This document shows positions 1 through 64,000 of a stretch of 64,000 bases of DNA, one piece after another (the stretch's first letter is position 1; each line of letters starts with the position of its first letter). The notes under the pieces are model-generated. The model was not told where the DNA came from and made no database searches. It saw only the letters and a list, made by a program, of their open reading frames with translations. The position numbers and the translations under genes were made by a program. This DNA is from Promicromonospora sp. MEB111 (lineage in GTDB: Bacteria; Actinomycetota; Actinomycetes; Actinomycetales; Cellulomonadaceae). Location: NCBI RefSeq assembly GCF_030209445.1, contig NZ_JARVSD010000016.1:124001-188000 (forward strand), given 5' to 3'.

Positions 1-2
1 GC

Positions 3-212
3 GACACCGCCGAGGTGACCCGCCTGCAGGAGCTGCTGACCGCCCTGGTGGGCCTGCACAAGGTGCGCCCCGGCACCCCCGCGATCAAGGCCGTGCTCGC
101 CCGGCGCGGGCTGTGCCCCCCGCACGTCGCGCCACCCCTGATCGCGTGCGACCCGGGCGAACGGGAGGCGCTGCACGCCTTCCTCGTGCCCTTCGCGGAG
201 CATCTCATCTGA
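3..212 (+). CDS. C-terminus of a DapA/dihydrodipicolinate synthase-family aldolase (partial)
   Basis: The reading frame is open from the left edge, so only about the last 69 residues are visible. The segment (LLTALVGLHKV, then AIKAVLARRGL, then APPLIACD) resembles the C-terminal helices of class I pyruvate-dependent aldolases of the DapA family, where a helical 'aLK.al...G' stretch is followed by a proline-rich segment. Active-site residues lie upstream and cannot be checked. Next to a beta-helix protein, an FAH-type hydrolase and a sulfatase, a sugar-acid aldolase or dehydratase such as a 2-keto-3-deoxy acid lyase is more likely than lysine biosynthesis; that is inference from context. Confidence 0.6.
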   Translation, partial: DTAEVTRLQELLTALVGLHKVRPGTPAIKAVLARRGLCPPHVAPPLIACDPGEREALHAFLVPFAEHLI

Positions 213-291
213 GTGCCCCCACCTGAGTCACCCCCATCTGGGCCGCCCCACGAAGGCCCAGCCCGTAAGGCTCAACGGAAGGAAAGCAACG

Positions 292-2214
292 ATGCACCAG
301 CCCGTGACCCGACGGAACATGCTCCGCACCGCCAGCCTGGCCGGTCTCGCCACCGCCGCAGGCGCCGTGTCCGCCCCGCTGTCCGCCGCAGCATCCCCCA
401 CCACCGCGCTGCCGGCCGAGCCCGGCCCGCCCGAGCTCTCGGACCCCGCGCTGGCCACCCTCGACATCTCCGGTGCCACCACCCCGCAGGAGTTCGGCGC
501 CCTGGCCGACGGCGTCAACGACGACACCGCCGCGATCCAGGCCGCCATCGACGCGCAGTTCGAGCGCCTCAGCAAGATCGTCTGGTTCCCGCCGGGCACC
601 TACCGCATCACCGCGCCGCTCGTGGTGCGGGACACCGAGTTCACCGAGCCGATGAACCTCAACCGCATCGTGCTGGCCGGCCAGGGCACCATGGGCGTGC
701 GCACGTCGCTGATCCTCGTGGACTTCGACGGCACCGGCCTGGAGATGCACGCGCCGCTGTGCGGCATCCGCGGGCTGTCGTTCATCACCCGGACCCGCAC
801 GCCCGGCTCGGTGGCGGTGCGCACGGCCCGCACCAACAACACCGACGACATGGACGCCACCATCACGGAGTGCACCTTCGTGTCGTTCAACCAGGCGGTG
901 GTGCACGTCGGGCGCGGGCTGGTCTTCACGAACAACCTGGTGGCGATCTCCGGGACCGCTCTGACCGTGCAGTGGCCCACCGACGGCACGGGCGGCGGCG
1001 ACCTGCACCTGCTGCCGTACGGGATGCGCAAGTGGCTCATCGAGGGCAACCACTTCCACAGCATGAACCAGTGCATCGCGACCACCGGCGCGGAGAACGA
1101 GAACTTCCGGGGCGCCGTGATCTCGAACAACCTGGTGGACATCGGCCGCCGGTTCTTCGTCGGCGGCATCATCAACTCCACGATCGTCGGCAACGTCGTG
1201 GAGCACGCCTCCGGGCCGGCGATCGACATCACCGCGGGCGGCAGCAACCTGACGATCGCGGGCAACGTGATCGGCGGCGGCGGGGTGGAGCCGGGCGGCA
1301 ACCGGCCCCCGAACGCGATCCTGTTCCGCGGCGTGGACGCGCACAACGTCACCATCAGCGGGAACACGTTCAACTGGATCAACCTCGACCCGGTCGCGTT
1401 CGAGCAGTCGGCGTCCGAGATCACGATCTCCGCCAACTCGTTCGACAACTGGAACCTGGAGCGCAGCGTGATCCGGGGCGCGGTACGGATCGCCGGCGAC
1501 GCCGCCGGGATCTCCGTGATGGGCAACGCGTTCGGCGCCAACACGGTGCCCGCGAACGCGCCCGTGCGGGTGACGGGCACCCTGACCGGCTCCACCGTCA
1601 GCGGCAACACCCTGGACGCCGCCGCGCCCGTCCTGCTCGCGGGCACCGTGGGCGAGGGGTGCTACGTGCAGCGGCGCAGCGCGGGGCCCAACGAGCACGA
1701 GCTCACCTCGGCGAAGAACGGCGCGTCCGTGGTGCGGGCCACCGCGGCCGACGGGTACGGGGACGGCGACGCCTACGGCAGCTTCCTGGCGGCGTCGGCC
1801 CAGGTCGCGGGCGCCGGGCCGGGCGTGAAGGGCGGCGTGCGGGTGGTGCCCGCCGGGGAGGCGGGGGCCGCCGTCGTCGAGCTGGTGGCCGCCACGGCCG
1901 AGGCGAACGCGCTGGCCGCCGTCCGCGTCGGGGCCGACGGCGTGGTGCCCACCGCGGACAACGAGCGCGACCTCGGCTCCGCGGAGCTGCGGATGCGGCG
2001 GGTCCACGCGCACAGCCTGCAGCTCGTGCCCAACCCCGTGGCCGAGCTGCCCGAACCCGTCGCGGGCGGGCTCGTGATGGTGCCCGACGCGCTGGGGCCG
2101 TTCCCCACGCTCGCCGTGTCCGACGGGCGGCGCTGGTACCGGGTGATCGTGGCCGGGTACCTCACCGCCGACGGCGCCACGATCGAGGTGCCGGGCGCCG
2201 GGGAGATGTCGTGA
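292..2214 (+). CDS. Tat-exported right-handed beta-helix protein (pectate lyase_3 type)
   Basis: A 640-aa protein beginning with a twin-arginine leader (TRRNMLRTASLAGLATA) ending in an AxA-like stretch near residue 35, so export by Tat is expected. Residues about 62-90 (TTPQEFGALADGVNDDTAA) are the hallmark opening of the pectate_lyase_3 beta-helix fold, followed to roughly residue 460 by irregular rungs rich in 'isgN.f' motifs (VTISGNTFNW, ITISANSFDNW). The last 180 residues are Ala/Val-rich and end in a tail-fibre-like 'DLGSAELRMRRVHAH' segment. The likely role is binding or cleaving an acidic polysaccharide; no catalytic residues can be assigned with confidence. A purine-rich Shine-Dalgarno (GGAAGGAAAG) precedes ATG 292. 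It is probably co-transcribed with the aldolase upstream and the FAH and sulfatase genes downstream. Confidence 0.75.
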   Translation: MHQPVTRRNMLRTASLAGLATAAGAVSAPLSAAASPTTALPAEPGPPELSDPALATLDISGATTPQEFGALADGVNDDTAAIQAAIDAQFERLSKIVWFPPGTYRITAPLVVRDTEFTEPMNLNRIVLAGQGTMGVRTSLILVDFDGTGLEMHAPLCGIRGLSFITRTRTPGSVAVRTARTNNTDDMDATITECTFVSFNQAVVHVGRGLVFTNNLVAISGTALTVQWPTDGTGGGDLHLLPYGMRKWLIEGNHFHSMNQCIATTGAENENFRGAVISNNLVDIGRRFFVGGIINSTIVGNVVEHASGPAIDITAGGSNLTIAGNVIGGGGVEPGGNRPPNAILFRGVDAHNVTISGNTFNWINLDPVAFEQSASEITISANSFDNWNLERSVIRGAVRIAGDAAGISVMGNAFGANTVPANAPVRVTGTLTGSTVSGNTLDAAAPVLLAGTVGEGCYVQRRSAGPNEHELTSAKNGASVVRATAADGYGDGDAYGSFLAASAQVAGAGPGVKGGVRVVPAGEAGAAVVELVAATAEANALAAVRVGADGVVPTADNERDLGSAELRMRRVHAHSLQLVPNPVAELPEPVAGGLVMVPDALGPFPTLAVSDGRRWYRVIVAGYLTADGATIEVPGAGEMS

Positions 2215-2262
2215 GAGGACAGTCGTGAGGGAACCCCGTTGAGAGGACAGTCGTGAGGGAAC
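2213..2262 (+). repeat. 22-bp direct repeat in a short intergenic gap
   Basis: GAGAGGACAGTCGTGAGGGA plus AC occurs at 2213-2234 and again at 2241-2262 (28-bp period). The first copy overlaps the stop codon of the beta-helix gene and the second supplies the GAGGG Shine-Dalgarno of the FAH gene (GTG at 2267). It looks like a local duplication of the ribosome-binding region. Confidence 0.9.
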
Positions 2263-2266
2263 AGCC

Positions 2267-4261
2267 GTGAGGCTCGCCAGCTTCCTGGCCCAGGGCACGG
2301 AGCGCTGGGGCGTCGTGCTGCGGGACCCCGGTGTGACGGACCACGAGTGGCTCGTCGAGCCGGTCCGCGCCGAGGCCGCGCTGGCGGCGCACGCGGCCGT
2401 CCCCGCCACCGGCCCGGCCGCGGCCCCGCGCTTCCTCGCGGGGCCGTGGCCGGACACGCTCGTCGGCCTCCTCGCGCTCGACGACGCCGGCCTGGCCGCC
2501 CTGTCCCGGCTCGCCGCCGCCGTCGAGCAGCGAGCACGGACCGACGTGACGATCCTGCCGCGCTCGGGGCACCGCGTCGGCGGCCCGGGCGGCACAGGGT
2601 CGGGTGGCGCAGGGTCGGGCGGCACAGGGTCGGGCGGCACAGGGTCGGGTGACGGCGCGGCGGACGACGGCGTCGAGCTGCTCGCGCCGGTCCCGAGGCC
2701 GCGCCTGTGCTGGGGGCTGGTGACGAACTCGCCGTCGTTCGTGCGGAACAGGCCCGGCGTGCCGCTGCTCAACCTCTTCCCGCTGGGGCACCAGCGGCCG
2801 CAGGGGGCGGTCGTCGGGCACGGCGCGCCCGTCGTCGTGCGGCACGGCCACCACCTGCCCGCCATGGCCTACAACGTGGAGCTGGCCGTGGTGATCGGCC
2901 GGGCCGGGCGGGACGTCCCGGTCGAGCGGGCGATGGAGCACGTGGCGGGCTACACCGTGGTGGACGACGTGTCCGGCACCCACTACTTCTCCGCCGTGCC
3001 GGGAAACGCCGGCACCGGTTACTCGCTGCCGCCCGGCTACCAGGACTGGCTGTTCCAGGCCACGGCGTCGTGGGGCGGCAAGAAGGCCGACAGCATGTGC
3101 CCCATGGGCCCGTACCTCGTCACGAAGGACGAGGTGGGCGACCCCTACGACCTGCTGATGTGGACGCGGCAGTCGGGCCGCACGCGCGACCGCGCGCACA
3201 GCGGCGCGACCCTGCTGGGCATCGAGCGGGTGCTCGCCTGGTACTCCTCGTTCGCGTCGCTGCACGTGGGCGACGTGATCCACCTCGGCACCATGGGCAT
3301 CGACGGCCTGCCCGTCACCCCCGGCGAGGTCGCCGCCGGCACGCGGCTCGAGGTCGAGATCGAACGTGTGGGCGCGCTGGCCAACCCGGTGGTGGTGCCC
3401 GACGACGGCCCGGGGCCGACGCCGCCCGACCTCACCCGGCACCCCTCGTGGGCCGTGCGCGAGCTCGCCCTGCGCGAGCGCGCCGAGCCCGGCTCGACGG
3501 TGATCAGGGCGCCCGCGGACTGGTCGGTCGCCCGGGCGCGGCACTTCTGGACCGCCTTCGGCAACGCCGCCCCGGCCGGCGCCCCCGACCCGGACGGCCC
3601 GGACGGCCCGGACGGCCTGCCGCGGCTCGCCGTGCCCCGCTTCCTGAACGGCCCGGCCTCAGCGCTCTCGGCGGGCAGCACTGCCGGCGTCCCCGCGGGC
3701 GACCCCGTGCGGGTCCCGGCGCGCGCCACGGACCTGGTCGTCGCGGTCGAGCTGGCGTTGGTGGTGCGCCGCCTGGTCGCCGACGCCCCCGACGGGTCAG
3801 GGCTCGACGACCTGGTGCTCGGGTACACGCCCCTGGTCTCGCTGTGCGACCAGTCGTTCTCCGACGCCGTCGCCGAGCCCGCCCGTGCCGGCGAGCGGGG
3901 CATCGGCGCCGTCTACGGACGCTGGGCCGACGGCTTCAACGTGCTGCTGCCCGCGCCCGGCCAGCTCCTGCCCGTCGGCAACCTCCCCGACCCGGCCGGC
4001 TGGTGGGGGCGCGAGACGTGGCTGACGACGGCGGCGGGCACCGTCCGCGGATCGACGGCCGAGTACACCGCAGGACCCGGCGAGCTGCTGGCCACGATCT
4101 CCCGCATGATCACGCTGTTCCCGGGCGACGTGGTGACGCTGGGGTCGGCGTCGGCCCGGGTGCGCGTCACGCGCGAGCAGTACGCGGCAGGGCTCGACGT
4201 GGCCGCGGGCGTCGAGGGCCTGGGCACGGTCCGCGCCCGGATCGCCCCGGGGGCACCATGA
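2267..4261 (+). CDS. Double-domain fumarylacetoacetate hydrolase (FAH)-family protein
   Basis: A 664-aa protein about twice the usual length of bacterial FAH-family hydrolases. One FAH-like domain spans about residues 160-370 (MAYNVELAVVIGR, VVDDVSGTHYF, LGTMGIDGLPVTPGEV) and a second, more divergent one about 400-660 (VVAVELALVV, PLVSLCDQSFSD, TLFPGDVVTLGS). Family members cleave C-C bonds in, or dehydrate or hydrolyse, diketo-acids and deoxy-sugar acids with a Mg/Mn ion. The usual E-x-E metal pair looks changed to N-x-E in the first domain and A-x-E in the second, so activity needs testing. Residues 109-128 are a Gly-Thr-Ser linker coded by a minisatellite. GTG 2267 has GAGGG 7 nt upstream, and the stop overlaps the sulfatase start (ATGA), implying coupled translation. 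Confidence 0.8.
   Translation: MRLASFLAQGTERWGVVLRDPGVTDHEWLVEPVRAEAALAAHAAVPATGPAAAPRFLAGPWPDTLVGLLALDDAGLAALSRLAAAVEQRARTDVTILPRSGHRVGGPGGTGSGGAGSGGTGSGGTGSGDGAADDGVELLAPVPRPRLCWGLVTNSPSFVRNRPGVPLLNLFPLGHQRPQGAVVGHGAPVVVRHGHHLPAMAYNVELAVVIGRAGRDVPVERAMEHVAGYTVVDDVSGTHYFSAVPGNAGTGYSLPPGYQDWLFQATASWGGKKADSMCPMGPYLVTKDEVGDPYDLLMWTRQSGRTRDRAHSGATLLGIERVLAWYSSFASLHVGDVIHLGTMGIDGLPVTPGEVAAGTRLEVEIERVGALANPVVVPDDGPGPTPPDLTRHPSWAVRELALRERAEPGSTVIRAPADWSVARARHFWTAFGNAAPAGAPDPDGPDGPDGLPRLAVPRFLNGPASALSAGSTAGVPAGDPVRVPARATDLVVAVELALVVRRLVADAPDGSGLDDLVLGYTPLVSLCDQSFSDAVAEPARAGERGIGAVYGRWADGFNVLLPAPGQLLPVGNLPDPAGWWGRETWLTTAAGTVRGSTAEYTAGPGELLATISRMITLFPGDVVTLGSASARVRVTREQYAAGLDVAAGVEGLGTVRARIAPGAP
2591..2650 (+). 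repeat. 15-bp minisatellite, four copies, inside the FAH gene
   Basis: Four 15-bp units of GGCRCAGGGTCGGGY lie at 2591, 2606, 2621 and 2636, coding for a GTGSG-like linker. The length is a multiple of three, so copy-number change would lengthen or shorten the linker without a frameshift. Confidence 0.9.
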
Positions 4262-5820
4262 CCCGCCGGCCCGACGTGCTGGTCGTCCTCGCCGACGATC
4301 TCGGCTTCTCCGACCTCGGCGCGTTCGGCGGCGAGATCGACACCCCCGCCCTGGACCGCCTGGCCCGGCGCGGCGTACGGATGAGCTCCTTCTACGCGAC
4401 ACCCCGCTGCAGCCCGTCGCGCGCCGCGCTGCTCACCGGCCGCCACGCGCACGACGTCGGCGTCGGCGTGCTCACCAGCGACGACCGCCCGCACGGGTAC
4501 CGCGGCTCGCCCGACCCCGCGGCGCCGACCCTCGCCGAGCGGCTCCGTGCCGTCGGCTACACGACGGCGCTCGCGGGCAAGTGGCACCTGTCGTCGCGGA
4601 CGGACCAGCCCGACGAGACCTGGCCCACCCGCCGCGGGTTCGACAAGTTCTACGGCGTGCTGCCCGGCGCGACCAGCTACTACCGGCCGCCGCTGGTCCG
4701 GGGCGAGGAGCGGCTGCCGCCGTCCGCCACCGCGGGCGACTACTACCTCACGGACGACCTGACCCGGTACGCGCGCGGGTTCGTGGAGCGGGCGCACCGC
4801 GCCGACCAGCCGTGGTTCCTGTATCTCGCGTACACGGCGCCGCACTGGCCGCTGCACGCGCGCGAGGCCGACGTCGCGAGGTACCGCGAGCGCTACCTCG
4901 CGGGCTGGGACCGGCTCCGCGAGCGCCGGCTGGCCGCGCAGCACCGCCTCGGCCTGGCCACGGCCGACGGCCTGCCGCCGCGCGACCCGCGCGTGCCGGC
5001 GTGGGCGGAGACCTCCGACCGGGAGTGGGAGGCGGAGCGCATGGCGGTCTACGCGGCGCAGGTCGAGGCCATGGACCGGGGCGTGGGCGCGCTGCTGGAC
5101 CAGCTCGCGGCGCAGGGCACGCTGGACGACACGCTGGTCGTGTTCTGCTCGGACAACGGGGCGTGCGCGGAGGAGCTGCCGCCGCCGTCGGGCCGCCTCG
5201 CCCCGGACGTGTCCCCGCCGACGACGCGCGACGGGCGGGCGGTGCGGGTGGGCAACTCCCCCGCCGTCGTCCCGGGGCCGGAGGACACCTTCGCGAGCTA
5301 CGGGCGGGCGTGGGCGCACCTGTCGAACACGCCGTTCCGCCTCTACAAGCGGTGGGTGCACGAGGGCGGCATCGCGTCCCCGCTGATCGCGTCGTGGCCC
5401 GCGGGCGGCGTGGGCGGCGGGGGCCGGACGGCGGGGCCGGGCCACGTGGTCGACGTCGCGCCGACGGTGCTGCGCGCGGTGGGCGGCGACGCCGACGGCA
5501 TGGCGGGCGTGAGCATGCTCGACCAGTGGCGAGGCGCGGCGACGCTGGAGCGGCCGCTGTTCTGGGAGCACCTCGGCAACGCCGCGGTGCGGCGCGGCCG
5601 GTGGAAGCTGGTGCGGGAGGCGGGGCGGCCATGGGAGCTGTACGACGTGGGCGTGGACCGCGGCGAGACGCACGACCTCGCGGGCGCGCACCCCGACATC
5701 GTCGCGCGGCTGGAGCGCTGCTGGGAGGCGTGGGCGCGGTCGGCGGGGGTGATCGAGTGGGACCGGCTGCTGGCGTACTACCGCGAGCGCGGGCTGGAGA
5801 GATCGGTCCTCCCGGACTGA
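4258..5820 (+). CDS. Sulfatase (arylsulfatase family, formylglycine type)
   Basis: A 520-aa protein of the alkaline-phosphatase/sulfatase superfamily. The N-terminal DVLVVLADDLGFSDLG gives the paired Asp calcium ligands, and TPRCSPSRAALLTG has the C-x-P-S-R signature at Cys51, the cysteine converted to formylglycine by a generating enzyme. Later conserved stretches are LAGKWHL, the YTAPHWPLHA histidine motif, VFCSDNG and a C-terminal KLVREAGRPWELYD segment. No signal peptide is visible, so a cytoplasmic protein acting on imported sulfated sugars is likely. ATG 4258 overlaps the FAH stop. With the neighbouring beta-helix protein, FAH-like hydrolase and DapA-like aldolase this suggests desulfation and breakdown of a sulfated glycan; the substrate cannot be read from the sequence. 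Confidence 0.92.
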   Translation: MTRRPDVLVVLADDLGFSDLGAFGGEIDTPALDRLARRGVRMSSFYATPRCSPSRAALLTGRHAHDVGVGVLTSDDRPHGYRGSPDPAAPTLAERLRAVGYTTALAGKWHLSSRTDQPDETWPTRRGFDKFYGVLPGATSYYRPPLVRGEERLPPSATAGDYYLTDDLTRYARGFVERAHRADQPWFLYLAYTAPHWPLHAREADVARYRERYLAGWDRLRERRLAAQHRLGLATADGLPPRDPRVPAWAETSDREWEAERMAVYAAQVEAMDRGVGALLDQLAAQGTLDDTLVVFCSDNGACAEELPPPSGRLAPDVSPPTTRDGRAVRVGNSPAVVPGPEDTFASYGRAWAHLSNTPFRLYKRWVHEGGIASPLIASWPAGGVGGGGRTAGPGHVVDVAPTVLRAVGGDADGMAGVSMLDQWRGAATLERPLFWEHLGNAAVRRGRWKLVREAGRPWELYDVGVDRGETHDLAGAHPDIVARLERCWEAWARSAGVIEWDRLLAYYRERGLERSVLPD

Positions 5821-5875
5821 CCCGGCCTCGGCGGTCGAAACGAGCAGGCTGGGGCTGAGGTCAGCACTCCGTAGG

Positions 5876-5943
5876 CGAGGTCGGCAGTTGGCATCGAGGT
5901 CGGCACAGGCCTGTGCCGACCTCGATGCCAACTGCCGACCTCG
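5876..5943. repeat. Perfect 68-bp palindrome (34-nt arms, no loop)
   Basis: The left arm 5876-5909 (starting CGAGGTCGGCAGTTGGCATC) is exactly complementary to 5910-5943. Within each arm the word GAGGTCGGCA occurs twice at 19-nt spacing, and a related GAGGTCAGCA lies at 5857. It sits between the sulfatase stop and the next gene on the same strand, so it may end the sulfatase transcript. It lacks a T-tract and is far longer than a standard terminator. Confidence 0.95.
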
Positions 5944-5955
5944 GGATGAAAGTGC

Positions 5956-5961
5956 GAGACT
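5956..5961 (+). promoter_or_regulatory. Candidate -10 for a leaderless transcript
   Basis: GAGACT preceded by TGC (extended -10) ends 6 nt before ATG 5968, which would place transcription start at the start codon. No good -35 is visible. Confidence 0.4.
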
Positions 5962-5967
5962 GCGCGC

Positions 5968-6390
5968 ATGCGTGACGACGAGTGGTCCCGGCAGCGCGCC
6001 GAGGCGGTCCGGGTGCAGGCGGAGCGCCTGGAGGCGCGGCAGGACGCCGAGCACACCCGCGCGGAGGCGATGCTGCGCGAGTTCGTGGCCGCCGCGCGCA
6101 CCGCCGGGCTCGCCCCCGAGGACCTCCAGGTCCAGGGCTACGGCGGGCGCGGGACGGCGCGCACCGAGCTGAAGGGCTGGTACCTGCGCGTCGACCGGAG
6201 CGCGGGGGTCAGCACCGACGGTGACTTCTACGTGCTCACCGCGCCCATCGGCCTGCTCGACCGCCTGCGCGGTGTCCGCCCCGAGACGCGCCGTCCGCCA
6301 CTGGTGCTCGGCGCCGGCGGGAAGGACGGCGAGTCCATGCCCCTGGCCGACGTCCTGGACCGCCTGCTGCCGGGCTGGCGCACGCACTGA
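5968..6390 (+). CDS. Small conserved-looking cytoplasmic protein, function unknown
   Basis: A 140-aa protein with a charged, Arg/Glu-rich N-terminal helix (residues 1-45, possibly a short coiled coil) and an alpha/beta C-terminal part containing GWYLRVDRS, DFYVLTAPIGL and PPLVLGAGGKDGESMPL. No signal peptide, membrane segment or catalytic motif is recognised. It is probably transcribed alone: the 68-bp palindrome lies upstream, and the SDR gene converges from the other strand 20 bp downstream. I do not assign a function. Confidence 0.65.
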   Translation: MRDDEWSRQRAEAVRVQAERLEARQDAEHTRAEAMLREFVAAARTAGLAPEDLQVQGYGGRGTARTELKGWYLRVDRSAGVSTDGDFYVLTAPIGLLDRLRGVRPETRRPPLVLGAGGKDGESMPLADVLDRLLPGWRTH

Positions 6391-6410
6391 CCGGCCCGGG
6401 GGCGCCGCCG

Positions 6411-7214
6411 TCAGCCCGTCGAACGCCCCAGGTCCTCCCAGCGCCGCCACGCGGCGACCCGCTCCTCGGTGATCGGCAGCACGGCGTCCGCGGCAAGATC
6501 CCCGACCAGGATGCGCAGCGGCGGCTCGTCGGCGTCGACCACGGCGAGGACCACGCGGGCGACGTCGGCCGGGGACGACGAACCCGGCGGGTGCCAGGCC
6601 GACGCGCGCAGCGCGTCGTAGGCGGGCAGGTGCGCGGCGCGCACCGCCGACTCGTCGCGCCACGCGGTGTCCACGGGTCCCGGCTCGACGAGCGTGACGT
6701 GGATGCCGAACCCCGCGACCTCCTGGGCCAGCGCCTCCGACAGCCCCTCGAGCGCCCACTTCGACGCGCTGTAGCCGCCGAGCCCCGGCCACGCCGCGAC
6801 CCCGCTGGAGCTGGAGACCTGCACCACGTGCCCGCTGCCCTGCGCGCGCAGCACCGGCAGGGCCGCCTGGGTCACGTGCAGCACGCCGAAGAGGTTGACG
6901 TCGAGCTGGTCGCGCAGCTGCTCGGGCGTGATCTCCTCGACGGTGCCGAACAGGCCGTAGCCCGCGTTGTTCACCACCACGTCGATGCGGCCGAGCGCCT
7001 GGGCAGCCGTCCGCACCGCGTCCCGGGCCTCGTCCGGGTCCGTCACGTCCAGGCGCAGCGGCACGACGGCGTCGCCGTACCCGGCCACGAGGTCGTCGAG
7101 CGCGGCCAGGTCCCGCGCCGTCGCCGCGACGCGGTCGCCGCGCTCCAGGGCGGCGACCGTGATCGCCCGGCCGAGCCCGCGGCCCGCGCCGGTGACGAAC
7201 CAGGTGCGGGTCAT
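6411..7214 (-). CDS. Short-chain dehydrogenase/reductase (SDR)
   Basis: A 267-aa classical SDR. It has TGAGRGLG (cofactor-binding TGxxxGxG, residues about 8-15), DVTDPDEARDAV (Asp contacting the adenine), NNAGYG, a serine-rich SSSSGVAAW with the catalytic Ser, and YSASK (Tyr-x-x-x-Lys), followed by VEPGPVDT. It therefore oxidises or reduces a hydroxyl/carbonyl group with NAD(P)(H); the substrate is unknown. The length is normal for the family. It is divergent from the TetR regulator at 7428, the usual arrangement for a regulated detoxification enzyme, although I see no clear operator in the 213-bp gap. Confidence 0.9.
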   Translation of the reverse strand: MTRTWFVTGAGRGLGRAITVAALERGDRVAATARDLAALDDLVAGYGDAVVPLRLDVTDPDEARDAVRTAAQALGRIDVVVNNAGYGLFGTVEEITPEQLRDQLDVNLFGVLHVTQAALPVLRAQGSGHVVQVSSSSGVAAWPGLGGYSASKWALEGLSEALAQEVAGFGIHVTLVEPGPVDTAWRDESAVRAAHLPAYDALRASAWHPPGSSSPADVARVVLAVVDADEPPLRILVGDLAADAVLPITEERVAAWRRWEDLGRSTG

Positions 7215-7415
7215 CGGGTGCCGGCCGGGGTGTGCGCCGGGGTGGGTGCGTGGGTGCGCACGGAGTCAGTCGCCATGCGCGTCATCGTGCCAGGCGTGCC
7301 CCGGGTGTGTCGCACGCCGGCTCCGCACCGCGCCCGGCCCCGGGCGTCGACCAGGTCGATGTCCCGGGCGACTGAGCCGCGCTGCGCCCCGGGCACCTGC
7401 TCCCGGAGTTGGCAC

Positions 7416-7421
7416 TAGGCT
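7416..7421 (+). promoter_or_regulatory. Candidate -10 (TAGGCT) for leaderless tetR
   Basis: TAGGCT ends 6 nt before ATG 7428, so the first transcribed base would be at or next to the A of the ATG. No Shine-Dalgarno precedes this gene, in agreement. Confidence 0.5.
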
Positions 7422-7427
7422 CGCGGC

Positions 7428-8213
7428 ATGCCCGTGGACGACGTCGACACCCGGCCCGCACCGACGCGGACCCTGACCCGTCGCGAGCGCCTGAGGCGGC
7501 AGACGGTCGACGAGATCGTCGAGCGGGCGCTGGAGCTCGTGGACTCCGGCGGGGCCCACAGGCTGTCGATCGCCTCGGTCAGCAAGGCGATGGGCATGAC
7601 ACCGCCCGCGCTGTACCACTACTTCGCCTCCCGCGACGCGCTGCTCGACGCCCTGGTCCTGGCCGGGTACACGGATCTCGGCAGCGCCGTCGAGGGTGCC
7701 GCGCGTGCGGCGTCGGACCGGCCCGCCGCCGAGCGTGTCGCGGCGATCGCCCACGCGTGGCGACGCTGGGCGCTGGACCACCCGCGGCGCTACGCGATGC
7801 TCTTCACCGGCAGCCGGCGCGAGGCCGTGAACCCGCTGGAGCACGTGGGCCCGATCACCCAGAGCATGCTCGCGCTGGTCACGGCCCTCCAGGAACTCGT
7901 GCGGGACGACGCAGGTGTCGCGGACGGCAGGGGCCGTGCCCGCGACGAGCCTGGCACAGGGCGAGAGACCGGCACAGGCCGAGAGTCAGGTACGCGACAG
8001 GGCCTCGACGCGGAGCTGTCCCGGTGGGGCCGGTCGCTCGGCGCCCCGCCGGAGACCGCGCCCGGCGCGCTGCGACTGGCCCTGTCCACCTGGTACCGCG
8101 TGCACGGCCTGGTGTCGCTGGAGCTCGTCGGCGGCTTCGACACCATGGGCCTCGACGGCGGCACCCTGCTCACCGCCGAGATCGAGGGCCTGGTCCGCGA
8201 GGCCACCCGCTGA
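7428..8213 (+). CDS. TetR/AcrR-family transcriptional regulator
   Basis: A 261-aa regulator. Residues about 20-70 form the TetR HTH domain (VDEIVERALELVDSGGAHRL, then PALYHYFASRDALLDAL). The C-terminal half (WRRWALDHPRRYAMLFTG, then LSTWYRVHGLVSLELVG) resembles the WHG/TetR_C_33 ligand-binding type. Residues about 172-192 hold an inserted run of three (T/S)GTGRE-like repeats, coded by a degenerate DNA repeat around 7945-8000, so the ligand domain is longer than usual. It is divergent from the SDR gene at 6411-7214, its most likely target, and is followed by a long hairpin. Confidence 0.88.
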   Translation: MPVDDVDTRPAPTRTLTRRERLRRQTVDEIVERALELVDSGGAHRLSIASVSKAMGMTPPALYHYFASRDALLDALVLAGYTDLGSAVEGAARAASDRPAAERVAAIAHAWRRWALDHPRRYAMLFTGSRREAVNPLEHVGPITQSMLALVTALQELVRDDAGVADGRGRARDEPGTGRETGTGRESGTRQGLDAELSRWGRSLGAPPETAPGALRLALSTWYRVHGLVSLELVGGFDTMGLDGGTLLTAEIEGLVREATR

Positions 8214-8232
8214 CCCGACCCGCCGCCCTGAG

Positions 8233-8307
8233 AGGTGCGCTTCTACCCAGCGATTGGGCCCGGAACAAGCCTCTTTTCGGGCCTGATCGCTGGGTAGAAG
8301 CGCACCT
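8233..8307. terminator. Long hairpin between convergent genes
   Basis: A 22-nt left arm at 8233-8254 (AGGTGCGCTTCTACCCAGCG then AT) is perfectly complementary to 8286-8307. A shorter inner stem (GGCCCG with CGGGCC) continues it, leaving a loop with CTCTTTT. It lies between the tetR stop at 8213 and the hydrolase stop at 8360 on the other strand, where a bidirectional terminator would work. Confidence 0.85.
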
Positions 8308-8311
8308 TCCG

Positions 8312-8377
8312 CGGCGGCCCGGCACAGCCCGGGTCAGCGGCGGCCCGGCACAGCCCGGGTCAGCGGCGGCCCGGGTC
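8312..8377 (+). repeat. 26-bp tandem repeat at the hydrolase 3' end
   Basis: Two exact 26-bp units (8312-8337 and 8338-8363, starting CGGCGGCCCGGCACAGCCCG) and part of a third. The hydrolase stop codon (8360-8362, minus strand) lies in the second unit and an identical stop in the first, so the duplication copied the end of the gene. Confidence 0.9.
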
Positions 8378-9268
8378 GGCGGCACCGGCGTGCGCCAGGA
8401 GGAACTCCTCGACCAGAGCCGCCACGCGGTCGGGCTGGTCCAGCGTGGAGAGGTGGCCCGCGCCGGGCAGCACCGCCGACCGTGCTCCGGGCGCCGCGGC
8501 GACCGCGGCGTCGAGCTCGGGCTGGAGCACCAGCGGGTCCTCCGAGCCGCGCACCCACAGCGTCGGCACCGACAGCCGGTGCAGGGCCGGGAGAAAGTCG
8601 GTGCGCATCGCGAACGGCCCGAACGACAGGGACTGCCAGTCGTCGAGAGCCGGCTCGCGGTGCCGGGCCTTCTGCTCGGCCTCCCGCTGCGCGAGCTCGA
8701 CCGCACGCTCGAAGCCCGGGGTGTCCGCACCGTGCTGCAGGTTGTCGGCGAGCGAGCGGCGCACCGCGCGCGGGCTCCGCGCCAGCCACGCCGTCGTCGC
8801 GCGGAGCAGCCCGGGCGTGCGCGTGGACAGCCAGGTGACGAGCTGCGCCGGACGCCGCGCGCCGAGCCCGCCCGGCGCCAGCAGGACCGCGGCGCTGACG
8901 CGGTCCGGGTGGTCGAGCGCCGTGCCGATCGACACGCCGCCGCCCATCGAGAGCCCGACGAGCGCCGCCCGCTCGATGCCGAGCTGGTCGAGGAGCCCGA
9001 TCACGACCCGCTGGAGCAGGGGCTGGTCCACGGGTCCCGACCAGGGGCGGCTGCCGCCGTGCCGCGGCAGGTCGATCGCCAGGACCCGAAAGCGCTCCGC
9101 GAGCGCGGGCGCCACGTGCATCCAGTCCAGCTCTGCCGTGTCCAGCATCGCGCCGTGCAGCAGCAGGACCGGCGGCGCGTCGCTTCGGCCGCTCGTGCAG
9201 AGGCGGACCGGTCCGCCCGCGACGGTCAGGTCGCGGACGTCGTCGAAGGTGGTGGTCGTGGTCGTCAT
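8360..9268 (-). CDS. Alpha/beta-fold hydrolase
   Basis: A 302-aa alpha/beta hydrolase. It has the HG oxyanion motif (VLLLHGAMLD), a DLPRHGGS loop, the nucleophile elbow GLSMGG (Ser near residue 107), an acidic residue in WVRGSEDPLV and the histidine in PGAGHLSTLD, which completes a Ser-Asp-His triad. The family covers esterases, lactonases and C-C hydrolases; the substrate is unknown. The N-terminus is a poly-Thr run (MTTTTTTF). The start ATG 9268 overlaps the stop of the upstream TetR gene (ATGA), so the two form a translationally coupled operon that the TetR protein probably autoregulates. Confidence 0.9.
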   Translation of the reverse strand: MTTTTTTFDDVRDLTVAGGPVRLCTSGRSDAPPVLLLHGAMLDTAELDWMHVAPALAERFRVLAIDLPRHGGSRPWSGPVDQPLLQRVVIGLLDQLGIERAALVGLSMGGGVSIGTALDHPDRVSAAVLLAPGGLGARRPAQLVTWLSTRTPGLLRATTAWLARSPRAVRRSLADNLQHGADTPGFERAVELAQREAEQKARHREPALDDWQSLSFGPFAMRTDFLPALHRLSVPTLWVRGSEDPLVLQPELDAAVAAAPGARSAVLPGAGHLSTLDQPDRVAALVEEFLLAHAGAADPGRR

Positions 9269-9897
9269 GGCCGGGTCTCCTTCTGGTCAGGGCCTGCGTC
9301 GTCCGGGCCGACGTCGATGCCGTCGCGCACCAGCCCCGCGACCACCCCGAGCGCGGCCCGCAGCTGGTCCGGCGTCAGCGGCCCGACCAGCGCCGAGGCG
9401 GAGAGCAGCCCGATCGTCACGCTGGACAGGGCGAGCGAGACCGCCTCGGGGTCGACGCCGGGCCGCACGCGGCCGGCGGCCCGCAGCTCCTCGACGTGCG
9501 CCGTGATCCAGCGGAACCGGGCGCGGTACCGATCCGGGCCGACGGCGCGCACGTGCTCGCCGAGCACGGCACGGTCGTCCAGGAACGCCGCGGACATCAG
9601 CGGGTCGGCCAGCAGCGCCTCGACCCCGGCGCGGTAGAGCGCGCTCAGCGGGACCGGGCGCGGCAGGTGCGCCGTCAGCGTGTCCACCCGGTCGCCGAGC
9701 CGTGTGGTCGAGCGCAGCAGGACGGCGTCGAGCAGCTCGTGCTTGCCCGCGAACTCGCGGTAGACGCCGCCCTTGCTCACCCCCGCGGCGTCCGCCACGG
9801 ACTGCATCGACATCGCGTCGAAGCCGCGGTCGAGCACGAGCCGTTCGGCGACGTCGAGCAGCGTCTCCCGGCGGTCCGGGATGGTCGGTCTGGGCAT
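9265..9897 (-). CDS. TetR/AcrR-family regulator of the hydrolase operon
   Basis: A 210-aa TetR protein (PDRRETLLDVAERLVLDRGF, then VSKGGVYREFAGKHELLDAV gives the HTH). I chose ATG 9897 over the longer frame reaching 9936 because GGAGGTG lies 6 nt upstream of it and because the extra 13 codons would run through an inverted repeat that looks like the operator. The C-terminal domain is helical and family-typical. It is the first gene of an operon with the alpha/beta hydrolase. The target is probably its own promoter, and perhaps the oxidoreductase whose stop codon lies 72 bp upstream. Confidence 0.88.
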   Translation of the reverse strand: MPRPTIPDRRETLLDVAERLVLDRGFDAMSMQSVADAAGVSKGGVYREFAGKHELLDAVLLRSTTRLGDRVDTLTAHLPRPVPLSALYRAGVEALLADPLMSAAFLDDRAVLGEHVRAVGPDRYRARFRWITAHVEELRAAGRVRPGVDPEAVSLALSSVTIGLLSASALVGPLTPDQLRAALGVVAGLVRDGIDVGPDDAGPDQKETRP

Positions 9898-9906
9898 GCG
9901 CACCTC

Positions 9907-9940
9907 CGTAGTGACCCAAACTACCGCACTGGTCACTACG
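9907..9940. promoter_or_regulatory. Putative TetR operator, 10-nt arms
   Basis: CGTAGTGACC at 9907-9916 is exactly complementary to GGTCACTACG at 9931-9940, with a 14-bp spacer. It lies 10 bp upstream of the start codon of the TetR gene ending at 9897, where a self-repressing regulator would bind. Confidence 0.75.
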
Positions 9941-9969
9941 AGCGCCGACGAGCGAACCGCCCCGGCGCG

Positions 9970-10866
9970 TCAGGGCACGAGCACGACCTTGCCGCCGGAG
10001 TGCCCGCCGTCGACCAGGCCCTGCCCCCGCGCCGCCTCGGCGAGCGGCAGCACGTGCGCGACCGGCACCGACACCTCGCCGTGCAGCACGAGGCCGACCA
10101 GGTCGGCGAGCTCGGTGGCCGAGGGCTGGGACCGCTCGTCGAACTCCACGCCCAGGTCGTGCGCCGCCGGGTCGGTGAGGGTCAGCACGCGGTCGGTGCC
10201 GCCCCGCAGCTCGATGCTGTCCGGCAGCACACCCGCTCCGGAGGTGTCGAGCACGGCGTCGACGACGGGCGTCAGCGCGCGGACACGCTCGACGAGCCCG
10301 GCGCCGTACGTCGTGGGAGTCGCCCCGTACGCCGCGACCCGCCCCTGGTTGGCGGGCGACGCCGTGCCGATCACGCGCACGCCCGCCGCGACGGCCAGCT
10401 GGGTCACCAGCCCGCCGATGCCGCCGCTGGCCCCGTGCACCAGCAGGGTCTCCCCCGGCCGCGGACCGAGGACGCGCAGTGCCCTCCGGGCGGCCTCGCC
10501 CACCACGGGGAGCGCGGCCGCCTGGGTCACGGCGAGCCCGTCGGGCACCGGGGCCCACCTCTTCAGGAGCGCGAGCTCCGCGGCGCCGCGGCTGGTCCAC
10601 CCGGTGACCCGGTCGCCCGGGGCGACCCCGGCGACGTCCGCCCCCACCTGGTCGACGACGCCCGCCACCTCCAGCCCCGGCACCGCCGGGAGGCGGGTGC
10701 GGAACGCGGACTCCATGACCCCCGAACGGACCTTGCCGTCGAAGGCGTTGAGGCCTACCGCCTCGACCCGGACCCGGACCTGCCCCGGTCCGGCCTCCGG
10801 CTCCGGGACCTCACCGAGGTGCAGCACCTCGGGCCCGCCGAACTCGTCGTACACCACTGCGCGCAT
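9970..10866 (-). CDS. Zinc-independent quinone-oxidoreductase-like MDR protein
   Basis: A 298-aa medium-chain reductase. The N-terminal GroES-like domain (MRAVVYDEFGGPEVL, GLEVAGVV..VG, GDRVTGW) is followed by a Rossmann domain with LVHGASGGIGGLVTQLA, the AxxGxxG signature of NADPH:quinone reductase-like enzymes. No structural or catalytic zinc ligands are seen. The expected activity is NADPH-dependent reduction of quinones or alpha,beta-unsaturated carbonyls. GGGAGAGGA upstream of ATG 10866 is a good ribosome-binding site. Lying on the same strand upstream of the TetR/hydrolase operon, it may belong to the same detoxification cluster. Confidence 0.9.
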   Translation of the reverse strand: MRAVVYDEFGGPEVLHLGEVPEPEAGPGQVRVRVEAVGLNAFDGKVRSGVMESAFRTRLPAVPGLEVAGVVDQVGADVAGVAPGDRVTGWTSRGAAELALLKRWAPVPDGLAVTQAAALPVVGEAARRALRVLGPRPGETLLVHGASGGIGGLVTQLAVAAGVRVIGTASPANQGRVAAYGATPTTYGAGLVERVRALTPVVDAVLDTSGAGVLPDSIELRGGTDRVLTLTDPAAHDLGVEFDERSQPSATELADLVGLVLHGEVSVPVAHVLPLAEAARGQGLVDGGHSGGKVVLVP

Positions 10867-10919
10867 CGTGCGTCCTCTCCCTCAAGCACAGTCTGCCCGC
10901 CGCGCACGACACCGCAGTC

Positions 10920-10966
10920 CAGGACCCCGCAAGTTCAGGACCCCGGAAGTTCAGGACTCCGCGGTT
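10920..10966 (+). repeat. 16-bp tandem repeat, about three copies
   Basis: CAGGACCCCGCAAGTT at 10920, CAGGACCCCGGAAGTT at 10936, and the shorter, diverged CAGGACTCCGCGGTT at 10952. The array reaches the stop codon of the YibE/F gene on the minus strand. Confidence 0.85.
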
Positions 10967-12192
10967 CAGGCCTCCGACGCCCGGGCCTGCGCGGCCCACG
11001 CCTCCGACACGGGCGCCATCAGCTCCGGGTCCGACGACGGCTCGAGGCCGGCGTCGCCCACGAGGTCCGTCGTCGGCCCCGGGACGGTGAGGGTGGCGAT
11101 CGCGGTGGTCACGGGGATGGCGAGCACGAGGCCGATCGAGCCGACGAGGGTCCGCACCACCTCCTCGGCGATCTCGCCCGAGGTCAGGGCCGTGAGCGGC
11201 GACTGGTCCACGAGCCAGACGATCATGAGCAGCGGCAGTGCGGCGCCCACGTAGGCGAAGGCGATCGTGTAGACGGTCGAGGCGATGTGGTCGCGGCCGA
11301 TCCGCATGGCGCTCGTGAACAGCTCGGCCCGGGTCGCCGCCGGCGCGACGGCGCGCAGCTCCCACACCGCGGAGGCCTGCGTGATGGTCACGTCGTTCAG
11401 CACGCCCAGGCCGGCCAGGACGATGCCGCACAGCGCGATACCGCGCAGGTCCGCGGCGGGCGCGCTGGACGGCAGGAAGGCCGAGGCCTCGTCGGTGCCG
11501 CCGGTGATCTGCGCGGCGCCCGACGCCCAGGCGGCGATCCCCGCCGTCAGCGCGAGGCCCACCAGCGTGCCCAGCAGCGCCGTCGAGGTGCGTGCCGACA
11601 ACCCGTGCGCCAGGTACAGCGTGACGAACATGATCAGCGACGACGTCACCAGCGCCACGCCGAACGCGTCCTGCCCCGCGAGCAGGGCCGGCATCGTGAA
11701 CCCGAGGAGCACCACGAACGCGATCCCTAGCCCGGCCATCGCCGCCAGGCCGCGCCAGCGCGCCACGAGCAGCACCACCAGCGCGTAGACGACGGCGAGC
11801 AGCGCGATCGGCAGCTCGCGCTGGAAGTCCATGAACACGAGCGGGTCGACGCCGGGCTGCGCGACCTGGGAGATGTCCACCGCGGTGATCCGGTCGCCCT
11901 CGGTGAGCGGGACCGACGGGCCGGGCGACTGCATCCGCGAGGTGCCGCCGTCGGCGAGCTCGACCGGGATGCTCCCGGTGGCCGGGTCCGCGGGTCCCGC
12001 GATCGTGACGTCCACGAAGGACGTGCCCTCGGCCCGGTTCGGCACCCGGTCGGGCACGTCGCCGGCGCTCGGCCACAGGAGCCACAACCCGGCCAGCGTC
12101 GCGAGCAGCGCCGAGACCAGGATCATGACCAGGAAGAACGTGGTCCTCGGCGCGGCAGGGCCCGCCGAGCCGTGCGAGGGAGCGTGCGCCAT
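10966..12192 (-). CDS. YibE/F-like multi-pass membrane protein
   Basis: A 408-aa membrane protein. After one N-terminal membrane segment (FFLVMILVSALLATLAGLWL) comes an extracytoplasmic domain (residues about 45-150) with a small beta-barrel-like stretch (EGTSFVDVTIAGPAD, GDRITAVDISQ), then about seven hydrophobic helices. The motif GVLNDVTITQASAVWELRA and the final IPVTTAIATLTV are typical of the YibE/F family, whose function is poorly known. I prefer ATG 12192, with AGGA upstream, to the GTG at 12210, which has no ribosome-binding site. It appears to be a single-gene unit. Confidence 0.82.
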   Translation of the reverse strand: MAHAPSHGSAGPAAPRTTFFLVMILVSALLATLAGLWLLWPSAGDVPDRVPNRAEGTSFVDVTIAGPADPATGSIPVELADGGTSRMQSPGPSVPLTEGDRITAVDISQVAQPGVDPLVFMDFQRELPIALLAVVYALVVLLVARWRGLAAMAGLGIAFVVLLGFTMPALLAGQDAFGVALVTSSLIMFVTLYLAHGLSARTSTALLGTLVGLALTAGIAAWASGAAQITGGTDEASAFLPSSAPAADLRGIALCGIVLAGLGVLNDVTITQASAVWELRAVAPAATRAELFTSAMRIGRDHIASTVYTIAFAYVGAALPLLMIVWLVDQSPLTALTSGEIAEEVVRTLVGSIGLVLAIPVTTAIATLTVPGPTTDLVGDAGLEPSSDPELMAPVSEAWAAQARASEA

Positions 12193-12295
12193 GCCGACAT
12201 CCTGGCTCACGAGCGCGCCGCGGGCGCGGCGAGCCGGAGCACGGTCCGAGATCGGCAGTTTGCACCGTCCGATCGGTGCGTGGCACCTCGGCCGG

Positions 12296-12709
12296 TCAGT
12301 CGAGAAAGCTCACCTCGACCAGCCGGCACCGCCGCACCCAGTCCTCCAGGTCCACCGGCTGGGCCAGGTGGCCCGGGTTGGCCGGCTGGTTGAGGTCGGC
12401 GACGATCTCGGTGAGCACCGCGCGCCGCTCCGCCTCCTCGGTGACGGGCCGGGCGGTCGCCCGCAGGTCCGCGCGCACGCCGTGCTTGAGGTGGAAGGTG
12501 AGGGCGGGCTCGGCCACCAGGTTCACGTACCAGCTCGGCCGGTCGACCGTGCCGCTGCACAGGTACGTGCGGCCGGCCACGTGGTAGAAGAAGATCTCGA
12601 TCCGCCGGGGCAGGCCGGTGCGCCGCCCCGTCGTCGTGACGTCGACGATCCGCTGCCGGGTCGTCGCGGCCGGCGTGATCTCGACCGCCCGGCGCACCGC
12701 CGCGTCCAT
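12296..12709 (-). CDS. Deazaflavin-dependent nitroreductase-family (Ddn-like) protein
   Basis: A 137-aa split-barrel protein. VDVTTTGRRTGLPRRIEIFF followed by GRTYLCSG and RPSWYVNLVAEPALTFHLKH matches the Ddn/nitroreductase fold in which F420H2 or a flavin is bound. Actinobacterial members reduce nitroaromatics or quinones or bind other cofactors; the substrate here is unknown. Its ATG shares a base with the stop codon of the upstream SDR gene (TGATG), so the two are co-translated and presumably act together, under the TetR regulator transcribed divergently at 13636. Confidence 0.82.
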   Translation of the reverse strand: MDAAVRRAVEITPAATTRQRIVDVTTTGRRTGLPRRIEIFFYHVAGRTYLCSGTVDRPSWYVNLVAEPALTFHLKHGVRADLRATARPVTEEAERRAVLTEIVADLNQPANPGHLAQPVDLEDWVRRCRLVEVSFLD

Positions 12710-13521
12710 CAGGCTGCCTCACCCTCGTGCCGCGCGGCGACGTCCGGCACGTCGTGCTGCAGGGCCGGACCGAGCAGCAGCCCGCCGTCGACCACGAACT
12801 CCGAGCCGGTGGCGTAGGCGGCGTCGTCGGACGCCACGAACAGCGTCAGCCGGGTCACGTCCTCGGGCTGCCCGACGCGCGGGATCGCGAACGGCTCCGG
12901 CGTGTAGGCGGCCGCGATGGGCACGGCGCCGGGAGCCGCCGGCTCGGTGATGAACGACGTCGAGACCACGCCGGGGTGCACCGAGTTCACCCGGATGCCG
13001 TCGCGGCCGAGCTCCAGGGCCGCCGTCCGGGTCAGGCCGCGCAGCGCCCACTTGCTCGTCGCGTACGCAGCGAAGTACGGGCTGGCGGTGTTGGCCATGG
13101 TCGAGGCGATGTTCACGATCGAGCCGCCCCCGCCGCGCCGCATCGACGGCGTGACGGCGCGGATCCCGAGGAACTGCCCGGTCACGTTGACGTCGAGCAG
13201 GCGCTGCCAGTCGGCGAGCTCGGTGTGCTCCACCGTCGCGGCCGCCTGCGGCACGCCCGCGTTGTTCACCAGCACCGACACCGGCCCGAACCGGTCCTCG
13301 GCCGCCGCCACGGCGTCGGCCCACTGCCGCTCGTCGCGCACGTCCAGGGTGACCGCCAGGGCCCGCTCCCCCAGTTCGGCGGCCAGGCCGGCCCCGCGCC
13401 GCGGGTCCCGGTCCGCGATCACCACGTGGGCCCCCTCCGCGTGGAAGGCGCGCACGTGGCTCACGCCCATGCCCCCGCCCGCACCCGTGACCAGGACCGT
13501 CTTGTTCTCGAATCGCCGCAC
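12709..13521 (-). CDS. SDR-family oxidoreductase
   Basis: A 270-aa classical SDR with VTGAGGGMG (cofactor loop), DVRDERQW, NNAGVP, IASTMAN carrying the catalytic Ser region, YATSK (Tyr-x-x-x-Lys) and a C-terminal YATGSEFVVDGG that closes the typical fold. I chose GTG 13521, which has GAGAGGA 6 nt upstream, over an upstream ATG whose reading would run through an operator-like repeat. It is the first gene of a two-gene operon with the Ddn-like protein, divergent from a TetR gene. The hydroxy/keto substrate cannot be told from sequence. Confidence 0.9.
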   Translation of the reverse strand: MRRFENKTVLVTGAGGGMGVSHVRAFHAEGAHVVIADRDPRRGAGLAAELGERALAVTLDVRDERQWADAVAAAEDRFGPVSVLVNNAGVPQAAATVEHTELADWQRLLDVNVTGQFLGIRAVTPSMRRGGGGSIVNIASTMANTASPYFAAYATSKWALRGLTRTAALELGRDGIRVNSVHPGVVSTSFITEPAAPGAVPIAAAYTPEPFAIPRVGQPEDVTRLTLFVASDDAAYATGSEFVVDGGLLLGPALQHDVPDVAARHEGEAA

Positions 13522-13539
13522 GGCGTGTCCTCTCGTCGA

Positions 13540-13563
13540 GTTGCGAGTCACTCGACTCGCAAC
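13540..13563. promoter_or_regulatory. Operator-like inverted repeat, site 1
   Basis: GTTGCGAGTC-actc-GACTCGCAAC: 10-nt perfect arms with 4 bp between. The core GAGTC-N4-GACTC recurs at 13594-13607. It lies in the divergent SDR/TetR gap, 18 bp from the SDR start. Confidence 0.8.
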
Positions 13564-13592
13564 GATCGAGACGGTACGTCGGCCGGAGGTTA

Positions 13593-13608
13593 TGAGTCAA
13601 GTGACTCA
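13593..13608. promoter_or_regulatory. Operator-like inverted repeat, site 2
   Basis: TGAGTCA-ag-TGACTCA, a perfect 16-bp palindrome with the same GAGTC-N4-GACTC core as site 1, 49 bp away. It lies 27 bp upstream of the TetR ATG. Two copies of one core in a divergent promoter indicate one dimeric regulator acting on both genes. Confidence 0.8.
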
Positions 13609-13635
13609 CCTCGCAGGTTCCGGCATGATGGACGC

Positions 13636-14259
13636 ATGGCGACAGGGACGGGCGTGTACCACCAGCAGCTCGCGGAGCAGAAGCGGACGGCGATCGTCGA
13701 CGCCGCCACCCGCCTGTTCATGGCCCACGGCTACGCGGGCGCCTCGCTCGCCCGGGTGGCGCAGGACGCGGAGGTCTCCAAGGCCACGCTGTTCAAGCAG
13801 TTCCCCACCAAGGCGAGCCTGTTCGAGGCGGTCGTCACCCAGCAGTGGGCCGCGGCGGACGACGGCGGCACGACGCCCGGGCCCGGCGACCTCGCACGCG
13901 GTCTGCGCGTGCACGGACGCCGCTACGCCGCCCTCATGTCCCGCCCCGAGATGGTGGGCCTGTACCGGATGGTCATCGCCGAGATGCCGCGGTTCCCGCA
14001 GGTCGCCGACACCCAGTTCGAGACCGGGAAGATGCCGTTCTTCCGGGAGGTCCAGCACTACCTCCAGGCCGAGCACGACGCCGGGACGGCCCGCGTCGAC
14101 GACCCGGTCCTGGCCGCGACGAACTTTCTGGGCATGATCGGCAACTTCGTGTTCTGGCCCCGGCTCATGGTGGTCGGCTGGGACCCGACGCCGGCCGCGG
14201 TGGAGCACGCCGTGGAGGAGGCGGTGGCGACCACCGTCGCCCGCTACGGCACCGCGTAG
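13636..14259 (+). CDS. TetR/AcrR-family regulator
   Basis: A 207-aa TetR protein: EQKRTAIVDAATRLFMAHGY and VAQDAEVSKATLFKQFPTKASLF form the HTH domain (residues about 14-60). The C-terminal domain (SRPEMVGLYRMVIAEMPRFPQ, then ATNFLGMIGNFVFWPRLM) resembles the TetR_C family seen in AefR-like regulators. It diverges from the SDR/Ddn-like operon with two GAGTC-N4-GACTC sites between, making it the likely repressor of both. Confidence 0.9.
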   Translation: MATGTGVYHQQLAEQKRTAIVDAATRLFMAHGYAGASLARVAQDAEVSKATLFKQFPTKASLFEAVVTQQWAAADDGGTTPGPGDLARGLRVHGRRYAALMSRPEMVGLYRMVIAEMPRFPQVADTQFETGKMPFFREVQHYLQAEHDAGTARVDDPVLAATNFLGMIGNFVFWPRLMVVGWDPTPAAVEHAVEEAVATTVARYGTA

Positions 14260-14287
14260 CCCCTGGGGCCGGGCGGGCCGTCGGCGG

Positions 14288-15124
14288 TCAGGCCGTCGAC
14301 AGCAGGAGCGCGTCGCGCAGGGCGGACGCCGCGCCGTCCTGCTCCAGGGTGCCCGTGACACGGTGGGCGGCCGCGCGAACGGTGGCGGGTGCGTGCCCCA
14401 TGGCGATCGACACGGCCGCCCAGGCGAACATCTCCAGGTCGTTCTCCCCGTCGCCCACGGCCACGGTCCGCGACGACGCGACGCCGAGCCCGACGCGGAT
14501 GCTCTCCAGCGCGACCGCGGTGCTGACACCGGGGGCGGTGACGTCCACCCAGTCCACGCGGGCGGGGATCGCGGTGACGCCGGCCGCACGCAGCGCCGGG
14601 GCGAGGCGCTGGGCCCACTGCCCGTAGACGACCAGGCGTGGCGTCGGCCGCGCCCAGATGTCCTCGACCTGGCGCAGCACCTCCTGGTGCCCGTGGAGCT
14701 GCCGCTCGGGGAACCGCCTGGTGACGCGGTAGCCGGTGCCGACCACCTCGGCGGCGAGCCGCAGGTCCGGCCGGATGCGCGTGACCAGCCGGACCACGGG
14801 CTCGGCCGCCACGGTCCGCACCTCGACCACCGAGTAGCCGTCCGGGTCCAGGCGCGCGGTCACGGCCCCGTTCGCCGCGACCACCCAGCCGTCGCGGACG
14901 CCGAGCTGCCGCACCACCTGCACCGCGCCCGACAGCGACCGGCCGGTGGCGATCACCAGGTGGTGCCCGGCGGCACGCACGGCCGCGAGCGCCTCGACGA
15001 CGGCGGGGGTGGCCCGGCGGCCGGTGCGGACAAGGGTCCCGTCGACGTCGCAGGCGACGAGGGCGGGCGTGGACGTGGGTACGTCGAGCGGTGCTGCGGT
15101 GGCCCCGGAGGCGGTCGCGGTCAC
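14288..15124 (-). CDS. HAD-superfamily (Cof-type) phosphatase
   Basis: A 278-aa Cof-type HAD hydrolase. Motif I DVDGTLV supplies the nucleophile Asp and the acid/base Asp, motif II is in VIATGRS, and the C-terminal VAVGDGENDLEMF gives the Asp pair of motif IV; the C2 cap lies between. Relatives dephosphorylate sugar phosphates, flavin intermediates or pyridoxal phosphate, with broad specificity. GTG 15124 was chosen because AGGGG lies 6 nt upstream; the longer frame reaching 15250 has no ribosome-binding site. It converges on the TetR gene with a 28-bp gap and no obvious terminator. Confidence 0.9.
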   Translation of the reverse strand: MTATASGATAAPLDVPTSTPALVACDVDGTLVRTGRRATPAVVEALAAVRAAGHHLVIATGRSLSGAVQVVRQLGVRDGWVVAANGAVTARLDPDGYSVVEVRTVAAEPVVRLVTRIRPDLRLAAEVVGTGYRVTRRFPERQLHGHQEVLRQVEDIWARPTPRLVVYGQWAQRLAPALRAAGVTAIPARVDWVDVTAPGVSTAVALESIRVGLGVASSRTVAVGDGENDLEMFAWAAVSIAMGHAPATVRAAAHRVTGTLEQDGAASALRDALLLSTA

Positions 15125-15164
15125 GATATTCCCCTGGTGATAGGTGGCGGGCCCATCATCCCTC

Positions 15165-15170
15165 ATACTA
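15165..15170 (-). promoter_or_regulatory. Candidate -10 (TAGTAT) for the HAD gene
   Basis: TAGTAT on the minus strand lies in a locally AT-richer stretch about 40 nt upstream of GTG 15124. No convincing -35 is visible. Confidence 0.4.
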
Positions 15171-15281
15171 GGACATTTTGGAACTCGCGTTTCCGCCGCG
15201 AGATCGACGTCGTCCCAGGTCAGAGGCCTGCGGCGGCCGAAACGATACACGCCGGCGCGGGTGAATGACGCACCCGTCCGG

Positions 15282-15920
15282 TCAGCGCTCGCGGACGGCG
15301 ATGCCCGGGTAGTCCAGCACCAGCCCGGAGGCGTCGTAGGTGAGCTCGCAGGCGAAGCCGAAGGTGGCCGAGGTGTACTCGAAGCGCAGCAGGTCCGCGG
15401 TCTGGTCCGACTCCGACCGGTCCAGGAGCCGGTACTCCTGCTCGATCCGCCGCACGGAGAGGTCCCCGGCCTGGACGAACGCCGCGGGCACGGCGCGCAC
15501 CGCGCCGGCCAGCAGGTCCAGCCGGTGGACCGGCAGCGTGTTCGTCACGGCCGACGACTCGAGGTCCACGTCGGTGCAGCCGTCCAGCCGGCGGTCCGGC
15601 GTCCCGTCGACCAGCCAGCGCGCGGCGTCGGCATCGGCGTGGGAACCCTCGGCGCCAAGGCCGCCCTCGTCGACCCGTTCGAGGACCGTCCGCCGGGTCC
15701 CCGCGGCCGTCGTCGCCTCGATCTCGGCCCGGCGGGTGCGCCAGTGCCGGTCGACCTCGATCCGGTACCCGACGGACCAGGCCTCCGGGCCCTCGACGGC
15801 GGTGGTGTGCCCGCGCAGCACGTGACCGTCCGCCGTCGGGCCGGCGAACAGGACCTCGAAGCCGGCCCGGACCCCGCTGTGGGTCCAGGCCGACACCGGG
15901 GGCACCGGTCGCAGCCGCAT
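15282..15920 (-). CDS. Putative glycolipid-binding-family protein
   Basis: A 212-aa protein matching what I recall of the putative glycolipid-binding family (formerly DUF1089): an early G.rAGFEVLF segment, YRIEVDRHWRTRRAEI, then RRLDGCTDVDLESSAVTNTL with LPVHRLDL, and a C-terminal LTYDASGLVLDYPGIAVR. The family fold is a beta-barrel related to lipoprotein-localisation factors; the ligand in actinomycetes is unknown. There is no signal peptide. It follows the SDR gene with a 9-bp gap on the same strand, so the two are probably co-transcribed. Confidence 0.8.
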   Translation of the reverse strand: MRLRPVPPVSAWTHSGVRAGFEVLFAGPTADGHVLRGHTTAVEGPEAWSVGYRIEVDRHWRTRRAEIEATTAAGTRRTVLERVDEGGLGAEGSHADADAARWLVDGTPDRRLDGCTDVDLESSAVTNTLPVHRLDLLAGAVRAVPAAFVQAGDLSVRRIEQEYRLLDRSESDQTADLLRFEYTSATFGFACELTYDASGLVLDYPGIAVRER

Positions 15921-15929
15921 GGTCCGACC

Positions 15930-16688
15930 CTAGAGGTTGAAGCCGCCGGTCACCTCGATGTCCTGCGCGGTGATCCACCGCGCGGCGTCGGACAGGAGGA
16001 ACGCGATGGCGGAGCCCGCGTCGTCGGGCTCGCCGAGGCGGCCCAGGGCGGTGCGGCCGACGAGCTCGGCCGTGAGCTCGGGGTACTCCTCGAAGGCGCC
16101 TCCGGCGAACGGCGTGCGCGTCGGGCCGGGCGACACCGAGTTCACGCGGATGCCGCGTGCGCCCAGCTCCTTGGCGAGGTAGCGGGTCAGGACGACGACG
16201 GCACCCTTCAGGGAACCGTAGGCCGAGTAGCCCTCGGACAGCCCTGCGGTGCCCGCGGAGCTGCTGGCCGTGTTCACGATCGCGCCGCCGTCCTCGATCA
16301 GCGGCAGCAGGGCCTGGGTCACCAGGTAGGGACCCTTGAAGATGACCCGGTAGAAGTCGTCGAGCTGCTTCTCGGTGGTGTCCGCGAACAGGGTGCCGCC
16401 GCCGTACCCGGCGTTGTTGACCAGGCCGGTGATGGTCCGCGCGCCCCAGGTCTCGGCCAGCGCCCGTTCGACGGCGGCGCGGAACGCGGGGAACGTGGCG
16501 CTGTCGCCCACGTCGAGCGGGAGCGCGACGGCGGTGCCGCCGGCCTCCTCGATGCGCGCGACGGTCTCCAGGGCCCCGTCCCGGTTCCCGTTGTAGGTGA
16601 CGACGACGCCGGAGCCGCCCTCCGCGGCGCGGATCGCGGCGGCCTGCCCGATGCCGGAGCTGGCCCCGACGACGATGGTGATCGACAT
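15930..16688 (-). CDS. SDR-family oxidoreductase
   Basis: A 252-aa SDR with VVGASSGIGQAA (GxxxGxG), DVGDSATF, NNAGYG, TASSSAG with the catalytic Ser, YGSLK as Tyr-x-x-x-Lys, and a C-terminal ARWITAQDIEVTGGF segment typical of FabG-like enzymes. It would use NAD(P)(H) on an unknown alcohol or ketone. It heads a two-gene operon with the glycolipid-binding protein and is divergent from the AraC-type activator at 16900, the likely regulator. Confidence 0.9.
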   Translation of the reverse strand: MSITIVVGASSGIGQAAAIRAAEGGSGVVVTYNGNRDGALETVARIEEAGGTAVALPLDVGDSATFPAFRAAVERALAETWGARTITGLVNNAGYGGGTLFADTTEKQLDDFYRVIFKGPYLVTQALLPLIEDGGAIVNTASSSAGTAGLSEGYSAYGSLKGAVVVLTRYLAKELGARGIRVNSVSPGPTRTPFAGGAFEEYPELTAELVGRTALGRLGEPDDAGSAIAFLLSDAARWITAQDIEVTGGFNL

Positions 16689-16899
16689 GTCTGCCTCGTT
16701 CTCTGTTGTCTCGACTGCTTGCCGGATAGTGCTCGTGGTGAAGGCGCTGGAGCCGGGACGGTGCCGCCCTGACTCCTCGACAAGTCAAGGCGATGAGGGG
16801 CCTGGATGGTGATAGTGTTCCTCCCGCGTTCTTGCCTGATCCTGCTCGACGGAGCGTTGCGCGGGGTCGGAGCGGCGTCGGAGGAGGAAGGTGGGCGGC

Positions 16900-17811
16900 A
16901 TGGACCTCGACGGGTTGCGCGCGCTCATGGACCGGCGCGCGCCCGCCGGCACGAGCGAGCCCCTGCCCGGGGTGTTCCTGTCGCGCGAGACGCGGCCGGG
17001 CGACCCGGAGGCCGCCACGACCGGCACCACGTTCGCGCTCATCACGCAGGGCACCAAGGAGCTGCGGCTGGGCGCCGAGACCGTGGTGTACGGACCCGGC
17101 GAGTACCTGGTCACCTCGATCGACCTGCCGGTCATCGGCCGGTTCACGGAGGCGAGCGAGCACGCCCCGGCGCTGGGCTTCGGGATGACCTTGACCGCAC
17201 CCGCCATCGCGGAGCTGCTGCTGTCGGCGGGGGCCGCGCGCAGGCCGCCTCCGGTCGGCACGACCGGCCCGGGGCACGGCCCCGCCGTCCCCGCCCTGGC
17301 GACGAGCCGGGCGCCGGCCGAGCTGCTGGACGCCGTCGGACGGCTCATCCGCCTGCTCGACCGGCCGCGCGATCTGCCCGTGCTGGGGCCCATGGTGCGG
17401 CGGGAGATCCTCTGGCTGCTGGTCACGGGACCGCAGGGCGACACCGTGCGGCAGCTCGGGCTGGCCGGCAGCAAGCTCACGCGCGTCAGCTCGGTGGTGC
17501 AGTGGATCCGGGACAACTCCGCCGAACCGCTCCGCGTCGAGGACCTCGCCCGGCGTGCGGGCCTGAGCGTCTCCGCGTTCCACCGCACGTTCCGTGCGGT
17601 GACCGGGTCGAGCCCGCTCCAGTTCCAGAAGCAGCTCCGGCTGGCCACGGCGCGCCAGATCCTCGCGTCGCGGAACACGAGCGTCACCCAGGTCGCGTTC
17701 GACGTCGGCTACGAGAGCGCGGCCCAGTTCAACCGGGAGTACCGCCGCCTGTTCGGCGCCCCGCCGGGCCGCGACCGCGACCGGCAGGCCGCCGTCACCG
17801 CCGTCGGCTGA
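16900..17811 (+). CDS. AraC-family transcriptional regulator
   Basis: A 303-aa AraC regulator. Residues about 20-150 match the AraC_N effector domain (FALITQGTKELRLGAE, YLVTSIDLPVIGRF), followed by a two-helix-turn-helix domain (IRDNSAEPLRVEDLARRAG, SAFHRTFRAVTGSSPLQFQK, ATARQIL, VTQVAFDVGYESAAQFNREY). ATG 16900 is favoured over GTG 16891, because the GGAGGAAGG ribosome-binding site is at a workable distance only from the ATG. It is divergent from the SDR/glycolipid-binding operon, as often seen for this AraC subfamily, which frequently controls an adjacent oxidoreductase gene. Confidence 0.9.
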   Translation: MDLDGLRALMDRRAPAGTSEPLPGVFLSRETRPGDPEAATTGTTFALITQGTKELRLGAETVVYGPGEYLVTSIDLPVIGRFTEASEHAPALGFGMTLTAPAIAELLLSAGAARRPPPVGTTGPGHGPAVPALATSRAPAELLDAVGRLIRLLDRPRDLPVLGPMVRREILWLLVTGPQGDTVRQLGLAGSKLTRVSSVVQWIRDNSAEPLRVEDLARRAGLSVSAFHRTFRAVTGSSPLQFQKQLRLATARQILASRNTSVTQVAFDVGYESAAQFNREYRRLFGAPPGRDRDRQAAVTAVG

Positions 17812-17831
17812 CCACCGCCGTCCGACGACCC

Positions 17832-18347
17832 TCAGGCGTCCGGGACCAGCCGGCGCAACACCGGCTCCGCGGCCGCGACGACGTCGGGCCCCTCGATGGC
17901 GCCGGAGAGCCAGAGGCTCGCGAAGCCGTGGGCGACGGACCAGGCCGCACGCGCCCCGTCGGCGTCGGGCGCCAGGCCCGCGAGCGCCCCGGAGGCCACC
18001 TGCTCGGCGGCGAGCAGGTCGGTGTCGTCGCCGTGCAGCAGGCTGCGGTCGAACATGACGGCGAAGTGCCCGGGGTGGTCCACCGCGAACCGTACGTAGG
18101 CGACGCCGGCGGCGAGCAGGTCGTCCCCGGCCTCGTCCAGGGCCGCGGCGAGCAGCGTGAAGCCCTCGGTCGCCACGGCGGTGAGCACGCCCGCCTTGTC
18201 GCCGAAGTGGTGGGCCGGCGCGGCGTGGGACACCCCCGCGAGCCGGGCCAGCTCGCGCAGGCTCAGGCCGGCGGGCCCGCGCTCGGCGACGGCGGTCGCG
18301 GCGGCTGCGGTCATCGTCCTGCGCAGGTCTCCGTGGTGGTAGCTCAT
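17832..18347 (-). CDS. TetR-family regulator
   Basis: A 171-aa short TetR protein with the opening YHHGDLRRTM common to one TetR subgroup, an HTH (SLRELARLAGVSHAAPAHHF, then GDKAGVLTAV), and a WHG-type C-terminal part (YVRFAVDHPGHFAVMFD). ATG 18347 has GGAG close upstream; the frame reading further 5' has no family similarity. It is divergent from a DoxX-type gene, with two matching inverted repeats between them. Confidence 0.88.
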   Translation of the reverse strand: MSYHHGDLRRTMTAAAATAVAERGPAGLSLRELARLAGVSHAAPAHHFGDKAGVLTAVATEGFTLLAAALDEAGDDLLAAGVAYVRFAVDHPGHFAVMFDRSLLHGDDTDLLAAEQVASGALAGLAPDADGARAAWSVAHGFASLWLSGAIEGPDVVAAAEPVLRRLVPDA

Positions 18348-18403
18348 GGAGCTCCGTCTCTCCCGGTGTTCTCGTGCTCGGCGTTCTCTCGTACCGCGAG
18401 CCG

Positions 18404-18422
18404 ATCTTGCCATTGACAAGAT
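18404..18422. promoter_or_regulatory. Operator-like repeat CTTG-N7-CAAG, site 1
   Basis: ATCTTG-ccattga-CAAGAT, perfect 6-nt arms. A TTGACA overlaps it (18413-18418) and could be the -35 of the plus-strand gene. Site 2 has the same arms and spacing 47 bp on. Confidence 0.7.
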
Positions 18423-18450
18423 AGCACCGCGAGTGGTGAGGTGTCGCTCG

Positions 18451-18469
18451 AACTTGTCGCCGTCAAGAT
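18451..18469. promoter_or_regulatory. Operator-like repeat CTTG-N7-CAAG, site 2
   Basis: AACTTG-tcgccgt-CAAGAT repeats site 1's arms and spacer length. It ends 10 bp before ATG 18480, so a bound regulator could block transcription of the DoxX gene. Confidence 0.65.
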
Positions 18470-18479
18470 TGGAGCGGTC

Positions 18480-18935
18480 ATGCCTGTCCCCCTTCCCGTG
18501 CTGCTGCTCGCGGTCACGGCGCTCGCGCGCCTGCTCGGCCTGCTCGCGGTCCCGGCCCTCGACTCCTGGCACGACGCCGCACGGGTCGGCGTCGCCGCCG
18601 TCTACCTGCTGGCGTCGTCCGGGCGGCTCATCCCGCACGTCCGCCAGGACCTCGTGCGCATGGTGCCGCCGGGCCTGCCCCGCCCCGACCTGCTCGTCGC
18701 GGGCACGGGGGTGCTGGAGCTGGCGGGCGCGATCGGCCTGCTGGTGCCCGCGACGGCGCCCGCGGCGGCGATCTGCCTGGGGCTGCTCACCCTGGCCATG
18801 ACCCCGGCGAACGTCTCCGCGGCGCGGCGCGGCGTCCTGTTCGGCGGCAAGCCGGCCACCCCCGTCGGACGCCGCCTCGCGGAGCAGGCCCTCTACCTGG
18901 CGGCCCTGGCGTCGATCGTCTGGCTCCCCTTCTGA
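18480..18935 (+). CDS. DoxX-like small membrane protein
   Basis: A 151-aa protein with four predicted membrane helices (PVLLLAVTALARLLGLLAV; VAAVYLLASSG; VLELAGAIGLLVP; ALYLAALASIVWL) and the DoxX-like order of a VLELAGAIGLL helix followed by a long loop. Family members occur in redox or quinone-linked complexes, but many have no known role. ATG 18480 has GGAG 7 nt upstream; the longer frame from 18441 would run through operator site 2. The divergent TetR gene is the likely regulator. Confidence 0.8.
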   Translation: MPVPLPVLLLAVTALARLLGLLAVPALDSWHDAARVGVAAVYLLASSGRLIPHVRQDLVRMVPPGLPRPDLLVAGTGVLELAGAIGLLVPATAPAAAICLGLLTLAMTPANVSAARRGVLFGGKPATPVGRRLAEQALYLAALASIVWLPF

Positions 18936-18993
18936 CCACCGCCCGCCGCCCCGCGCCGCCCCCCCCCCGCTCGCCGGCCGGTGTCGGGCGCGG

Positions 18994-19767
18994 TCAGCGG
19001 GTCGTGCGGGGGACGCGCTCCTGGCGGGTCCAGCCCGACCAGCCGCGCTCCTCGAGCAGCTCCTCCAGACGGCGGCCGGCGGGGATGGAGTCGAGGGCGA
19101 GCGAGTCGAACTGCTCGACGAGCCCCCGCTCCACCCCGCGCCCGCCGTCACCGGTCCACTCGGCGTGGCGGTCCAGGACGGCCGCCACCTTGTCGGCCAG
19201 GCCGGGCAGCCGCGGGTCGTCCGGCGCCCAGTCGATCCCCTCGCCGATCGACCGCAGCACGTCGACGAACTCGGCGTCGTCCAGCAGCAGACCCTTGTTG
19301 ACCATGGCGGCGGCGACCTGCTCGGGCGGGTACACGGCCAGCGACAGGATCCAGCTGTCCCGCTCGATCTCGACGATCGGCTCGGGCACGCCCAGCTCCC
19401 GCCACCGGTCGAGGTACGCCGCACCCTCCGGCGGCAGGGCCAGGCTGTCCCCCGCGGCAAGCCGGGCGATGCGCTCGCGGTGCCGCTCCCGCTCCTCGAT
19501 CTCCGACCGGAGCCGCGCGTCGATCTCGGCGACGGCGGTCGCGAACTCGTCCTCGTCGGCGTGCAGGAGCTCCTGGACCCGGGCCAGCGGCACCCCGGCG
19601 TCGGCCAGGGTCCTGATCCGGATGAGGTCCACCACGGCCGGCGCGCCGTACCGGCGGTACCCGGAGTGGTCGCGCTCCGGCTCCGGCAGCAGCCCCAGGG
19701 CGTGGTAGTGCCGGACGGCGCGCGCCGTCACCCCCGCGTACGACGCGACCTGCCCGATGGTCAACAT
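18994..19767 (-). CDS. MerR-family regulator downstream of an ABC exporter
   Basis: A 257-aa MerR protein. The N-terminal domain (MLTIGQVASYAGVTARAVRHY, LLPEPERDHSGYRRY) is the winged HTH, then a dimerisation helix (ELLHADEDEFATAVAEID), then a roughly 130-aa C-terminal domain without metal-binding cysteines, so a drug-sensing rather than a metal-sensing member is likely. ATG 19767 has GGAGG upstream; the longer frame to 19878 has no homology-like N-terminus. It is the last gene of an operon with the ABC ATPase and permease, 35 bp behind the permease, and is probably their regulator. Confidence 0.88.
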   Translation of the reverse strand: MLTIGQVASYAGVTARAVRHYHALGLLPEPERDHSGYRRYGAPAVVDLIRIRTLADAGVPLARVQELLHADEDEFATAVAEIDARLRSEIEERERHRERIARLAAGDSLALPPEGAAYLDRWRELGVPEPIVEIERDSWILSLAVYPPEQVAAAMVNKGLLLDDAEFVDVLRSIGEGIDWAPDDPRLPGLADKVAAVLDRHAEWTGDGGRGVERGLVEQFDSLALDSIPAGRRLEELLEERGWSGWTRQERVPRTTR

Positions 19768-19802
19768 GGAGCCATCCTCCCGTCTGTCGTCGGAGCGCCG
19801 GG

Positions 19803-20600
19803 TCAGCGGGCCGGCGCAGTCGTCCTGCCGAAGGCATGACGGGACCAGGCGTAGCCCACCCCGGCTATCACCACGCACCAGCCGACGGCGAGCCAGCCGG
19901 CCGACCCGACCGGTGTGCCCGACGTCAGGGCGCGCAGGGTCTCGATGACCGGCGTGAACGGCTGGTGCTCGGCGAACTGCCGCAGCCCGGCGGGCATCTG
20001 CTCGGTGGGCACGAACCCGCTGCTCACGACCGGCAGCACCATGAGGACCAGCGGCGTGTTGCTCGCCGTCTCGACGCTGCCCGCGGCCAGCCCCATGGCG
20101 ACCGTCAGCCAGGTGAACGAGAACGCCAGGAGCAGCACCAGCCCGGCGGCGCCGAGCCAGCCCGCCACCCCGGCCTGCGACCGGAAGCCGAGCAGCAGCG
20201 CGAACCCGACCATCACCGTCAGCGCCAGCACGGTCCGGATCACCGCGCCGAGCACGTGCCCGGTGAGCACCGAGACGCGGGCGATGTCCATGGTGCGGAA
20301 CCGGTCGAACATCCCTCCGGTGCGGTCGATCGCGACGGCGACGGCGGTCCCGTTCGCCACGCTGGACACCGTCATGACCCAGATGCCGGGGACCAGGTAG
20401 TTCAGGTAGTCGGCGCGGCTGCCGCCGCCGTCGACCGGGAGTCCGGCGCCGAGCGTGCCGCCGAACACGTACACGAACAGCAGCAGGAACACGACCGGGA
20501 CGGCGATCAGCATGACCGCCAGAGAGGGGTAGCGGCTGAGGTGCCGCAGGTTGCGGCGCAGCATGGTCATCGAGTCGCGGACGGCGTAGGTGGTGCTCAT
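19803..20600 (-). CDS. ABC-2-type exporter permease (DrrB-like)
   Basis: A 265-aa permease with six hydrophobic helices, an N-terminal cytoplasmic start (TMLRRNLRHLSRYP) and the ABC-2 signature region around FDRFRTMDIARVSVLTGHVL. The C-terminal ALTSGTPVGSAGWLAVGW region resembles daunorubicin-resistance DrrB proteins. It forms the membrane half of an exporter with the ATPase encoded immediately upstream; start and stop overlap by ATGA, so 1:1 expression is expected. The substrate is probably a hydrophobic drug, lipid or antibiotic, by analogy only. Confidence 0.9.
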   Translation of the reverse strand: MSTTYAVRDSMTMLRRNLRHLSRYPSLAVMLIAVPVVFLLLFVYVFGGTLGAGLPVDGGGSRADYLNYLVPGIWVMTVSSVANGTAVAVAIDRTGGMFDRFRTMDIARVSVLTGHVLGAVIRTVLALTVMVGFALLLGFRSQAGVAGWLGAAGLVLLLAFSFTWLTVAMGLAAGSVETASNTPLVLMVLPVVSSGFVPTEQMPAGLRQFAEHQPFTPVIETLRALTSGTPVGSAGWLAVGWCVVIAGVGYAWSRHAFGRTTAPAR

Positions 20601-21475
20601 CGTGCGGTCACCTCCGAGGTGTCTGCGGGATCCGCGGCGTGCCCCGTGAGCGCCAGGAACACGTCGTCGAGGCTGGTGGCGCCGCCGGGCACCTGCGCCT
20701 TGAGCTCGCTCGGCGTCCCCTCGGCCAGCAGCGTGCCGGCGTCGAGCACGCCGACCCGGTCGGCCAGGGCGTCGGCCTCGTCGAGGTACTGGGTGGTCAG
20801 CAGCACGGTGACGCCGTCGGCCACCTGCTCCCGGACCACCTGCCAGACGGCGCGGCGGCTGCGCGGGTCGAGCCCCGTGGTGGGCTCGTCCAGGAAGATC
20901 AGCCGCGGCCGGGTGATGAGCGTCATCGCCAGATCGAGGCGGCGCCGCATGCCGCCGGACCAGGTCAGGGCGCGGCGGTCGGCGGCGTCGGCCAGGTCGA
21001 ACCGGTCGAGCAGCGCCTCGACGTCGCGGGTGGCGGTCGCCCGGTCGAGGTGGGTCAGGTCGGCCATGAGGCGCAGGTTCTCGCGGCCGGTGAGGAACAT
21101 GTCGATCGCCGAGAACTGCCCCGTCACGCCGATCGCCGCCCGCACCCGGGCCGGCTCGCGGCGCACGTCGTGGCCCGCGACGCGGACCTCGCCGGCGTCG
21201 GCCGCCAGCAGCGTGGACAGGATGTTCACCATGGTCGTCTTGCCCGCGCCGTTCGGCCCCAGCAGGGCGTAGACGGAGCCGGCGGGGACCGTGAGGTCCA
21301 CGCCGTCGAGCACGTGGTGGTCGCCGTAGGACGCGTGCAGGCCGGCGACCTCGATCGCGGTGCCCCGCGATGGCGCTGTCGCTGGTGCCGGTGCTGATGC
21401 TGGTGCTGGTGCTGGTCCTGGAACTCGTGCGGCGGAGGCCGGTACGGCCCCGGCCGCACTGTCTGGTGTGGTCAT
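20597..21475 (-). CDS. ABC exporter ATP-binding protein (DrrA-like)
   Basis: A 292-aa ATPase: Walker A GPNGAGKTT, Q-loop region VTGQFSAID, signature LTWSGGMRRRLDLA (a DrrA-like variant), Walker B LIFLDEPTTGLD and the switch-region Gln in VLLTTQYLDEAD, with the DrrA-type C-terminal TSLDDVFLALTG. The N-terminal 35 residues carry a Pro-Ala repeat (PAPAPASAPAPATAP) from a DNA minisatellite at about 21361-21430. ATG 21475 was taken because the upstream frame lacks similarity. It sits 43 bp from the VanY-like gene on the same strand and overlaps the permease start. Confidence 0.92.
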   Translation of the reverse strand: MTTPDSAAGAVPASAARVPGPAPAPASAPAPATAPSRGTAIEVAGLHASYGDHHVLDGVDLTVPAGSVYALLGPNGAGKTTMVNILSTLLAADAGEVRVAGHDVRREPARVRAAIGVTGQFSAIDMFLTGRENLRLMADLTHLDRATATRDVEALLDRFDLADAADRRALTWSGGMRRRLDLAMTLITRPRLIFLDEPTTGLDPRSRRAVWQVVREQVADGVTVLLTTQYLDEADALADRVGVLDAGTLLAEGTPSELKAQVPGGATSLDDVFLALTGHAADPADTSEVTAR

Positions 21476-21518
21476 GACCGCAGCGTGCAGGGTTGCCGCT
21501 ACGGCAAGGTCAAGCCCG

Positions 21519-22511
21519 TCAGTCGACGTATCCCCCGCCGGGAACGTCGAAGACCTCCTCCAGCGTCGTGACGCCGGTGTCCGCCATGTACGCCGCCAGG
21601 TCGCGGCCCACCCAGCGCAGGTGCCAGGCCTCGGGGGCGTACCCCGTGACGCCGCTGTTCTCGGGCGTGTACCGGACCAGGAAGCCGAACGTCGCGGCAT
21701 GCTCCGCGACCCACCGCCCCTCGGTGGTCTCCCCGAAGCACGGCTCGAAGTCGCACCCCGGCTGTGTCGTGCCGCCCACGTCCACGGCCAGGCCCGTCTG
21801 GTGCTCGCTGTGCCCCGGGCGCGCCGAGACGGCGTCCGCCTGCGCCGCCCCGAGCTGCGCGACCCAGCCTTCGTAGACCGCGGCCTGCTTGGGGTACCCG
21901 CGGTAGGCGCTGCGCAACGTCAGCCGGACGTCGTCGGCGTCCGCCGCCGCCAGGAGCGCCGTCAGGTCCGGCGCGACGTCGGGCCGCACGAGGTAGCCGC
22001 GCACCGTCGTGAGGTCGGGCTCGTGGTCGACCGGGTCGAGCGGCGTGCGCTTGTTGACCACCACCCAGGGGCTCGCCGGGTCGGTGGTGGAGCGGGCGGT
22101 CAGGTCGATGCCCGGGTCGTCACCGGGTCCGCTGCCCGGCTCGGCATCGACGGGCACGTCCCTCGGCCCGACGACGCTCGCGGCGCCCGCCCCGGCGTCG
22201 GCGCCCGCCCCGCCGCCCGCGCCCGCCCCGCCGGTCACCGGCTCCTCGGAACCCTGCCCGCCGGAACCGTGCCCGCCGCCCTGCTCCACGGAACCCTCCT
22301 GACCGGAACCCTGCTGTCCGCCGCCCTGCTGCACGGAACCCTCCTGACCGGAGGCAGGCAGCCCCGAACCGTCCGGCGACCCGGCCGTCCCGGAGACCAA
22401 CCCCGCTGCGGACCCGGCCGCACAGCCGGCGAGCAACAGCGTGGTGGCGAGAAGCACCGCGGGGACGCCCCCGGCCCGGGGCACGGACAGTCGGTTCGAA
22501 AAGGTAGGCAC
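21519..22511 (-). CDS. VanY-type D-Ala-D-Ala carboxypeptidase lipoprotein
   Basis: A 330-aa lipoprotein: signal peptide with lipobox LLLAGCAAG (lipidated Cys near residue 30), a low-complexity linker of QEGS/QQGG/GAGAG repeats to about residue 115, then an M15B peptidase domain. SAYRGY, RPGHSEHQTGLAVDVGG (zinc His and Asp) and EAWHLRW (third zinc His) are intact. The enzyme should trim the terminal D-Ala of cell-wall stem peptides on the outer membrane face. It could remodel peptidoglycan or contribute to glycopeptide tolerance, but no van regulatory genes are seen nearby. The start GTG 22511 has no clear ribosome-binding site. Confidence 0.9.
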   Translation of the reverse strand: MPTFSNRLSVPRAGGVPAVLLATTLLLAGCAAGSAAGLVSGTAGSPDGSGLPASGQEGSVQQGGGQQGSGQEGSVEQGGGHGSGGQGSEEPVTGGAGAGGGAGADAGAGAASVVGPRDVPVDAEPGSGPGDDPGIDLTARSTTDPASPWVVVNKRTPLDPVDHEPDLTTVRGYLVRPDVAPDLTALLAAADADDVRLTLRSAYRGYPKQAAVYEGWVAQLGAAQADAVSARPGHSEHQTGLAVDVGGTTQPGCDFEPCFGETTEGRWVAEHAATFGFLVRYTPENSGVTGYAPEAWHLRWVGRDLAAYMADTGVTTLEEVFDVPGGGYVD

Positions 22512-22585
22512 ACCGGGGTCGTGTGCGGCGTGTGGCTCCCGATGTCAGCGGCGCGCTGTGACGTGGGCAACATCCGGGACCTGAC

Positions 22586-23209
22586 ATGGGCGATCCCCTG
22601 CCGGACACACTGTGTCGGAAGCACTCACCCCGATGCTCTTCACCCCGGAGACCGACGGAGACCCCGGAGACCGCCCTGACCACGAACACCGAGCCGCACC
22701 GCATCGTGCCGGGCCCGCTCACGCCCGCGCGCACGGAGGAGCTCTTCGCGACGCACGCGCGCGCCGTCTACCGCTACGCCCGCGCGCGGCTCCCGGCCGC
22801 CGAGGCGGAGGACGTCGTGGCCGAGGTCTTCGCGATCGTGTGGCGCAAGGGCGAGCTGCCCGACAACCCGCGGGCGTGGCTCCTGGCCGTCGCCCGCCGG
22901 GTGATGGCCAACCAGGCGCGCGCCCGGCAGCGGCGCACGGCCCTGGTCGAGCGGGTGCGCACGCACCCGGCCCCGGCGGGCGCCGACGACGTCCGCCTGG
23001 TCGGCGAGCTCGACGAGCTCCGCCGCGCGATGGACCTGCTGCGCCCCACCGACCGGGAGGTCATCGCGCTGCTCGCGGCCGCGGAGCTCTCCACGGCGGA
23101 GGTGGCCCAGGTACTGGGCTGCACGACGGCGGTCGCCGCCACCCGGGTGCACCGCGCCCGGCGCCGCCTGCGCGCGGCGTACGAACGGCTGACCGAGGAA
23201 GGAGCCTGA
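22586..23209 (+). CDS. ECF-type RNA polymerase sigma factor
   Basis: Sigma region 2 (ARTEELFATHARAVYRYARA, then AEDVVAEVFAIVWRKGELPD, PRAWLLAVARRV) and region 4 (RPTDREVIALLAAAELSTAE, VAQVLGCTTAVAATRVHRAR) are both present. The start is uncertain. ATG 22586 gives 207 aa, but the first about 38 residues look unlike a sigma factor; a CTG at 22676 with GGAG 6 nt upstream, or GTG 22706, would give a normal-length protein of 168-178 aa. It is directly followed (1-bp gap) by a single-span membrane protein, the usual arrangement for a sigma factor and its membrane partner. Confidence 0.88.
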   Translation: MGDPLPDTLCRKHSPRCSSPRRPTETPETALTTNTEPHRIVPGPLTPARTEELFATHARAVYRYARARLPAAEAEDVVAEVFAIVWRKGELPDNPRAWLLAVARRVMANQARARQRRTALVERVRTHPAPAGADDVRLVGELDELRRAMDLLRPTDREVIALLAAAELSTAEVAQVLGCTTAVAATRVHRARRRLRAAYERLTEEGA

Positions 23210-23210
23210 C

Positions 23211-24197
23211 GTGGACGACGAGCTGACCCGCGCCCGCCGTGCCCTGCGCGCGGCCGATCCCGAGCTCGACCTGGCGCGCGCGTACACCGAGTCCCGCGCG
23301 CGGGCCGAGGCACGGGCCGCCGTGCGGGGCGCGACGGGGAGCGGCCTGCACGGCCAGGTCCCGCGCCCGTCCGGCCGGGCCGACACCGGCGCCGGCGACT
23401 GGGCCGCCCCCTGGTCCGACAGCGGCTCCGACGACTGGGCCGACACCCGCGACATCGAGGTGCTGCTCCGCGACCCCGACACACCCGGGCTCGTGCCGGC
23501 CGCGCTCCGGCGCGCGCCGTCGGGCCGCCGCGGGCCGGTCCTCGCGTGGGCGGGTGCGGCAGCCGCGGCAGCGGCCGCCGTCCTCGTGCTGAGCCTGGCG
23601 GGCACGCCGGAACCGGGCGCCCTCCCGGGCTCGGCCCCGGGCACCGGCGCGTCGGCGGCCGGGACCCCGCGTCCCGGCGCGTCGCCGTCCCCCACGACCT
23701 GGCGCACGCCGGGCGAGGTCGTCACCCTCGCGGGCAAGGCGATGTCCGGCGCGAGCTGCGGCGTGAAGATCCGCTCGACGCTCGGGGACCAGTCGATCAT
23801 GCGCTTCGACCGGGTCGACGAGCCGGACGTGGCCGTGCCGAAGCCCCTGCTGGACCAGCAGCCTCTCCCGGCGCTGCAGGCGGCGTCGGCCCGCGTGCTG
23901 CTCCGCCTGCCGGGCTACGACGGCACGAACCAGCGGCTCGACGACGACCTCACGATCGAGGAGCTGGCCGGGCAGACGGTCGCGCGGATCCGGGTCACCC
24001 CGTCGGACGACCAGGTCCGGGGCGGCGACGTGACCCGCGTCGACGTGCTCGTCGACACCACGACCTGGCTGCCGCGGGCCCAGGAGATCTGGGCCACGTC
24101 CGACGGCGGCAAGCAGTTGCGCGTGCACAGCGACCTGAGCTGGTCGGGGTGCGACGAGCCGAGCATGGCCCCGACGAACGACGCCGACCGGCCCTGA
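23211..24197 (+). CDS. Single-span membrane partner of the ECF sigma factor
   Basis: A 328-aa protein: cytoplasmic N-terminal part (residues 1-105) with MDDELTRARRALRAADPEL and an acidic stretch, one membrane helix (AWAGAAAAAAAAVLVLSLAG, about 110-130), a Pro/Ser/Ala linker, and an extracytoplasmic domain (about 165-328) with two cysteines (ASCGVK and WSGCDE) that could pair. The layout resembles CU044_5270-type proteins that accompany sigma factors in actinomycetes and may act as anti-sigma factor or sensor; no zinc HxxxCxxC anti-sigma motif is present. GTG 23211 lies 1 bp after the sigma stop. Confidence 0.7.
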   Translation: MDDELTRARRALRAADPELDLARAYTESRARAEARAAVRGATGSGLHGQVPRPSGRADTGAGDWAAPWSDSGSDDWADTRDIEVLLRDPDTPGLVPAALRRAPSGRRGPVLAWAGAAAAAAAAVLVLSLAGTPEPGALPGSAPGTGASAAGTPRPGASPSPTTWRTPGEVVTLAGKAMSGASCGVKIRSTLGDQSIMRFDRVDEPDVAVPKPLLDQQPLPALQAASARVLLRLPGYDGTNQRLDDDLTIEELAGQTVARIRVTPSDDQVRGGDVTRVDVLVDTTTWLPRAQEIWATSDGGKQLRVHSDLSWSGCDEPSMAPTNDADRP

Positions 24198-24220
24198 CCC
24201 GACCCGCCGGCCCGCCGAGA

Positions 24221-24226
24221 TAGGCT
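24221..24226 (+). promoter_or_regulatory. Candidate -10 (TAGGCT) before the GNAT gene
   Basis: TAGGCT ends 7 nt before GTG 24234 in an otherwise very GC-rich gap, consistent with a leaderless transcript. Confidence 0.45.
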
Positions 24227-24233
24227 CCCCGGC

Positions 24234-24752
24234 GTGCTCCACCCCGCCGCCTCCGCCGACCTCGACGACCTGGCCGCGTTCCTCCGCACCGCCGACCTGA
24301 CGGTCGCCGCGCTCGCGGAGCCCGCCGTCCGCCTCTGGCTGGAACGCGACGACGCCGGCGCGGTCACCGCCACCACCGGGTTCGAGCTCGGCGTGGACGG
24401 CGAGCACGCGCTGATCCGCAGCGTCGCCGTGCGGCCCGACCTGCGCGGCGCCGGGGACGGCCTGCGCCTGGCCCGCTTCGCCCTGGACCGGGCCGCCGAC
24501 GCCGGGGCGCGCGAGGCCTGGCTGTTCTCCCGCCGGTCGGGCGGCTTCTGGCAGAAGCTCAGCTTCGGCCCGACGACGACGCGGGCACTCGCCGGCGCGC
24601 TGCCCGACGCCCACCAGGTGCAGCTCTTCCGCTCGACGGGCCAGCTCGACCGCGAGGTCGCGTGGCGCCGTCCGCTGCCGCTGTCAGTGCCGGTCTCGGT
24701 GCCGGTCCCGGTGCCGGCGCCTCCGTCGGCGCGTGCTAGCTTCACCGCATGA
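24234..24752 (+). CDS. GNAT-family N-acetyltransferase (ArsN2-like)
   Basis: A 172-aa GNAT protein. HALIRSVAVRPDLRGAGDGL is the acetyl-CoA-binding motif A (R-G-x-G-x-G-like), followed by AREAWLFSRRSGGFWQKLSF; the layout resembles ArsN2-type arsenic-linked acetyltransferases, but no arsenic genes are nearby, so the substrate is open. The C-terminus ends in a VPVSVPVPVPAP repeat from a short DNA repeat at 24685-24720. Its stop codon overlaps the start of a 15-codon leader ORF (ATGA), so translation of GNAT could feed into the attenuator of the downstream exporter gene. Confidence 0.75.
   Translation: MLHPAASADLDDLAAFLRTADLTVAALAEPAVRLWLERDDAGAVTATTGFELGVDGEHALIRSVAVRPDLRGAGDGLRLARFALDRAADAGAREAWLFSRRSGGFWQKLSFGPTTTRALAGALPDAHQVQLFRSTGQLDREVAWRRPLPLSVPVSVPVPVPAPPSARASFTA
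24737..24742 (+). promoter_or_regulatory. Candidate extended -10 (TGC-TAGCTT) for the exporter leader
   Basis: TAGCTT with TG one base upstream ends 6 nt before ATG 24749 of the leader ORF, so the leader peptide would be read from a leaderless mRNA. No consensus -35 is visible. Confidence 0.5.
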
Positions 24753-24796
24753 GGTCTCCAGAAGCATCCAGGTCAGGGCTGCCGGTACTCCGGTAG
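24749..24796 (+). CDS. Putative 15-aa leader peptide of the MFS exporter gene
   Basis: ATG AGG ... CGG TAG codes for MRSPEASRSGLPVLR. A -10 hexamer lies directly before it, and its last codons and stop fall in a stable hairpin (24777-24798). Inducible chloramphenicol-resistance genes are known to be controlled by ribosome stalling in such short ORFs; assigning that role here is inference from position and structure. Confidence 0.55.
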   Translation: MRSPEASRSGLPVLR

Positions 24797-24881
24797 CCCG
24801 AGATGCCCCTGTAGAGAACACCCGCATCCGAAGGGCCCGTAGTGCCGTCCCGGCCTACCCGTGTCCCTCCACCCTTCGGAG
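24777..24881 (+). promoter_or_regulatory. Attenuator-like RNA structure before the exporter gene
   Basis: Hairpin 1: GGCTGCCGG (24777-24785), loop TACT, CCGGTAGCC (24790-24798), one G-U pair. Hairpin 2: CCGAAGGG (24828-24835) pairs with CCCTTCGG (24872-24879), taking up the GG of the only Shine-Dalgarno (GGAG, 24878-24881) before ATG 24888. In addition ACTCCG in the leader (24787-24792) is complementary to CGGAGT over the Shine-Dalgarno. A ribosome in the leader could alter these pairings and free the start site. Confidence 0.6.
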
Positions 24882-24887
24882 TTCCTC

Positions 24888-26075
24888 ATGCCTGTCCTGC
24901 TCTACGTGCTCGCGGTCGCGGTCTTCGCGCAAGGCACGTCGGAATTCGTCCTCGCCGGGCTCGTCCCCGGCATCTCTACCGGCCTCGGCGTCTCGATCGC
25001 CCAGGCCGGCTACCTGACCTCGGGCTTCGCGGTCGGGATGGTCGTCGGTGCGCCGCTCACGGCCGCCGTCGGACGCCGCCTGCCGCCCCGCTGGACCCTG
25101 TCCGCCTGCCTGCTCGTCTTCGTCGCCGCGCACGTCGCCGGCGCGCTGACCGACAGCTTCGCCGTCCTGCTGGGCACCCGGTTCGTCGCCGCGGTGGCGA
25201 ACGCCGGGTTCCTCGCGGTCGCGCTGTCGACGGTGCAGCACGTCGTCCCCGCCGGGCGGCGGGCCCGCGCGCTGGCGGTGATCCTCGGCGGCACGACGCT
25301 CGCCCTGGTCGCCGGCGTCCCCGCCGGCGCGCTGCTGGGCGAGCTCTGGGGCTGGCGGTCCGCCCTGTGGGCGATCGCCGGGGTCGCGGCCGCGACCCTG
25401 GTCGCCGTGGCCTGCCTGACGCCGGTACGGCTCGACGCCGGGACGCCGCGCGCCCGCGTGGAGCTGCGGGCCGAGCTCGGCGCGCTGCGGTCCCCGGACC
25501 TGTCGCGCCACCTCGGGCTCGGCGTCCTGGTCAACGGCGCCACGTTCTGCGCGTTCACCTACCTGGCGGTCGTCGTCACCGACGGCGCGAGCCTCGGGTC
25601 CGCGCTGGTGCCGGCGGTGCTGGCGCTGTTCGGGGTGGGTGCCTTCGCCGGGGTCTCGGCAGCGGGCCGGCTCGCCGACGCGCACGGCGGGCGGCTGCTC
25701 GCGGTCGCCGGCCCCGCCCTGCTCACGGGGTGGGTCCTGTGGGCCGCGCTGGCCCCGAGCCCCGCGGCGGTGTGGGTGCTCGCCCCGGTGCAGGGCGCGC
25801 TGTCGTTCGCCGTGGGCGGCACACTGATCGCCCGCGCCATGGCGGCGGCCCACGGCGCGCCGACCATGGGCGGGGCGTTCTCGACGGTCGCCCTGAACCT
25901 CGGCGCGCTCGCCGGTCCGGTGCTCGGCGGAAGCGCCGTCGTGGCGCTCGGGCCCGCAGGACCCCTGGTGGCGAGCGCGGTGCTGACGGCGGCGGCCGTC
26001 ACCCTCGGGGCCGTCACCGCTCGGGCGACCCCGACCGCACGCGGGTCCGACGACGGGGAGAGCTCCCCGTCGTGA
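24888..26075 (+). CDS. MFS drug exporter, chloramphenicol-exporter type (Cmx/CmlR-like)
   Basis: A 395-aa 12-helix MFS protein. The N-terminal pattern LYVLAVAVFAQGTSEFVLAG, then YLTSGFAVGMVVGAPLTAA, RFVAAVANAGFLAVALST and GAPTMGGAFSTVALNLGALAG follow closely the actinobacterial chloramphenicol exporters as I remember them (Cmx of corynebacteria, CmlR of Streptomyces). It should act as a proton-driven drug exporter in the cytoplasmic membrane. ATG 24888 is supported by GGAG 6 nt upstream; the GTG at 24861 has none. The upstream leader ORF and hairpins suggest inducible translation. Related exporters handle other compounds, so resistance to chloramphenicol is likely but not certain. Confidence 0.85.
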   Translation: MPVLLYVLAVAVFAQGTSEFVLAGLVPGISTGLGVSIAQAGYLTSGFAVGMVVGAPLTAAVGRRLPPRWTLSACLLVFVAAHVAGALTDSFAVLLGTRFVAAVANAGFLAVALSTVQHVVPAGRRARALAVILGGTTLALVAGVPAGALLGELWGWRSALWAIAGVAAATLVAVACLTPVRLDAGTPRARVELRAELGALRSPDLSRHLGLGVLVNGATFCAFTYLAVVVTDGASLGSALVPAVLALFGVGAFAGVSAAGRLADAHGGRLLAVAGPALLTGWVLWAALAPSPAAVWVLAPVQGALSFAVGGTLIARAMAAAHGAPTMGGAFSTVALNLGALAGPVLGGSAVVALGPAGPLVASAVLTAAAVTLGAVTARATPTARGSDDGESSPS

Positions 26076-26113
26076 CCGCCTCGAAATTCCGACCGCGCGG
26101 ACGTCCTGCCTGG

Positions 26114-26119
26114 TAGCGT
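26114..26119 (+). promoter_or_regulatory. Candidate extended -10 (TGG-TAGCGT)
   Basis: TAGCGT with TG one base upstream, followed about 25 nt later by AGGAG and ATG 26154; a conventional leader promoter for the lipoprotein gene. Confidence 0.4.
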
Positions 26120-26153
26120 CCCGGCACGACGGCGAGCACGAACGAGGAGACGG

Positions 26154-26771
26154 ATGCGGTCCCTGTTCCAGGCACAGGCACGGTTCCAGGCACGGGCGCG
26201 GTTCCAGGCACGGGCGCGACGGACCGGCGGCACGGCGCACGTCCCCGACGCGCCGCCCCCCGGCACGCTCGTCCGCGGCGCCCTCGTCCTCGCCGTGCTC
26301 GTCCCCGGCGCCCTCACGTCCTGCTCCGCGGGCCCGGACGACGTTCCGGCCGAGCCCGCGGAGCCGGCCCCCGCACGTGAGGCCGCGACGGAGCAGTACA
26401 CGGCGGCGCTGGACGACGTCCTCGTCGCGCTCGACCAGTCCGTCCCGGGGGTGGCGTGGACCGCCAAGGACCGCTTCCCGTTCGTCACCGAGCAGCCGGA
26501 CGGCGAGTGCGTGCTCTTCCTCGCCGAGAGCCTGGGTGAGGGCGACCTGTACGAGCCGAGCAACGGTCTCGCCGACCTCGCCGCCGGGCTCGACCCGGTT
26601 CTCCAGGAGCACGGCTTCGACCCGCTGTCGGACGTGACCCACGCCGAGAACGGCGGGGACGCCTCTGTGACGGCCACCGACCCGGCCGGCTGGGAGCTCC
26701 GGGTCTCGGCGTACCCGCCGCTCGTCGGCCTCTCGGGTCCGGTGGAGAGCGACGAGTGCGCCGGGTCGTGA
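26154..26771 (+). CDS. Putative lipoprotein of unknown function with repeat-expanded N-terminus
   Basis: A 205-aa protein. Residues 4-22 are a run of FQARAR repeats (QAQARFQARARFQARARR) from a 17-18-bp DNA repeat around 26164-26215. A hydrophobic stretch (LVRGALVLAVLVPGALTSC) follows, ending in the lipobox LTSC near residue 57. The mature part, about 145 aa, is acidic with Cys in GECVLF and DECAGS and contains an alpha/beta region (ATEQYTAALDDVLVALDQSV, WELRVSAYPPLVG). ATG 26154 has GAGGAG just upstream, so the unusually long Arg-rich n-region appears to be translated. No function is recognised. Confidence 0.7.
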   Translation: MRSLFQAQARFQARARFQARARRTGGTAHVPDAPPPGTLVRGALVLAVLVPGALTSCSAGPDDVPAEPAEPAPAREAATEQYTAALDDVLVALDQSVPGVAWTAKDRFPFVTEQPDGECVLFLAESLGEGDLYEPSNGLADLAAGLDPVLQEHGFDPLSDVTHAENGGDASVTATDPAGWELRVSAYPPLVGLSGPVESDECAGS

Positions 26772-26806
26772 CCGGGACCCGGCGACCGGCCGGGTAGCGG
26801 CACGCC

Positions 26807-27721
26807 TCAGAGGCTCCCCCACCCCGCGGCGGCCTCCGTCAGCCGTGCCCGGACGGCGGCGACCGCCGGCCCCTGCGGGACGCCGCGCCGTCCCGCGAGG
26901 TACAGCGTGTTCAGCGGCGGCGCCTCGGGGTGGTGAAGCTCGACCACCTGCCCTGAATCCAGCGCGGGCGCGGCCAGGTACCGGGGCAGCACGGAGACCC
27001 CCGCGCCGCCGGCGACCGCGGCGAGCACGGCGCGCAGGTCGGGCACCACCAGCGCCGTCGCGTTGGGCGGACGCCGGCCGAACTCGCTGCGCCAGTACCG
27101 GCGCACGATCGGGAGGTCCTCCGCGTAGGCGACCAGCGGCAGGTGCGACAGGGCGGCCACGGGGTCGGACTCCAGGCGTACCGGGTCCACGGTGTGGGCG
27201 AGTGCCGGGGGTCCGACGAGCAGGAACTCCTCGTCGACCAGCGGCGTCGCCACCAGGGCGTCCTGCCGCGGGCGCACCGAGGACACGACCAGGTCGAGGT
27301 GGCCGGCAGTCAGCGCGGCCAGCAGCTCGTCGCCGAGCCCGAGCGTCGTACGGAGCTGGAGCCCCTGCGCGACGAGCGGCGCGAGCGCGGGCAGCACGCG
27401 CACCGTCATGAGCTCGGCGGCCCCGCCGATCCGGACGAGCCCGCGCACGGCCGGCTCGACGTCGCGGGGACCGAGCGCCGTCCGGAGCCCGTCCACGTGG
27501 AGCCCCACCTCGGCGGCCAGCGCCACGGCGCGCTCCGTGGGCTCGGCGCCCCGGCGGGACCGTACGAACAGGCGCGCGCCGAGCTGTTCCTCCAGGCGGG
27601 CGAGCTGCCCGGTGACGGCCGGCTGGCTCACCCCCAGGCGTTCGGCCGCCGCCGACAGCGACCCGGTGCGGTAGACCTCCAGGAACGTGGCGAGGAGGTC
27701 GAGACCCGGCACCGGCACCAC
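26807..27721 (-). CDS. LysR-family transcriptional regulator
   Basis: A 304-aa LTTR: DLLATFLEVYRTGSLSAAAERL and SQPAVTGQLARLEEQLG form the winged HTH, followed by a two-lobed effector domain (VRIGGAAELMTVRVLPALAP, LDLVVSSVRPRQDALVATPL, GVSVLPRYLAAPAL). GTG 27721 is the longest start; GGAGG fits the GTG at 27712 better. The gene lies 35 bp downstream of the DJ-1/PfpI gene on the same strand, so it could be its co-transcribed regulator. LTTRs usually regulate a divergent neighbour, and none is present here, so the target is unclear. Confidence 0.9.
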   Translation of the reverse strand: MVPVPGLDLLATFLEVYRTGSLSAAAERLGVSQPAVTGQLARLEEQLGARLFVRSRRGAEPTERAVALAAEVGLHVDGLRTALGPRDVEPAVRGLVRIGGAAELMTVRVLPALAPLVAQGLQLRTTLGLGDELLAALTAGHLDLVVSSVRPRQDALVATPLVDEEFLLVGPPALAHTVDPVRLESDPVAALSHLPLVAYAEDLPIVRRYWRSEFGRRPPNATALVVPDLRAVLAAVAGGAGVSVLPRYLAAPALDSGQVVELHHPEAPPLNTLYLAGRRGVPQGPAVAAVRARLTEAAAGWGSL

Positions 27722-27756
27722 CCTCCGTCGTCGTCCTGCCCACAGGCTAGCCGGGC

Positions 27757-28461
27757 TCAGCGCGCAGCGAGCGCCTTGAGCACCGCCTCGGCGGCGGCCG
27801 CGCTGGACTGCGGGTTCTGCCCGGTGATCAGGTTGCCGTCCTGGACCACGGTGCTGCTCCAGGGCGCACCGACCTGGACGACGGCGCCGCGCTCGCGCAG
27901 CCGCGACTCGACGAGGTAGGGCGCGGCGTCGCCGAGGCCGCCCTGGCGCTCCTCCTCGTCGGTGAACGACGTGAGCGCCCGGCCCGCGAAGGCGAAGGTG
28001 CCGTCCGGCTCCTGGGCGCTGAGCAGCGCCGCGACGCCGTGGCAGAGCGCGCCGACGGTCGTGCCCCGGTCGTTCGCGGCGAGCAGCAGACGGCCGAGGT
28101 CGACGTCGTGCGCGAGGTCCGCCATCGGGGCGTGGCCGCCCGGGACGTAGACGGCGTCGTAGTCGTCGCCGCGCACGTCGGCCAGCGTGAGCGGGTGGGC
28201 GAGCTGGTCGGCGATGCCGTCGAGGTAGGCCCGGAACTCCGCGGCGTCGGCGGCGGGCACCCCGCCGCGCTCGTCGAGGCTGACCGCGTCGACCGTGGGC
28301 GCCACGCCGCCCGGCGTCGCGACGTCGACCTGGGCGCCGGCCGCCGTGAGCACCCGGTGGGAGGCGGCGACCTCCTCGGCCCAGTAGCCGGTGGGGTGCT
28401 CGGTGCCGTCGGCCAGGCGCAGGCTGTTCGCGGCGGAGACGACCATCAGGATCTTCGACAT
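27757..28461 (-). CDS. DJ-1/PfpI-superfamily protein (HchA/glyoxalase III-like)
   Basis: A 234-aa DJ-1/PfpI protein with VYVPGGHAPM (Asp/Glu-loop region), GALCHGVAALL (nucleophile elbow with Cys near residue 135 followed by His) and GQNPQSS near the end, as in class I glutamine-amidotransferase-like proteins of the Hsp31/HchA branch. Such proteins detoxify methylglyoxal or act as stress chaperones. The usual length and intact Cys-His pair suggest an active enzyme. A strong inverted repeat (28552-28575) lies 90 bp upstream of the ATG and is the best candidate for its operator. Confidence 0.87.
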   Translation of the reverse strand: MSKILMVVSAANSLRLADGTEHPTGYWAEEVAASHRVLTAAGAQVDVATPGGVAPTVDAVSLDERGGVPAADAAEFRAYLDGIADQLAHPLTLADVRGDDYDAVYVPGGHAPMADLAHDVDLGRLLLAANDRGTTVGALCHGVAALLSAQEPDGTFAFAGRALTSFTDEEERQGGLGDAAPYLVESRLRERGAVVQVGAPWSSTVVQDGNLITGQNPQSSAAAAEAVLKALAAR

Positions 28462-28551
28462 GGTGTGGTTCCGATCTGTTCGGGGATCTGCTCGGTGAGA
28501 TGTCCTCGGGGAACGTCAGAATCCATCACCGGATGCCGAAACAGTTGAACG

Positions 28552-28575
28552 GAGCCATAACCGAGCTTATGGCTC
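28552..28575. promoter_or_regulatory. AT-rich inverted repeat GAGCCATAA-N6-TTATGGCTC
   Basis: Perfect 9-nt arms at 28552-28560 and 28567-28575 around CCGAGC. AT-rich arms are rare in this GC-rich DNA. It lies upstream of the DJ-1/PfpI gene and probably overlaps its promoter (a TTATGG -10-like hexamer on the minus strand). The cognate regulator is unknown. Confidence 0.7.
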
Positions 28576-28719
28576 GGGGCTTGTGCGGGACGGCCAGCTC
28601 TGCTCCGGACCGCGGCCGCCGGGAGCGCGGCGCGCTTGGCACACTTTTCGTGCCTCGCTCCCGGCGAGCGACAACCGTCCGAGGGGTGGACGGTTTGCCG
28701 ACCACATCCCGGGCATGCC
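28576..28719 (+). other. Non-coding stretch before the metE promoter
   Basis: Part of a 382-bp gap without a gene. It holds an imperfect hairpin (GGGAGCG 28621-28627 with CGCTCCC 28656-28662, and inner GGCAC/GTGCC around ACTTTTC). I saw no coding potential. Role unknown. Confidence 0.5.
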
Positions 28720-28725
28720 TACGAT
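28720..28725 (+). promoter_or_regulatory. Candidate metE -10 (TACGAT)
   Basis: TACGAT places transcription start near 28732, at the first base of the riboswitch. A weak -35 (TTGCCG) lies 19 bp upstream. Confidence 0.55.
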
Positions 28726-28730
28726 CAAGT

Positions 28731-28834
28731 CTCATCATCCAGAGCGGTCGAGAGTCCTGGCTCCACGACACCGCAGCAACCTACCTCCGAGGCGCCAATC
28801 TCGGGGCAAGGTGCTAACGCCAGGTCCGATGGAG
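28731..28834 (+). promoter_or_regulatory. SAM-I (S-box) riboswitch of metE
   Basis: The core follows the S-box pattern. AGAGCGGTCGAGAGTCCTGG has P2 5' strand GCGGT (28744-28748) pairing with ACCGC (28770-28774) and the kink-turn GA; then GCAACC; P3 CTCCGAG (28785-28791) with CTCGGGG (28800-28806); and the conserved AAGGTGCTAA. P1 can form between CTCATC (28731-28736) and GATGGAG (28828-28834, one bulge). That strand contains the GGAG Shine-Dalgarno of metE, so bound S-adenosylmethionine would block translation. No terminator hairpin with a T-tract follows, in agreement with translational control. Confidence 0.88.
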
Positions 28835-28843
28835 CTGATACGC

Positions 28844-31240
28844 ATGGCAGTCACGAACCCGCACCTTCCCACCGCCACGATCCTGGGCTACCCGCGCATC
28901 GGCCGGAGGCGCGAGCTCAAGCGCGCCGTCGAGTCCTTCTGGGCCGGCCGCACCACCGCCGACGAGCTGGAGGCGACGGCCCGCGACCTGCGGCAGGCCA
29001 CCGCCCGCCGCCTCGTCGACCTGGGCCTGGACGCCGGCAACGCTGCCGTCCCCGGCTCGTTCTCGTACTACGACCAGGTGCTCGACGCCGTCGCGCTGCT
29101 GGGCGCCGTGCCCGAGCGGTTCGCCGGGCTCACCACGGACGGGGGTCGCCTGCCCCTCGAGGCCTACTTCACGGTCGCCCGCGGCGAGGGTGACAACGCG
29201 CCGCTCGAGATGACCAAGTGGTTCGACACGAACTACCACTACCTGGTCCCGGAGATCGGTCCGGACACCCCGATCAGGTTCGTCGACGACCGCGCCGTGC
29301 GGGAGTTCACCGAGCTGGCTCAGCCGGCCGACGGGGGCCAGGCCGTCGTGACCCGGCCCGCGTTCGTGGGCCCGGTGACGTTCCTGCTGCTCAGCAAGCC
29401 CGCTGACGGATCGCCGGAGGGCTTCCGCCCGCTGGACCGGCTCGACGACGTCGTCGCCGCGTACGCCGACCTGCTGCGCGCGCTGGCCGCCGCGGGCGCG
29501 CCCTGGGTGCAGCTCGACGAGCCGGCCCTGGTCACCGACCTGCTGGACGTCCCCTTCGACGAGGTCGCCGACGCCGTCCGCCGCGCCTACACCACGCTGG
29601 CGACCGGGCTCTCCCCCACCGCAGCCGGTGCAGACGGCGCCGCCGAGCGCCCCGCGATCCTGGTCACCGCCCCGTACGGCGACCTGCGGAGCGAGGCCGG
29701 CGACGGGCTCGCCCTGCTGGCCGGCACCGACGTCGAGGCCGTCGCGATCGACCTGGTGCGCGGCGCCGTACCGACCGGACCGGTCCCCGGCCTGGAGACC
29801 AAGACCCTGGTCGCGGGCGTGATCGACGGCCACAACATCTGGCGCGCCGACCTCGACGCCCGCCTGACCACCCTGGAGGGCCTGGCGGCGTCCGGCACCG
29901 GGCTCGGCGCCGGGGCGGTCGCCGTCGGCACCTCGACGTCGCTGCTGCACGTGCCGCACGACGTCGCCGACGAGCCCCGCCTGGACGCCGCCCTGAAGTC
30001 GTGGCTCGCGTTCGCCGACCAGAAGGTCACCGAGGTCGTCACGCTGGCCACCGCCCTGACCGAGGACCGGGCGGCTGTCGCCGACAAGCTCGCCGAGTCC
30101 ACGGCGGCGGTGCGCTCCCGCGCCGAGACGCCCGGCGTCGTCGTCCCCGCGGTGCGCGAGCGGACCGCCGCGCTGACCGCGGCCGACGTCGAGCGCGCGC
30201 CGTACGCGGAGCGGGCGGCCGCGCAGCAGGCGCGGCTCAACCTGCCGCCGCTGCCGACCACGACCATCGGGTCGTTCCCGCAGACCTCCGAGATCCGCAG
30301 CACGCGCGCCGCGTGGGTACGGGGCGAGCTGTCCGACGCCGACTACACGGCCGCGATGCGCGCCGAGATCGCGAGCACGGTCGCGCTCCAGGAGGAGCTG
30401 GGCCTGGACGTGCTGGTGCACGGCGAGCCCGAGCGCAACGACATGGTGCAGTACTTCGCGGAGCAGCTCGACGGCTTCGCGACGACCGTCAACGGCTGGG
30501 TCCAGTCGTACGGCTCGCGCTGTGTGCGGCCGCCGATCCTGTGGGGCGACGTGTCCCGGCCCGCGCCTCTGACGGTCGAGTGGACGGCGTACGCGGCGTC
30601 GCTGACCGACAAGCCGGTCAAGGGCATGCTCACCGGTCCGGTCACGATCCTGGCCTGGTCGTTCGTGCGCGACGACCTGCCGCTCGGCGACACCGCCGAC
30701 CAGGTGGCCCTGGCGCTGCGCGACGAGGTGACGGACCTGGAGGCGGCGGGCATCGGCGTCGTGCAGGTGGACGAGCCGGCGCTGCGCGAGCTGCTGCCGC
30801 TGCGCCGCTCCGCGCACCCGGGCTACCTCGACTGGTCGGTGCGCTCGTTCCGGCTCTCGACCGCCGGGGCCGACACGGCCACACAGGTGCACACGCACCT
30901 GTGCTACTCGGAGTTCGGGCAGGTCATCGGCGCGATCGACGGTCTGGACGCCGACGTCACGTCGGTCGAGGCGGCCCGGTCCCGCATGGAGATCGTGCCC
31001 GAGCTGGCCGACGCCGGGTATGGCCGCGGCATCGGGCCGGGTGTCTACGACATCCACAGCCCGCGCGTGCCGTCGGTGCAGGAGGTGACCGACCTGGTCG
31101 AGCTCGCGGCCAAGTCGATCGACCCGCGGCTGGTCTGGGTCAACCCGGACTGCGGCCTGAAGACCCGCGCCTACGCGGAGACCAAGGAGTCCCTGGCCCA
31201 CCTGGTGGAAGCTGCCAAGTCGGTCCGCGCCACCCTGTGA
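28844..31240 (+). CDS. metE: Cobalamin-independent methionine synthase
   Basis: A 798-aa protein of normal MetE length, 5-methyltetrahydropteroyltriglutamate-homocysteine methyltransferase, which performs the last step of methionine synthesis in the cytoplasm. The N-terminal barrel starts [20 protein letters not shown]; the C-terminal catalytic barrel starts [16 protein letters not shown]. Zinc ligands are visible: His685 and Cys687 in THLCYSEFG and Cys770 in [23 protein letters not shown] and [14 protein letters not shown] are intact substrate-site motifs. ATG 28844 has GGAG 9 nt upstream, inside the closing helix of the SAM riboswitch, so the gene should be repressed when SAM is plentiful. 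A long hairpin follows. Confidence 0.97.
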
Positions 31241-31245
31241 CAAGT

Positions 31246-31309
31246 CGTTGAGTGCTGGGTTTTCGCCCGGTCAGCTGCATCTGACCGGGCGAAAACCCAG
31301 CACTCAACG
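31246..31309. terminator. Long perfect hairpin between convergent metE and protease genes
   Basis: A 29-nt arm 31246-31274 (starting CGTTGAGTGCTGGGTTTTCG) is perfectly complementary to 31281-31309, with a 6-nt loop CTGCAT. It starts 6 bp after the metE stop and ends 11 bp before the protease stop on the other strand. The arms carry TTTT/AAAA runs, so it probably ends transcription from both sides. Confidence 0.92.
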
Positions 31310-31319
31310 GGTCATGGGC

Positions 31320-32918
31320 TCAGCCCACGCGCCACTTCTGGGCCGCGGTGCCGTTGCAGGTCCAGATCTGGAGCTGCGTGCCGTTCGCGCTGTTGCTGTT
31401 CGGCACGTCCACGCACTTGTTCGCGAGGATCGAGACCAGGTCCCCTGCGCCGCTCAGCGTGAACTGCTGCGCCGGGTTGCCGCTGCAGTTGGCGAGCTGC
31501 ACGGCGGTGCCGTCACCGGTGTTGGCCCCGGCCACGTCCATGCACAGGCCGCCGGCCCGCAGCGTCCCGTCGGCCTGGAACGTCCAGTTCTGCGCGCCCG
31601 TGCCGTTGCAGGTCCACAGCTGCAGGCGCTTGCCGTCCGTGAACTCGGAGTTCGGCACGTCGATGCACTTGCCCGCCAGGCCGACGAGCGGCCGGCCCCC
31701 GCTGCCCCCGCCGGTGGTGGTGAGCTGCAGCCCGTAGGCGCTCAGGATCGGGTTGACCGGCTGGTAGATGAACCGGCCGTTCGTGGAGCAGTCGCCGATG
31801 CGGCCCGAGGTGACGCCCTGCGCCTGGTTGCCCGAGAGCACCGAGCCGCCCGAGTCGCCGCCCTCGGCACAGGCCGAACCGGTCGCCATGCCGGGGATGT
31901 CGCCCGAGCCGTAGTTGATGGTCACGTTCTTCTCCTGGATGACGCCGCAGCGCCAGCCCGTCGTGCGGCCCGACCGGCACACCGCCGCGCCGATGCCCTG
32001 CTCCGCGGAGCCCGCGACCGCCGTCGTGCCGCCCGCGTAGTTGTTCACCGCCGGGGTGGGCGTCCAGTTGCCGTTGGTCCCCACCCAGGCCCAGTCGTGG
32101 CCCGGGAAGGTGGAGCCGCGGTAGGTGCCGAGCGCGGCGCCGTCGGGTGCGTTGACCGGGTCGCCGGTCGAGCCGCAGTGCCCGGCCGTGACGAATCCGC
32201 CGGAGACCGCGAAGCCGATCGAGCACAGCGTCACGTACCCGTTGCCGAGCGGCTTGTGGAACTCGTCGCCGCCCCGGATGTCGCGCGCGGTCTGCGGCGC
32301 GACCTTCGACTTCTCCACGCGCACGACCCCGGCCGGCACGTCCGACGCGGCGATCATCGCCTTGGCGGCCGCGGTGTCGGCGGCTTCGATCACCACCTCG
32401 TTGGTGGTCGGGTCGGCATACCAGGCGTGCACCGAGGTGGGGGCGCCCACGTCGTCGAGGGCCTCCTTCCACCCGGTCAGCTCGTCGAGACTGTGCTCGA
32501 CGACGACGGGGTCGGCGCCCGCGCGCTCGGCCACCTTGGCCGCCGCCGCACTGGTGACGGCGACGCGCGGGGCGTCGGCGCCGTCGGGCAGCCAGGTGCC
32601 CGCGTACCGGTCGCCGAGCGCCGCGGTCAGGTGCGCCTCGACGATCGCGGCGTCGGCGTCGCGGGCCAGGCGGGCGGGGATCTCGGCCCGGGTCAGGCCG
32701 AGGTCGCGCTCCATCGCGCCGACCTGGCCCTCGGGCAGGGCGTCGGGGGCGTCGGCGCCCCGGACGTCCGCCGCGCTCTGCGCGCCCGGTGAGCTCCGGA
32801 CGTCCTGCGACGCCGGGGCAGCGCCCGCGGTGCTCGCGCCCGTCAGCGCCGTGCCGACCATCAGCACCGCTGCTGACAGCGCTATCAGGGAACGTGACGT
32901 TCTCAGGGATCGTGACAT
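31320..32918 (-). CDS. Secreted streptogrisin-type serine protease with ricin-B lectin tail
   Basis: A 532-aa secreted protein. Signal peptide to about residue 38 (LIALSAAVLMVGTALTG, then AGAAP), an alpha-lytic-type prodomain (about 60-190), then an S1E catalytic domain: His in VTAGHCGS (about residue 244), Asp in PGHDWAWV (about 273) and Ser in GGDSGGSV (about 356). Several Cys pairs match streptogrisins. The C-terminal 120 residues form one ricin-type beta-trefoil with QLWTCNGTGAQNW, QLANCSGNPAQQF and QIWTCNGTAAQKW repeats, which should bind carbohydrate and anchor the enzyme to a glycan. ATG 32918 has AGGAG 9 nt upstream. It follows the GH92 gene, separated by a terminator-like hairpin, so a separate promoter is likely. 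Confidence 0.93.
   Translation of the reverse strand: MSRSLRTSRSLIALSAAVLMVGTALTGASTAGAAPASQDVRSSPGAQSAADVRGADAPDALPEGQVGAMERDLGLTRAEIPARLARDADAAIVEAHLTAALGDRYAGTWLPDGADAPRVAVTSAAAAKVAERAGADPVVVEHSLDELTGWKEALDDVGAPTSVHAWYADPTTNEVVIEAADTAAAKAMIAASDVPAGVVRVEKSKVAPQTARDIRGGDEFHKPLGNGYVTLCSIGFAVSGGFVTAGHCGSTGDPVNAPDGAALGTYRGSTFPGHDWAWVGTNGNWTPTPAVNNYAGGTTAVAGSAEQGIGAAVCRSGRTTGWRCGVIQEKNVTINYGSGDIPGMATGSACAEGGDSGGSVLSGNQAQGVTSGRIGDCSTNGRFIYQPVNPILSAYGLQLTTTGGGSGGRPLVGLAGKCIDVPNSEFTDGKRLQLWTCNGTGAQNWTFQADGTLRAGGLCMDVAGANTGDGTAVQLANCSGNPAQQFTLSGAGDLVSILANKCVDVPNSNSANGTQLQIWTCNGTAAQKWRVG
32874..32887. promoter_or_regulatory. LacI-operator-like site inside the protease signal-peptide codons
   Basis: TGACAGCGCTATCA differs at one mirror position from a perfect palindrome and matches the operator core GACAGCGCTGTC at 37536 in all but one base. 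It lies within codons 11-15 of the protease gene. It could be a downstream operator or a coincidence of coding sequence. Confidence 0.35.
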
Positions 32919-33090
32919 GGTCTTGTGCTCCTCATCAGGCCTGGGGAACCTCGTGTGCCTGGGAGCGTATTGACGGCGCCCCACCATCAGAACGGGTGGG
33001 ACGACGCTGTGTGGAAAGTACCTATCCGCCCCTTATGTGCTACGTGGGTGCGGATACCGGTCGGGCCGCGGGGCGAACACACCCCGCGGA

Positions 33091-33120
33091 GGTGGTGTCG
33101 CCCCGAGGAGCGACACCACC
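33091..33120 (-). terminator. Hairpin downstream of the GH92 gene
   Basis: GGTGGTGTCGC (33091-33101) is perfectly complementary to GCGACACCACC (33110-33120), with an 8-nt loop. It begins 32 bp past the GH92 stop (33153) on the minus strand. There is no T-tract, as is common in GC-rich actinomycetes. Confidence 0.7.
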
Positions 33121-33152
33121 GAACCCGGCACCGGGGCCGAGCGACGTCCGGG

Positions 33153-36100
33153 TCAGCCGCAGGCGGCTGCCTGGTACGGCACGGTCACCGTCTCGGTCGC
33201 CTTCTGGCCGTCGACGGTCGCCGTCACGACGGCGGTCACCGCGCCCGTGCCGACCCGGGCCGAGCCCGCGTCGAACGTGTGCTCGCCCGTACCCCGCAGC
33301 GTCGTGCTGCCGAAGTCCGACGTGACCTCGACGGTCGCGCCGTCGGCGCCGTCCACCAGGACCCGCAGCGCGGAGTCGCCGTCGACACAGGCCGGGGCGG
33401 CCCAGACCGTGATCCCCGTCGCGGTGTCCTCGGCCTTGTCGGCGGCCCGGGTCTCGGCCCGCGTCTCGGCGTCCGGCGCCGCGGCCGCCTCGAGCGGCAG
33501 CGCGTCGGAGCCGGCGCCCTGGTCGGCCAGGAGCTGCACCTCGGCCAGCGACAGGTCGCCCGCCGGGTCACCCGCGGAGCCGCCCGCCGACGCGACGTCC
33601 GCCGACTCCTCGACCACGACCCGCAGGTGCCCGTACTCCGCCGGGTCGTCCACCTGGAAGGTCCGGGTCTGCAGCGCCCAGCGGAACGCCTCGCCGTCCC
33701 GCTCGTCGAGCACGGCCCAGCTCTCGCCGTCGTCCGACCCCTCCAGCCGCCAGGCGGACGGCGCCGCCGTGCCCGCGACCCCCGAGGTCAGCGTGTACGT
33801 GCCGACCGTGGCCCGCGTGCCGGACCCGTCCCAGGCGATCGTCGGGGTCGCCGTGGCGAACGTGGTGCGCGTGGTCGACGTGTCGTCCACGAGCGCGTCT
33901 GCCGCGGAACCGGACCCGCCGTCGGACACCGTCACGGTCCCCGTCCCGGTCGCGTCCCGGTCGGGCGTCGGCGGCTCGTCACCCTCGGTGAGCGACGGCG
34001 GCGCGTCGTCGGCTCCCGTCCCCCACGCCGACGGCTCGGCGCCCATCACGAAGTCCAGCCGGGCGCCGCCCGACAGGTCCGCCTGGGACAGCGACGTCGA
34101 CGTCCGCTTCTTGCCGTCGACGCGCAGCGACTGCACGTAGACGTTCTCCACGGAGTTGTTCCGGGCGTTGATCACGAGGTCGCCGTCCGGCAGGTGCACC
34201 GTGGCCTTGTCGAACAGCGGCGAGCCGATCGCGTACTGGTCGGAGCCGACCTGCAGCGGGTAGAAGCCGAGCGCGGCGAAGATCCACCACGACGACATCT
34301 CGCCGTTGTCCTCGTCGCCCGGGTAGCCCTGGCCGATCTCGCTGCCCACGAACAGGCGGCGCGTGACCTCCCGGACGATCTCCTGGGTCTTGTGCGGCGC
34401 TCCCGCGGCGTCGTACAGCCACGGGATGTGGTGGGAGACCTGGTTGCTCATGCCCCACTGGCCCAGCCGGATGTCCCGCGCCTCGCGCATCTCGTGGATG
34501 ACGCCGCCGTAACCGCCGGTGTGCGTGGCGTCCTCGGGCGTGGCGAAGAACTCGTCGAGCTTGGCCTCCAGCCCGTCCTGGCCGCCGTACAGGTTGCCGA
34601 GGCCGCGCGGGTCCTGCGGCGCGTGGAACGAGAAGTTCCAGCCGCTGGTCTCGGTGTAGCCACCGCCCCACGTGCGCGGGTCGTACTCGTCCGGTGCGTT
34701 CAGGAACTCGCCGTCGGCGTGCCGGGGCTGGAAGAAGTCGATCGCCGGGTCGAAGAGCTCGCCGTAGTGCGTGGCGCGCTCCAGGAAGTAGGCCGACTCC
34801 TCGCGCAGCGTCGCGCGCCGCTCCCGCGGCGTGCGCCGGTCCTCGGCCAGGGCCGCGGCCATGTTGCCGATGCCGAAGTCGTTGATCAGCCCCTCCAGGC
34901 CCCAGGACACGGACTCGTGCGTGCTCTCCGGCGTGAAGCCGAGGAACGGCGAGGACTCCAGGCCCTTGCGGCCCACCGCGTTGTTCGGCGGGGCCACGGT
35001 GCCGTTCTTCAGCGCCGCGTCATACGCGTCCAGCGCCTTGTCCGTGGGCAGCGAGCCCTTGAGGTAGGCGTCGGCGAACGCGACGTCGGACGACGTGCCC
35101 GTCATCAGGTCCGCGTAGCCCGGCGAGGACCAGCGCGCGATCCAGCCGCCGTCGCGGTACTGCTGCGTGAACCCGTCGACCAGCTCCGCGGCGACGTCCG
35201 GGTACAGGAACGAGTAGGCGGGCCAGGCCGTGCGGTAGGTGTCCCAGAACCCGTTGTTCACGTAGATCTTGCCGTCGACGATCTTCGCGTTCGTCGCGGT
35301 GTCCGTCGCCTCGCCCGACGGCGCGGTGACCGGGCTCGCGTACCGGTACACGGGCCGCTTGGCGGTGCCCGTGTTCTCGAACTGCGAGTTCGGGTACAGG
35401 TTGAGCCGGTACAGGTTCGAGTACAGCGTGACGAGCTCGTCCTCGCTGCCGCCCTCCGTCTCGATCACGCCGAGCCGGTCGTTCCACTCCCGCTCGGCCG
35501 CCCGCCGCACCGTCTCGAACGACCGGCCCGTGACCTCCAGGCCGAGGTTGGCGCGGGCCTGCTCCAGCCCGATGAACGACGTGGCCACGCGCAGCTCGAC
35601 CGTGCGGTCCTCGCTCGTGTCGAACGTCGCGTACCGGGCGCCGGCGCGGTCGCCCGCGGCCTCGCCCACCGCCGACGGCGCGCGGTCGAACGCGCCCGCC
35701 ACGTACATGCGGGTGCGGCCGACCGACAGGCCGCTGCCGTTCTCGACCCAGCCGGTCAGCTCGCCCGTGGCCGCGTCGAACGACAGCTTCGAGGACCCGG
35801 CGACGCGGTCCACCAGCACGTGGCCGGTGCCGGCGTCGGCGTCGCCCTCCACGGGGAAGGTGTACCGCAGCACGGCCGCGTGGTCCGTCGGCGTCACCTC
35901 GGCCTTGATCCCGTCGGCGAAGGTCACGCCGTAGTAGTCGGGACGCGCGGTCTCGTCGGCGTGGTCGAACGCCAGCCCGCGCGCGTCCAGGCCGCCGTCG
36001 GGCACCCCGGCGCCGGTGGCGGGCTGGAAGGCGAGCTGGTTGCGGTCGCCCATCCAGGGGCTCGGCTCGTGCGAGATGCCGATGCCCTGCAGCACCGGGC

Positions 36101-37514
36101 GGTTCTGGTCGTCGTTGGCGGCCTGGTACTCGTACAGCCAGCTCTGCGACGACGCGTTCGTCAGCGGCGTCCAGAAGTTGAAGCCGTTCGGCACGGCCGT
36201 GGCCGGCACGTTGTTGCCGCGCGAGAACGACCCGCTGGACAGCGTGCCGCGGCGCGTGTCCACGTAGTTGGTCAGGCTGTCCCCGTCGACCCGTTCCGGC
36301 CGGGACTCCAGCGCGACGTCGTCCAGCCAGCCGGCGAACCTCGTGGCGGCCGAACCGCCGTCGTTGTCGTAGCCCAGCAGCACCTGGTCGACCGTCTTCC
36401 CGCGCGCGACCGACCCGAGGTCGACCCGCACGGAGTTCCACTGGTCGGCGTACAGGATCTTGCCCGCGCCCTGGCCGGCGGCCGTCGCGGCCGTCCCGTG
36501 CGCGTCGCGCGCGTCCAGGTCGGACAGGTAGGTGCCGTCGGTGAACCTGAGGTCCACGCTCGCGTACGTGGACGGGTACTCCAGGTCGCCCAGCAGCTCG
36601 GGGAAGATCTTCCAGCTCAGCCGGGTGTCGCGGCCCACGCGGACGTCGACGTCGTCGTACAGCACGTTGGTCGCGTGCGCGGGGCCGTCGGCCTGGTGCC
36701 CGCCGTCGTACCGCAGCGAGCGGGTGCCGGTGAAGCCGACGCCCTTCTTGTTCGTGAAGTCCACGGTGGTGGGCCCGGAGCCGACGGCGGTGGTCATCGG
36801 CCGGTCGGCGGGCTGCTCGTCCAGGTCGGCGGACAGGTCCCAGTCGGCGAGCTGCACGATGCCCGCGCCCGCGTTCTGCGTCACGTCCAGCCGGAACCAC
36901 GTGTAGGCGGCGGTCGGTGCGTCCAGCGCGAAGACCCGCTGCTGGAACCGGTCCTCGAAGGCCTCGCCGCCGCGCTCGTCGATGGTCTCCCAGGTCTCGC
37001 CGTCGGTCGACCCCTGCAGCGTCCAGTCGCGCGGGTCGCGGTCGGCGAAGTCGTTCGCGGAGGTCAGCGCGTAGGCCGTGACCACGGTGGGCTCGGTCAT
37101 CTCGTAGGTGGCCCACCCCGTGCGCGCGAACGTCAGCCACTTGGTGGCCGACGACGCGTCCGCCAGGTTGGCCGCACCCTCGTTCGGCAGGTTCTCCGCG
37201 CTCGCCGCGACCGCGTCGACCCGGTCCAGCACGCTGCCGGGCAGCCCCACGACGAACTCGCCGACGTTCTGCTGCCAGGGCGCACCGTCGCGCTCGGCCG
37301 GCGTTGACTCCAGCGGCGCGGCGTCGTCGTCCTCGAAGGAGGTGGCGAAGTCGCCGCCGGCTCCCCCGCCCGACGTCGCCGCGGCTGTGCCGGTGCTGGT
37401 GCCGGCGGGTGCCGCGAGCGCGACGCCCGAGGGCACCGCGAGCAGCAGGGCGAGTGCTCCCGAGAGAGCGGCGGCCGCCTGCCGGGATCTGGCTCGGCCG
37501 GTGACTGTGGACAT
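33153..37514 (-). CDS. Secreted GH92 alpha-mannosidase, multidomain
   Basis: A 1453-aa exported enzyme. Signal peptide about 1-35; a discoidin-like domain (about 100-230, ATKWLTFARTGWATYEM); a second galactose-binding-like beta domain (235-410); the GH92 N-terminal domain from about 415 (LTNYVDTRRGTLSSGSFSRG); and the alpha/alpha-barrel catalytic domain (about 665-1150) with FWDTYRTAWPAYSFLYPD and GYPGDEDNGEMSSWW, the motif carrying the general-base Asp residues in characterised GH92 enzymes. A second discoidin-like domain (about 1205-1315) and a small Ig-like tail (1365-1453) follow. GH92 enzymes are calcium-dependent exo-alpha-mannosidases, acting for example on alpha-1,2 links of yeast mannan or N-glycans. 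ATG 37514 lies behind its own promoter with a LacI-type operator. Confidence 0.93.
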   Translation of the reverse strand: MSTVTGRARSRQAAAALSGALALLLAVPSGVALAAPAGTSTGTAAATSGGGAGGDFATSFEDDDAAPLESTPAERDGAPWQQNVGEFVVGLPGSVLDRVDAVAASAENLPNEGAANLADASSATKWLTFARTGWATYEMTEPTVVTAYALTSANDFADRDPRDWTLQGSTDGETWETIDERGGEAFEDRFQQRVFALDAPTAAYTWFRLDVTQNAGAGIVQLADWDLSADLDEQPADRPMTTAVGSGPTTVDFTNKKGVGFTGTRSLRYDGGHQADGPAHATNVLYDDVDVRVGRDTRLSWKIFPELLGDLEYPSTYASVDLRFTDGTYLSDLDARDAHGTAATAAGQGAGKILYADQWNSVRVDLGSVARGKTVDQVLLGYDNDGGSAATRFAGWLDDVALESRPERVDGDSLTNYVDTRRGTLSSGSFSRGNNVPATAVPNGFNFWTPLTNASSQSWLYEYQAANDDQNRPVLQGIGISHEPSPWMGDRNQLAFQPATGAGVPDGGLDARGLAFDHADETARPDYYGVTFADGIKAEVTPTDHAAVLRYTFPVEGDADAGTGHVLVDRVAGSSKLSFDAATGELTGWVENGSGLSVGRTRMYVAGAFDRAPSAVGEAAGDRAGARYATFDTSEDRTVELRVATSFIGLEQARANLGLEVTGRSFETVRRAAEREWNDRLGVIETEGGSEDELVTLYSNLYRLNLYPNSQFENTGTAKRPVYRYASPVTAPSGEATDTATNAKIVDGKIYVNNGFWDTYRTAWPAYSFLYPDVAAELVDGFTQQYRDGGWIARWSSPGYADLMTGTSSDVAFADAYLKGSLPTDKALDAYDAALKNGTVAPPNNAVGRKGLESSPFLGFTPESTHESVSWGLEGLINDFGIGNMAAALAEDRRTPRERRATLREESAYFLERATHYGELFDPAIDFFQPRHADGEFLNAPDEYDPRTWGGGYTETSGWNFSFHAPQDPRGLGNLYGGQDGLEAKLDEFFATPEDATHTGGYGGVIHEMREARDIRLGQWGMSNQVSHHIPWLYDAAGAPHKTQEIVREVTRRLFVGSEIGQGYPGDEDNGEMSSWWIFAALGFYPLQVGSDQYAIGSPLFDKATVHLPDGDLVINARNNSVENVYVQSLRVDGKKRTSTSLSQADLSGGARLDFVMGAEPSAWGTGADDAPPSLTEGDEPPTPDRDATGTGTVTVSDGGSGSAADALVDDTSTTRTTFATATPTIAWDGSGTRATVGTYTLTSGVAGTAAPSAWRLEGSDDGESWAVLDERDGEAFRWALQTRTFQVDDPAEYGHLRVVVEESADVASAGGSAGDPAGDLSLAEVQLLADQGAGSDALPLEAAAAPDAETRAETRAADKAEDTATGITVWAAPACVDGDSALRVLVDGADGATVEVTSDFGSTTLRGTGEHTFDAGSARVGTGAVTAVVTATVDGQKATETVTVPYQAAACG

Positions 37515-37535
37515 GGGTGGTCTCCCTCGTCGGCT

Positions 37536-37585
37536 GACAGCGCTGTCGCGTGCCGAACGTAGGTGCAGGCCAGGCCCGGTGTCAA
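37536..37585 (-). promoter_or_regulatory. GH92 promoter with LacI-type operator
   Basis: On the minus strand TTGACA (37580-37585) and TACGTT (37556-37561) are -35 and -10 with an 18-bp spacer, placing the start near 37549. The perfect palindrome GACAGCGCTGTC (37536-37547) covers the start region and has the CG-centred form bound by LacI-family repressors. The adjacent LacI gene is the natural candidate. Confidence 0.85.
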
Positions 37586-37593
37586 CGGGTGGG

Positions 37594-38607
37594 TCAGCGG
37601 GCCGGCGAGCGGGGCGGCCGCTCGCCGCTGCCGCGGGTGACGACCCGCGTGGGCAGCACCACCTGCTCGACCGTCCGGTCGGCGTCGGCGGAGCGCGCGA
37701 CGGCGAGCTCGGCCGCCCGCCGGCCCATCTCGACGGCGTCGTAGGCGACCACGGTGATGCCCAGCAGGTCGGCGAGCTCGAAGTCGTCGAAGCCGACCAC
37801 GGCGACGTCCGCGCCGCCCGGGGTGTCACGCAGCGCCTGGAGCGTGCCGACGGTGGCCCGGTTGTTCGCGGCGAGGATCGCGGTGGGCGGCTCCGGGTCC
37901 GCGAGCAGCTCCAGCACGAGGTCGCGGGCGGCCGCGGCGTCGTGGGCGCCGGAGCGGACCCAGCGCGCGGCGTCGGCCACCCCGGCGTCACGCATCGCGG
38001 CGAGGAACTCGTCGCTGCGCTCCTGGTAGGTCCACAGGTGGGGCTCGTCGCCCACGAACGCGATGTGGCGGTGGCCGTGCGCGAGCAGGTGCCCGACGGC
38101 GGCCCGCGTGCCGCCCCGGTTGTCGATGACCACGGTGTCGACGTCCATCCCGGCCGCCGGCCGGTCCACGACCACGACCGGCAGCCCGGCGGCGATCTCG
38201 CCGCGCAGCGCCGAGTGGTCGGCCCCGGCGGGCGTGACGATCAGGGCGCCGACCCGGCGTTCGAGTAGCTCTCCCGTCAGGGACGCCTCGCGGTCGGGGT
38301 CCTCGTCGGACGACGCCGTCAGGAGCTGCAGCCCGTGCTCGCGCAGCTCGCGCTCGATGCCGCTGGCCAGGGCGGAGTAGAACTCGTTGGCCAGGTCGCC
38401 GGTGATGAACCCGACCAGCCGCGAGAGGCCGCCCCGGGCGAGGTCGGCGGCCACGGCGTTGCGCCTGAAACCCAGCGACGCCGCGGCGTCCTGCACACGC
38501 TCGCGCGTCGCGGACGCCACGTTGGGCTCCCCGTTCAGCACCCGGGAGGCGGTCTTCAGGCTCACCCCTGCGGCCTGTGCCACCACCGCCAGCGTCGGAC
38601 GACGCAT
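37594..38607 (-). CDS. LacI-family transcriptional regulator
   Basis: A 337-aa LacI protein. The HTH (TLAVVAQAAGVSLKTASRVLNGEPNVASATRERV region, residues 5-40) includes the hinge helix, followed by a periplasmic-binding-like effector domain (LVGFITGDLANEFYSALASG, GALIVTPAGADHSAL, VDRPAAGMDVDTVVIDNRGG, HIAFVGDEPHLWTYQER, AVVGFDDFELADLLGITVVA). ATG 38607 has GGGAGG and GAGGTG upstream inside the permease end; the frame also has a GTG immediately before. It is the last gene of the ROK-transporter operon, and the GH92 promoter it probably represses starts just downstream. Confidence 0.93.
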   Translation of the reverse strand: MRRPTLAVVAQAAGVSLKTASRVLNGEPNVASATRERVQDAAASLGFRRNAVAADLARGGLSRLVGFITGDLANEFYSALASGIERELREHGLQLLTASSDEDPDREASLTGELLERRVGALIVTPAGADHSALRGEIAAGLPVVVVDRPAAGMDVDTVVIDNRGGTRAAVGHLLAHGHRHIAFVGDEPHLWTYQERSDEFLAAMRDAGVADAARWVRSGAHDAAAARDLVLELLADPEPPTAILAANNRATVGTLQALRDTPGGADVAVVGFDDFELADLLGITVVAYDAVEMGRRAAELAVARSADADRTVEQVVLPTRVVTRGSGERPPRSPAR

Positions 38608-38611
38608 CACC

Positions 38612-39829
38612 TCAGGCCTCCCGTCGCTTGCGCATCAGCATGTCGATGATGATCGCCAGCAGCAGGACCGCGCCGGTGACCATGTACCGCGCGGCCTGGT
38701 CCACGTTCATCAGCGTGAGCCCGTTGGCGATCGACTGGATCACCAGCACGCCGAGCACCGCCGACCAGGCGCTGCCGCGCCCGCCGAACAGGCTGGTGCC
38801 GCCGATCACGGCCGCGGCGATCGCCACGAGGTAGGTGTCCGCTCCCCCGGTCCCCTGGTTCGCGGCGCCCAGCCGGCCCGCGGCGAGCACGCCGCCGAGC
38901 GCGGCCAGCGTCGAGCAGGCGACGAAGCACAGCACCACCGTGCGGTGCACGGGCACGCCGGCGAGCATCGCCGCCCGCCGGTCGCCGCCCACCGCGCGCA
39001 CCGAGCGCCCCCACCGGGTGCGGCGCAGCAGCACGTCCGTGACCACGACCAGCGCGGCGAACAGCACCACGGAGTACCCGATCCCGCGGGCCGTGCCCAG
39101 GTAGGCCACGATCGCCGACAGCACGGCGGCCAGCACCAGGGTGCGCACCACGATCTGGGGCACGCTCGCGCAGGCGAGGTCCGCCCGCCGACGTCGGACC
39201 CGGGCCACGACCTGCAGAGTCGCCGTGGTGGCCACCACGACCACCACGAGGGCCCAGGCCACGGCGGGCGAGAGGAAGCCCTGCTGCACCGACCGGACGA
39301 ACCACGATTCGAACGGCAGGTTGATCGATCCGTACGGCCCGAGCACGCGCAGCTGCACCCCGGCGAGGAACAGCAGCCCGGCCAGGGTGAAGACGAAGCT
39401 CGGCAGCCCGAGCCGCGTGGAGAGCGCGCCGTACGCCAGCCCGACCACCACCCCGCACGCCAGCGCGGCGAGGATCGCGAGCGCCACGGGCCACCCGAGC
39501 GTCACGGAGCCGACGGCGACGACGGCCGCGGCGAGCCCGCTCACCGAGCCGACGGACAGGTCGATCTGGCCGACCAGCAGCACGAGCACGACGCCGAGGG
39601 CGATGACGCCGACGGGGGCGCTCTGCAGCGTGAGGTTGACCAGGTTCTCGGGGGCGAGGAACGCGGGGTTGACGGCGCCCATGACCAGCCAGATCACCGC
39701 GAGCGCCGCGACGATGGGGAGCAGGCTGTTGCCGCCGCGCACGCGCTGCCAGACGGCGCCCGTCAGGCCCGTCCCGGCCAGTCCTGTCCCGGTGAGGCCG
39801 GCCCCGGTGACGCCCGGCTGCGCGCTCAT
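38612..39829 (-). CDS. Sugar ABC transporter permease (RbsC/XylH type)
   Basis: A 405-aa permease of the BPD_transp_2 (CUT2) class with 10 or more helices. Conserved segments are PENLVNLTLQSAPVGVIALG, VLLVGQIDLSVGSVSGLAA, LGLPSFVFTLAGLLFLAGVQ and GGTSLFGGRGSAWSAVLG. The N-terminal 25 residues are a TGAGLTGTGLAGTGLTGA repeat coded by a minisatellite around 39765-39830 and are not part of the family. It pairs with the single-domain ATPase upstream (ATGA overlap) and the xylose-type binding lipoprotein. Import of a pentose or related monosaccharide is likely. Confidence 0.92.
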   Translation of the reverse strand: MSAQPGVTGAGLTGTGLAGTGLTGAVWQRVRGGNSLLPIVAALAVIWLVMGAVNPAFLAPENLVNLTLQSAPVGVIALGVVLVLLVGQIDLSVGSVSGLAAAVVAVGSVTLGWPVALAILAALACGVVVGLAYGALSTRLGLPSFVFTLAGLLFLAGVQLRVLGPYGSINLPFESWFVRSVQQGFLSPAVAWALVVVVVATTATLQVVARVRRRRADLACASVPQIVVRTLVLAAVLSAIVAYLGTARGIGYSVVLFAALVVVTDVLLRRTRWGRSVRAVGGDRRAAMLAGVPVHRTVVLCFVACSTLAALGGVLAAGRLGAANQGTGGADTYLVAIAAAVIGGTSLFGGRGSAWSAVLGVLVIQSIANGLTLMNVDQAARYMVTGAVLLLAIIIDMLMRKRREA

Positions 39830-40662
39830 CGGCGCACCGCCCGGCCGGACCCGGCGCCGGACACGGTGCCGGACTCGGCGCCCGACCGGGTGCCGGTACG
39901 CACCCCGGAGCGGGCGCCCGGGTGCTTGGCCCCCGGCCGGACCGCGCCGGTCATGGCGGCGAGCAGGTCCTCGTACGACGCGTCGCCGTCGAACACGTCG
40001 TGCACGCGGCCGAGCCGCAGCACGAGGATGCGGTCGGCGACGGCCTGGAGGTCGCCCGCCTGGTGGCTGACCAGCACGACGGCGTGGCCGCGCTCCCGCA
40101 GCCGGACGATGAGGTTGAGCACCTCGGCGGTCTGGCGCACGCCGAGCGACGCCGTCGGCTCGTCCAGCACGACGACGCGCGGGGAGCCGAGGAGCGCGCG
40201 GGCCACGGCGACGGTCTGGCGCTGCCCGCCGGACAGGGTGCGCACGGGGTCGCGCACGCTGGGCACGCTGGCGGCGAGCTGGTCGAGCAGCCGCCACGCC
40301 TCGCGCTCCATGGCCACCTCGTCGAGCAGGGGCCCGCGCCGGGTCTCGTGCCCGAGGAACAGGTTCTCCACGACGTCCAGGTCGTCCACGAGCGCGAGCT
40401 CCTGGAACACCGCGGCGATGCCCAGCGCCCGCGCGGCGGCGGGCGAGTCGAGCACCACGGGGCGCGCGTCGAGCAGCACCTGGCCGGCGTCGGGCCGGTG
40501 CGCCCCGGCGAGCACGCCCGCCAGGGTGGACTTGCCGGCCCCGTTGTCGCCGACGACGGCGAGCACCTCGTGCTCGTGCACGTCCGCGTCGACGTCCACC
40601 AGGGCGCGCACGCCGCCGAACCGCTTGGAGACGCCGCGCAGGGAGAGCACCGGGTCGCTCAT
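39826..40662 (-). CDS. Sugar ABC transporter ATP-binding protein (CUT2, single-domain)
   Basis: A 278-aa ATPase: Walker A GDNGAGKST, Q-loop AAVFQELALVDDL, signature RTLSGGQRQTVAVA, Walker B VVVLDEPTASLGV, H-loop VVLVSHQAGD. It has one nucleotide-binding domain, about half the length of RbsA or XylG, like the FrcA-type ATPases that work as homodimers. The C-terminal 35 residues are a GARSGVRTGTRSGAESGTVS repeat from a minisatellite at about 39840-39930. It overlaps the binding protein and permease genes by ATGA at both ends, so the three are made together. Confidence 0.93.
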   Translation of the reverse strand: MSDPVLSLRGVSKRFGGVRALVDVDADVHEHEVLAVVGDNGAGKSTLAGVLAGAHRPDAGQVLLDARPVVLDSPAAARALGIAAVFQELALVDDLDVVENLFLGHETRRGPLLDEVAMEREAWRLLDQLAASVPSVRDPVRTLSGGQRQTVAVARALLGSPRVVVLDEPTASLGVRQTAEVLNLIVRLRERGHAVVLVSHQAGDLQAVADRILVLRLGRVHDVFDGDASYEDLLAAMTGAVRPGAKHPGARSGVRTGTRSGAESGTVSGAGSGRAVRR

Positions 40663-41927
40663 CGGACCGCCTCCCCGAGGGCGGCAGCGGCGTCGGCGTC
40701 CGGGCCGATCAGGCCCGCGCGCTCGCACGCGTCCCGGTAGGCCGGCACGCAGATCTCGTCGGTGGAGTACACGTGCCCGTCGACGATCACGTGCTGGACG
40801 TCGGCGGCCGCGACGGCGCGCGGCGCCAGGAGCTGCGTGGGCACGCCCTGGATGACCGCCGTGGTGCGCGGCTCCTCGCCCCGCAGCACGCGCACCGCGA
40901 GCTCCGCGGCGGTCTGCGCCTGCTGGTCGGTCGCCTTGTAGACCGTCATGTACTGGTCGCCCGCGATGATGCGCTGCACCGCGGCCAGCTCGCCGTCCTG
41001 CCCGGTGGTGACCGGCACGGGGTCCAGGCCCGCGGCCTTGGCCGCGGCGATCGCGCCACCCGCTATGCCGTCGTTGGCGGCGAGCACGCCGTCGACCTGC
41101 CCGGGGAACCGGGTGAGCATGGCCTCGGTCCACTCGGTGGCCTTGTCCGGGCTCCAGTCGGGCGTGTAGTACTCGGCGAGCACGTCGATGTCCTCTCCTT
41201 CGAGGGCGCGGCGGGTGCCGGCGGCGATGGCGAGCGCGTTGGGCTCCGTCGCCGATCCGTGCACCAGCAGCACCCCCGGCCGGTCCTCGGCGTCTGGTTC
41301 TGTGTCGTGGTCGGCGTCCGGGCCGGCGTCGGCGTCTGGTTCGGCTTCTGTCCCAGCGTCTCGTTCCGTGACGGCACCGGCAAGTGCCGAGCCCAGGAGG
41401 AAGCCGATGAACTCGTAGTCGTACGACACGTAGTAGTCCGCGCCGTCCACGAACCGATCGTAGGCGATCACCTGGGCTCCCAGCCGCTTGGCCTGCGCGA
41501 CGATCCCGGCCGCGGCCACGGTGTCCACGGCGTCGAGCACCAGCACGTCCGCGCCCTGGGCGAGCATGGACTCGGCCTGCTGGAGCTGCGCGGCGGCGTC
41601 CTGCCCCGCGTTGGCGTACAGCACGGTGCAGCCCGGGCACCGGCGGCCCGTGACGGACACGAACGTCGGGTGGTCGGACGCCTCGTAGCGGGCGGTCTGC
41701 GCCTCCGGCAGCAGCAGACCGATCGTCCCCTCGTGCGGTACGCCGGCGGTGCCCGCGGGGTCGGACGGCGCGCACCCGCCCAGCCCGGCCGCGAGCGCCA
41801 GGCCGGCGACGGCCGCCACGGCGCTCCGCCTTGGCCGGCCCGGCTGCGGCGTCTGGCCCGGCTGTGTCCGGCCCCGCTGCGGCGTCCCGCCCGGCTGCGT
41901 CCGGCGGATGCGGTTCGCGCGGGTCAT
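40659..41927 (-). CDS. Xylose-type sugar-binding lipoprotein (XylF-like)
   Basis: A 422-aa CUT2 binding protein. An unusual 34-residue N-terminal extension with two 11-residue RTQPGxTPQxG repeats precedes the signal peptide (AVAAVAGLALAAGLGGCAPS, lipidated Cys near residue 52). The periplasmic-binding fold has LVLDAVDTVAAAGIVAQAKR, VIAYDRFVDGADYYVSYDYE, GVLAANDGIAGGAIAAAKAA, and VTTGQDGELAAVQRIIAGDQ followed by YMTVYK, which closely follows D-xylose-binding proteins. A roughly 30-residue acidic insert (TEAEPDADAGPDADHDTEPD) interrupts the domain at about residues 195-222 and is coded by a short repeat at 41280-41375. It is translationally coupled to the ROK gene upstream and the ATPase downstream. 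Confidence 0.9.
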   Translation of the reverse strand: MTRANRIRRTQPGGTPQRGRTQPGQTPQPGRPRRSAVAAVAGLALAAGLGGCAPSDPAGTAGVPHEGTIGLLLPEAQTARYEASDHPTFVSVTGRRCPGCTVLYANAGQDAAAQLQQAESMLAQGADVLVLDAVDTVAAAGIVAQAKRLGAQVIAYDRFVDGADYYVSYDYEFIGFLLGSALAGAVTERDAGTEAEPDADAGPDADHDTEPDAEDRPGVLLVHGSATEPNALAIAAGTRRALEGEDIDVLAEYYTPDWSPDKATEWTEAMLTRFPGQVDGVLAANDGIAGGAIAAAKAAGLDPVPVTTGQDGELAAVQRIIAGDQYMTVYKATDQQAQTAAELAVRVLRGEEPRTTAVIQGVPTQLLAPRAVAAADVQHVIVDGHVYSTDEICVPAYRDACERAGLIGPDADAAAALGEAVR

Positions 41928-43108
41928 GAGCTCACCCCCAGGGAGCCGAACATCCGCGCCTGGTCGAGGGCGGCGGCGAGGGCGCCGCGCACCCCGGCGT
42001 CGGCCCCCAGGGCGGACGGGACCACCTCGACCGGACCGCGCGAGGTGGCGACGACGCGCTGGCCGAGCGAGGTGCGCAGCGGTTCGAGCAGCAGCTCGCC
42101 GGCCTCGGCGAGCTTGCCGCCGATGACCACGACGTCGGGGTCCACGAGGTTGCACAGGTTGGCCAGGGCGACGCCGAGGTGGCGTCCGGCGTCGAACACG
42201 ACCCGGCGGGAGCCGGCGTCGCCCTCGCGGGCGCGGGCCACCAGGTCGGCGAGGGTGAGGTGCCCCGCCTCGGGCGGGAGCATGGCGAGCAGGCTGGAGG
42301 CGCCGACCAGCATCTCGAGGCAGCCGCGGTTGCCGCAGCGGCACACGGGCCCGTGCTCGTCGACGGACACGTGGCCGATCTCGCCGGCGACGCCGGACCG
42401 GCCGTGCAGGGCGCGCCCGCCCAGCACGAGGCCGCCGCCCACGCCGTGGGAGACACGGATGTAGGCGACCGAGTCGTACCCGGCACCCGCGCCGAACCGG
42501 GCCTCCGCGATGGCGGCGAGGGTCGAGTCGTTGTCGGCGGTCACGGGCACGCCCAGCTCGGTGGCGAGGATGTCGTCGACGTGCACGCCGTCCCAGCCGC
42601 GCATCATGCCCACGGTGACCACCTGGCCCGTGCGGATGTCGACGGGCGCGGGCACCCCGACGCCGACGGCGAGCAGCTCGGACGGGTCGGCGTCGACGGA
42701 CTCCAGCATCTCCCGGATCAGCATCGCGGTGCGCTGCAGGCCAGCGTCGGCGCGGTGGTCGGGCGCCAGCGGCATGCGCTGCTCCGCCAGGACCCGCATG
42801 GAGGCGTCGGCCAGCGCGACGCTGAGGGAGCGCATCCCGAAGCGGATGCCCGCGACGACGCCGAGGTTGCGCGCGAGGGTGACCTGGAGGGCACGGCGGC
42901 CGTTGCGCACCGACTGCGACGTGTGCAGCACGCCCGCGACGGTGAGCTCCTTGACGATGTTCGAGATCGTGGCCGGAGACAGCCCTGTGACGCCGGCCAG
43001 CTCGATCTGCGTGAGAGAGCCACGCTGCTGGACGGCGCTCACGATCCGGGCTCGGTTGGCCTCACGCAGTGAGGTCTGCGAACCCGGTGTTACCCGATCC
43101 GCGCGCAC
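41924..43108 (-). CDS. ROK-family (XylR/NagC-like) regulator
   Basis: A 394-aa ROK protein with an N-terminal winged HTH (ANRARIVSAVQQRGSLTQIE, LAGVTGLSPATISNIVKELT) and a sugar-kinase-like domain: GVGVPAPVDIRTGQVV, DNDSTLAAIAEARFGAG, HGVGGGLVLGG and the zinc motif CRCGNRGCLE. The HTH indicates a transcription regulator (XylR/NagC type) that binds a sugar, not a free-standing kinase. It is the first gene of the minus-strand transporter operon, and its stop overlaps the binding-protein start. It is also divergent from the glucose-type ABC operon, so it could control both. Confidence 0.92.
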   Translation of the reverse strand: MRADRVTPGSQTSLREANRARIVSAVQQRGSLTQIELAGVTGLSPATISNIVKELTVAGVLHTSQSVRNGRRALQVTLARNLGVVAGIRFGMRSLSVALADASMRVLAEQRMPLAPDHRADAGLQRTAMLIREMLESVDADPSELLAVGVGVPAPVDIRTGQVVTVGMMRGWDGVHVDDILATELGVPVTADNDSTLAAIAEARFGAGAGYDSVAYIRVSHGVGGGLVLGGRALHGRSGVAGEIGHVSVDEHGPVCRCGNRGCLEMLVGASSLLAMLPPEAGHLTLADLVARAREGDAGSRRVVFDAGRHLGVALANLCNLVDPDVVVIGGKLAEAGELLLEPLRTSLGQRVVATSRGPVEVVPSALGADAGVRGALAAALDQARMFGSLGVSS

Positions 43109-43182
43109 AGCGCCCAGGGTAACCGCCTTCCGGCGTGCTCCGGCCGGGAATCGACCTGGTATGACGGGTTTGGATACACGAA

Positions 43183-43254
43183 CTGAACGTTCAGGTCACG
43201 ATCGAGCGACGCTTGCGTTCATTTCTTGACACCAAGGCGTGGCGGCCGTTCGAT
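43183..43254 (+). promoter_or_regulatory. Promoter and palindrome before the glucose-type ABC operon
   Basis: The perfect 12-bp palindrome CTGAACGTTCAG lies at 43183-43194. TTGACA (43226-43231) with TTCGAT (43249-43254) and a 17-bp spacer is a plausible promoter. This divergent gap (295 bp) also serves the ROK operon, whose own promoter I could not place. Confidence 0.6.
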
Positions 43255-43403
43255 AGGACCCGGGTTCACGGGCGTACAGGCGCGCCCGGCCGGTCCACAG
43301 GAACGACGCCGTCCTGGCCGCGAGGAGACTTCACCCTCGCCAGGTACGGCGGCGCCGTCCGGGGTCGGTGCTCCAGCGACCGAGGAAGGTTGAGGGACCC
43401 CAG

Positions 43404-44693
43404 ATGCGAGTGAACCGGAGGATGACCGCGACGGTGGCGACAGCCGCTGTGCTCGGTCTCACGCTGGCCGCGTGCGGCGGCGGCGGTGACGGTGGCGAAG
43501 GCAGCGGCGAGAGCGGCAGCGCCGACCAGGTCGAGGTGTTCACCTGGTGGGCTGCCGGATCCGAGAAGGCCGGCCTCGACGCCCTGGTGGGCGTGTTCAA
43601 CGAGCAGCACCCCGACACCGAGTTCGTCAACGGCGCCGTCGCCGGTGGTGCGGGCTCCGCGGCCAAGGACCTGCTGCAGACCCGTCTGCAGGCACAGGAC
43701 CCGCCGGACACGTTCCAGGCCCACGCGGGCGCCGAGCTGCAGGACTACATCGACGCGGCCCAGATCGAGGACGTCTCCGACCTCTACGACGAGTTCGGCC
43801 TGACGGACGTCTTCCCGGCCGACCTGGTCGACCGCCTCTCCACCGAGGACGGCGCGATCTACTCGATCCCGTCGAACATCCACCGCGCGAACGTCGTCTG
43901 GGCCAACCCGACGGTGCTCGAGGACAACGGCATCGACCCCGAGGCCGAGTACGCGGACCTCGACGCGTGGATGGCCGACCTGGAGACGCTCGACAAGGCC
44001 GGCGTCACGGCGCTGTCGGTGGGCACCACCTGGACCCAGGTCCACCTGCTCGAGACCGTGCTGCTCGCCGACCTGGGCGCCGAGGCGTACAGCGGCCTGT
44101 GGGACGGCACCACCGACTGGGAGGGCCCCGAGGTCACGGCGGCGCTCGAGGACTTCGAGACGCTGATCGGCTACACCAACGAGGACCGTGACGGCCTCGA
44201 CTGGCCCGAGGCGACCCAGATGGTCATCGACGGCAACGCGGCGTTCAACGTCATGGGCGACTGGGCCGTGGCGGCGTTCGAGGAGCAGGACAAGGTGCTC
44301 GGCACGGACTTCACGGCGGCCCCGGTCCCGGGCACCGACGGGACGTTCGACTTCCTGGCCGACTCGTTCACCCTGCCGGTCGGCGCGCCTCACCCGGACG
44401 GCGCGAAGGCGTGGCTGGAGACCGTGGGCTCGCTCGAGGGCCAGGTCGCGTTCAACAAGGCCAAGGGCTCCATCCCGGCCCGGACCGACGCCGACGCGGC
44501 GGAGTTCTCGGAGTACCAGCAGACCGCCATCGAGTCGTTCGCCAACGACACGATCGTGTCCTCGCTGGCGCACGGCGCGGCCGCCCCGGTCGCGACGCTC
44601 AACGCGATCTCCGACGCCACCAGCAAGTTCACGACCGGTGCGTCCGACCTCGCCGGGTACCAGTCCGAGCTGGCCGCGGCCACGCAGAGCTGA
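43404..44693 (+). CDS. Sugar-binding lipoprotein of a glucose-type (CUT1) ABC transporter
   Basis: A 429-aa family-1 extracellular solute-binding protein: signal peptide with lipobox LTLAACGGG (Cys near residue 22), a Gly/Ser/Glu linker, then VEVFTWWAAGSEKAGLDALV, GGAGSAAKDLLQTRLQAQDP, AIYSIPSNIHRANVVWAN, FNVMGDWAVAAF and FNKAKGSIPARTDAD. This pattern resembles the glucose/mannose-binding proteins of GtsABC-type systems more than maltose or cellobiose binders. ATG 43404 was chosen because the lipoprotein leader begins there with a purine-rich site upstream. A strong hairpin after the gene probably stabilises its message relative to the permeases. Confidence 0.92.
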   Translation: MRVNRRMTATVATAAVLGLTLAACGGGGDGGEGSGESGSADQVEVFTWWAAGSEKAGLDALVGVFNEQHPDTEFVNGAVAGGAGSAAKDLLQTRLQAQDPPDTFQAHAGAELQDYIDAAQIEDVSDLYDEFGLTDVFPADLVDRLSTEDGAIYSIPSNIHRANVVWANPTVLEDNGIDPEAEYADLDAWMADLETLDKAGVTALSVGTTWTQVHLLETVLLADLGAEAYSGLWDGTTDWEGPEVTAALEDFETLIGYTNEDRDGLDWPEATQMVIDGNAAFNVMGDWAVAAFEEQDKVLGTDFTAAPVPGTDGTFDFLADSFTLPVGAPHPDGAKAWLETVGSLEGQVAFNKAKGSIPARTDADAAEFSEYQQTAIESFANDTIVSSLAHGAAAPVATLNAISDATSKFTTGASDLAGYQSELAAATQS

Positions 44694-44737
44694 CCCACGG
44701 GCGCGAGAGCTCCCGCGTAACGCACACCGCCGTACGT

Positions 44738-44770
44738 CGCGCGCCGTCGGGTTCGTCCCGACGGCGCGCG
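44738..44770 (+). promoter_or_regulatory. Intercistronic stem-loop between binding protein and permease genes
   Basis: CGCGCGCCGTCGGG (44738-44751) pairs perfectly with CCCGACGGCGCGCG (44757-44770) around a TTCGT loop. It has no T-tract and lies 44 bp after the binding-protein stop. In ABC sugar operons such hairpins protect the upstream message or terminate part of the transcripts, giving excess binding protein. Confidence 0.8.
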
Positions 44771-44798
44771 GCTGCGCCCACCCTCCCGAGGTACCTAC

Positions 44799-45701
44799 AT
44801 GCTGAACAAACTGCGGCGAGTCGGGCCACCGCTGCTCATGCTCGCCCCGTCCCTGATCCTCGTCGGCGTCTTCGTCTACGGGCTGATCGCCGCCAACTTC
44901 ACGACGTCCCTGACGGACAACCACACGGCGGCCCAGGCCACCGGGCAGAAGCCGGCGGTCTTCGTGTGGTTCACCAACTACCTCGACCTGCTGGCCAGCG
45001 AGGACTTCCAGCACTCGCTGATGAACCTCGTCCTGTACACGGTCGTGTTCCTCGCCGGGACCATGGTCATGGGCTTCCTGTGGGCCTGGATGCTCGAGAA
45101 GCCCGTCAAGGGCGAGGGGATCTTCCGCTCGGTCTACCTCTTCCCGATGGCGGTCTCGTTCGTCGCCTCGGGTGTGGTGTGGCGCTGGCTGCTCAACTCC
45201 AACCAGGACGAGCAGGCCTCCGGCCTGAACCGGCTGTTCCAGATCGTCGGGCTCGACGCGCTGCAGAACAACTGGTGGAACAACGTCACGTTCGGCATCG
45301 TCGCGATCGCGATCCCCGCGATCTGGCAGCTCTCCGGCTACGTGATGGCGCTGTTCCTCGCCGGGTTCCGCGGCATCCCCGAGGAGCTGCGCGAGGCCGC
45401 GCGGATCGACGGCGCGAGCGAGTGGAAGATGTACCGGTACGTCTTGTTCCCGCAGCTCTCGCCGGTCGCGCTGTCCGCGCTGATCATCATCGGCCACATG
45501 TCGCTCAAGGCGTTCGACCTCATCATGTCGATCTCCAAGCCCGCGAACTACCAGACCAAGGTCCCGGCCGTGGACATGTACGTGTTCAAGTCGAGCTTCG
45601 ACTACGCGAACGCCGCCGCCGTCGGCTCGATCCTGCTGATCATCGTCGCGATCGTCATCGTGCCCTACCTGGTCCGCACGAACCGCGAGGAGAAGCGATG
45701 A
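44799..45701 (+). CDS. CUT1 sugar ABC transporter permease 1 (MalF/GtsB type)
   Basis: A 300-aa permease with six helices and the EAA loop EELREAARIDGASEWKMYRY. The N-terminal LLMLAPSLILVGVFVYGL and the conserved SVYLFPMAVSFVASGVVWRW fit the glucose-transporter permeases. ATG 44799 has GAGG 8 nt upstream, and its stop overlaps the second permease start (ATGA). No ATPase is encoded in the operon; actinobacterial CUT1 systems commonly share an MsiK-type ATPase encoded elsewhere, which is probably the case here. Confidence 0.92.
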   Translation: MLNKLRRVGPPLLMLAPSLILVGVFVYGLIAANFTTSLTDNHTAAQATGQKPAVFVWFTNYLDLLASEDFQHSLMNLVLYTVVFLAGTMVMGFLWAWMLEKPVKGEGIFRSVYLFPMAVSFVASGVVWRWLLNSNQDEQASGLNRLFQIVGLDALQNNWWNNVTFGIVAIAIPAIWQLSGYVMALFLAGFRGIPEELREAARIDGASEWKMYRYVLFPQLSPVALSALIIIGHMSLKAFDLIMSISKPANYQTKVPAVDMYVFKSSFDYANAAAVGSILLIIVAIVIVPYLVRTNREEKR

Positions 45702-46585
45702 CCGCCGAGGCCGAACAGCTCACCGCCCACCGCCCGCCGCCCGTCGCGCCGCGCGTCCACAAGGGCCGGTACTCGCTGGCGCGCACCCTGAAGTACGTGG
45801 GGCTGATCTTCTTCCTGATCGTCGTGCTGATCCCCGTGTACGTGCTGCTGGTGACCAGCTTCAAGGGCACCGGCGACGCCGACCCGAGCCGCGCCTGGGC
45901 CCTGCCCCAGATCTGGACCACGGAGAACTGGGCCATGGCGTGGACCACGCTGGCGCCCGCGATCGGGCGCACCCTGGCGATCGTCGTGCCGAGCTCGATC
46001 ATCTCGGCGTTCCTCGGCTCGCTGAACGGGTTCGTGCTCTCGCGCTGGAGCTTCCGGGGCGCGGACATCGTCTTCACGCTGATCCTGTTCGGGATGTTCA
46101 TCCCCTACCAGGCCGTGATGATCCCCCTGACCCAGCTCGTGCTGAACCTCGGCATACCCACGGGTGTACCCACGCTGATCCTGCTGCACGTGGTCTACGG
46201 CATCCCGATCACGACGCTGATCTTCCGCAACTACTACTCGACGGTGCCGCACGAGCTGATCGAGGCCGGGCGCGTCGACGGCGCGGGCATGCTGCGGACC
46301 TACTGGTCGATCGTGCTGCCGATCTCGATCCCCAGCTTCGTCGTGGTGCTCATCTGGCAGTTCACGTCGGCCTGGAACGACTTCCTGTTCGCGGTGTTCT
46401 TCTCGTCGTCCCAGAACGGCCCCGTGACCGTGGCGCTGAACAACCTCGCCAACGGCGCGCTGCTGCAGAACTACGGCGTTTCCATGGCGGGCGCACTGTT
46501 CGCGTCGCTGCCGACGCTGATCGTGTACATCATCCTCGGCAAGTACTTCGTCGGCGGCCTGATGTCGGGCTCGGTCAAGGGCTGA
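45698..46585 (+). CDS. CUT1 sugar ABC transporter permease 2 (MalG/GtsC type)
   Basis: A 295-aa permease: cytoplasmic N-terminus of about 30 residues, six helices, EAA loop HELIEAGRVDGAGMLRTYWS, and the C-terminal YFVGGLMSGSVKG typical of MalG-type proteins. It overlaps the stop of permease 1 and forms the heterodimeric channel with it. It is the last gene of the operon, followed 24 bp later by a 50-bp palindrome that probably ends transcription. Confidence 0.93.
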   Translation: MTAEAEQLTAHRPPPVAPRVHKGRYSLARTLKYVGLIFFLIVVLIPVYVLLVTSFKGTGDADPSRAWALPQIWTTENWAMAWTTLAPAIGRTLAIVVPSSIISAFLGSLNGFVLSRWSFRGADIVFTLILFGMFIPYQAVMIPLTQLVLNLGIPTGVPTLILLHVVYGIPITTLIFRNYYSTVPHELIEAGRVDGAGMLRTYWSIVLPISIPSFVVVLIWQFTSAWNDFLFAVFFSSSQNGPVTVALNNLANGALLQNYGVSMAGALFASLPTLIVYIILGKYFVGGLMSGSVKG

Positions 46586-46609
46586 CCCGCTCCCCCGACG
46601 TGTCGGCCC

Positions 46610-46659
46610 GACGTGTCAGACGTACAGGTCACTCCGGTGACCTGTACGTCTGACACGTC
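46610..46659. terminator. 50-bp palindrome A between convergent permease and nhaA genes
   Basis: A 23-nt left arm (46610-46632, starting GACGTGTCAGACGTACAGGT) is exactly complementary to 46637-46659, loop TCCG. It abuts the nhaA stop codon (46660-46662, minus strand). An extra GACGTGTC lies at 46598. It is clearly related to palindrome B at 49741-49790: same length, same loop size, same outer word. Confidence 0.93.
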
Positions 46660-48546
46660 TCAGGCGTCGGCCGTGGGCGACGACGGCGCGGGGGCCGTCG
46701 TCTCCAGGGCGTGGATGAGGGACTGCGCGTCGTACGGGCCCGTGTGCCGGCGGCCGTTGACGAAGAACGTCGGCACCGCGGTGACCTCCATCGCCTCGGC
46801 GTCGAGCACGTCGTCGCGCACCCGGCCCGCCACCTCCGGGGAGGTCAGGTCCCGCTCGAACCGGTCGACGTCGAGCCCGAGCTCCTCCGCCCTTCGGACG
46901 ATGTCCGAGGGGAGCTGGTTCTCCTGGTCCAGCAGCAGGCTGCGCTCCATGTCGAAGAACTTGCCCTGCAGCGCGGCGGCCTCCGCCGCCTCGGCGGCCG
47001 CGACGGCGTTCGGGTGGTACCGGTCCAGCGGCGCGTGCCGCCAGACGTACCGCAGCCGGTCGCCGAGCTCGCGGTGCACCTCCTGGATGGCGCCCGAGGC
47101 CTTGGAGCAGAACCCGCACTGGAAGTCGCCGTACTCCACCAGCGTGTACGGCGCGTCCGCCGGGCCGAACACGTGGTCCCGGGCCGGGTCGACGGGGCGC
47201 AGCAGCGTGGCCCCCGCCTCCTTCGACGGGTGCACGCGGTCCGAGGTCTTGAAGATCACGGCGGCGAGCAGGAACGCGACCACCGACGCCGTGAGCACGC
47301 CCACCCGTGCCTCGTTCTGCACCGCGGCGTCCTCGATCGCGAGGTCGACGATGAACAGCGAGATCGTGAAGCCGATGCCGCACAGCGCGCCGCCGCCGGC
47401 GAGCCGGTCCAGCGTCAGCCCCGGCCCGAGGTCCCCGAGGCGGAACACGCGCATGACCGTCCCGGTGCCCAGCACGCCGATGAACTTGCCGACCACGAGG
47501 CCCACGATGATGCCCCAGGTGATCGCGGAGCCGGCCGCCGCGGCCAGGATCTCCGCGTTGATCTGCACGCCCGCGTTGGCCAGCGCGAACAGCGGCAGGA
47601 TCACGTACGCCACGTACGGGGCGTAGGCCGACTGCAGCCGCTCGTTGATCGAGATCGACTCGCGCAGGCTGTTCGCCGCGGCCCGCGCGTAGTCGCTGTT
47701 CGGCGACTGCCGGAACGTACGCGCCAGGGTGAGCGCGTGCTCGACGTCGCGCCGGCTGGGCCGGTAGACCGGCACCAGGAGCGCGATGGCCACGCCCGCC
47801 AGCGTGGGGTGCACGCCGGACGCCAGGAACGCCGCCCAGACGATGATCGAGAGCGTGGCGTAGATGGGCCCGCGGCCGGTGGGCACGTACCGCGTGAGGT
47901 AGACGCCCGCCAGGCCCACGGCGGCGATCACCAGCGGGAGCGGGTCGAAGTTCTCGGTGTAGACGAGCGCGATGATGCTCAGGGCTCCGATGTCGTCGAC
48001 CACCGCGAGCGCCAGCAGGAAGACTCTGAGCCGGCCGGGCGCGCGTGGCCCGATGAGGGCGAGCGCGCCGACGACGAACGCCGTGTCCGTCGAGATGACG
48101 ACCCCCCAGGCGTGCTCCCAGCCGGAGCCCCGCGCGATGAGCACGTAGAGCACGGCGGGCACCACGAGCCCGGCGACGGCGGCGGCCACCGGGACCATGG
48201 CGCGCGACCAGCTCGTGAGCTCGCCGATCGCGAACTCGCGCCGCACCTCCAGGCCGACGGTGAAGAAGAAGATCGCCATGAGCGCGTCGTTGACCAGGGC
48301 GTGCAGCGTGAACTCGAGCTGGAAGTCGCCCACGCCGACATTGAGGTGCGTCTCCCAGAACTCGGTGTACGACTCGTAGGAGATGTTCGCCCAGAGGATG
48401 GCCGCGAGAGTCCCGACCAGGAGCAGGAGGGCGCCGAGGCGGCTCTGGCCGAGCGAGCGGATCCACACGGCGATGGACGGCCACCGCGGCCCTGGGTCGT
48501 GCGTCTCGGGGTCGGGTGACCGCTCGATAATGGTCAGGTTCGCCAT
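46660..48546 (-). CDS. nhaA: NhaA Na+/H+ antiporter fused to a DsbA-like thioredoxin domain
   Basis: A 628-aa fusion. Residues about 25-430 are an NhaA antiporter with 11-12 helices; FFFTVGLEVRREF, STDTAFVVGALAL and LAVVDDIGALSII with the paired Asp (about 183-184) that bind Na+ or H+ are intact. Residues about 450-615 are a DsbA/thioredoxin_4 domain: FGPADAPYTLVEYGDFQCGFC with active-site Cys477-Gly-Phe-Cys480, and the cis-Pro region EVTAVPTFFVNG. Such fusions occur in several actinobacteria. The antiporter exports Na+; the role of the thiol domain and its side of the membrane are unclear. ATG 48546 has AGGAG 6 nt upstream. The gene is flanked by palindrome A and diverges from the regulator at 48738. 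Confidence 0.93.
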   Translation of the reverse strand: MANLTIIERSPDPETHDPGPRWPSIAVWIRSLGQSRLGALLLLVGTLAAILWANISYESYTEFWETHLNVGVGDFQLEFTLHALVNDALMAIFFFTVGLEVRREFAIGELTSWSRAMVPVAAAVAGLVVPAVLYVLIARGSGWEHAWGVVISTDTAFVVGALALIGPRAPGRLRVFLLALAVVDDIGALSIIALVYTENFDPLPLVIAAVGLAGVYLTRYVPTGRGPIYATLSIIVWAAFLASGVHPTLAGVAIALLVPVYRPSRRDVEHALTLARTFRQSPNSDYARAAANSLRESISINERLQSAYAPYVAYVILPLFALANAGVQINAEILAAAAGSAITWGIIVGLVVGKFIGVLGTGTVMRVFRLGDLGPGLTLDRLAGGGALCGIGFTISLFIVDLAIEDAAVQNEARVGVLTASVVAFLLAAVIFKTSDRVHPSKEAGATLLRPVDPARDHVFGPADAPYTLVEYGDFQCGFCSKASGAIQEVHRELGDRLRYVWRHAPLDRYHPNAVAAAEAAEAAALQGKFFDMERSLLLDQENQLPSDIVRRAEELGLDVDRFERDLTSPEVAGRVRDDVLDAEAMEVTAVPTFFVNGRRHTGPYDAQSLIHALETTAPAPSSPTADA

Positions 48547-48724
48547 CTTTTCTCCTGTTGTCGCGGGTCACCACGGCCGGTCAGCATGAAAAGTAGTGAT
48601 TCTTGTCGCTCAGATTAGTGGGCGCGTCGCCGCGCGCCGGGTAATTTCACCCGCGCCCGGACGACGTCGGGCCCGGCCCCCTCCGGCCCGCCCGCCCCAC
48701 CAGCCCGGCCCCGCCCGCCTGACC

Positions 48725-48730
48725 TACGCT
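48725..48730 (+). promoter_or_regulatory. Candidate -10 (TACGCT) for a leaderless transcript
   Basis: TACGCT ends 7 nt before ATG 48738. No Shine-Dalgarno precedes the start, in agreement with a leaderless mRNA. Confidence 0.5.
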
Positions 48731-48737
48731 GACCCCC

Positions 48738-49739
48738 ATGCCCCTGGATCCCGAGACCGACCTCGACAGCGACTTCGAGGCCGTCGGCATCGACGACGAC
48801 ACCCGGCTGGTCTACCGGTACGTGCTGGCCCAGGGCACCGTCCGGGTGGACGACGTCGCGCAGGACGTGCCGCTGGAGAGCACCGACCCGGCCGGGATGC
48901 TGGCGCGGCTGCGCGCGGCCGGGCTGATCAACCGCACCAGCGGGGGCGACGGCGAGTACACGGCGGTCGACCCGCGCGTGGCGCTGCGGGCGCTCACGGA
49001 CCGCACCGCGGCGCAGCTCGACCGGGTCCGGGCGACGATCCCGGACCTGGCCGGCCTGTTCGAGCAGGCCTCCGACGCCGCGGGCTCCGGCGCCGGCGTG
49101 CACGTGATCGACGACCCCGCGCTGATCGGCGCCTGGTACACCCGCCTGGAGCACGAGGTGACGGGCGAGTTCATGGCCTTCGACCGGCCGCCGTACGTGC
49201 TCGCGGACGAGAACCCCGTGGAGCCGCTCGCACTGGCGCGCGGCGTCCAGTGGCGGGCCGTGTACGCGGCGGAGGTGCTGGACATCCCCGGCGCGTGGGC
49301 GGAGCTGCGGTACGCGGCGTCGGTGGGCGAGCAGGCCCGGATCGCGCGGACGCTGCCCACCAAGCTGGCGATCGCGGACCGGCGTACCGCGCTGGTCAGC
49401 TCCGACCTCGACGCGCTGCGGCCGGCGGCCGTCGTCGTCGAGGGCGGGCCGCTCGTGGACCTGCTGGTCGCGGCCTTCGAGGCGGTGTGGGCCGACGCGG
49501 TCGAGATCCCGGCGTCCGACAGCCTGGAGGGCACCGCTCCCCCGGACCGCGGCCCGGGCAAGGACGACCGGGCGCTGCTCGCGCTGCTCGGCTCCGGGGC
49601 CAAGGACGAGGCGATCGCGCGAGAGCTCGGCCTCTCGGAGCGGACGCTGCGGCGGCGCAGCGCGGACCTGCTGCGCCGGCTGGGCGCGGCCAACCGCTTC
49701 CAGGCGGGAGTCCAGGCGGTCCGCAAGGGCTGGCTCTGA
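48738..49739 (+). CDS. TrmB-like/LuxR-type HTH regulator
   Basis: A 333-aa regulator with two HTH regions: an N-terminal TrmB-like winged helix (residues about 20-75: RLVYRYVLAQGTVRVDDVAQ, MLARLRAAGLINRT) and a C-terminal LuxR/GerE HTH (about 275-330: LLALLGSGAKDEAIARELGL, SERTLRRRSADLLRRLGA). Between them lies a roughly 180-aa phospholipase-D-like TrmB sensor region (HVIDDPALIGAWYTRLE, VVVEGGPLVDLLVAAFEAVW). This domain order is common in actinobacterial orphan regulators; ligands are unknown. It diverges from nhaA and precedes the subtilase gene on the same strand, with palindrome B immediately after its stop. Confidence 0.85.
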   Translation: MPLDPETDLDSDFEAVGIDDDTRLVYRYVLAQGTVRVDDVAQDVPLESTDPAGMLARLRAAGLINRTSGGDGEYTAVDPRVALRALTDRTAAQLDRVRATIPDLAGLFEQASDAAGSGAGVHVIDDPALIGAWYTRLEHEVTGEFMAFDRPPYVLADENPVEPLALARGVQWRAVYAAEVLDIPGAWAELRYAASVGEQARIARTLPTKLAIADRRTALVSSDLDALRPAAVVVEGGPLVDLLVAAFEAVWADAVEIPASDSLEGTAPPDRGPGKDDRALLALLGSGAKDEAIARELGLSERTLRRRSADLLRRLGAANRFQAGVQAVRKGWL

Positions 49740-49740
49740 C

Positions 49741-49790
49741 GACGTGTCGGACGCTCAGGTCACCCGAGTGACCTGAGCGTCTGACACGTC
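49741..49790. repeat. 50-bp palindrome B, related to palindrome A
   Basis: Left arm 49741-49763 (starting GACGTGTCGGACGCTCAGGT) and right arm 49768-49790 are complementary except for one G-U-type mismatch; loop CCGA. A and B share GACGTGTC, GACG, CAGGTCAC, arm length and loop size. It starts 1 bp after the regulator stop and may serve as its terminator; the next gene is on the same strand. Confidence 0.92.
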
Positions 49791-49883
49791 GGCAGGCGGG
49801 GTGAAAAGTACCCTGCCGCGTGACGCCCGTGTAAAACCTTGCGGCCGGTACCGGCCAGTGGCCAGATACGGCCATTACGCCCA

Positions 49884-49913
49884 TTGCTCGCACAGGGTAG
49901 CGCGGACTAGACA
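49884..49913 (+). promoter_or_regulatory. Subtilase promoter, leaderless
   Basis: TTGCTC (49884-49889) and TAGACA (49908-49913) with an 18-bp spacer; the -10 ends 6 nt before ATG 49920. No Shine-Dalgarno is present. Confidence 0.6.
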
Positions 49914-49919
49914 GCCCTC

Positions 49920-52900
49920 ATGCAACCTCTGCCCTCCGGCCGTCGCCGGGGTCTCCTCCTGGGGAGCACCCTCGTCTCGGCCTCCCTGGTCCTGTCACCC
50001 GGAGCCGCAGTCGCGGCCCCGGACGCCGCACCCGACGCCGATCCGGTGCGCGTCATCATCGAGCTCGACTCCCCCACGGCCGCCGACGTCGTCGGCCAGG
50101 AGGCGGTCGCCGCCGCACGTACCGCCACCGGAGCCGGGGCCGCCCGGGCGCGCAGCGCCTTCGCCGCCGACTACCGCGCCGCCGTCGACGAGGTCGAGGA
50201 GGCACAGGAGGGCGTCACGTCCTGGGCCGAGAGCGAGGGCGTCGAGCTCGACAAGCCCGAGTCGGTCACCGGTCTGCTGTCCGCCGTCGTCGCCACCGTC
50301 GACCCCGCGGACCTGGCCGAGCTGCGCTCCGCCCCGGGCGTCGCGCGCGTCACCGAGAGCGCAGCGGTGCGCATCCTCGGCGACGAGGCGAACATCCCCG
50401 CGACCGGCGCCCCGCAGGTCTGGGAGCGCACCGACGCGGACGGCGCGCCCGTCACGGGCGAGGGCCGCACCGTGGCGATCATCGACACCGGCATCGACTA
50501 CACGCTGACCGACCTCGGCGGCGGGTTCGGCCCCGGCCACCGCGTGGTCGACGGCTACGACTTCGTCAACGACGACGCCGACCCGATGGACGACCACATG
50601 CACGGCACCCACGTGGCCGGCATCGTCGGCGCCGGCGGGGACAACCTGACCGGCATGGCGCCCGACGTGACGTTCACGGCGTGGAAGGCCATGGACGCGA
50701 ACGGCGGCGGCACCACCGAGGACCTGCTGCTCGCGCTGGAGGCCGCGACGAACCCGCTGGGCGACCACCCGGCCGACGTCGTGAACATGAGCCTCGGCAC
50801 CCCCGGCGACGGCACCGACCCGCTGGGCCGCGCCTCCACCGCCGCCGTGCGGCAGGGCGTGGTGGTCGTGGCCGCGGCCGGCAACTCCGGCCCCTACGAC
50901 CAGACCGTCAGCTCACCGGCCGCCGCCGAGGGCGTCATCGCCGTCGGCGCGCAGGTGACCGGCGTCGCCGACCCGACGCTCACCCTCGACGGCGCCCACG
51001 AGGGCGACGCGCCCCGCCCGCTGGACGTCACCCGCTTCCCGATGTCGGCCAACCCGCCGGCCGAGGGCATCACGGGCCGCCTGGTCGACGTCGGCGACGG
51101 CTTCGACGAGGAGGACTACGAGCAGGCCGGCGACGTGCGCGGCGCGATCGTCGTCATGCAGAGCATGACCACGACCTCCCTGGGCCAGGTGCAGGGCCCG
51201 CACCTGCTGCAGGCCCAGCTCGCCGAGGAGCACGGCGCCGTGGGCGCCCTGCTCTACACGCCCAGCCCGACCGACCCGGCAGGCGACGGCGGCGCGGGTC
51301 CCCAGGGGTCCGCGAACATCCTGGCCGGCGGCGGCTTCGATCTGCGGCGCGAGTCCCTGGTGATGATGAACATCGCCTCGGCGCAGTACCAGACCTTCAA
51401 GGCCGAGGTCGCGGCCGGCACCGTCTCGGGCACCATCGGCTCGGTCGACCGCACCGACACGATCACCGACTTCAGCTCCCGCGGCCCGAGCGACGCCATG
51501 ACGCTCAAGCCCGAGATCGTGGCGCCCGGCTTCGAGATCATGTCCGACATCCCGGCCATGTTCGGGGTGGACGGCGACCAGTACCGGATGTCCGGCACCT
51601 CGATGGCCGCGCCGCACGTCGCCGGGGCGGCCGCCCTGCTGGCCCAGGCCCGTCCCGAGCAGACCGCCGAGCAGCTCCGCGCGACCCTCATCGGCAGCGC
51701 GCAGCCGCTGGAGTCCGACGACGCCGACGTGTCGCCGTCCGCCCAGGGCGCCGGCAAGCTCGACGTCGCCGCCGCCGTCGACCAGAAGGTCACGGCAGCC
51801 CCCGACGCCGTCTCCCTGGGGCTGGCCGACATGGGCGGCAAGCCCGCCCGGACCAGCACCGTCGTGCTGCGCAACTCGGGTACCAAGGCCGTGACGGTCA
51901 AGCTGTCGGCGAAGCCCGCAGCGACGAGCACCGGCAAGGCCGAGCTCTCCGCGCGCCAGGTCAAGATCCCGGCCGGCCGCAGCGCCTCGGTCGACCTCAC
52001 GGTCACTCCGGACACCACCAGCCCGGACGCGGGTGACACCGAGACCTCCGGCGTCGTGGTCGGCGCCGTCTCGGACGGCACCACCGTGCGCATCCCGTAC
52101 GCGGCCTACGTGCGCCCGCTGCAGGTGCAGTCCTCGCCGACCCTGGCGACCGGGAGCACCGAGGTCTTCGTCTACGCACCGATGACGCCCGAGGCGACGC
52201 CCACCGCGACGGCGACCGCCCCGTCCGGCGAGAAGTACACCGCCGCGCTCACCGCCGTCAGCACCAGCCCCGGCTGGTTCCGCGGCACCGTGCCGCTCGA
52301 CGAGCCCGGCACCTACCGGCTCGACGCCCGCGCGACCGTGACCGGCCGCACCCTGACCGGTACCGGCGGCGTGCAGTCCGAGGGCGCCGACCAGCCGGGC
52401 GAGTGGGAGCAGGTCGGCCTCTCCGGCGCGGCCCGCGAGCTCGCCACCTCCCCCACCACCCCGGGGACCGGCCTGGCGATGGCCGGGTCCGGCGTGCACC
52501 CGTTCGTCACCACCGACTACGGCCGGACCTGGCAGCGGGTGCGCAGCATGCCCGTCGCCGACGGCTGGGGCATCCCCGTGGCCGACACGGCCACGCCCGG
52601 CGGGTTCTACGTGGCCCTCAACGGCGCCGCCGGCAAGGTCACGCTCGACCCCAGCTACTCCGGCCGCATCGTGCACACGCCCGACGCCGGGGCCACCTGG
52701 ACGGTCCTGCCCTTCCCCGACGTCGCGATCAGCGAGCTCGTCGCCCACGGTGACGCGCTGGCCGCGGTCACCAACGCCGGTCTCTACCTGAGCAGGGACG
52801 GCGGGCAGCGCTGGAGCCGCGTCGCCCCGGAGTGGGACGGGCTCGTGTACGGCGCCGCGTTCGCGGACGACGACCTGCTCATCGCCACCTACGACGGCGT

Positions 52901-54611
52901 CTACCGGATCGCCGACGTGCTGTCCGGCGGCCGCGAGGTCACCCGGCCGTACGTGACCACCGACTACGCCGACCGCCCGCAGGGCGTCGTGGCCGACGGG
53001 TCCACCGCGGTCCTGGTCCGCGGGGACGGCGTCTCGCTGACCTCGGCGGACGGCGGGGCAACCTGGACGGAGGGCGCCGACACCGAGCAGTCCTACGTCA
53101 CGGTCACCACCCTGACGAACGGCACCGTGTACGCGTCGGGCCTGTCGTCGTACAGCACCAGCGACGACCTCGGCAGGACGTGGCAGACCCACCCGCTGCC
53201 CGTGCGCGGGCCGCTCGCCACCGACGTCGACCACTGGCCCGGGACCCCCGACGCCCAGATCGTCATGTCGATGGAGAACGCCGGGATCTACACGACCGAC
53301 GACGGCGAGGAGTGGACCAAGGCCGGCGTCTCCGGCTCCGACGTCTCCGGTGTGCACGCCGGCGTCGACGCCGACGGCGAGCCCGTGCTGCGCGCCGTCG
53401 ACTTCGAGGGCCTGCACCAGCAGTCGCTGGCCGACCTCGGCCCCGACGCGCAGGACTGGGGCTCGATCGGCCACGAGGGCGTCATCGGCCGCCAGGTCTC
53501 CGAGGTGGCCCAGTCGCCGCTGGGCGACCACGACGTCTGGGCCGTGGGCACCAACGCGTTCGGCGGCGGGCGCATCCTCACCGCGGGCGCCGGCGAGTCC
53601 GACGCCGACCTCACCCAGGTGGGCCCGACGGGCGGCTTCAGCCCGACGGCGCTGGCCGTCTCCCCGCACGCCGAGGACACGGTGGCCGTGGGCTACACCT
53701 CGCTCGTGGACACCGGCCTCATGGTCTCGACCGACGGGTTCGAGACCTGGACCAGCTACGCCCACGAGGTGTACGTCCAGCAGATCGTCGTCGACCCGAC
53801 GAACGAGCGCCGGCTCTGGCTGGCGACGACGTCCGGCCTGTACCGGTCGGACGACCTCGGCAGGACGATCACGCGGCTGACGCAGGACGAGGTGCGGTCC
53901 GTGTGGGTCGACCCGGCCGACACCGACCACGTGGTGGTCGGCGAGACGCCGGGGATCCGGGTCAGCACCGACGGCGGCAGGACCTTCGCCGACGCCGAGG
54001 TGCCGAACACGTCCGCCGCGGTGGGCACGTTCGTGGCCGTCGAGGTGCCGGACGGCCCGGCCGCCGGCACCGAGCTGCTGGTCGCGGGTGCGGCCCGCTG
54101 GCGCCCGTATGGCCTCGCGGCCAACGGCGCCGGGGTGCTCGTCTCGGCGGACGGCGGCGCCACGTGGGCGTCGGCGTCGCACGACCTGACGGCGATGTCG
54201 GTGCGGTCCCTGACCGTGAGCCCCGACGGCGCCTGGGTCTACGCCGGCACCGACGAGGGCGGCGTGCACCGCACCGCCGTCAGCGCGCTGGTGCCCGCCG
54301 ACCTGCTGCCCGCGGCGACCACGACGCAGATCAAGGCCCCGGCCTCGGTCCGCCCGCTGGAGCCGTTCCTGGTCAAGGTCACCGTGTCCGCCGACGACGT
54401 CACGCCGTCGGGCCGCGTGACCGTCACCGTGGGCCGCGAGGACGACCGGCACCCGTACGAGCGGACGGTGAGGCTGCGCGACGGGAAGGCCGACGTGCTG
54501 GTGCCGCCGCTCCTGCGGGCCGGCGACTACACGATCACGGCGGAGTACGCCGGGACCGACGAGCTCGCGGGCTCCGAGGCGACGGCGGACCTGGAGGTGA
54601 AGCGGCGCTGA
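49920..54611 (+). CDS. Large secreted subtilisin-like protease (S8) with beta-propeller-type repeats
   Basis: A 1563-aa exported protease. Signal peptide about 1-33 (RRRGLLLGSTLVSASLVLSP, with an Arg cluster that may allow Tat), an inhibitor-I9-like prodomain (about 40-150, PVRVIIELDSPTAADVVGQE), and an S8 domain with the triad Asp189 (IIDTGIDYT), His228 (HGTHVAG) and Ser561 (GTSMAAPHVAG). The large His-Ser gap is filled by a PA domain (about 390-490). A CARDB-like region (about 620-720) follows, then about residues 815-1440 of sortilin/BNR-type repeats (TTDYGRTWQRV, SRDGGQRWSRV, STDGGRTFADA, SADGGATWASA) that probably form one or two propellers, and a final Ig-like domain (1455-1563). The extracellular target is unknown. 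Confidence 0.92.
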   Translation: MQPLPSGRRRGLLLGSTLVSASLVLSPGAAVAAPDAAPDADPVRVIIELDSPTAADVVGQEAVAAARTATGAGAARARSAFAADYRAAVDEVEEAQEGVTSWAESEGVELDKPESVTGLLSAVVATVDPADLAELRSAPGVARVTESAAVRILGDEANIPATGAPQVWERTDADGAPVTGEGRTVAIIDTGIDYTLTDLGGGFGPGHRVVDGYDFVNDDADPMDDHMHGTHVAGIVGAGGDNLTGMAPDVTFTAWKAMDANGGGTTEDLLLALEAATNPLGDHPADVVNMSLGTPGDGTDPLGRASTAAVRQGVVVVAAAGNSGPYDQTVSSPAAAEGVIAVGAQVTGVADPTLTLDGAHEGDAPRPLDVTRFPMSANPPAEGITGRLVDVGDGFDEEDYEQAGDVRGAIVVMQSMTTTSLGQVQGPHLLQAQLAEEHGAVGALLYTPSPTDPAGDGGAGPQGSANILAGGGFDLRRESLVMMNIASAQYQTFKAEVAAGTVSGTIGSVDRTDTITDFSSRGPSDAMTLKPEIVAPGFEIMSDIPAMFGVDGDQYRMSGTSMAAPHVAGAAALLAQARPEQTAEQLRATLIGSAQPLESDDADVSPSAQGAGKLDVAAAVDQKVTAAPDAVSLGLADMGGKPARTSTVVLRNSGTKAVTVKLSAKPAATSTGKAELSARQVKIPAGRSASVDLTVTPDTTSPDAGDTETSGVVVGAVSDGTTVRIPYAAYVRPLQVQSSPTLATGSTEVFVYAPMTPEATPTATATAPSGEKYTAALTAVSTSPGWFRGTVPLDEPGTYRLDARATVTGRTLTGTGGVQSEGADQPGEWEQVGLSGAARELATSPTTPGTGLAMAGSGVHPFVTTDYGRTWQRVRSMPVADGWGIPVADTATPGGFYVALNGAAGKVTLDPSYSGRIVHTPDAGATWTVLPFPDVAISELVAHGDALAAVTNAGLYLSRDGGQRWSRVAPEWDGLVYGAAFADDDLLIATYDGVYRIADVLSGGREVTRPYVTTDYADRPQGVVADGSTAVLVRGDGVSLTSADGGATWTEGADTEQSYVTVTTLTNGTVYASGLSSYSTSDDLGRTWQTHPLPVRGPLATDVDHWPGTPDAQIVMSMENAGIYTTDDGEEWTKAGVSGSDVSGVHAGVDADGEPVLRAVDFEGLHQQSLADLGPDAQDWGSIGHEGVIGRQVSEVAQSPLGDHDVWAVGTNAFGGGRILTAGAGESDADLTQVGPTGGFSPTALAVSPHAEDTVAVGYTSLVDTGLMVSTDGFETWTSYAHEVYVQQIVVDPTNERRLWLATTSGLYRSDDLGRTITRLTQDEVRSVWVDPADTDHVVVGETPGIRVSTDGGRTFADAEVPNTSAAVGTFVAVEVPDGPAAGTELLVAGAARWRPYGLAANGAGVLVSADGGATWASASHDLTAMSVRSLTVSPDGAWVYAGTDEGGVHRTAVSALVPADLLPAATTTQIKAPASVRPLEPFLVKVTVSADDVTPSGRVTVTVGREDDRHPYERTVRLRDGKADVLVPPLLRAGDYTITAEYAGTDELAGSEATADLEVKRR

Positions 54612-54663
54612 GGCACTGCTGAGGTGCGGCGCGCTGGGGCGCGCCGCCGCTGACCGCCCCGGT

Positions 54664-54725
54664 GGTCGGTAGGACGTCAGGTGGTCGGCAGCTCGGGCTG
54701 CCGACCACCTGGCGTTCTGCCGACC
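54664..54725. repeat. Imperfect 62-bp palindrome after the subtilase gene
   Basis: Left arm 54664-54692 and right arm 54697-54725 (29 nt each, loop TCGG) pair with three mismatches, all of the G-U kind. The word GGTCGG/CCGACC occurs twice per arm, as GAGGTCGGCA does in the 5876 palindrome. It probably terminates the 4.7-kb subtilase transcript. Confidence 0.85.
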
Positions 54726-54801
54726 ATCCGCTCTTCCACGGACCACCTGCCCCTGGCCTGCTCGCCGCGCTCCGTGCGGGCGGCGGTGGCAGGGTGAGCG
54801 C

Positions 54802-56100
54802 ATGACGACTCCTCCTGCGGTGCGGGGCACGGCCCCCGACGTCGACACGGTGCTCGCTCCTCTCGCCGGGATGCTGCCGGACCTGCGCGAGATCTACGTG
54901 GACCTGCACGAGCACCCGGAGCTGTCGTACGAGGAGACCCGGACGGCGGCCCTGGTCGCGGAGCGGCTCGCGGCGGCCGGGTACGTGGTGCACTCCGGCG
55001 TCGGCGGGACCGGCGTCGCCGGGGTGCTGACCAACGGCGACGGGCCGTGCGTGCTGCTGCGCGCCGACATGGACGCCCTGCCCGTCACGGAGGACACCGG
55101 GCTGCCCTACGCCAGCACCGTCCGCACCACGACGGCCGACGGCGTCGAGTCGGGCGTCATGCACGCGTGCGGGCACGACGTGCACGTCACCGCCCTGCTC
55201 GGCGCCGCCGACGTGCTGGCGCAGGGCCGGTCCGCGTGGTCGGGCACGCTGGTGGTCGTCTTCCAGCCGGCGGAGGAGCTCGGCACGGGCGCCCGCGCCA
55301 TGGTCGACGACGGGCTGTACGACCTCGTGCCGCGCCCCGACATCGTGCTGGGGCAGCACGTCGCGCCGGTCGCGGCGGGCCTGCTCGGGCTGCACGCCGG
55401 GCCGGCGTTCGCGGGCACCGACATCCTGGACATCCGCCTGATCGGCCGGGGCGGCCACGGGTCACGGCCGGAGGCCACGGTCGACCCGGTCGTGATGGCA
55501 GCCTCCACGGTGCTGAAGCTGCAGACGATCGTCTCGCGCGAGGTCGCGGCCGGCGACGCCGCCGTCGTCACGGTGGGCCGGCTCCAGGCGGGCACCAAGG
55601 AGAACATCATCCCCGACGAGGCCAACCTCGGCGTGAACATCCGGTCCTTCGACGAGGCCGTGCGGACACGCGTGCTGGGCGCGATCGACCGCATCGTGCA
55701 CGCGGAAGCCGCCGCCGCGGGGGCGCCGCAGCCGCCGCGGATCACGCCCGGCGAGTCGTTCCCGCCGTTGTTCAACGACCCGGCCGAGACCGAGCGCACA
55801 CGCGCGGCCCTGGCCGCCCGGTTCGGCGCCGAGCGGGTCATCGACCCGGGCGCGGTGTCCGGCAGCGAGGACGTCAGCGTGCTCGCCACCGCCGTCGGCG
55901 TCCCCCTGGTCTACTGGCTGCTCGGCGGCTGGGACCCGGCCGCGTTCCTCGCGGCGGAGCAGGCGGGCACGACGGACCGGGACATCCCGTCCAACCACTC
56001 CCCCCGGTTCGCGCCCGTGCCGCACCCCACCCTGGAGACGGGCGTGACGGCGCTGGTCGTGGCGGCACTGGACCGGCTGGAGACGCCGCTCGGCGCGTAG
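54802..56100 (+). CDS. M20-family amidohydrolase (aminoacylase/IAA-amino acid hydrolase type)
   Basis: A 432-aa M20D peptidase-family protein: DLHEHPELSYEE, VLLRADMDALPV, GVMHACGHDVHVTALLGAA (metal-binding Cys/His), VVVFQPAEELGTGARAMVDD, LGQHVAP and the dimerisation domain with GRGGHGSRPEATVDPV, ending in the VSGSEDVSVL region and SNHSPRF. All metal-ligand motifs are present, so an active zinc or manganese amidohydrolase that removes N-acyl groups from amino acids or conjugates is expected. There is no signal peptide, so it is cytoplasmic. It is convergent with the LLM oxidoreductase. Confidence 0.92.
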   Translation: MTTPPAVRGTAPDVDTVLAPLAGMLPDLREIYVDLHEHPELSYEETRTAALVAERLAAAGYVVHSGVGGTGVAGVLTNGDGPCVLLRADMDALPVTEDTGLPYASTVRTTTADGVESGVMHACGHDVHVTALLGAADVLAQGRSAWSGTLVVVFQPAEELGTGARAMVDDGLYDLVPRPDIVLGQHVAPVAAGLLGLHAGPAFAGTDILDIRLIGRGGHGSRPEATVDPVVMAASTVLKLQTIVSREVAAGDAAVVTVGRLQAGTKENIIPDEANLGVNIRSFDEAVRTRVLGAIDRIVHAEAAAAGAPQPPRITPGESFPPLFNDPAETERTRAALAARFGAERVIDPGAVSGSEDVSVLATAVGVPLVYWLLGGWDPAAFLAAEQAGTTDRDIPSNHSPRFAPVPHPTLETGVTALVVAALDRLETPLGA

Positions 56101-56118
56101 CCGTCAGCGAGCGGGCCC

Positions 56119-56934
56119 TCAGCGAGCGGCCAGGGCCTCGACCAGCGCCGTCATCCGCTCCGCGGTGCCCTCGTGCTCCCCGAAGTGCACGGCGAGCTGG
56201 GCGGCCCCGGCCTCGCGGTAGGCGACGACGGCGTCGGCGACCTGCGCGACCGGCGTCCGCCCGTCCCAGCCGACCCGGAGAGCGGGCGCGACGGCGCGGT
56301 CGCCCGCCAGGTCGGCGAGCACCGCGGCTCGCTCGGCGAACGCGGCCGGGCTCGCGGGCAGACCCTGCCAGACGTCGCCGTAGCGGGCCGCGCGGCGCAG
56401 CGCGGCGTCGCTGTTCCCGCCGACCATGATCGGCACGGGCCCGTCGGGCACCGGCTCGAACACGCCCTGCTCGTAGGAGAAGCGCCGGCCCCGGTACGGC
56501 GCCGGTCCGCCCACGAACAGGTGCCGGAGCAGGGCCAGGGCGTCGTCGGTGACGGCGCCGCGACGGGCGTGGTCGGCGCCCACGGCGTCGAACTCAGGGA
56601 CATTCCAGCCCACCCCGACGCCCAGGACCACCCGGCCGCCGGAGAGCCGGTGCAGGGTCGCGACCTGCTTGGCGAGCACGAACGGGTCGCGCAGCGGCAC
56701 CACCAGCACCGACGTGCCGAACCGCAGGCGCTCGGTGATCGCGGTGAGGTGCCCGATCGTCACGAGCGGCTCGTACACGCCGCCGAACGTCGCCCCGTAC
56801 TGCCCGGGCGGCAGCACGTGGTCGGGCAGCCACGCCGTCGTGTACCCGAGGTCCTCCGCCGTCCGCGCCAGGTCGACCAGGGTCCGTACCGGCATCGCCG
56901 GGGACTCGTCGGGCAGCACCACCTGCAGCTCCAT
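56119..56934 (-). CDS. LLM-class F420-dependent oxidoreductase
   Basis: A 271-aa luciferase-like monooxygenase-fold protein: TLVDLARTAEDLGYTTAWLP, DHVLPP, FGTSVLVVPLRDPFVLAKQV, LSGGRVVLGVGVGWN and PIMVGGNSDAALRRAARYGD, the typical order for actinobacterial F420-type LLM enzymes (the cofactor is inferred from the subfamily pattern). ATG 56934 begins the barrel strand (MELQVVLPD); the longer frame to 57555 has no related sequence. The substrate is unknown. It converges with the amidohydrolase across a 19-bp gap. Confidence 0.9.
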   Translation of the reverse strand: MELQVVLPDESPAMPVRTLVDLARTAEDLGYTTAWLPDHVLPPGQYGATFGGVYEPLVTIGHLTAITERLRFGTSVLVVPLRDPFVLAKQVATLHRLSGGRVVLGVGVGWNVPEFDAVGADHARRGAVTDDALALLRHLFVGGPAPYRGRRFSYEQGVFEPVPDGPVPIMVGGNSDAALRRAARYGDVWQGLPASPAAFAERAAVLADLAGDRAVAPALRVGWDGRTPVAQVADAVVAYREAGAAQLAVHFGEHEGTAERMTALVEALAAR

Positions 56935-56993
56935 GCCTGAACGAACCCGCCCGGACCCGCTCCCATTCCCTTCCCCACCGCGCGCCCGCATGG

Positions 56994-56999
56994 TTTGCT
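56994..56999 (+). promoter_or_regulatory. Candidate -10 (TTTGCT) for a leaderless transcript
   Basis: TTTGCT ends 7 nt before GTG 57007. It is a weak hexamer but stands out in GC-rich DNA. Confidence 0.35.
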
Positions 57000-57006
57000 T
57001 CGGGCC

Positions 57007-57477
57007 GTGGAGATCATCGTGACCAGCGTCGTCGCCGTCCTCGGAACCCTGCTCGGCTCGCTCGCGACCCACTACTTCCAGCGCCGCAACCGCGCCGACG
57101 CGGAGCGCTTCGAACGCGGCGAACGCCTCCGGCAGGAGCGGGTGAGCGCGTACACGACGTTCGGCGGCGCGCTGGTCAACCTGCGCCGCGCGCAGATCGA
57201 CCGCTGGTTCGCCGAGCACAGGGAGCGCGCCGGGGACCCCGAAGCGCTCAGGTACGAGAGCTACCGGATGCGCACGAACGCGCTCGAAGCGCTCTTCCGG
57301 GTCCAGCTCGTGACGGAGTCCAAGGAGCTGATCGAACTGGGCCAGCAGGCGATGGACGACATCGACCTCCTCACGGCCGACCTCCCGGCCGAGGAGCTCA
57401 GCGATGCCCGCGACGCAGCCAAGGCAAGCATCTTTCGTTTCGTGGAGACAGCCCGCAAGCACGTCGAGGTGGCATAG
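57007..57477 (+). CDS. Small N-terminally anchored membrane protein, unknown
   Basis: A 156-aa protein with one N-terminal hydrophobic helix (IIVTSVVAVLGTLLGSLATHYF) and a strongly charged helical remainder (RRNRADAERFERGERLRQER) that may form a coiled coil, ending EELSDARDAAKASIFRFVET. Such proteins are common in actinobacteria near mobile or toxin-related genes, but I do not recognise a function. The start GTG 57007 follows a candidate -10; an in-frame TTG at 56995 is also possible. Its last 80 bp overlap the 3' end of the GGDEF gene on the other strand. Confidence 0.6.
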   Translation: MEIIVTSVVAVLGTLLGSLATHYFQRRNRADAERFERGERLRQERVSAYTTFGGALVNLRRAQIDRWFAEHRERAGDPEALRYESYRMRTNALEALFRVQLVTESKELIELGQQAMDDIDLLTADLPAEELSDARDAAKASIFRFVETARKHVEVA

Positions 57478-58336
57478 CTCGCGGGACGCCTCGGTCTGAT
57501 CGCACCCTCGAATCGCCGCGACGAGTTGAAAGTGACGTCCACCTGCGCACTGCAAGCCTGGTCTCTATACCGGTCCAGCCATGTGCCCGGCGTTTGGCCT
57601 GATAGAGCGCGGTATCAGCAGCCCGCATCAGGGCATCGAGTGTCGCCCCCGGCTCCACCGCTGCCATTCCGAGAGACACCGCGACGCTCAACGCAACCCC
57701 GCGTGCTCCGATCGGTCTCCCGATCTCTTCTCGAAGCCTTTCCATACCCTCTGCCTCCGGAACCTCCTGCAGTGCCAGGACGAACTCGTCTCCACCCCAG
57801 CGGCCGATCAGATCGTCAGGCGCAAAATGACGCTGCAGCCGCTCCGCGACGGCCCGCAGCACACGGTCACCCACCTCATGCCCATATGTGTCGTTGATCG
57901 ACTTGAAGGAATCAAGATCCGCGATCAGGACAACAGCGGGAACGATCGGAACGCCATCATCCAGGGCGTGCTCGACACGCCGCGCCCATGCCCCGCGCGC
58001 CCATACCTGGGTAAGCCCGTCATGCTCGGCCAGCAGCAGCCGGCGCTCCGTCTCCCGCAGCCGCCGCATGTGTTCCCCAAGCTGTCGGCGCGCGATGCGG
58101 AGCTCACCTGCGACCTTTGCGGACTGTCTGTCAGCCTCGGCCGCCTTCCGCTCTGCATCAGCCGCACGCTGCTTCGCTGTTCGCAGTCGCAGCCATGTGA
58201 AAGCAATGAGAATCGCGAATGAGAGAGCGACGACAAGCGAGCGATCACGAAGTTCGCGCACCTGGGTCGGGTGCCAACAGCTCATGGAGCAGTGTGTCGC
58301 GCACAACACCACCACCCCCGCAACCGACCGGCACAT
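57398..58336 (-). CDS. Membrane-anchored GGDEF protein (diguanylate cyclase)
   Basis: A 312-aa protein: one membrane helix (LVVALSFAILIAFTWLRL, about residues 34-51), a charged coiled-coil linker (55-105), then a GGDEF domain (about 105-260) with HDGLTQVWARGAW, ADLDSFKSINDTYGHEVGDR and RWGGDEFVLAL; the GGDEF motif at 181-185 is intact. The inhibitory I-site RxxD just before it is replaced by APDD, so product inhibition is probably absent. It should make cyclic di-GMP at the membrane. The last 50 residues (RRWTSLSTRRGDSRV onward) look unlike any domain and overlap the convergent gene, so an old frameshift or lost stop is possible. Base composition is lower than upstream. Confidence 0.82.
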   Translation of the reverse strand: MCRSVAGVVVLCATHCSMSCWHPTQVRELRDRSLVVALSFAILIAFTWLRLRTAKQRAADAERKAAEADRQSAKVAGELRIARRQLGEHMRRLRETERRLLLAEHDGLTQVWARGAWARRVEHALDDGVPIVPAVVLIADLDSFKSINDTYGHEVGDRVLRAVAERLQRHFAPDDLIGRWGGDEFVLALQEVPEAEGMERLREEIGRPIGARGVALSVAVSLGMAAVEPGATLDALMRAADTALYQAKRRAHGWTGIETRLAVRRWTSLSTRRGDSRVRSDRGVPRAMPPRRACGLSPRNERCLPWLRRGHR

Positions 58337-58407
58337 TCGGCCCTGAACAACATCTCATCGACAAGCCATCCGACCTCTGCTCGACGAGTTGACCAGCAGT
58401 ATCGGTA

Positions 58408-58776
58408 TCAGCGACCGCCGCGCACGCTCTCCAAGCCCAGTCGCAGACCTTCGGGTAGTTCCTCGACGATCTCGCTACCCTGCTGCTCTGGTCCCGGAAG
58501 CTGGAGGAGGAACGATGCCTTGATCACATTGTCGACATCCGGGTCGCCACGTATGAACCAGCCATCCAGAAACGCGAGCAGCGCACGCCAATCGAGCTCG
58601 ACGAACTCGCCCGCCTCACTCGCGTTGTAGGCGGCCAGCAACTCGGGAGTGACCTCGACAGCCAGGAACACGTACGCAAATCCATCATTGCCGTCGTCGA
58701 GATAGCCCTCCAGCTGATCTCGGAAGGATGCGAACGTGTTCGCCAGCTCGCGTGCGAAGAGCTCACTGGTCTCCAT
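58408..58776 (-). CDS. Candidate immunity protein for the Rhs toxin
   Basis: A 122-aa acidic soluble protein (many Asp/Glu; motifs ELFARELANTFASFRDQLEG, YVFLAVEVTPELLAAYNASE, LDWRALLAFLDGWFIRGDPD). Its ATG 58776 overlaps the Rhs stop codon (TGATG), the standard place and coupling for the immunity gene of a polymorphic toxin. I do not recognise the family. Codon use is less GC-biased than the rest of the window, as in the toxin tip. The function is inferred only from position, size, charge and composition. Confidence 0.7.
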   Translation of the reverse strand: METSELFARELANTFASFRDQLEGYLDDGNDGFAYVFLAVEVTPELLAAYNASEAGEFVELDWRALLAFLDGWFIRGDPDVDNVIKASFLLQLPGPEQQGSEIVEELPEGLRLGLESVRGGR

Positions 58777-61700
58777 CAGCACCCCACCCCGTAGTCGCCC
58801 CATGAACCCTTGTACCTGCCCGCGTGTGCATCGTCGATCGCCTGGACCATTCCTTCCGCGATCTCACGATCACGGGGACTGAGCACGATGGCCTGCCTCC
58901 TGCCGCCCTTCGGCTTGTGAGTCGCGGTTCCCGCCAGCATGCTCACCAGTCTGGCCCGGTACGGGGCGGTGCTGAGCACGTGATCCGTATTGTTCACCAG
59001 CTGCCCGGTAAGAACCTGGTGGTTGGCTGCGGCCAGAGCCGTTCCATCACCGATGGCATCCGCACTGCCGACACCGTGCGACATCGCATTCACGAGGTTC
59101 TGCAGGAAGGGGTTCTCAAGACTGTTGTGAACCAGTACCGCAGCGTCATCGACGCCCGAGGACACGTAGAAGGTGTGGTCCTGGTCCACGGTGAGGTTGT
59201 GCACCGTCGCGTGCTCGCGCCCGATGTCGACGTGCACCACCTGGACCCATGTACCGGCGCTGGTCTTGAGCCACTGGCCGGACCGGAGATCGATCGCCTC
59301 GACCCACATCCGCTTCTCCGGGCTCCAGAACGGGTGCCCGTCGGTAGCCACGATCTTCTGTTTGTCGCCGGCAGCGTCCACAACCGTGAGCGTGACCAGG
59401 TTCTTTTCACCAGTGCCTGTGATGTGCGCGGTGACGAGACGACTGCCCGCCAGGTCGCCGGTCGTCTCACCGGCAGCCAGAACCTCGTCGCCTGGCTCGA
59501 CGTTCTCAATCGGCTTTCGGGCACCATTCGCTAGCAGGACGAGAGTGCCTGGCAGGAAACTGTTGACCGGACAGCTCGGCGCCGGTTCGTTGACCTTTCC
59601 TGTGTCACCCTTGCCGGTGGTGTCAGCCTTCTTCTTCGCAGCGTCAGCGCGTGCCTTGGCCTTCGCCTGGGCCGCGAGCTGTTTGACCTTCGCGTCCGCC
59701 GCAGCCTTCGCCTTGGCCGCCTTCGCCGCAGCCTCCCGGGCTGCCTTCGCGGCCGCCGCCTTCGCGGCTTCAGCGGCCTGTTTCGCCTTCTTGGCGCCGG
59801 AGAGGATCTTCTGCGCCCACTTCAGCTCGCTGGAGAAGGTCAGCACGGCCTTGCCGGCCTTGTAGATGGCCTCACCGATCTTCGCCGCCTTGAAGATCTT
59901 GCCCCAGGGCAGCGCACCGACGACGAGCATCACGCACGCGCCGAGGTCGCCGTTCAGGCAGCTCATCAGGTCGTTGATCCCGAGGAACTCCATGAGGATC
60001 TGCCCGCCGGCCTCCAGGATGACGTCGAGCATCGACTTGCCCTGAAGCTGCTGCGCCTTGGCCACGTCCTCGGCGCTCGGGCCTTCGACCTCCGCGCCGG
60101 GATCGTTCGGGTTGGACGTGGTGTCCGCGCCGGTGGGGCTCTCGGTGGTGCCGCCGCCCGTCGGACCCTCGATCTCCCGCTCGCCCGTCGGGTCCGTGAA
60201 CACCATCGGGTTGTTGCCCGCGTACGCGTACGGCGAGGATCCGATCGGCTGCGCGCCCGCCGGGTCCATCGACGAGAACCGCCCCGTGCCCGGGTCGTAG
60301 TTCCGCGCCCGCATCGCGTAGTTGCCCTCGCCCGTCGTCGGGTCGAGGTACGCGCCCGCGAACCGCATCGGGTTCTTGATCGTGTCGCCGGGCCGGGCGT
60401 CCGCCAGCGGTCCGACGCCGGTCAGCGTCGCGCCGTCGGCCGAGGCTCCGTCACCAGAGGCCGTGTCGCCTGAGGCGTCCTCGCCGGCAGCACCCCCCGC
60501 CGCCTCGGCAACCGCCCCGGCGAGCGTCGCCCCCTGCCGCGGGTTGCCGAACGGGTCGTAGTCGTACCCCTCCTCGACCTGACCGTCGGCCGAGAGCATG
60601 TTCGCCACGCCGCCCAGCCAGTCGTGCGTGTAGACGTGCGCCCCGCCCTGCGTCTCCAGCAGCGCGAGCGGTTCGTCCGTGGGCCCGTAGGCGAAGGCCT
60701 GCCGGCCCTGCACCACGCCGTTCACGTCCGTCAGGGTGTCGACGGCGATGTTCTCCAGCGACCCGTTGATGTCCCACGACCAGTGCCGGGTCTTCGCGCC
60801 CGCGCCGACACCCGTGATCGCGTCCAGGCGCATCCGCGTCGCGTCGTAGGTGTAGTTCGTCCGCACCCCGCCCACGGTCGCCCGGGCCAGCGTGCTGTCC
60901 AGGTTGTACTCGAGGCGGTCGTCGCCCGCGCGTGTCTGGTTGCCCAGCAGGTCGTAGCCGTACTCCTTGCGCTCGACGTCCGGCCGGCCGTCCTTGGTGC
61001 CGAACGTGACCTCCCGCAGCAGCTGGCTCGCGTGGTCGTAGGTGTACCGCGTCAGGTCGTCGCCGGCCGTGCCGGTCCGCTTCTGCTCGGTCCGGTTGCC
61101 CAGCAGGTCGTACTCGTACGAGATCCGGCCGGCGGCCTTGCTCCTCGGTCCGCACTCGTGCGCCGCGTAGCAGGCGTCCGTCACACGGTTCGCGTCGTCG
61201 TACGCGTACGCGACCCCCTCGGTGACGCCGCCGCGCGTGGTCATGACCTTCGTCGGGTTGCCCACCTCGTCGAGCGTCAGGTCGAACGCGGACACCGGGT
61301 CCTGCACGCCGTCCACCGGGTCCCCGGTGCGCTCGGTGCCGATCGAGGTGAGCCGACCTGCGTCGTCGTACGCCCGTTCCTCGGTCAGGCCCGTGGTCGC
61401 CGGCAGCGTCGTCGCCGTCCGGCGTCCGGCGACGTCGTACGCGTACTCCCAGCGCGCGCTGTTCGCGCCCACCGAACCGCCGGCCGCCGTCGTGGAGGCG
61501 AGCCGCGAGTCGTCGTCGTACGTCGAGGTGATCGTCGTGCCGTCGGGGTAGGTGCGGTCGGTGATGTTGCCGCGCTGGTCGTACCCGTAGGTGAAGGTCT
61601 CGGTGGCCTGGTTCGCCTCCTCCCGGACCACCTTGGTGATCTGGTCCTCGTCGTCGTACGTCACGGTGCGCACACCCAGCGGGTCGCCGTACGACGTCGT

Positions 61701-64000
61701 CCGGTCCTTCGCGTCGTACCCGTACGTGTACGCGGGCCCGCCCGAACCCACCTGCTGGCTGGTCAGCCGGCTGCGCAGGTCGTACACCGAGGTGATCGTG
61801 CGCTCGGCCCGCTCGGCATCGCTCAGGTCGTCCAGGTCCTCGCGCCGGTCCGTCGTGATGCTCGAGACGGCGTTCGACTCGGCGTCGTACCCCACGTGCG
61901 TGGTCCGGCCCAGCGGGTCGGTGGTGGCCGTCGGGCGGCCGGCGTCGTCGTAGGTGACCTGCGTGCGCCCGCCCTGCGGGTCGCGCACGCCGACCACGCG
62001 GCCGTCGTCGTCGTACGCGAGCACCGTCGCGAAGGCCTGCGAGAACAGCGGCAGCCTCGGCGCGTCCGGCTGGCGCACGTGGCTCACCTGGTCGTCGTCG
62101 CGGTAGGCCACGTAGGTGGTCCCGCCGCGCGCGTCCGTCACCTCGGTCGGGCGGCTGTTCGCGTCGTAGGTGGTCGACGTCGTGTTGCCGAGCGGGTCGA
62201 TCTCGCGCACCCGGTTGCCCGCCAGGTCGTACTCGTAGCGGGTGGTGAAGCGCGCCTTGTCGGCGCCCTCGACGTTGCCGCGCGGCTCCGTCACCGACGC
62301 GAGCAGCCCGTCGTCGGTGTACGCGTACGTCGTGACACCGCCGGTCGGCGAGATCTCCTTGATCTTGTTGCCCGCCGCGTCGTACTCGGTGCGCGTCGTC
62401 TTGTCGCCGGCGTCGGTGCGCGTCGTCTGCCGGCCGTTCTTGTCGTACCCCATCGTGGTGGTGCGGCCCTTGGTGTCCGTCACGGAGCTGACCTGGCCGG
62501 TGTTGCTCCGCTCGAAGCTGGACGTCTTGTTCAGCTCGTTGATCGACGCCGTCGTCCGGTCCAGGGCGTCGACCTTGATGTCGCGGTCCACGTGCTCGCC
62601 GCCCGGGTACGGCATGCGCATCCGGACCGGGTTGTCGTTGGCGTCGTAGAAGTACTCCGTGGTGAAGTCCGCCCGGTCGGCGCCGGGCACGTTGCCGCGC
62701 GGCGAGGTCACGGTCTTGACCAGGCCCTTCGCGTCGTACGTGTACGACGTCGTCAGGTCGTCGCCCCGCATCCGCACGCCCTCGGACTTGCGCCGGCCGG
62801 CCGCCGTGTACCCGAACACGAGCACCCGGCCGCCCGCCTCGACCTTCGACTGGAGGCCGTTGTCGAGGTAGTGGTACCTGCTGACCACGCCCTCGGGCGA
62901 GATCTCGCGGGCGAGCCGGCCCACGTCGTCGAACACCGACCGCCAGCCGTGGGTCTTGCCCGGCTCCTCGACCTCGACCACGCGGTCCTGCTCGTCGTAG
63001 TGCGTCTCGGTGGTGTAGCGCCGGCGGTCGCGCGGGTCCGCGGTGCCGCGCGGGTCGGTCTGCGCCACCTGGCGCCCGGTCCTGTCGTAGAAGAGCTCGC
63101 TGCGGCGCCCCTCCGGCGAGACGACGGCGGACAGCAGCCCCGCGTTCTCCTCGCCGTCCGGCAGGTACTCGTAGCGCGTGACCTTGTCCCGCTGGTCCGT
63201 CGTGGAAGTGCGCAGGCCGCGGTCGTCGTACTCGTGCGTGATGTCGTTGCCCTCGGCGTCGACGCTGCGCACCAGCTCGTCGAACGCGTTGTACGTGTTC
63301 TTCCAGACGTTCCCGTTCGCGTCGGTGAACTCGATCGGGTTGTTCCGGTCGTCGTACCTCGTCTTCTCGTCGAAGCCCTGCGGCGCCACGGCCTGCGTGG
63401 GGTTGCCCTGCGCGTCGAAGCGGACCACGTGCTGGTACTGGTTGCCGTTGACCACGAGGTTGCGGTCCAGCCGCGCGTTGTACCGGTGGTTGTCGGCGTC
63501 GCCGGTGCTGCGCTGGCTGTAGAGCAGCACGTTGCCGCGGTAGCCGTCGTAGACGGAGACGTCGTCGGCGTCGGTGCTGCGCGCCTCCTGCTTGTCCGCG
63601 TCCCACGCGAACGTCATCTCGGCGCCCACCCCGTCGCGCTGGGCGACGACGCGTCCGCCGGTGCCGTACTCGTTCTGCACCGCGACCACGTCGTGCGGGT
63701 CGACCACCTCGGCCAGGCGCCCCTCAGCGTCGTACCGGTACTCCCAGACGTTCCCGCGGGCGTCCTTCACCTTCGCCAGCAGGCCGTCGGCGTACTCGAA
63801 GCGCACCTGGCGCCGGTCCGGCAGCACCACCTTGTCGATCAGCCCGTCGGCCAGGTGCGCGACGGCGGTACGCCCCGACGCGTCGGTGATCCTGACCTCG
63901 TCACGGTCCACGTCGTGGCCCTTGTCGCGGCCCCTGTCGTCGACCTCGACGTAGGCCAGGCGCACGCCGTCGTCGCGCGGGCTGAGCACGGCCGCGAGCC
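58776..64000 (-). CDS. Rhs/YD-repeat polymorphic toxin with Hint domain and novel C-terminal tip (5' end outside window)
   Basis: About 1740 residues are visible; the frame stays open past the right edge. From the N-terminal side there are some 1250 residues of YD repeats (YDxxGR-like: YDDRGLRTSTTD, YDYDPFGNPRQG), which form the Rhs cocoon, then the core end RNYDPGTGRFSSMDPAG and PMVFTDPTG. A linker with a hydrophobic patch (ACVMLVVGALPWGKIFKAAK) and an Ala/Lys-rich stretch (59590-59830) follows, then a Hint domain from CPVNSFLPGTLVLLANG (Cys codon 59571-59573) to VLVHN (59124), and finally a 115-aa tip (59123-58779) with HKPKGGRRQAIVLSPRDREI and ending KGSWGDYGVGC. Hint should cleave the tip free. 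I do not recognise the tip's activity. Confidence 0.9.
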   Translation of the reverse strand, partial: LAAVLSPRDDGVRLAYVEVDDRGRDKGHDVDRDEVRITDASGRTAVAHLADGLIDKVVLPDRRQVRFEYADGLLAKVKDARGNVWEYRYDAEGRLAEVVDPHDVVAVQNEYGTGGRVVAQRDGVGAEMTFAWDADKQEARSTDADDVSVYDGYRGNVLLYSQRSTGDADNHRYNARLDRNLVVNGNQYQHVVRFDAQGNPTQAVAPQGFDEKTRYDDRNNPIEFTDANGNVWKNTYNAFDELVRSVDAEGNDITHEYDDRGLRTSTTDQRDKVTRYEYLPDGEENAGLLSAVVSPEGRRSELFYDRTGRQVAQTDPRGTADPRDRRRYTTETHYDEQDRVVEVEEPGKTHGWRSVFDDVGRLAREISPEGVVSRYHYLDNGLQSKVEAGGRVLVFGYTAAGRRKSEGVRMRGDDLTTSYTYDAKGLVKTVTSPRGNVPGADRADFTTEYFYDANDNPVRMRMPYPGGEHVDRDIKVDALDRTTASINELNKTSSFERSNTGQVSSVTDTKGRTTTMGYDKNGRQTTRTDAGDKTTRTEYDAAGNKIKEISPTGGVTTYAYTDDGLLASVTEPRGNVEGADKARFTTRYEYDLAGNRVREIDPLGNTTSTTYDANSRPTEVTDARGGTTYVAYRDDDQVSHVRQPDAPRLPLFSQAFATVLAYDDDGRVVGVRDPQGGRTQVTYDDAGRPTATTDPLGRTTHVGYDAESNAVSSITTDRREDLDDLSDAERAERTITSVYDLRSRLTSQQVGSGGPAYTYGYDAKDRTTSYGDPLGVRTVTYDDEDQITKVVREEANQATETFTYGYDQRGNITDRTYPDGTTITSTYDDDSRLASTTAAGGSVGANSARWEYAYDVAGRRTATTLPATTGLTEERAYDDAGRLTSIGTERTGDPVDGVQDPVSAFDLTLDEVGNPTKVMTTRGGVTEGVAYAYDDANRVTDACYAAHECGPRSKAAGRISYEYDLLGNRTEQKRTGTAGDDLTRYTYDHASQLLREVTFGTKDGRPDVERKEYGYDLLGNQTRAGDDRLEYNLDSTLARATVGGVRTNYTYDATRMRLDAITGVGAGAKTRHWSWDINGSLENIAVDTLTDVNGVVQGRQAFAYGPTDEPLALLETQGGAHVYTHDWLGGVANMLSADGQVEEGYDYDPFGNPRQGATLAGAVAEAAGGAAGEDASGDTASGDGASADGATLTGVGPLADARPGDTIKNPMRFAGAYLDPTTGEGNYAMRARNYDPGTGRFSSMDPAGAQPIGSSPYAYAGNNPMVFTDPTGEREIEGPTGGGTTESPTGADTTSNPNDPGAEVEGPSAEDVAKAQQLQGKSMLDVILEAGGQILMEFLGINDLMSCLNGDLGACVMLVVGALPWGKIFKAAKIGEAIYKAGKAVLTFSSELKWAQKILSGAKKAKQAAEAAKAAAAKAAREAAAKAAKAKAAADAKVKQLAAQAKAKARADAAKKKADTTGKGDTGKVNEPAPSCPVNSFLPGTLVLLANGARKPIENVEPGDEVLAAGETTGDLAGSRLVTAHITGTGEKNLVTLTVVDAAGDKQKIVATDGHPFWSPEKRMWVEAIDLRSGQWLKTSAGTWVQVVHVDIGREHATVHNLTVDQDHTFYVSSGVDDAAVLVHNSLENPFLQNLVNAMSHGVGSADAIGDGTALAAANHQVLTGQLVNNTDHVLSTAPYRARLVSMLAGTATHKPKGGRRQAIVLSPRDREIAEGMVQAIDDAHAGRYKGSWGDYGVGC

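What the first reader, a model, noticed from the sequence alone, without database searches (positions are those of the whole stretch)
58408..59123. Unrecognised Rhs toxin tip with an overlapping immunity-like gene
Seen: the last 115 residues after a complete Hint domain (Cys...VLVHN) match no toxin family I know; motifs include NHQVLTGQLVNN, ATHKPKGGRRQAIVLSPRD and a C-terminal KGSWGDYGVGC. A 122-aa acidic ORF starts on the stop codon (TGATG). Known: polymorphic toxins carry the toxin after Hint and the immunity gene directly downstream. Inference: this is a new or rare toxin/immunity pair.
Basis: partly seen in the sequence, partly recalled or inferred. Interest (0 to 1): 0.85.

Follow-up and report, generated by a model that had tools for sequence, protein, structure and literature searches.

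The report
Unnamed bacterial toxin–immunity gene pair
The end of a large secreted Rhs protein of a soil actinomycete carries a small, mostly helical toxin-like domain with no name in the family libraries searched, and the gene that overlaps its end is related to a family of unknown function that travels with this domain across distant bacteria and some phages, so it is most likely the antidote.

Summary
In detail: on the minus strand an Rhs/Hint protein ends in a 115-residue tip (58776-59123), and its stop codon overlaps (TGATG) a 122-aa acidic ORF (58408-58776). The tip has no significant hit in Pfam, NCBIfam, PHROGs or PADLOC. The small ORF is related to Pfam DUF7674 (E 2.3e-5; 24.9 bits, below the 27-bit cut-off). 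Relatives of the tip end actinobacterial Rhs/Hint proteins, a Serratia PT-VENN protein, Proteus and E. coli Rhs proteins and a phage minor-head (MuF-type) protein. The protein encoded next matches DUF7674 in 28 of 31 loci at E up to 1 (25 of 31 at E up to 0.001). Tip and neighbour distances correlate (Mantel r 0.68, 0 of 9999 permutations). Seven same-genus genomes share the Rhs core but carry six different tips. Both AlphaFold models are confident (pLDDT 89.5, 88.2), mostly helical, without a clear PDB match. H48 and G27 are invariant in 26 of 26 tips. Best reading: a new, unnamed family of a known kind (polymorphic toxins), with DUF7674-type proteins as its immunity proteins. The activity is unknown; a nuclease is my leading guess (about 0.4). 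Toxicity and binding could not be tested here.

The parts
58776..59123 (-). 115-residue toxin tip (with stop codon) after the Hint domain; conserved G25-x-G27, E/Q36, G40, H48 (invariant) and D/E85
   Evidence: no Pfam hit; homologues; conservation over 26 tips; AlphaFold model
58408..58776 (-). 122-aa acidic ORF (pI 4.1), DUF7674-related, predicted immunity protein; start codon overlaps the toxin stop (TGATG); two in-frame earlier starts possible
   Evidence: PF24722 E 2.3e-5, 24.9 bits, below cut-off 27; of 25 downstream proteins 24 match at E up to 1 and 21 at E up to 0.001; model
59121..59537 (-). PT-HINT pretoxin Hint domain ending in VLVHN, expected to cut the tip free
   Evidence: Pfam PF07591 E 4.5e-19
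60000..63998 (-). RHS repeat part of the same protein; the gene begins outside the window, where a signal-peptide-like start is seen by eye (window coordinate about 65120)
   Evidence: PF05593, 23 stretches, E 4.6e-85; N-terminus read in L069

Best explanation
This is a polymorphic toxin of an actinomycete of the genus Promicromonospora or a near relative. A Sec-exported Rhs shell carries a self-cutting Hint domain and a 115-aa C-terminal toxin. The gene overlapping the toxin's stop codon encodes its immunity protein, a small, acidic, all-helical DUF7674-related protein that binds and blocks the toxin inside the producing cell. The tip belongs to an unnamed family used by several carriers (Rhs/Hint, PT-VENN, a MuF-type phage protein). 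It is probably a small helical enzyme whose active site uses the invariant histidine H48 together with the G-x-G loop and an acidic residue (D/E85); attack on RNA or another nucleic acid is my leading guess (about 0.4). Shown here: domain order, conservation, pairing, co-variation, core-tip swapping, predicted folds. Inferred: toxicity, binding, enzymatic activity, target.
For: Domain order and a signal-peptide-like N-terminus, by eye. Orthologous Rhs cores (81-100% identity) in seven genomes of the genus carry six different tips, each followed by its own next ORF. The tip family sits on other carriers: Rhs and Hint proteins, a PT-VENN protein, a phage minor-head protein with a scaffold gene nearby, E. 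coli Rhs. The protein encoded next matches DUF7674 in 24 of 25 loci at E up to 1 (21 of 25 at E up to 0.001), in the E. coli copy read and in 3 of 5 loci looked at afterwards. The neighbour overlaps the tip gene or starts within 16 bases of its end in 19 of 22 loci, one of them a repeat of another. Mantel r 0.68 over 26 pairs. Neighbour pI 4.1-5.0 in 26 of 26. One locus (L035) has two DUF7674-like stretches in one ORF, by eye. H48 26/26, G27 26/26, G25 25/26, G40 25/26, position 85 D in 23 and E in 3 of 26.
Against: No toxicity or binding test was possible. Only 2 of 6 DUF7674 matches in 396 actinobacterial genomes lie beside a detected tip; the other 4 have none: orphans, or DUF7674 has other partners too. 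Two of five loci looked at afterwards lack a DUF7674 match (L072 has an unmatched small ORF; L071 has a truncated tip), as does L029. Where several ORFs followed a tip I chose the one of DUF7674 type. The window's neighbour is under the Pfam cut-off; by single sequence its best PDB matches are two unsaturated glucuronyl hydrolase chains (E 0.0017 and 0.0075), which I take for chance. The window's tip departs from the family at two conserved places (Q36 where 23 of 26 have E; S51 where 21 of 26 have K), so this copy may be a subfamily or weakened. Its net charge is 0, which does not favour a nucleic-acid binder. The Mantel correlation could partly reflect shared ancestry of whole loci.
Confidence: 0.87

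Rival explanations
1. The tip acts as a metal-independent RNase (for example on tRNA): H48 as general acid or base, G-x-G and helix N-termini holding phosphate, D/E85 assisting.
For: Conserved G-x-G, H48 and D/E85 each lie at or near a helix start in the model. Tips have pI 7 or more in 21 of 26 and neighbours are acidic in 26 of 26. RNase and DNase are named first among the activities of most polymorphic toxins in a passage of PMC5576092.
Against: No fold match to a solved nuclease (weak or missing matches do not exclude one). The window's tip has net charge 0 and 5 of 26 tips have pI below 7. A single invariant histidine does not identify a reaction.
Confidence: 0.4
2. The tip is an enzyme acting on something other than nucleic acid (nucleotide cofactor, protein or cell-wall precursor) using the same conserved residues.
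For: Conserved polar residues without a recognised nuclease fold; several papers in a search listing describe polymorphic toxins acting on NAD or as ADP-ribosyltransferases (listing and abstract starts only).
Against: No match to any such family.
Confidence: 0.35
3. The tip is non-enzymatic, for example membrane-perturbing.
For: Mostly helical; one subfamily (for example L029, L031, L041) carries a C-terminal extension with hydrophobic stretches (by eye).
Against: The window tip has no such extension; the strongest conservation is in glycine, histidine and acidic positions, not in a hydrophobic pattern alone.
Confidence: 0.08
4. DUF7674 proteins are not immunity proteins but chaperones or adaptors for loading or release of the tip.
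For: DUF7674 genes without a detected tip occur (4 of 6 in 396 genomes).
Against: Where paired, the gene lies downstream of the tip and diverges with it, across carriers with unrelated routes including a phage head protein; related cores keep no constant next gene when the tip changes.
Confidence: 0.08
5. The domain is degenerate or non-toxic in this genome.
For: Q36 and S51 depart from the family.
Against: The same residues are kept in P. umidemergens at 82% identity, with the neighbour kept too.
Confidence: 0.1

Closest known systems
Rhs/Hint polymorphic toxins (PMC3482391; passages read)
   Same: Exported Rhs shell, Hint before the tip, interchangeable C-terminal tip, immunity gene downstream
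   Different: The tip has no significant match to a curated toxin family of Pfam or NCBIfam
Pfam PF24722 DUF7674
   Same: Neighbour protein matches it (E 2.3e-5); 24 of 25 downstream proteins of the family do at E up to 1
   Different: Window copy is below the curated cut-off; Pfam calls it a domain of unknown function, and no paper naming it was found
MuF polymorphic toxins of temperate phages (PMC5576092; passages read)
   Same: One relative (L046) is the C-terminus of a phage minor-head protein with a small ORF after it and a scaffold gene next
   Different: The window's carrier is a Sec-type Rhs protein; L046 was not scored against the MuF domain itself
PT-VENN (CdiA-type) toxins
   Same: The Serratia relative follows a PT-VENN pretoxin domain
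   Different: Different carrier and delivery route
All-alpha or mostly-alpha Ntox families of PMC3482391 (Ntox16, Ntox28, Ntox32, Ntox44; table passages)
   Same: Small helical tips with a few conserved polar residues
   Different: Listed motifs differ and no Pfam hit appeared; not excluded by profile-profile comparison

Membership tests
Polymorphic toxin (Rhs/Hint class) | RHS repeats and pretoxin processing domain ahead of the tip | tested here: met
   PF05593 and PF07591
Polymorphic toxin (Rhs/Hint class) | Export signal at the N-terminus | tested here: inconclusive
   Signal-peptide-like start read by eye in L069; no predictor was run
Polymorphic toxin (Rhs/Hint class) | Same core with different tips in related strains | tested here: met
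   Seven orthologous cores, six tips
Polymorphic toxin (Rhs/Hint class) | Tip shared with other toxin carriers | tested here: met
   Rhs, Hint, PT-VENN and phage minor-head carriers
Polymorphic toxin (Rhs/Hint class) | Cognate immunity gene directly downstream | tested here: met
   As conserved pairing; protection itself not tested
Polymorphic toxin (Rhs/Hint class) | The tip kills or stops cells | not testable with these tools
   Needs expression
Pfam DUF7674 (PF24722) | Score over the curated cut-off (27 bits) for the window protein | tested here: not met
   24.9 bits; relatives L018, L020, L022, L070, L073 exceed it. Filed as DUF7674-related, not as a member
Known nuclease toxin folds (BECR, HNH, REase and others) | Structural match to a solved member | tested here: inconclusive
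All-alpha Ntox families | Match to the family profile | tested here: inconclusive
   No Pfam match at E up to 10; HMMER filters and lack of profile-profile search leave distant kinship open

The most novel reading that the evidence does not exclude
The tip is a toxin enzyme of a fold and catalytic arrangement not yet seen in a solved structure (helical, G-x-G loop plus one invariant histidine), shared by secreted Rhs proteins, CDI-type proteins and phage-delivered MuF-type proteins, with DUF7674 as its dedicated immunity family.
Probability: 0.35. Interest if true: 0.65.

Novelty: new member of a known kind. Interest (0 to 1): 0.5.

Why it matters
It gives a likely function (immunity) to a Pfam domain of unknown function and defines an unnamed toxin family that spans Actinomycetota, Pseudomonadota including E. 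coli, and phages. Activity and protection can be tested directly in laboratory E. coli strains, and the conserved histidine gives a precise mutant to test.

Tried and rejected

Other collections: phage records by tblastn, no match with the Proteus and Serratia tips; the window tip was not searched there. Viral contigs: no relative with the window tip, the Serratia tip, A4 or A6; four with A5.

Rows dropped: 14 of 16 matched genomes had weak matches (E 4.3e-4 to 0.0084; one with a stop inside); I looked at two (L003, L005), which by eye fall on metabolic genes, and dropped all 14; none of those 14 genomes matched the profile over the same order (7 of 297). In one search, 123 plasmid records matched and 40 rows were shown: 4 cover the tip (two near-identical Proteus, Kitasatospora, Serratia), one reaches residue 77 (H7, Cronobacter, L021: by eye an Rhs core match with another tip) and 35 match only the Rhs core part of my query (residues 1 to 60 at most); 83 were not listed. 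Repeats not counted as new pairs: L025 (= L017), L032 (= L002), L027 and L028 (= L022 and L023), L024 and L026 (window), L048 (= L030). L022 and L023 were first fetched by a DUF7674 search, which favours the pairing, but the tip profile found them on its own. In one search the one of 25 without DUF7674 is not named by the tool; it is L029's neighbour. In one search only the second half of L035's double neighbour was used.

The large draws score only 11-15 candidates per genome, so 3 of 396, 8 of 394 and 7 of 297 (genomes partly shared) are lower bounds; the genus search (5 of 13) was not cut.

Literature: no paper holds DUF7674 or six chosen motif strings or accessions; Promicromonospora with Rhs gives one listing whose title is not about Rhs toxins. 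The statement that the family is unnamed rests on these searches and the libraries above; most subscription papers and preprints were not searched. Papers: passages of PMC3482391, PMC5576092, PMC7043789, PMC11278526 and PMC7216683; abstract and outline of PMC12700104, PMC13392607 and PMC11699363; others search listing only.

Full report
What is there. The minus-strand frame ending at 58776 encodes RHS repeats, a PT-HINT domain and a final 115-residue tip; the next ORF starts on the stop codon (TGATG) and encodes 122 residues. Outside the window the gene starts with a signal-peptide-like segment, read by eye. The window lies in a 6.2-Mb genome. The closest pair is that of Promicromonospora umidemergens (L017), and the L017 pair recurs letter for letter in a genome of the window's own genus, G298 (L025); so the genus is Promicromonospora or what GTDB joins with it (inference).

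The tip is unnamed. Pfam, PHROGs and PADLOC give nothing and NCBIfam one chance match for the window tip; the E. coli relative gives nothing in NCBIfam and PADLOC and one chance Pfam match, E 0.039. No solved chain matches by sequence beyond chance level.

The tip has relatives: P. umidemergens (82% identity), another genus of the order (42%), genomes of the genus (5 of 13, own included), order (7 of 297), class (8 of 394) and phylum (3 of 396), records of Proteus, Kitasatospora, Serratia and alphaproteobacteria in the plasmid collection, four viral contigs and E. coli (393 of 5,426 genomes have DNA similar to the tip part of the Serratia pair, none over 80% of the whole query). In the three E. 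coli copies looked at, the Rhs gene is annotated as frameshifted or partial; one lies beside an incomplete tssH of a type VI secretion system.

The neighbour goes with the tip. In 22 loci scanned in one script (one a repeat of another) the neighbour overlaps the tip gene or starts within 16 bases of its end in 19; in two more it starts 74-88 bases on and in one about 270 bases on. Where several ORFs were listed I chose the one of DUF7674 type. Of 25 neighbour proteins, 24 match DUF7674 at E up to 1 and 21 at E up to 0.001, the best at 1.3e-17. The E. coli neighbour matches too (E 4.6e-4), and of five further loci, fetched afterwards from the hits, three match (E 7.9e-11, 5.8e-9, 1e-4), one has an unmatched small ORF and one has a truncated tip without a match. 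In all, 28 of 31 at E up to 1 and 25 of 31 at E up to 0.001. Conversely, DUF7674 is scarce: 6 of 396 genomes of the phylum, of which two lie beside a tip and four do not; in 19 near relatives, 3 genomes match and in all 3 the gene lies beside a tip. Pairwise distances of tips and neighbours correlate over 26 pairs (r 0.68; 0 of 9999 permutations as high; r 0.67 without two close copies).

It behaves as a polymorphic toxin. A 417-residue core-plus-Hint query finds seven full-length orthologues in the genus (81-100% identity), followed by six different tips, each with its own next ORF; only G298 shares the window's tip. Genome G301 carries the tip family on another protein with a Hint-like segment and no Rhs part in the stretch read (L023, by eye), while its Rhs orthologue has a different tip (L058). 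Other carriers are a PT-VENN protein, a Hint protein without Rhs match (L002), Rhs proteins and a phage protein that matches a minor head protein (phrog_581, E 1.7e-29) with a scaffold gene next to the pair (phrog_194, E 1.4e-30), much as in the MuF toxins of temperate phages (PMC5576092, passages).

Verdict. A new, unnamed toxin family of a well-known kind, with a likely function for DUF7674. Well supported as a pair; the activity is open.

Noticed in passing
L035 (downstream of its tip): The neighbour is one long ORF (254 aa from its first possible start) with two DUF7674-like stretches, a fused tandem immunity gene by eye.
   Followed up: partly
L029, L031, L037, L041, L042: A subfamily has about 100 or more further residues after the tip domain, with hydrophobic stretches and cysteines near the end (by eye); in L031, L041 and L042 the neighbour lies 74 to about 270 bases on.
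   Followed up: no
L046: The tip family sits at the end of a phage minor-head (MuF-type) protein, with its neighbour gene inserted before the scaffold gene. L045, another viral contig, has the pair too, but the upstream ORF scanned matched no known phage family.
   Followed up: partly
window 58776-59123: Five actinobacterial tips (window, L017, L002, L022, L023) end in a G-x-Y-x-G...G-C tail absent from the other 21 aligned; its role is unknown.
   Followed up: no
L055-L061: Orthologous Rhs cores in the genus carry six tips; some look like deaminase or GIY-YIG-type nuclease tips (recalled motifs, not tested).
   Followed up: no
L053: An E. coli Rhs gene annotated as partial, with this tip and an unbroken neighbour gene, lies beside an incomplete tssH and an ISEc1-family transposase: perhaps decay of a type VI locus with the antidote kept.
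   Followed up: no
L065 (own genome, C33): A second Hint-bearing toxin gene in the window's genome has a different tip that looks restriction-endonuclease-like (recalled motif).
   Followed up: no
window 57398-58336, minus strand: ORF with a GGDEF motif just downstream of the pair (recalled motif; not scanned).
   Followed up: no
L047, L049, L050, L051: DUF7674 genes in actinobacterial genomes without a detectable tip in the stretch held: orphan immunity genes or other partners.
   Followed up: partly
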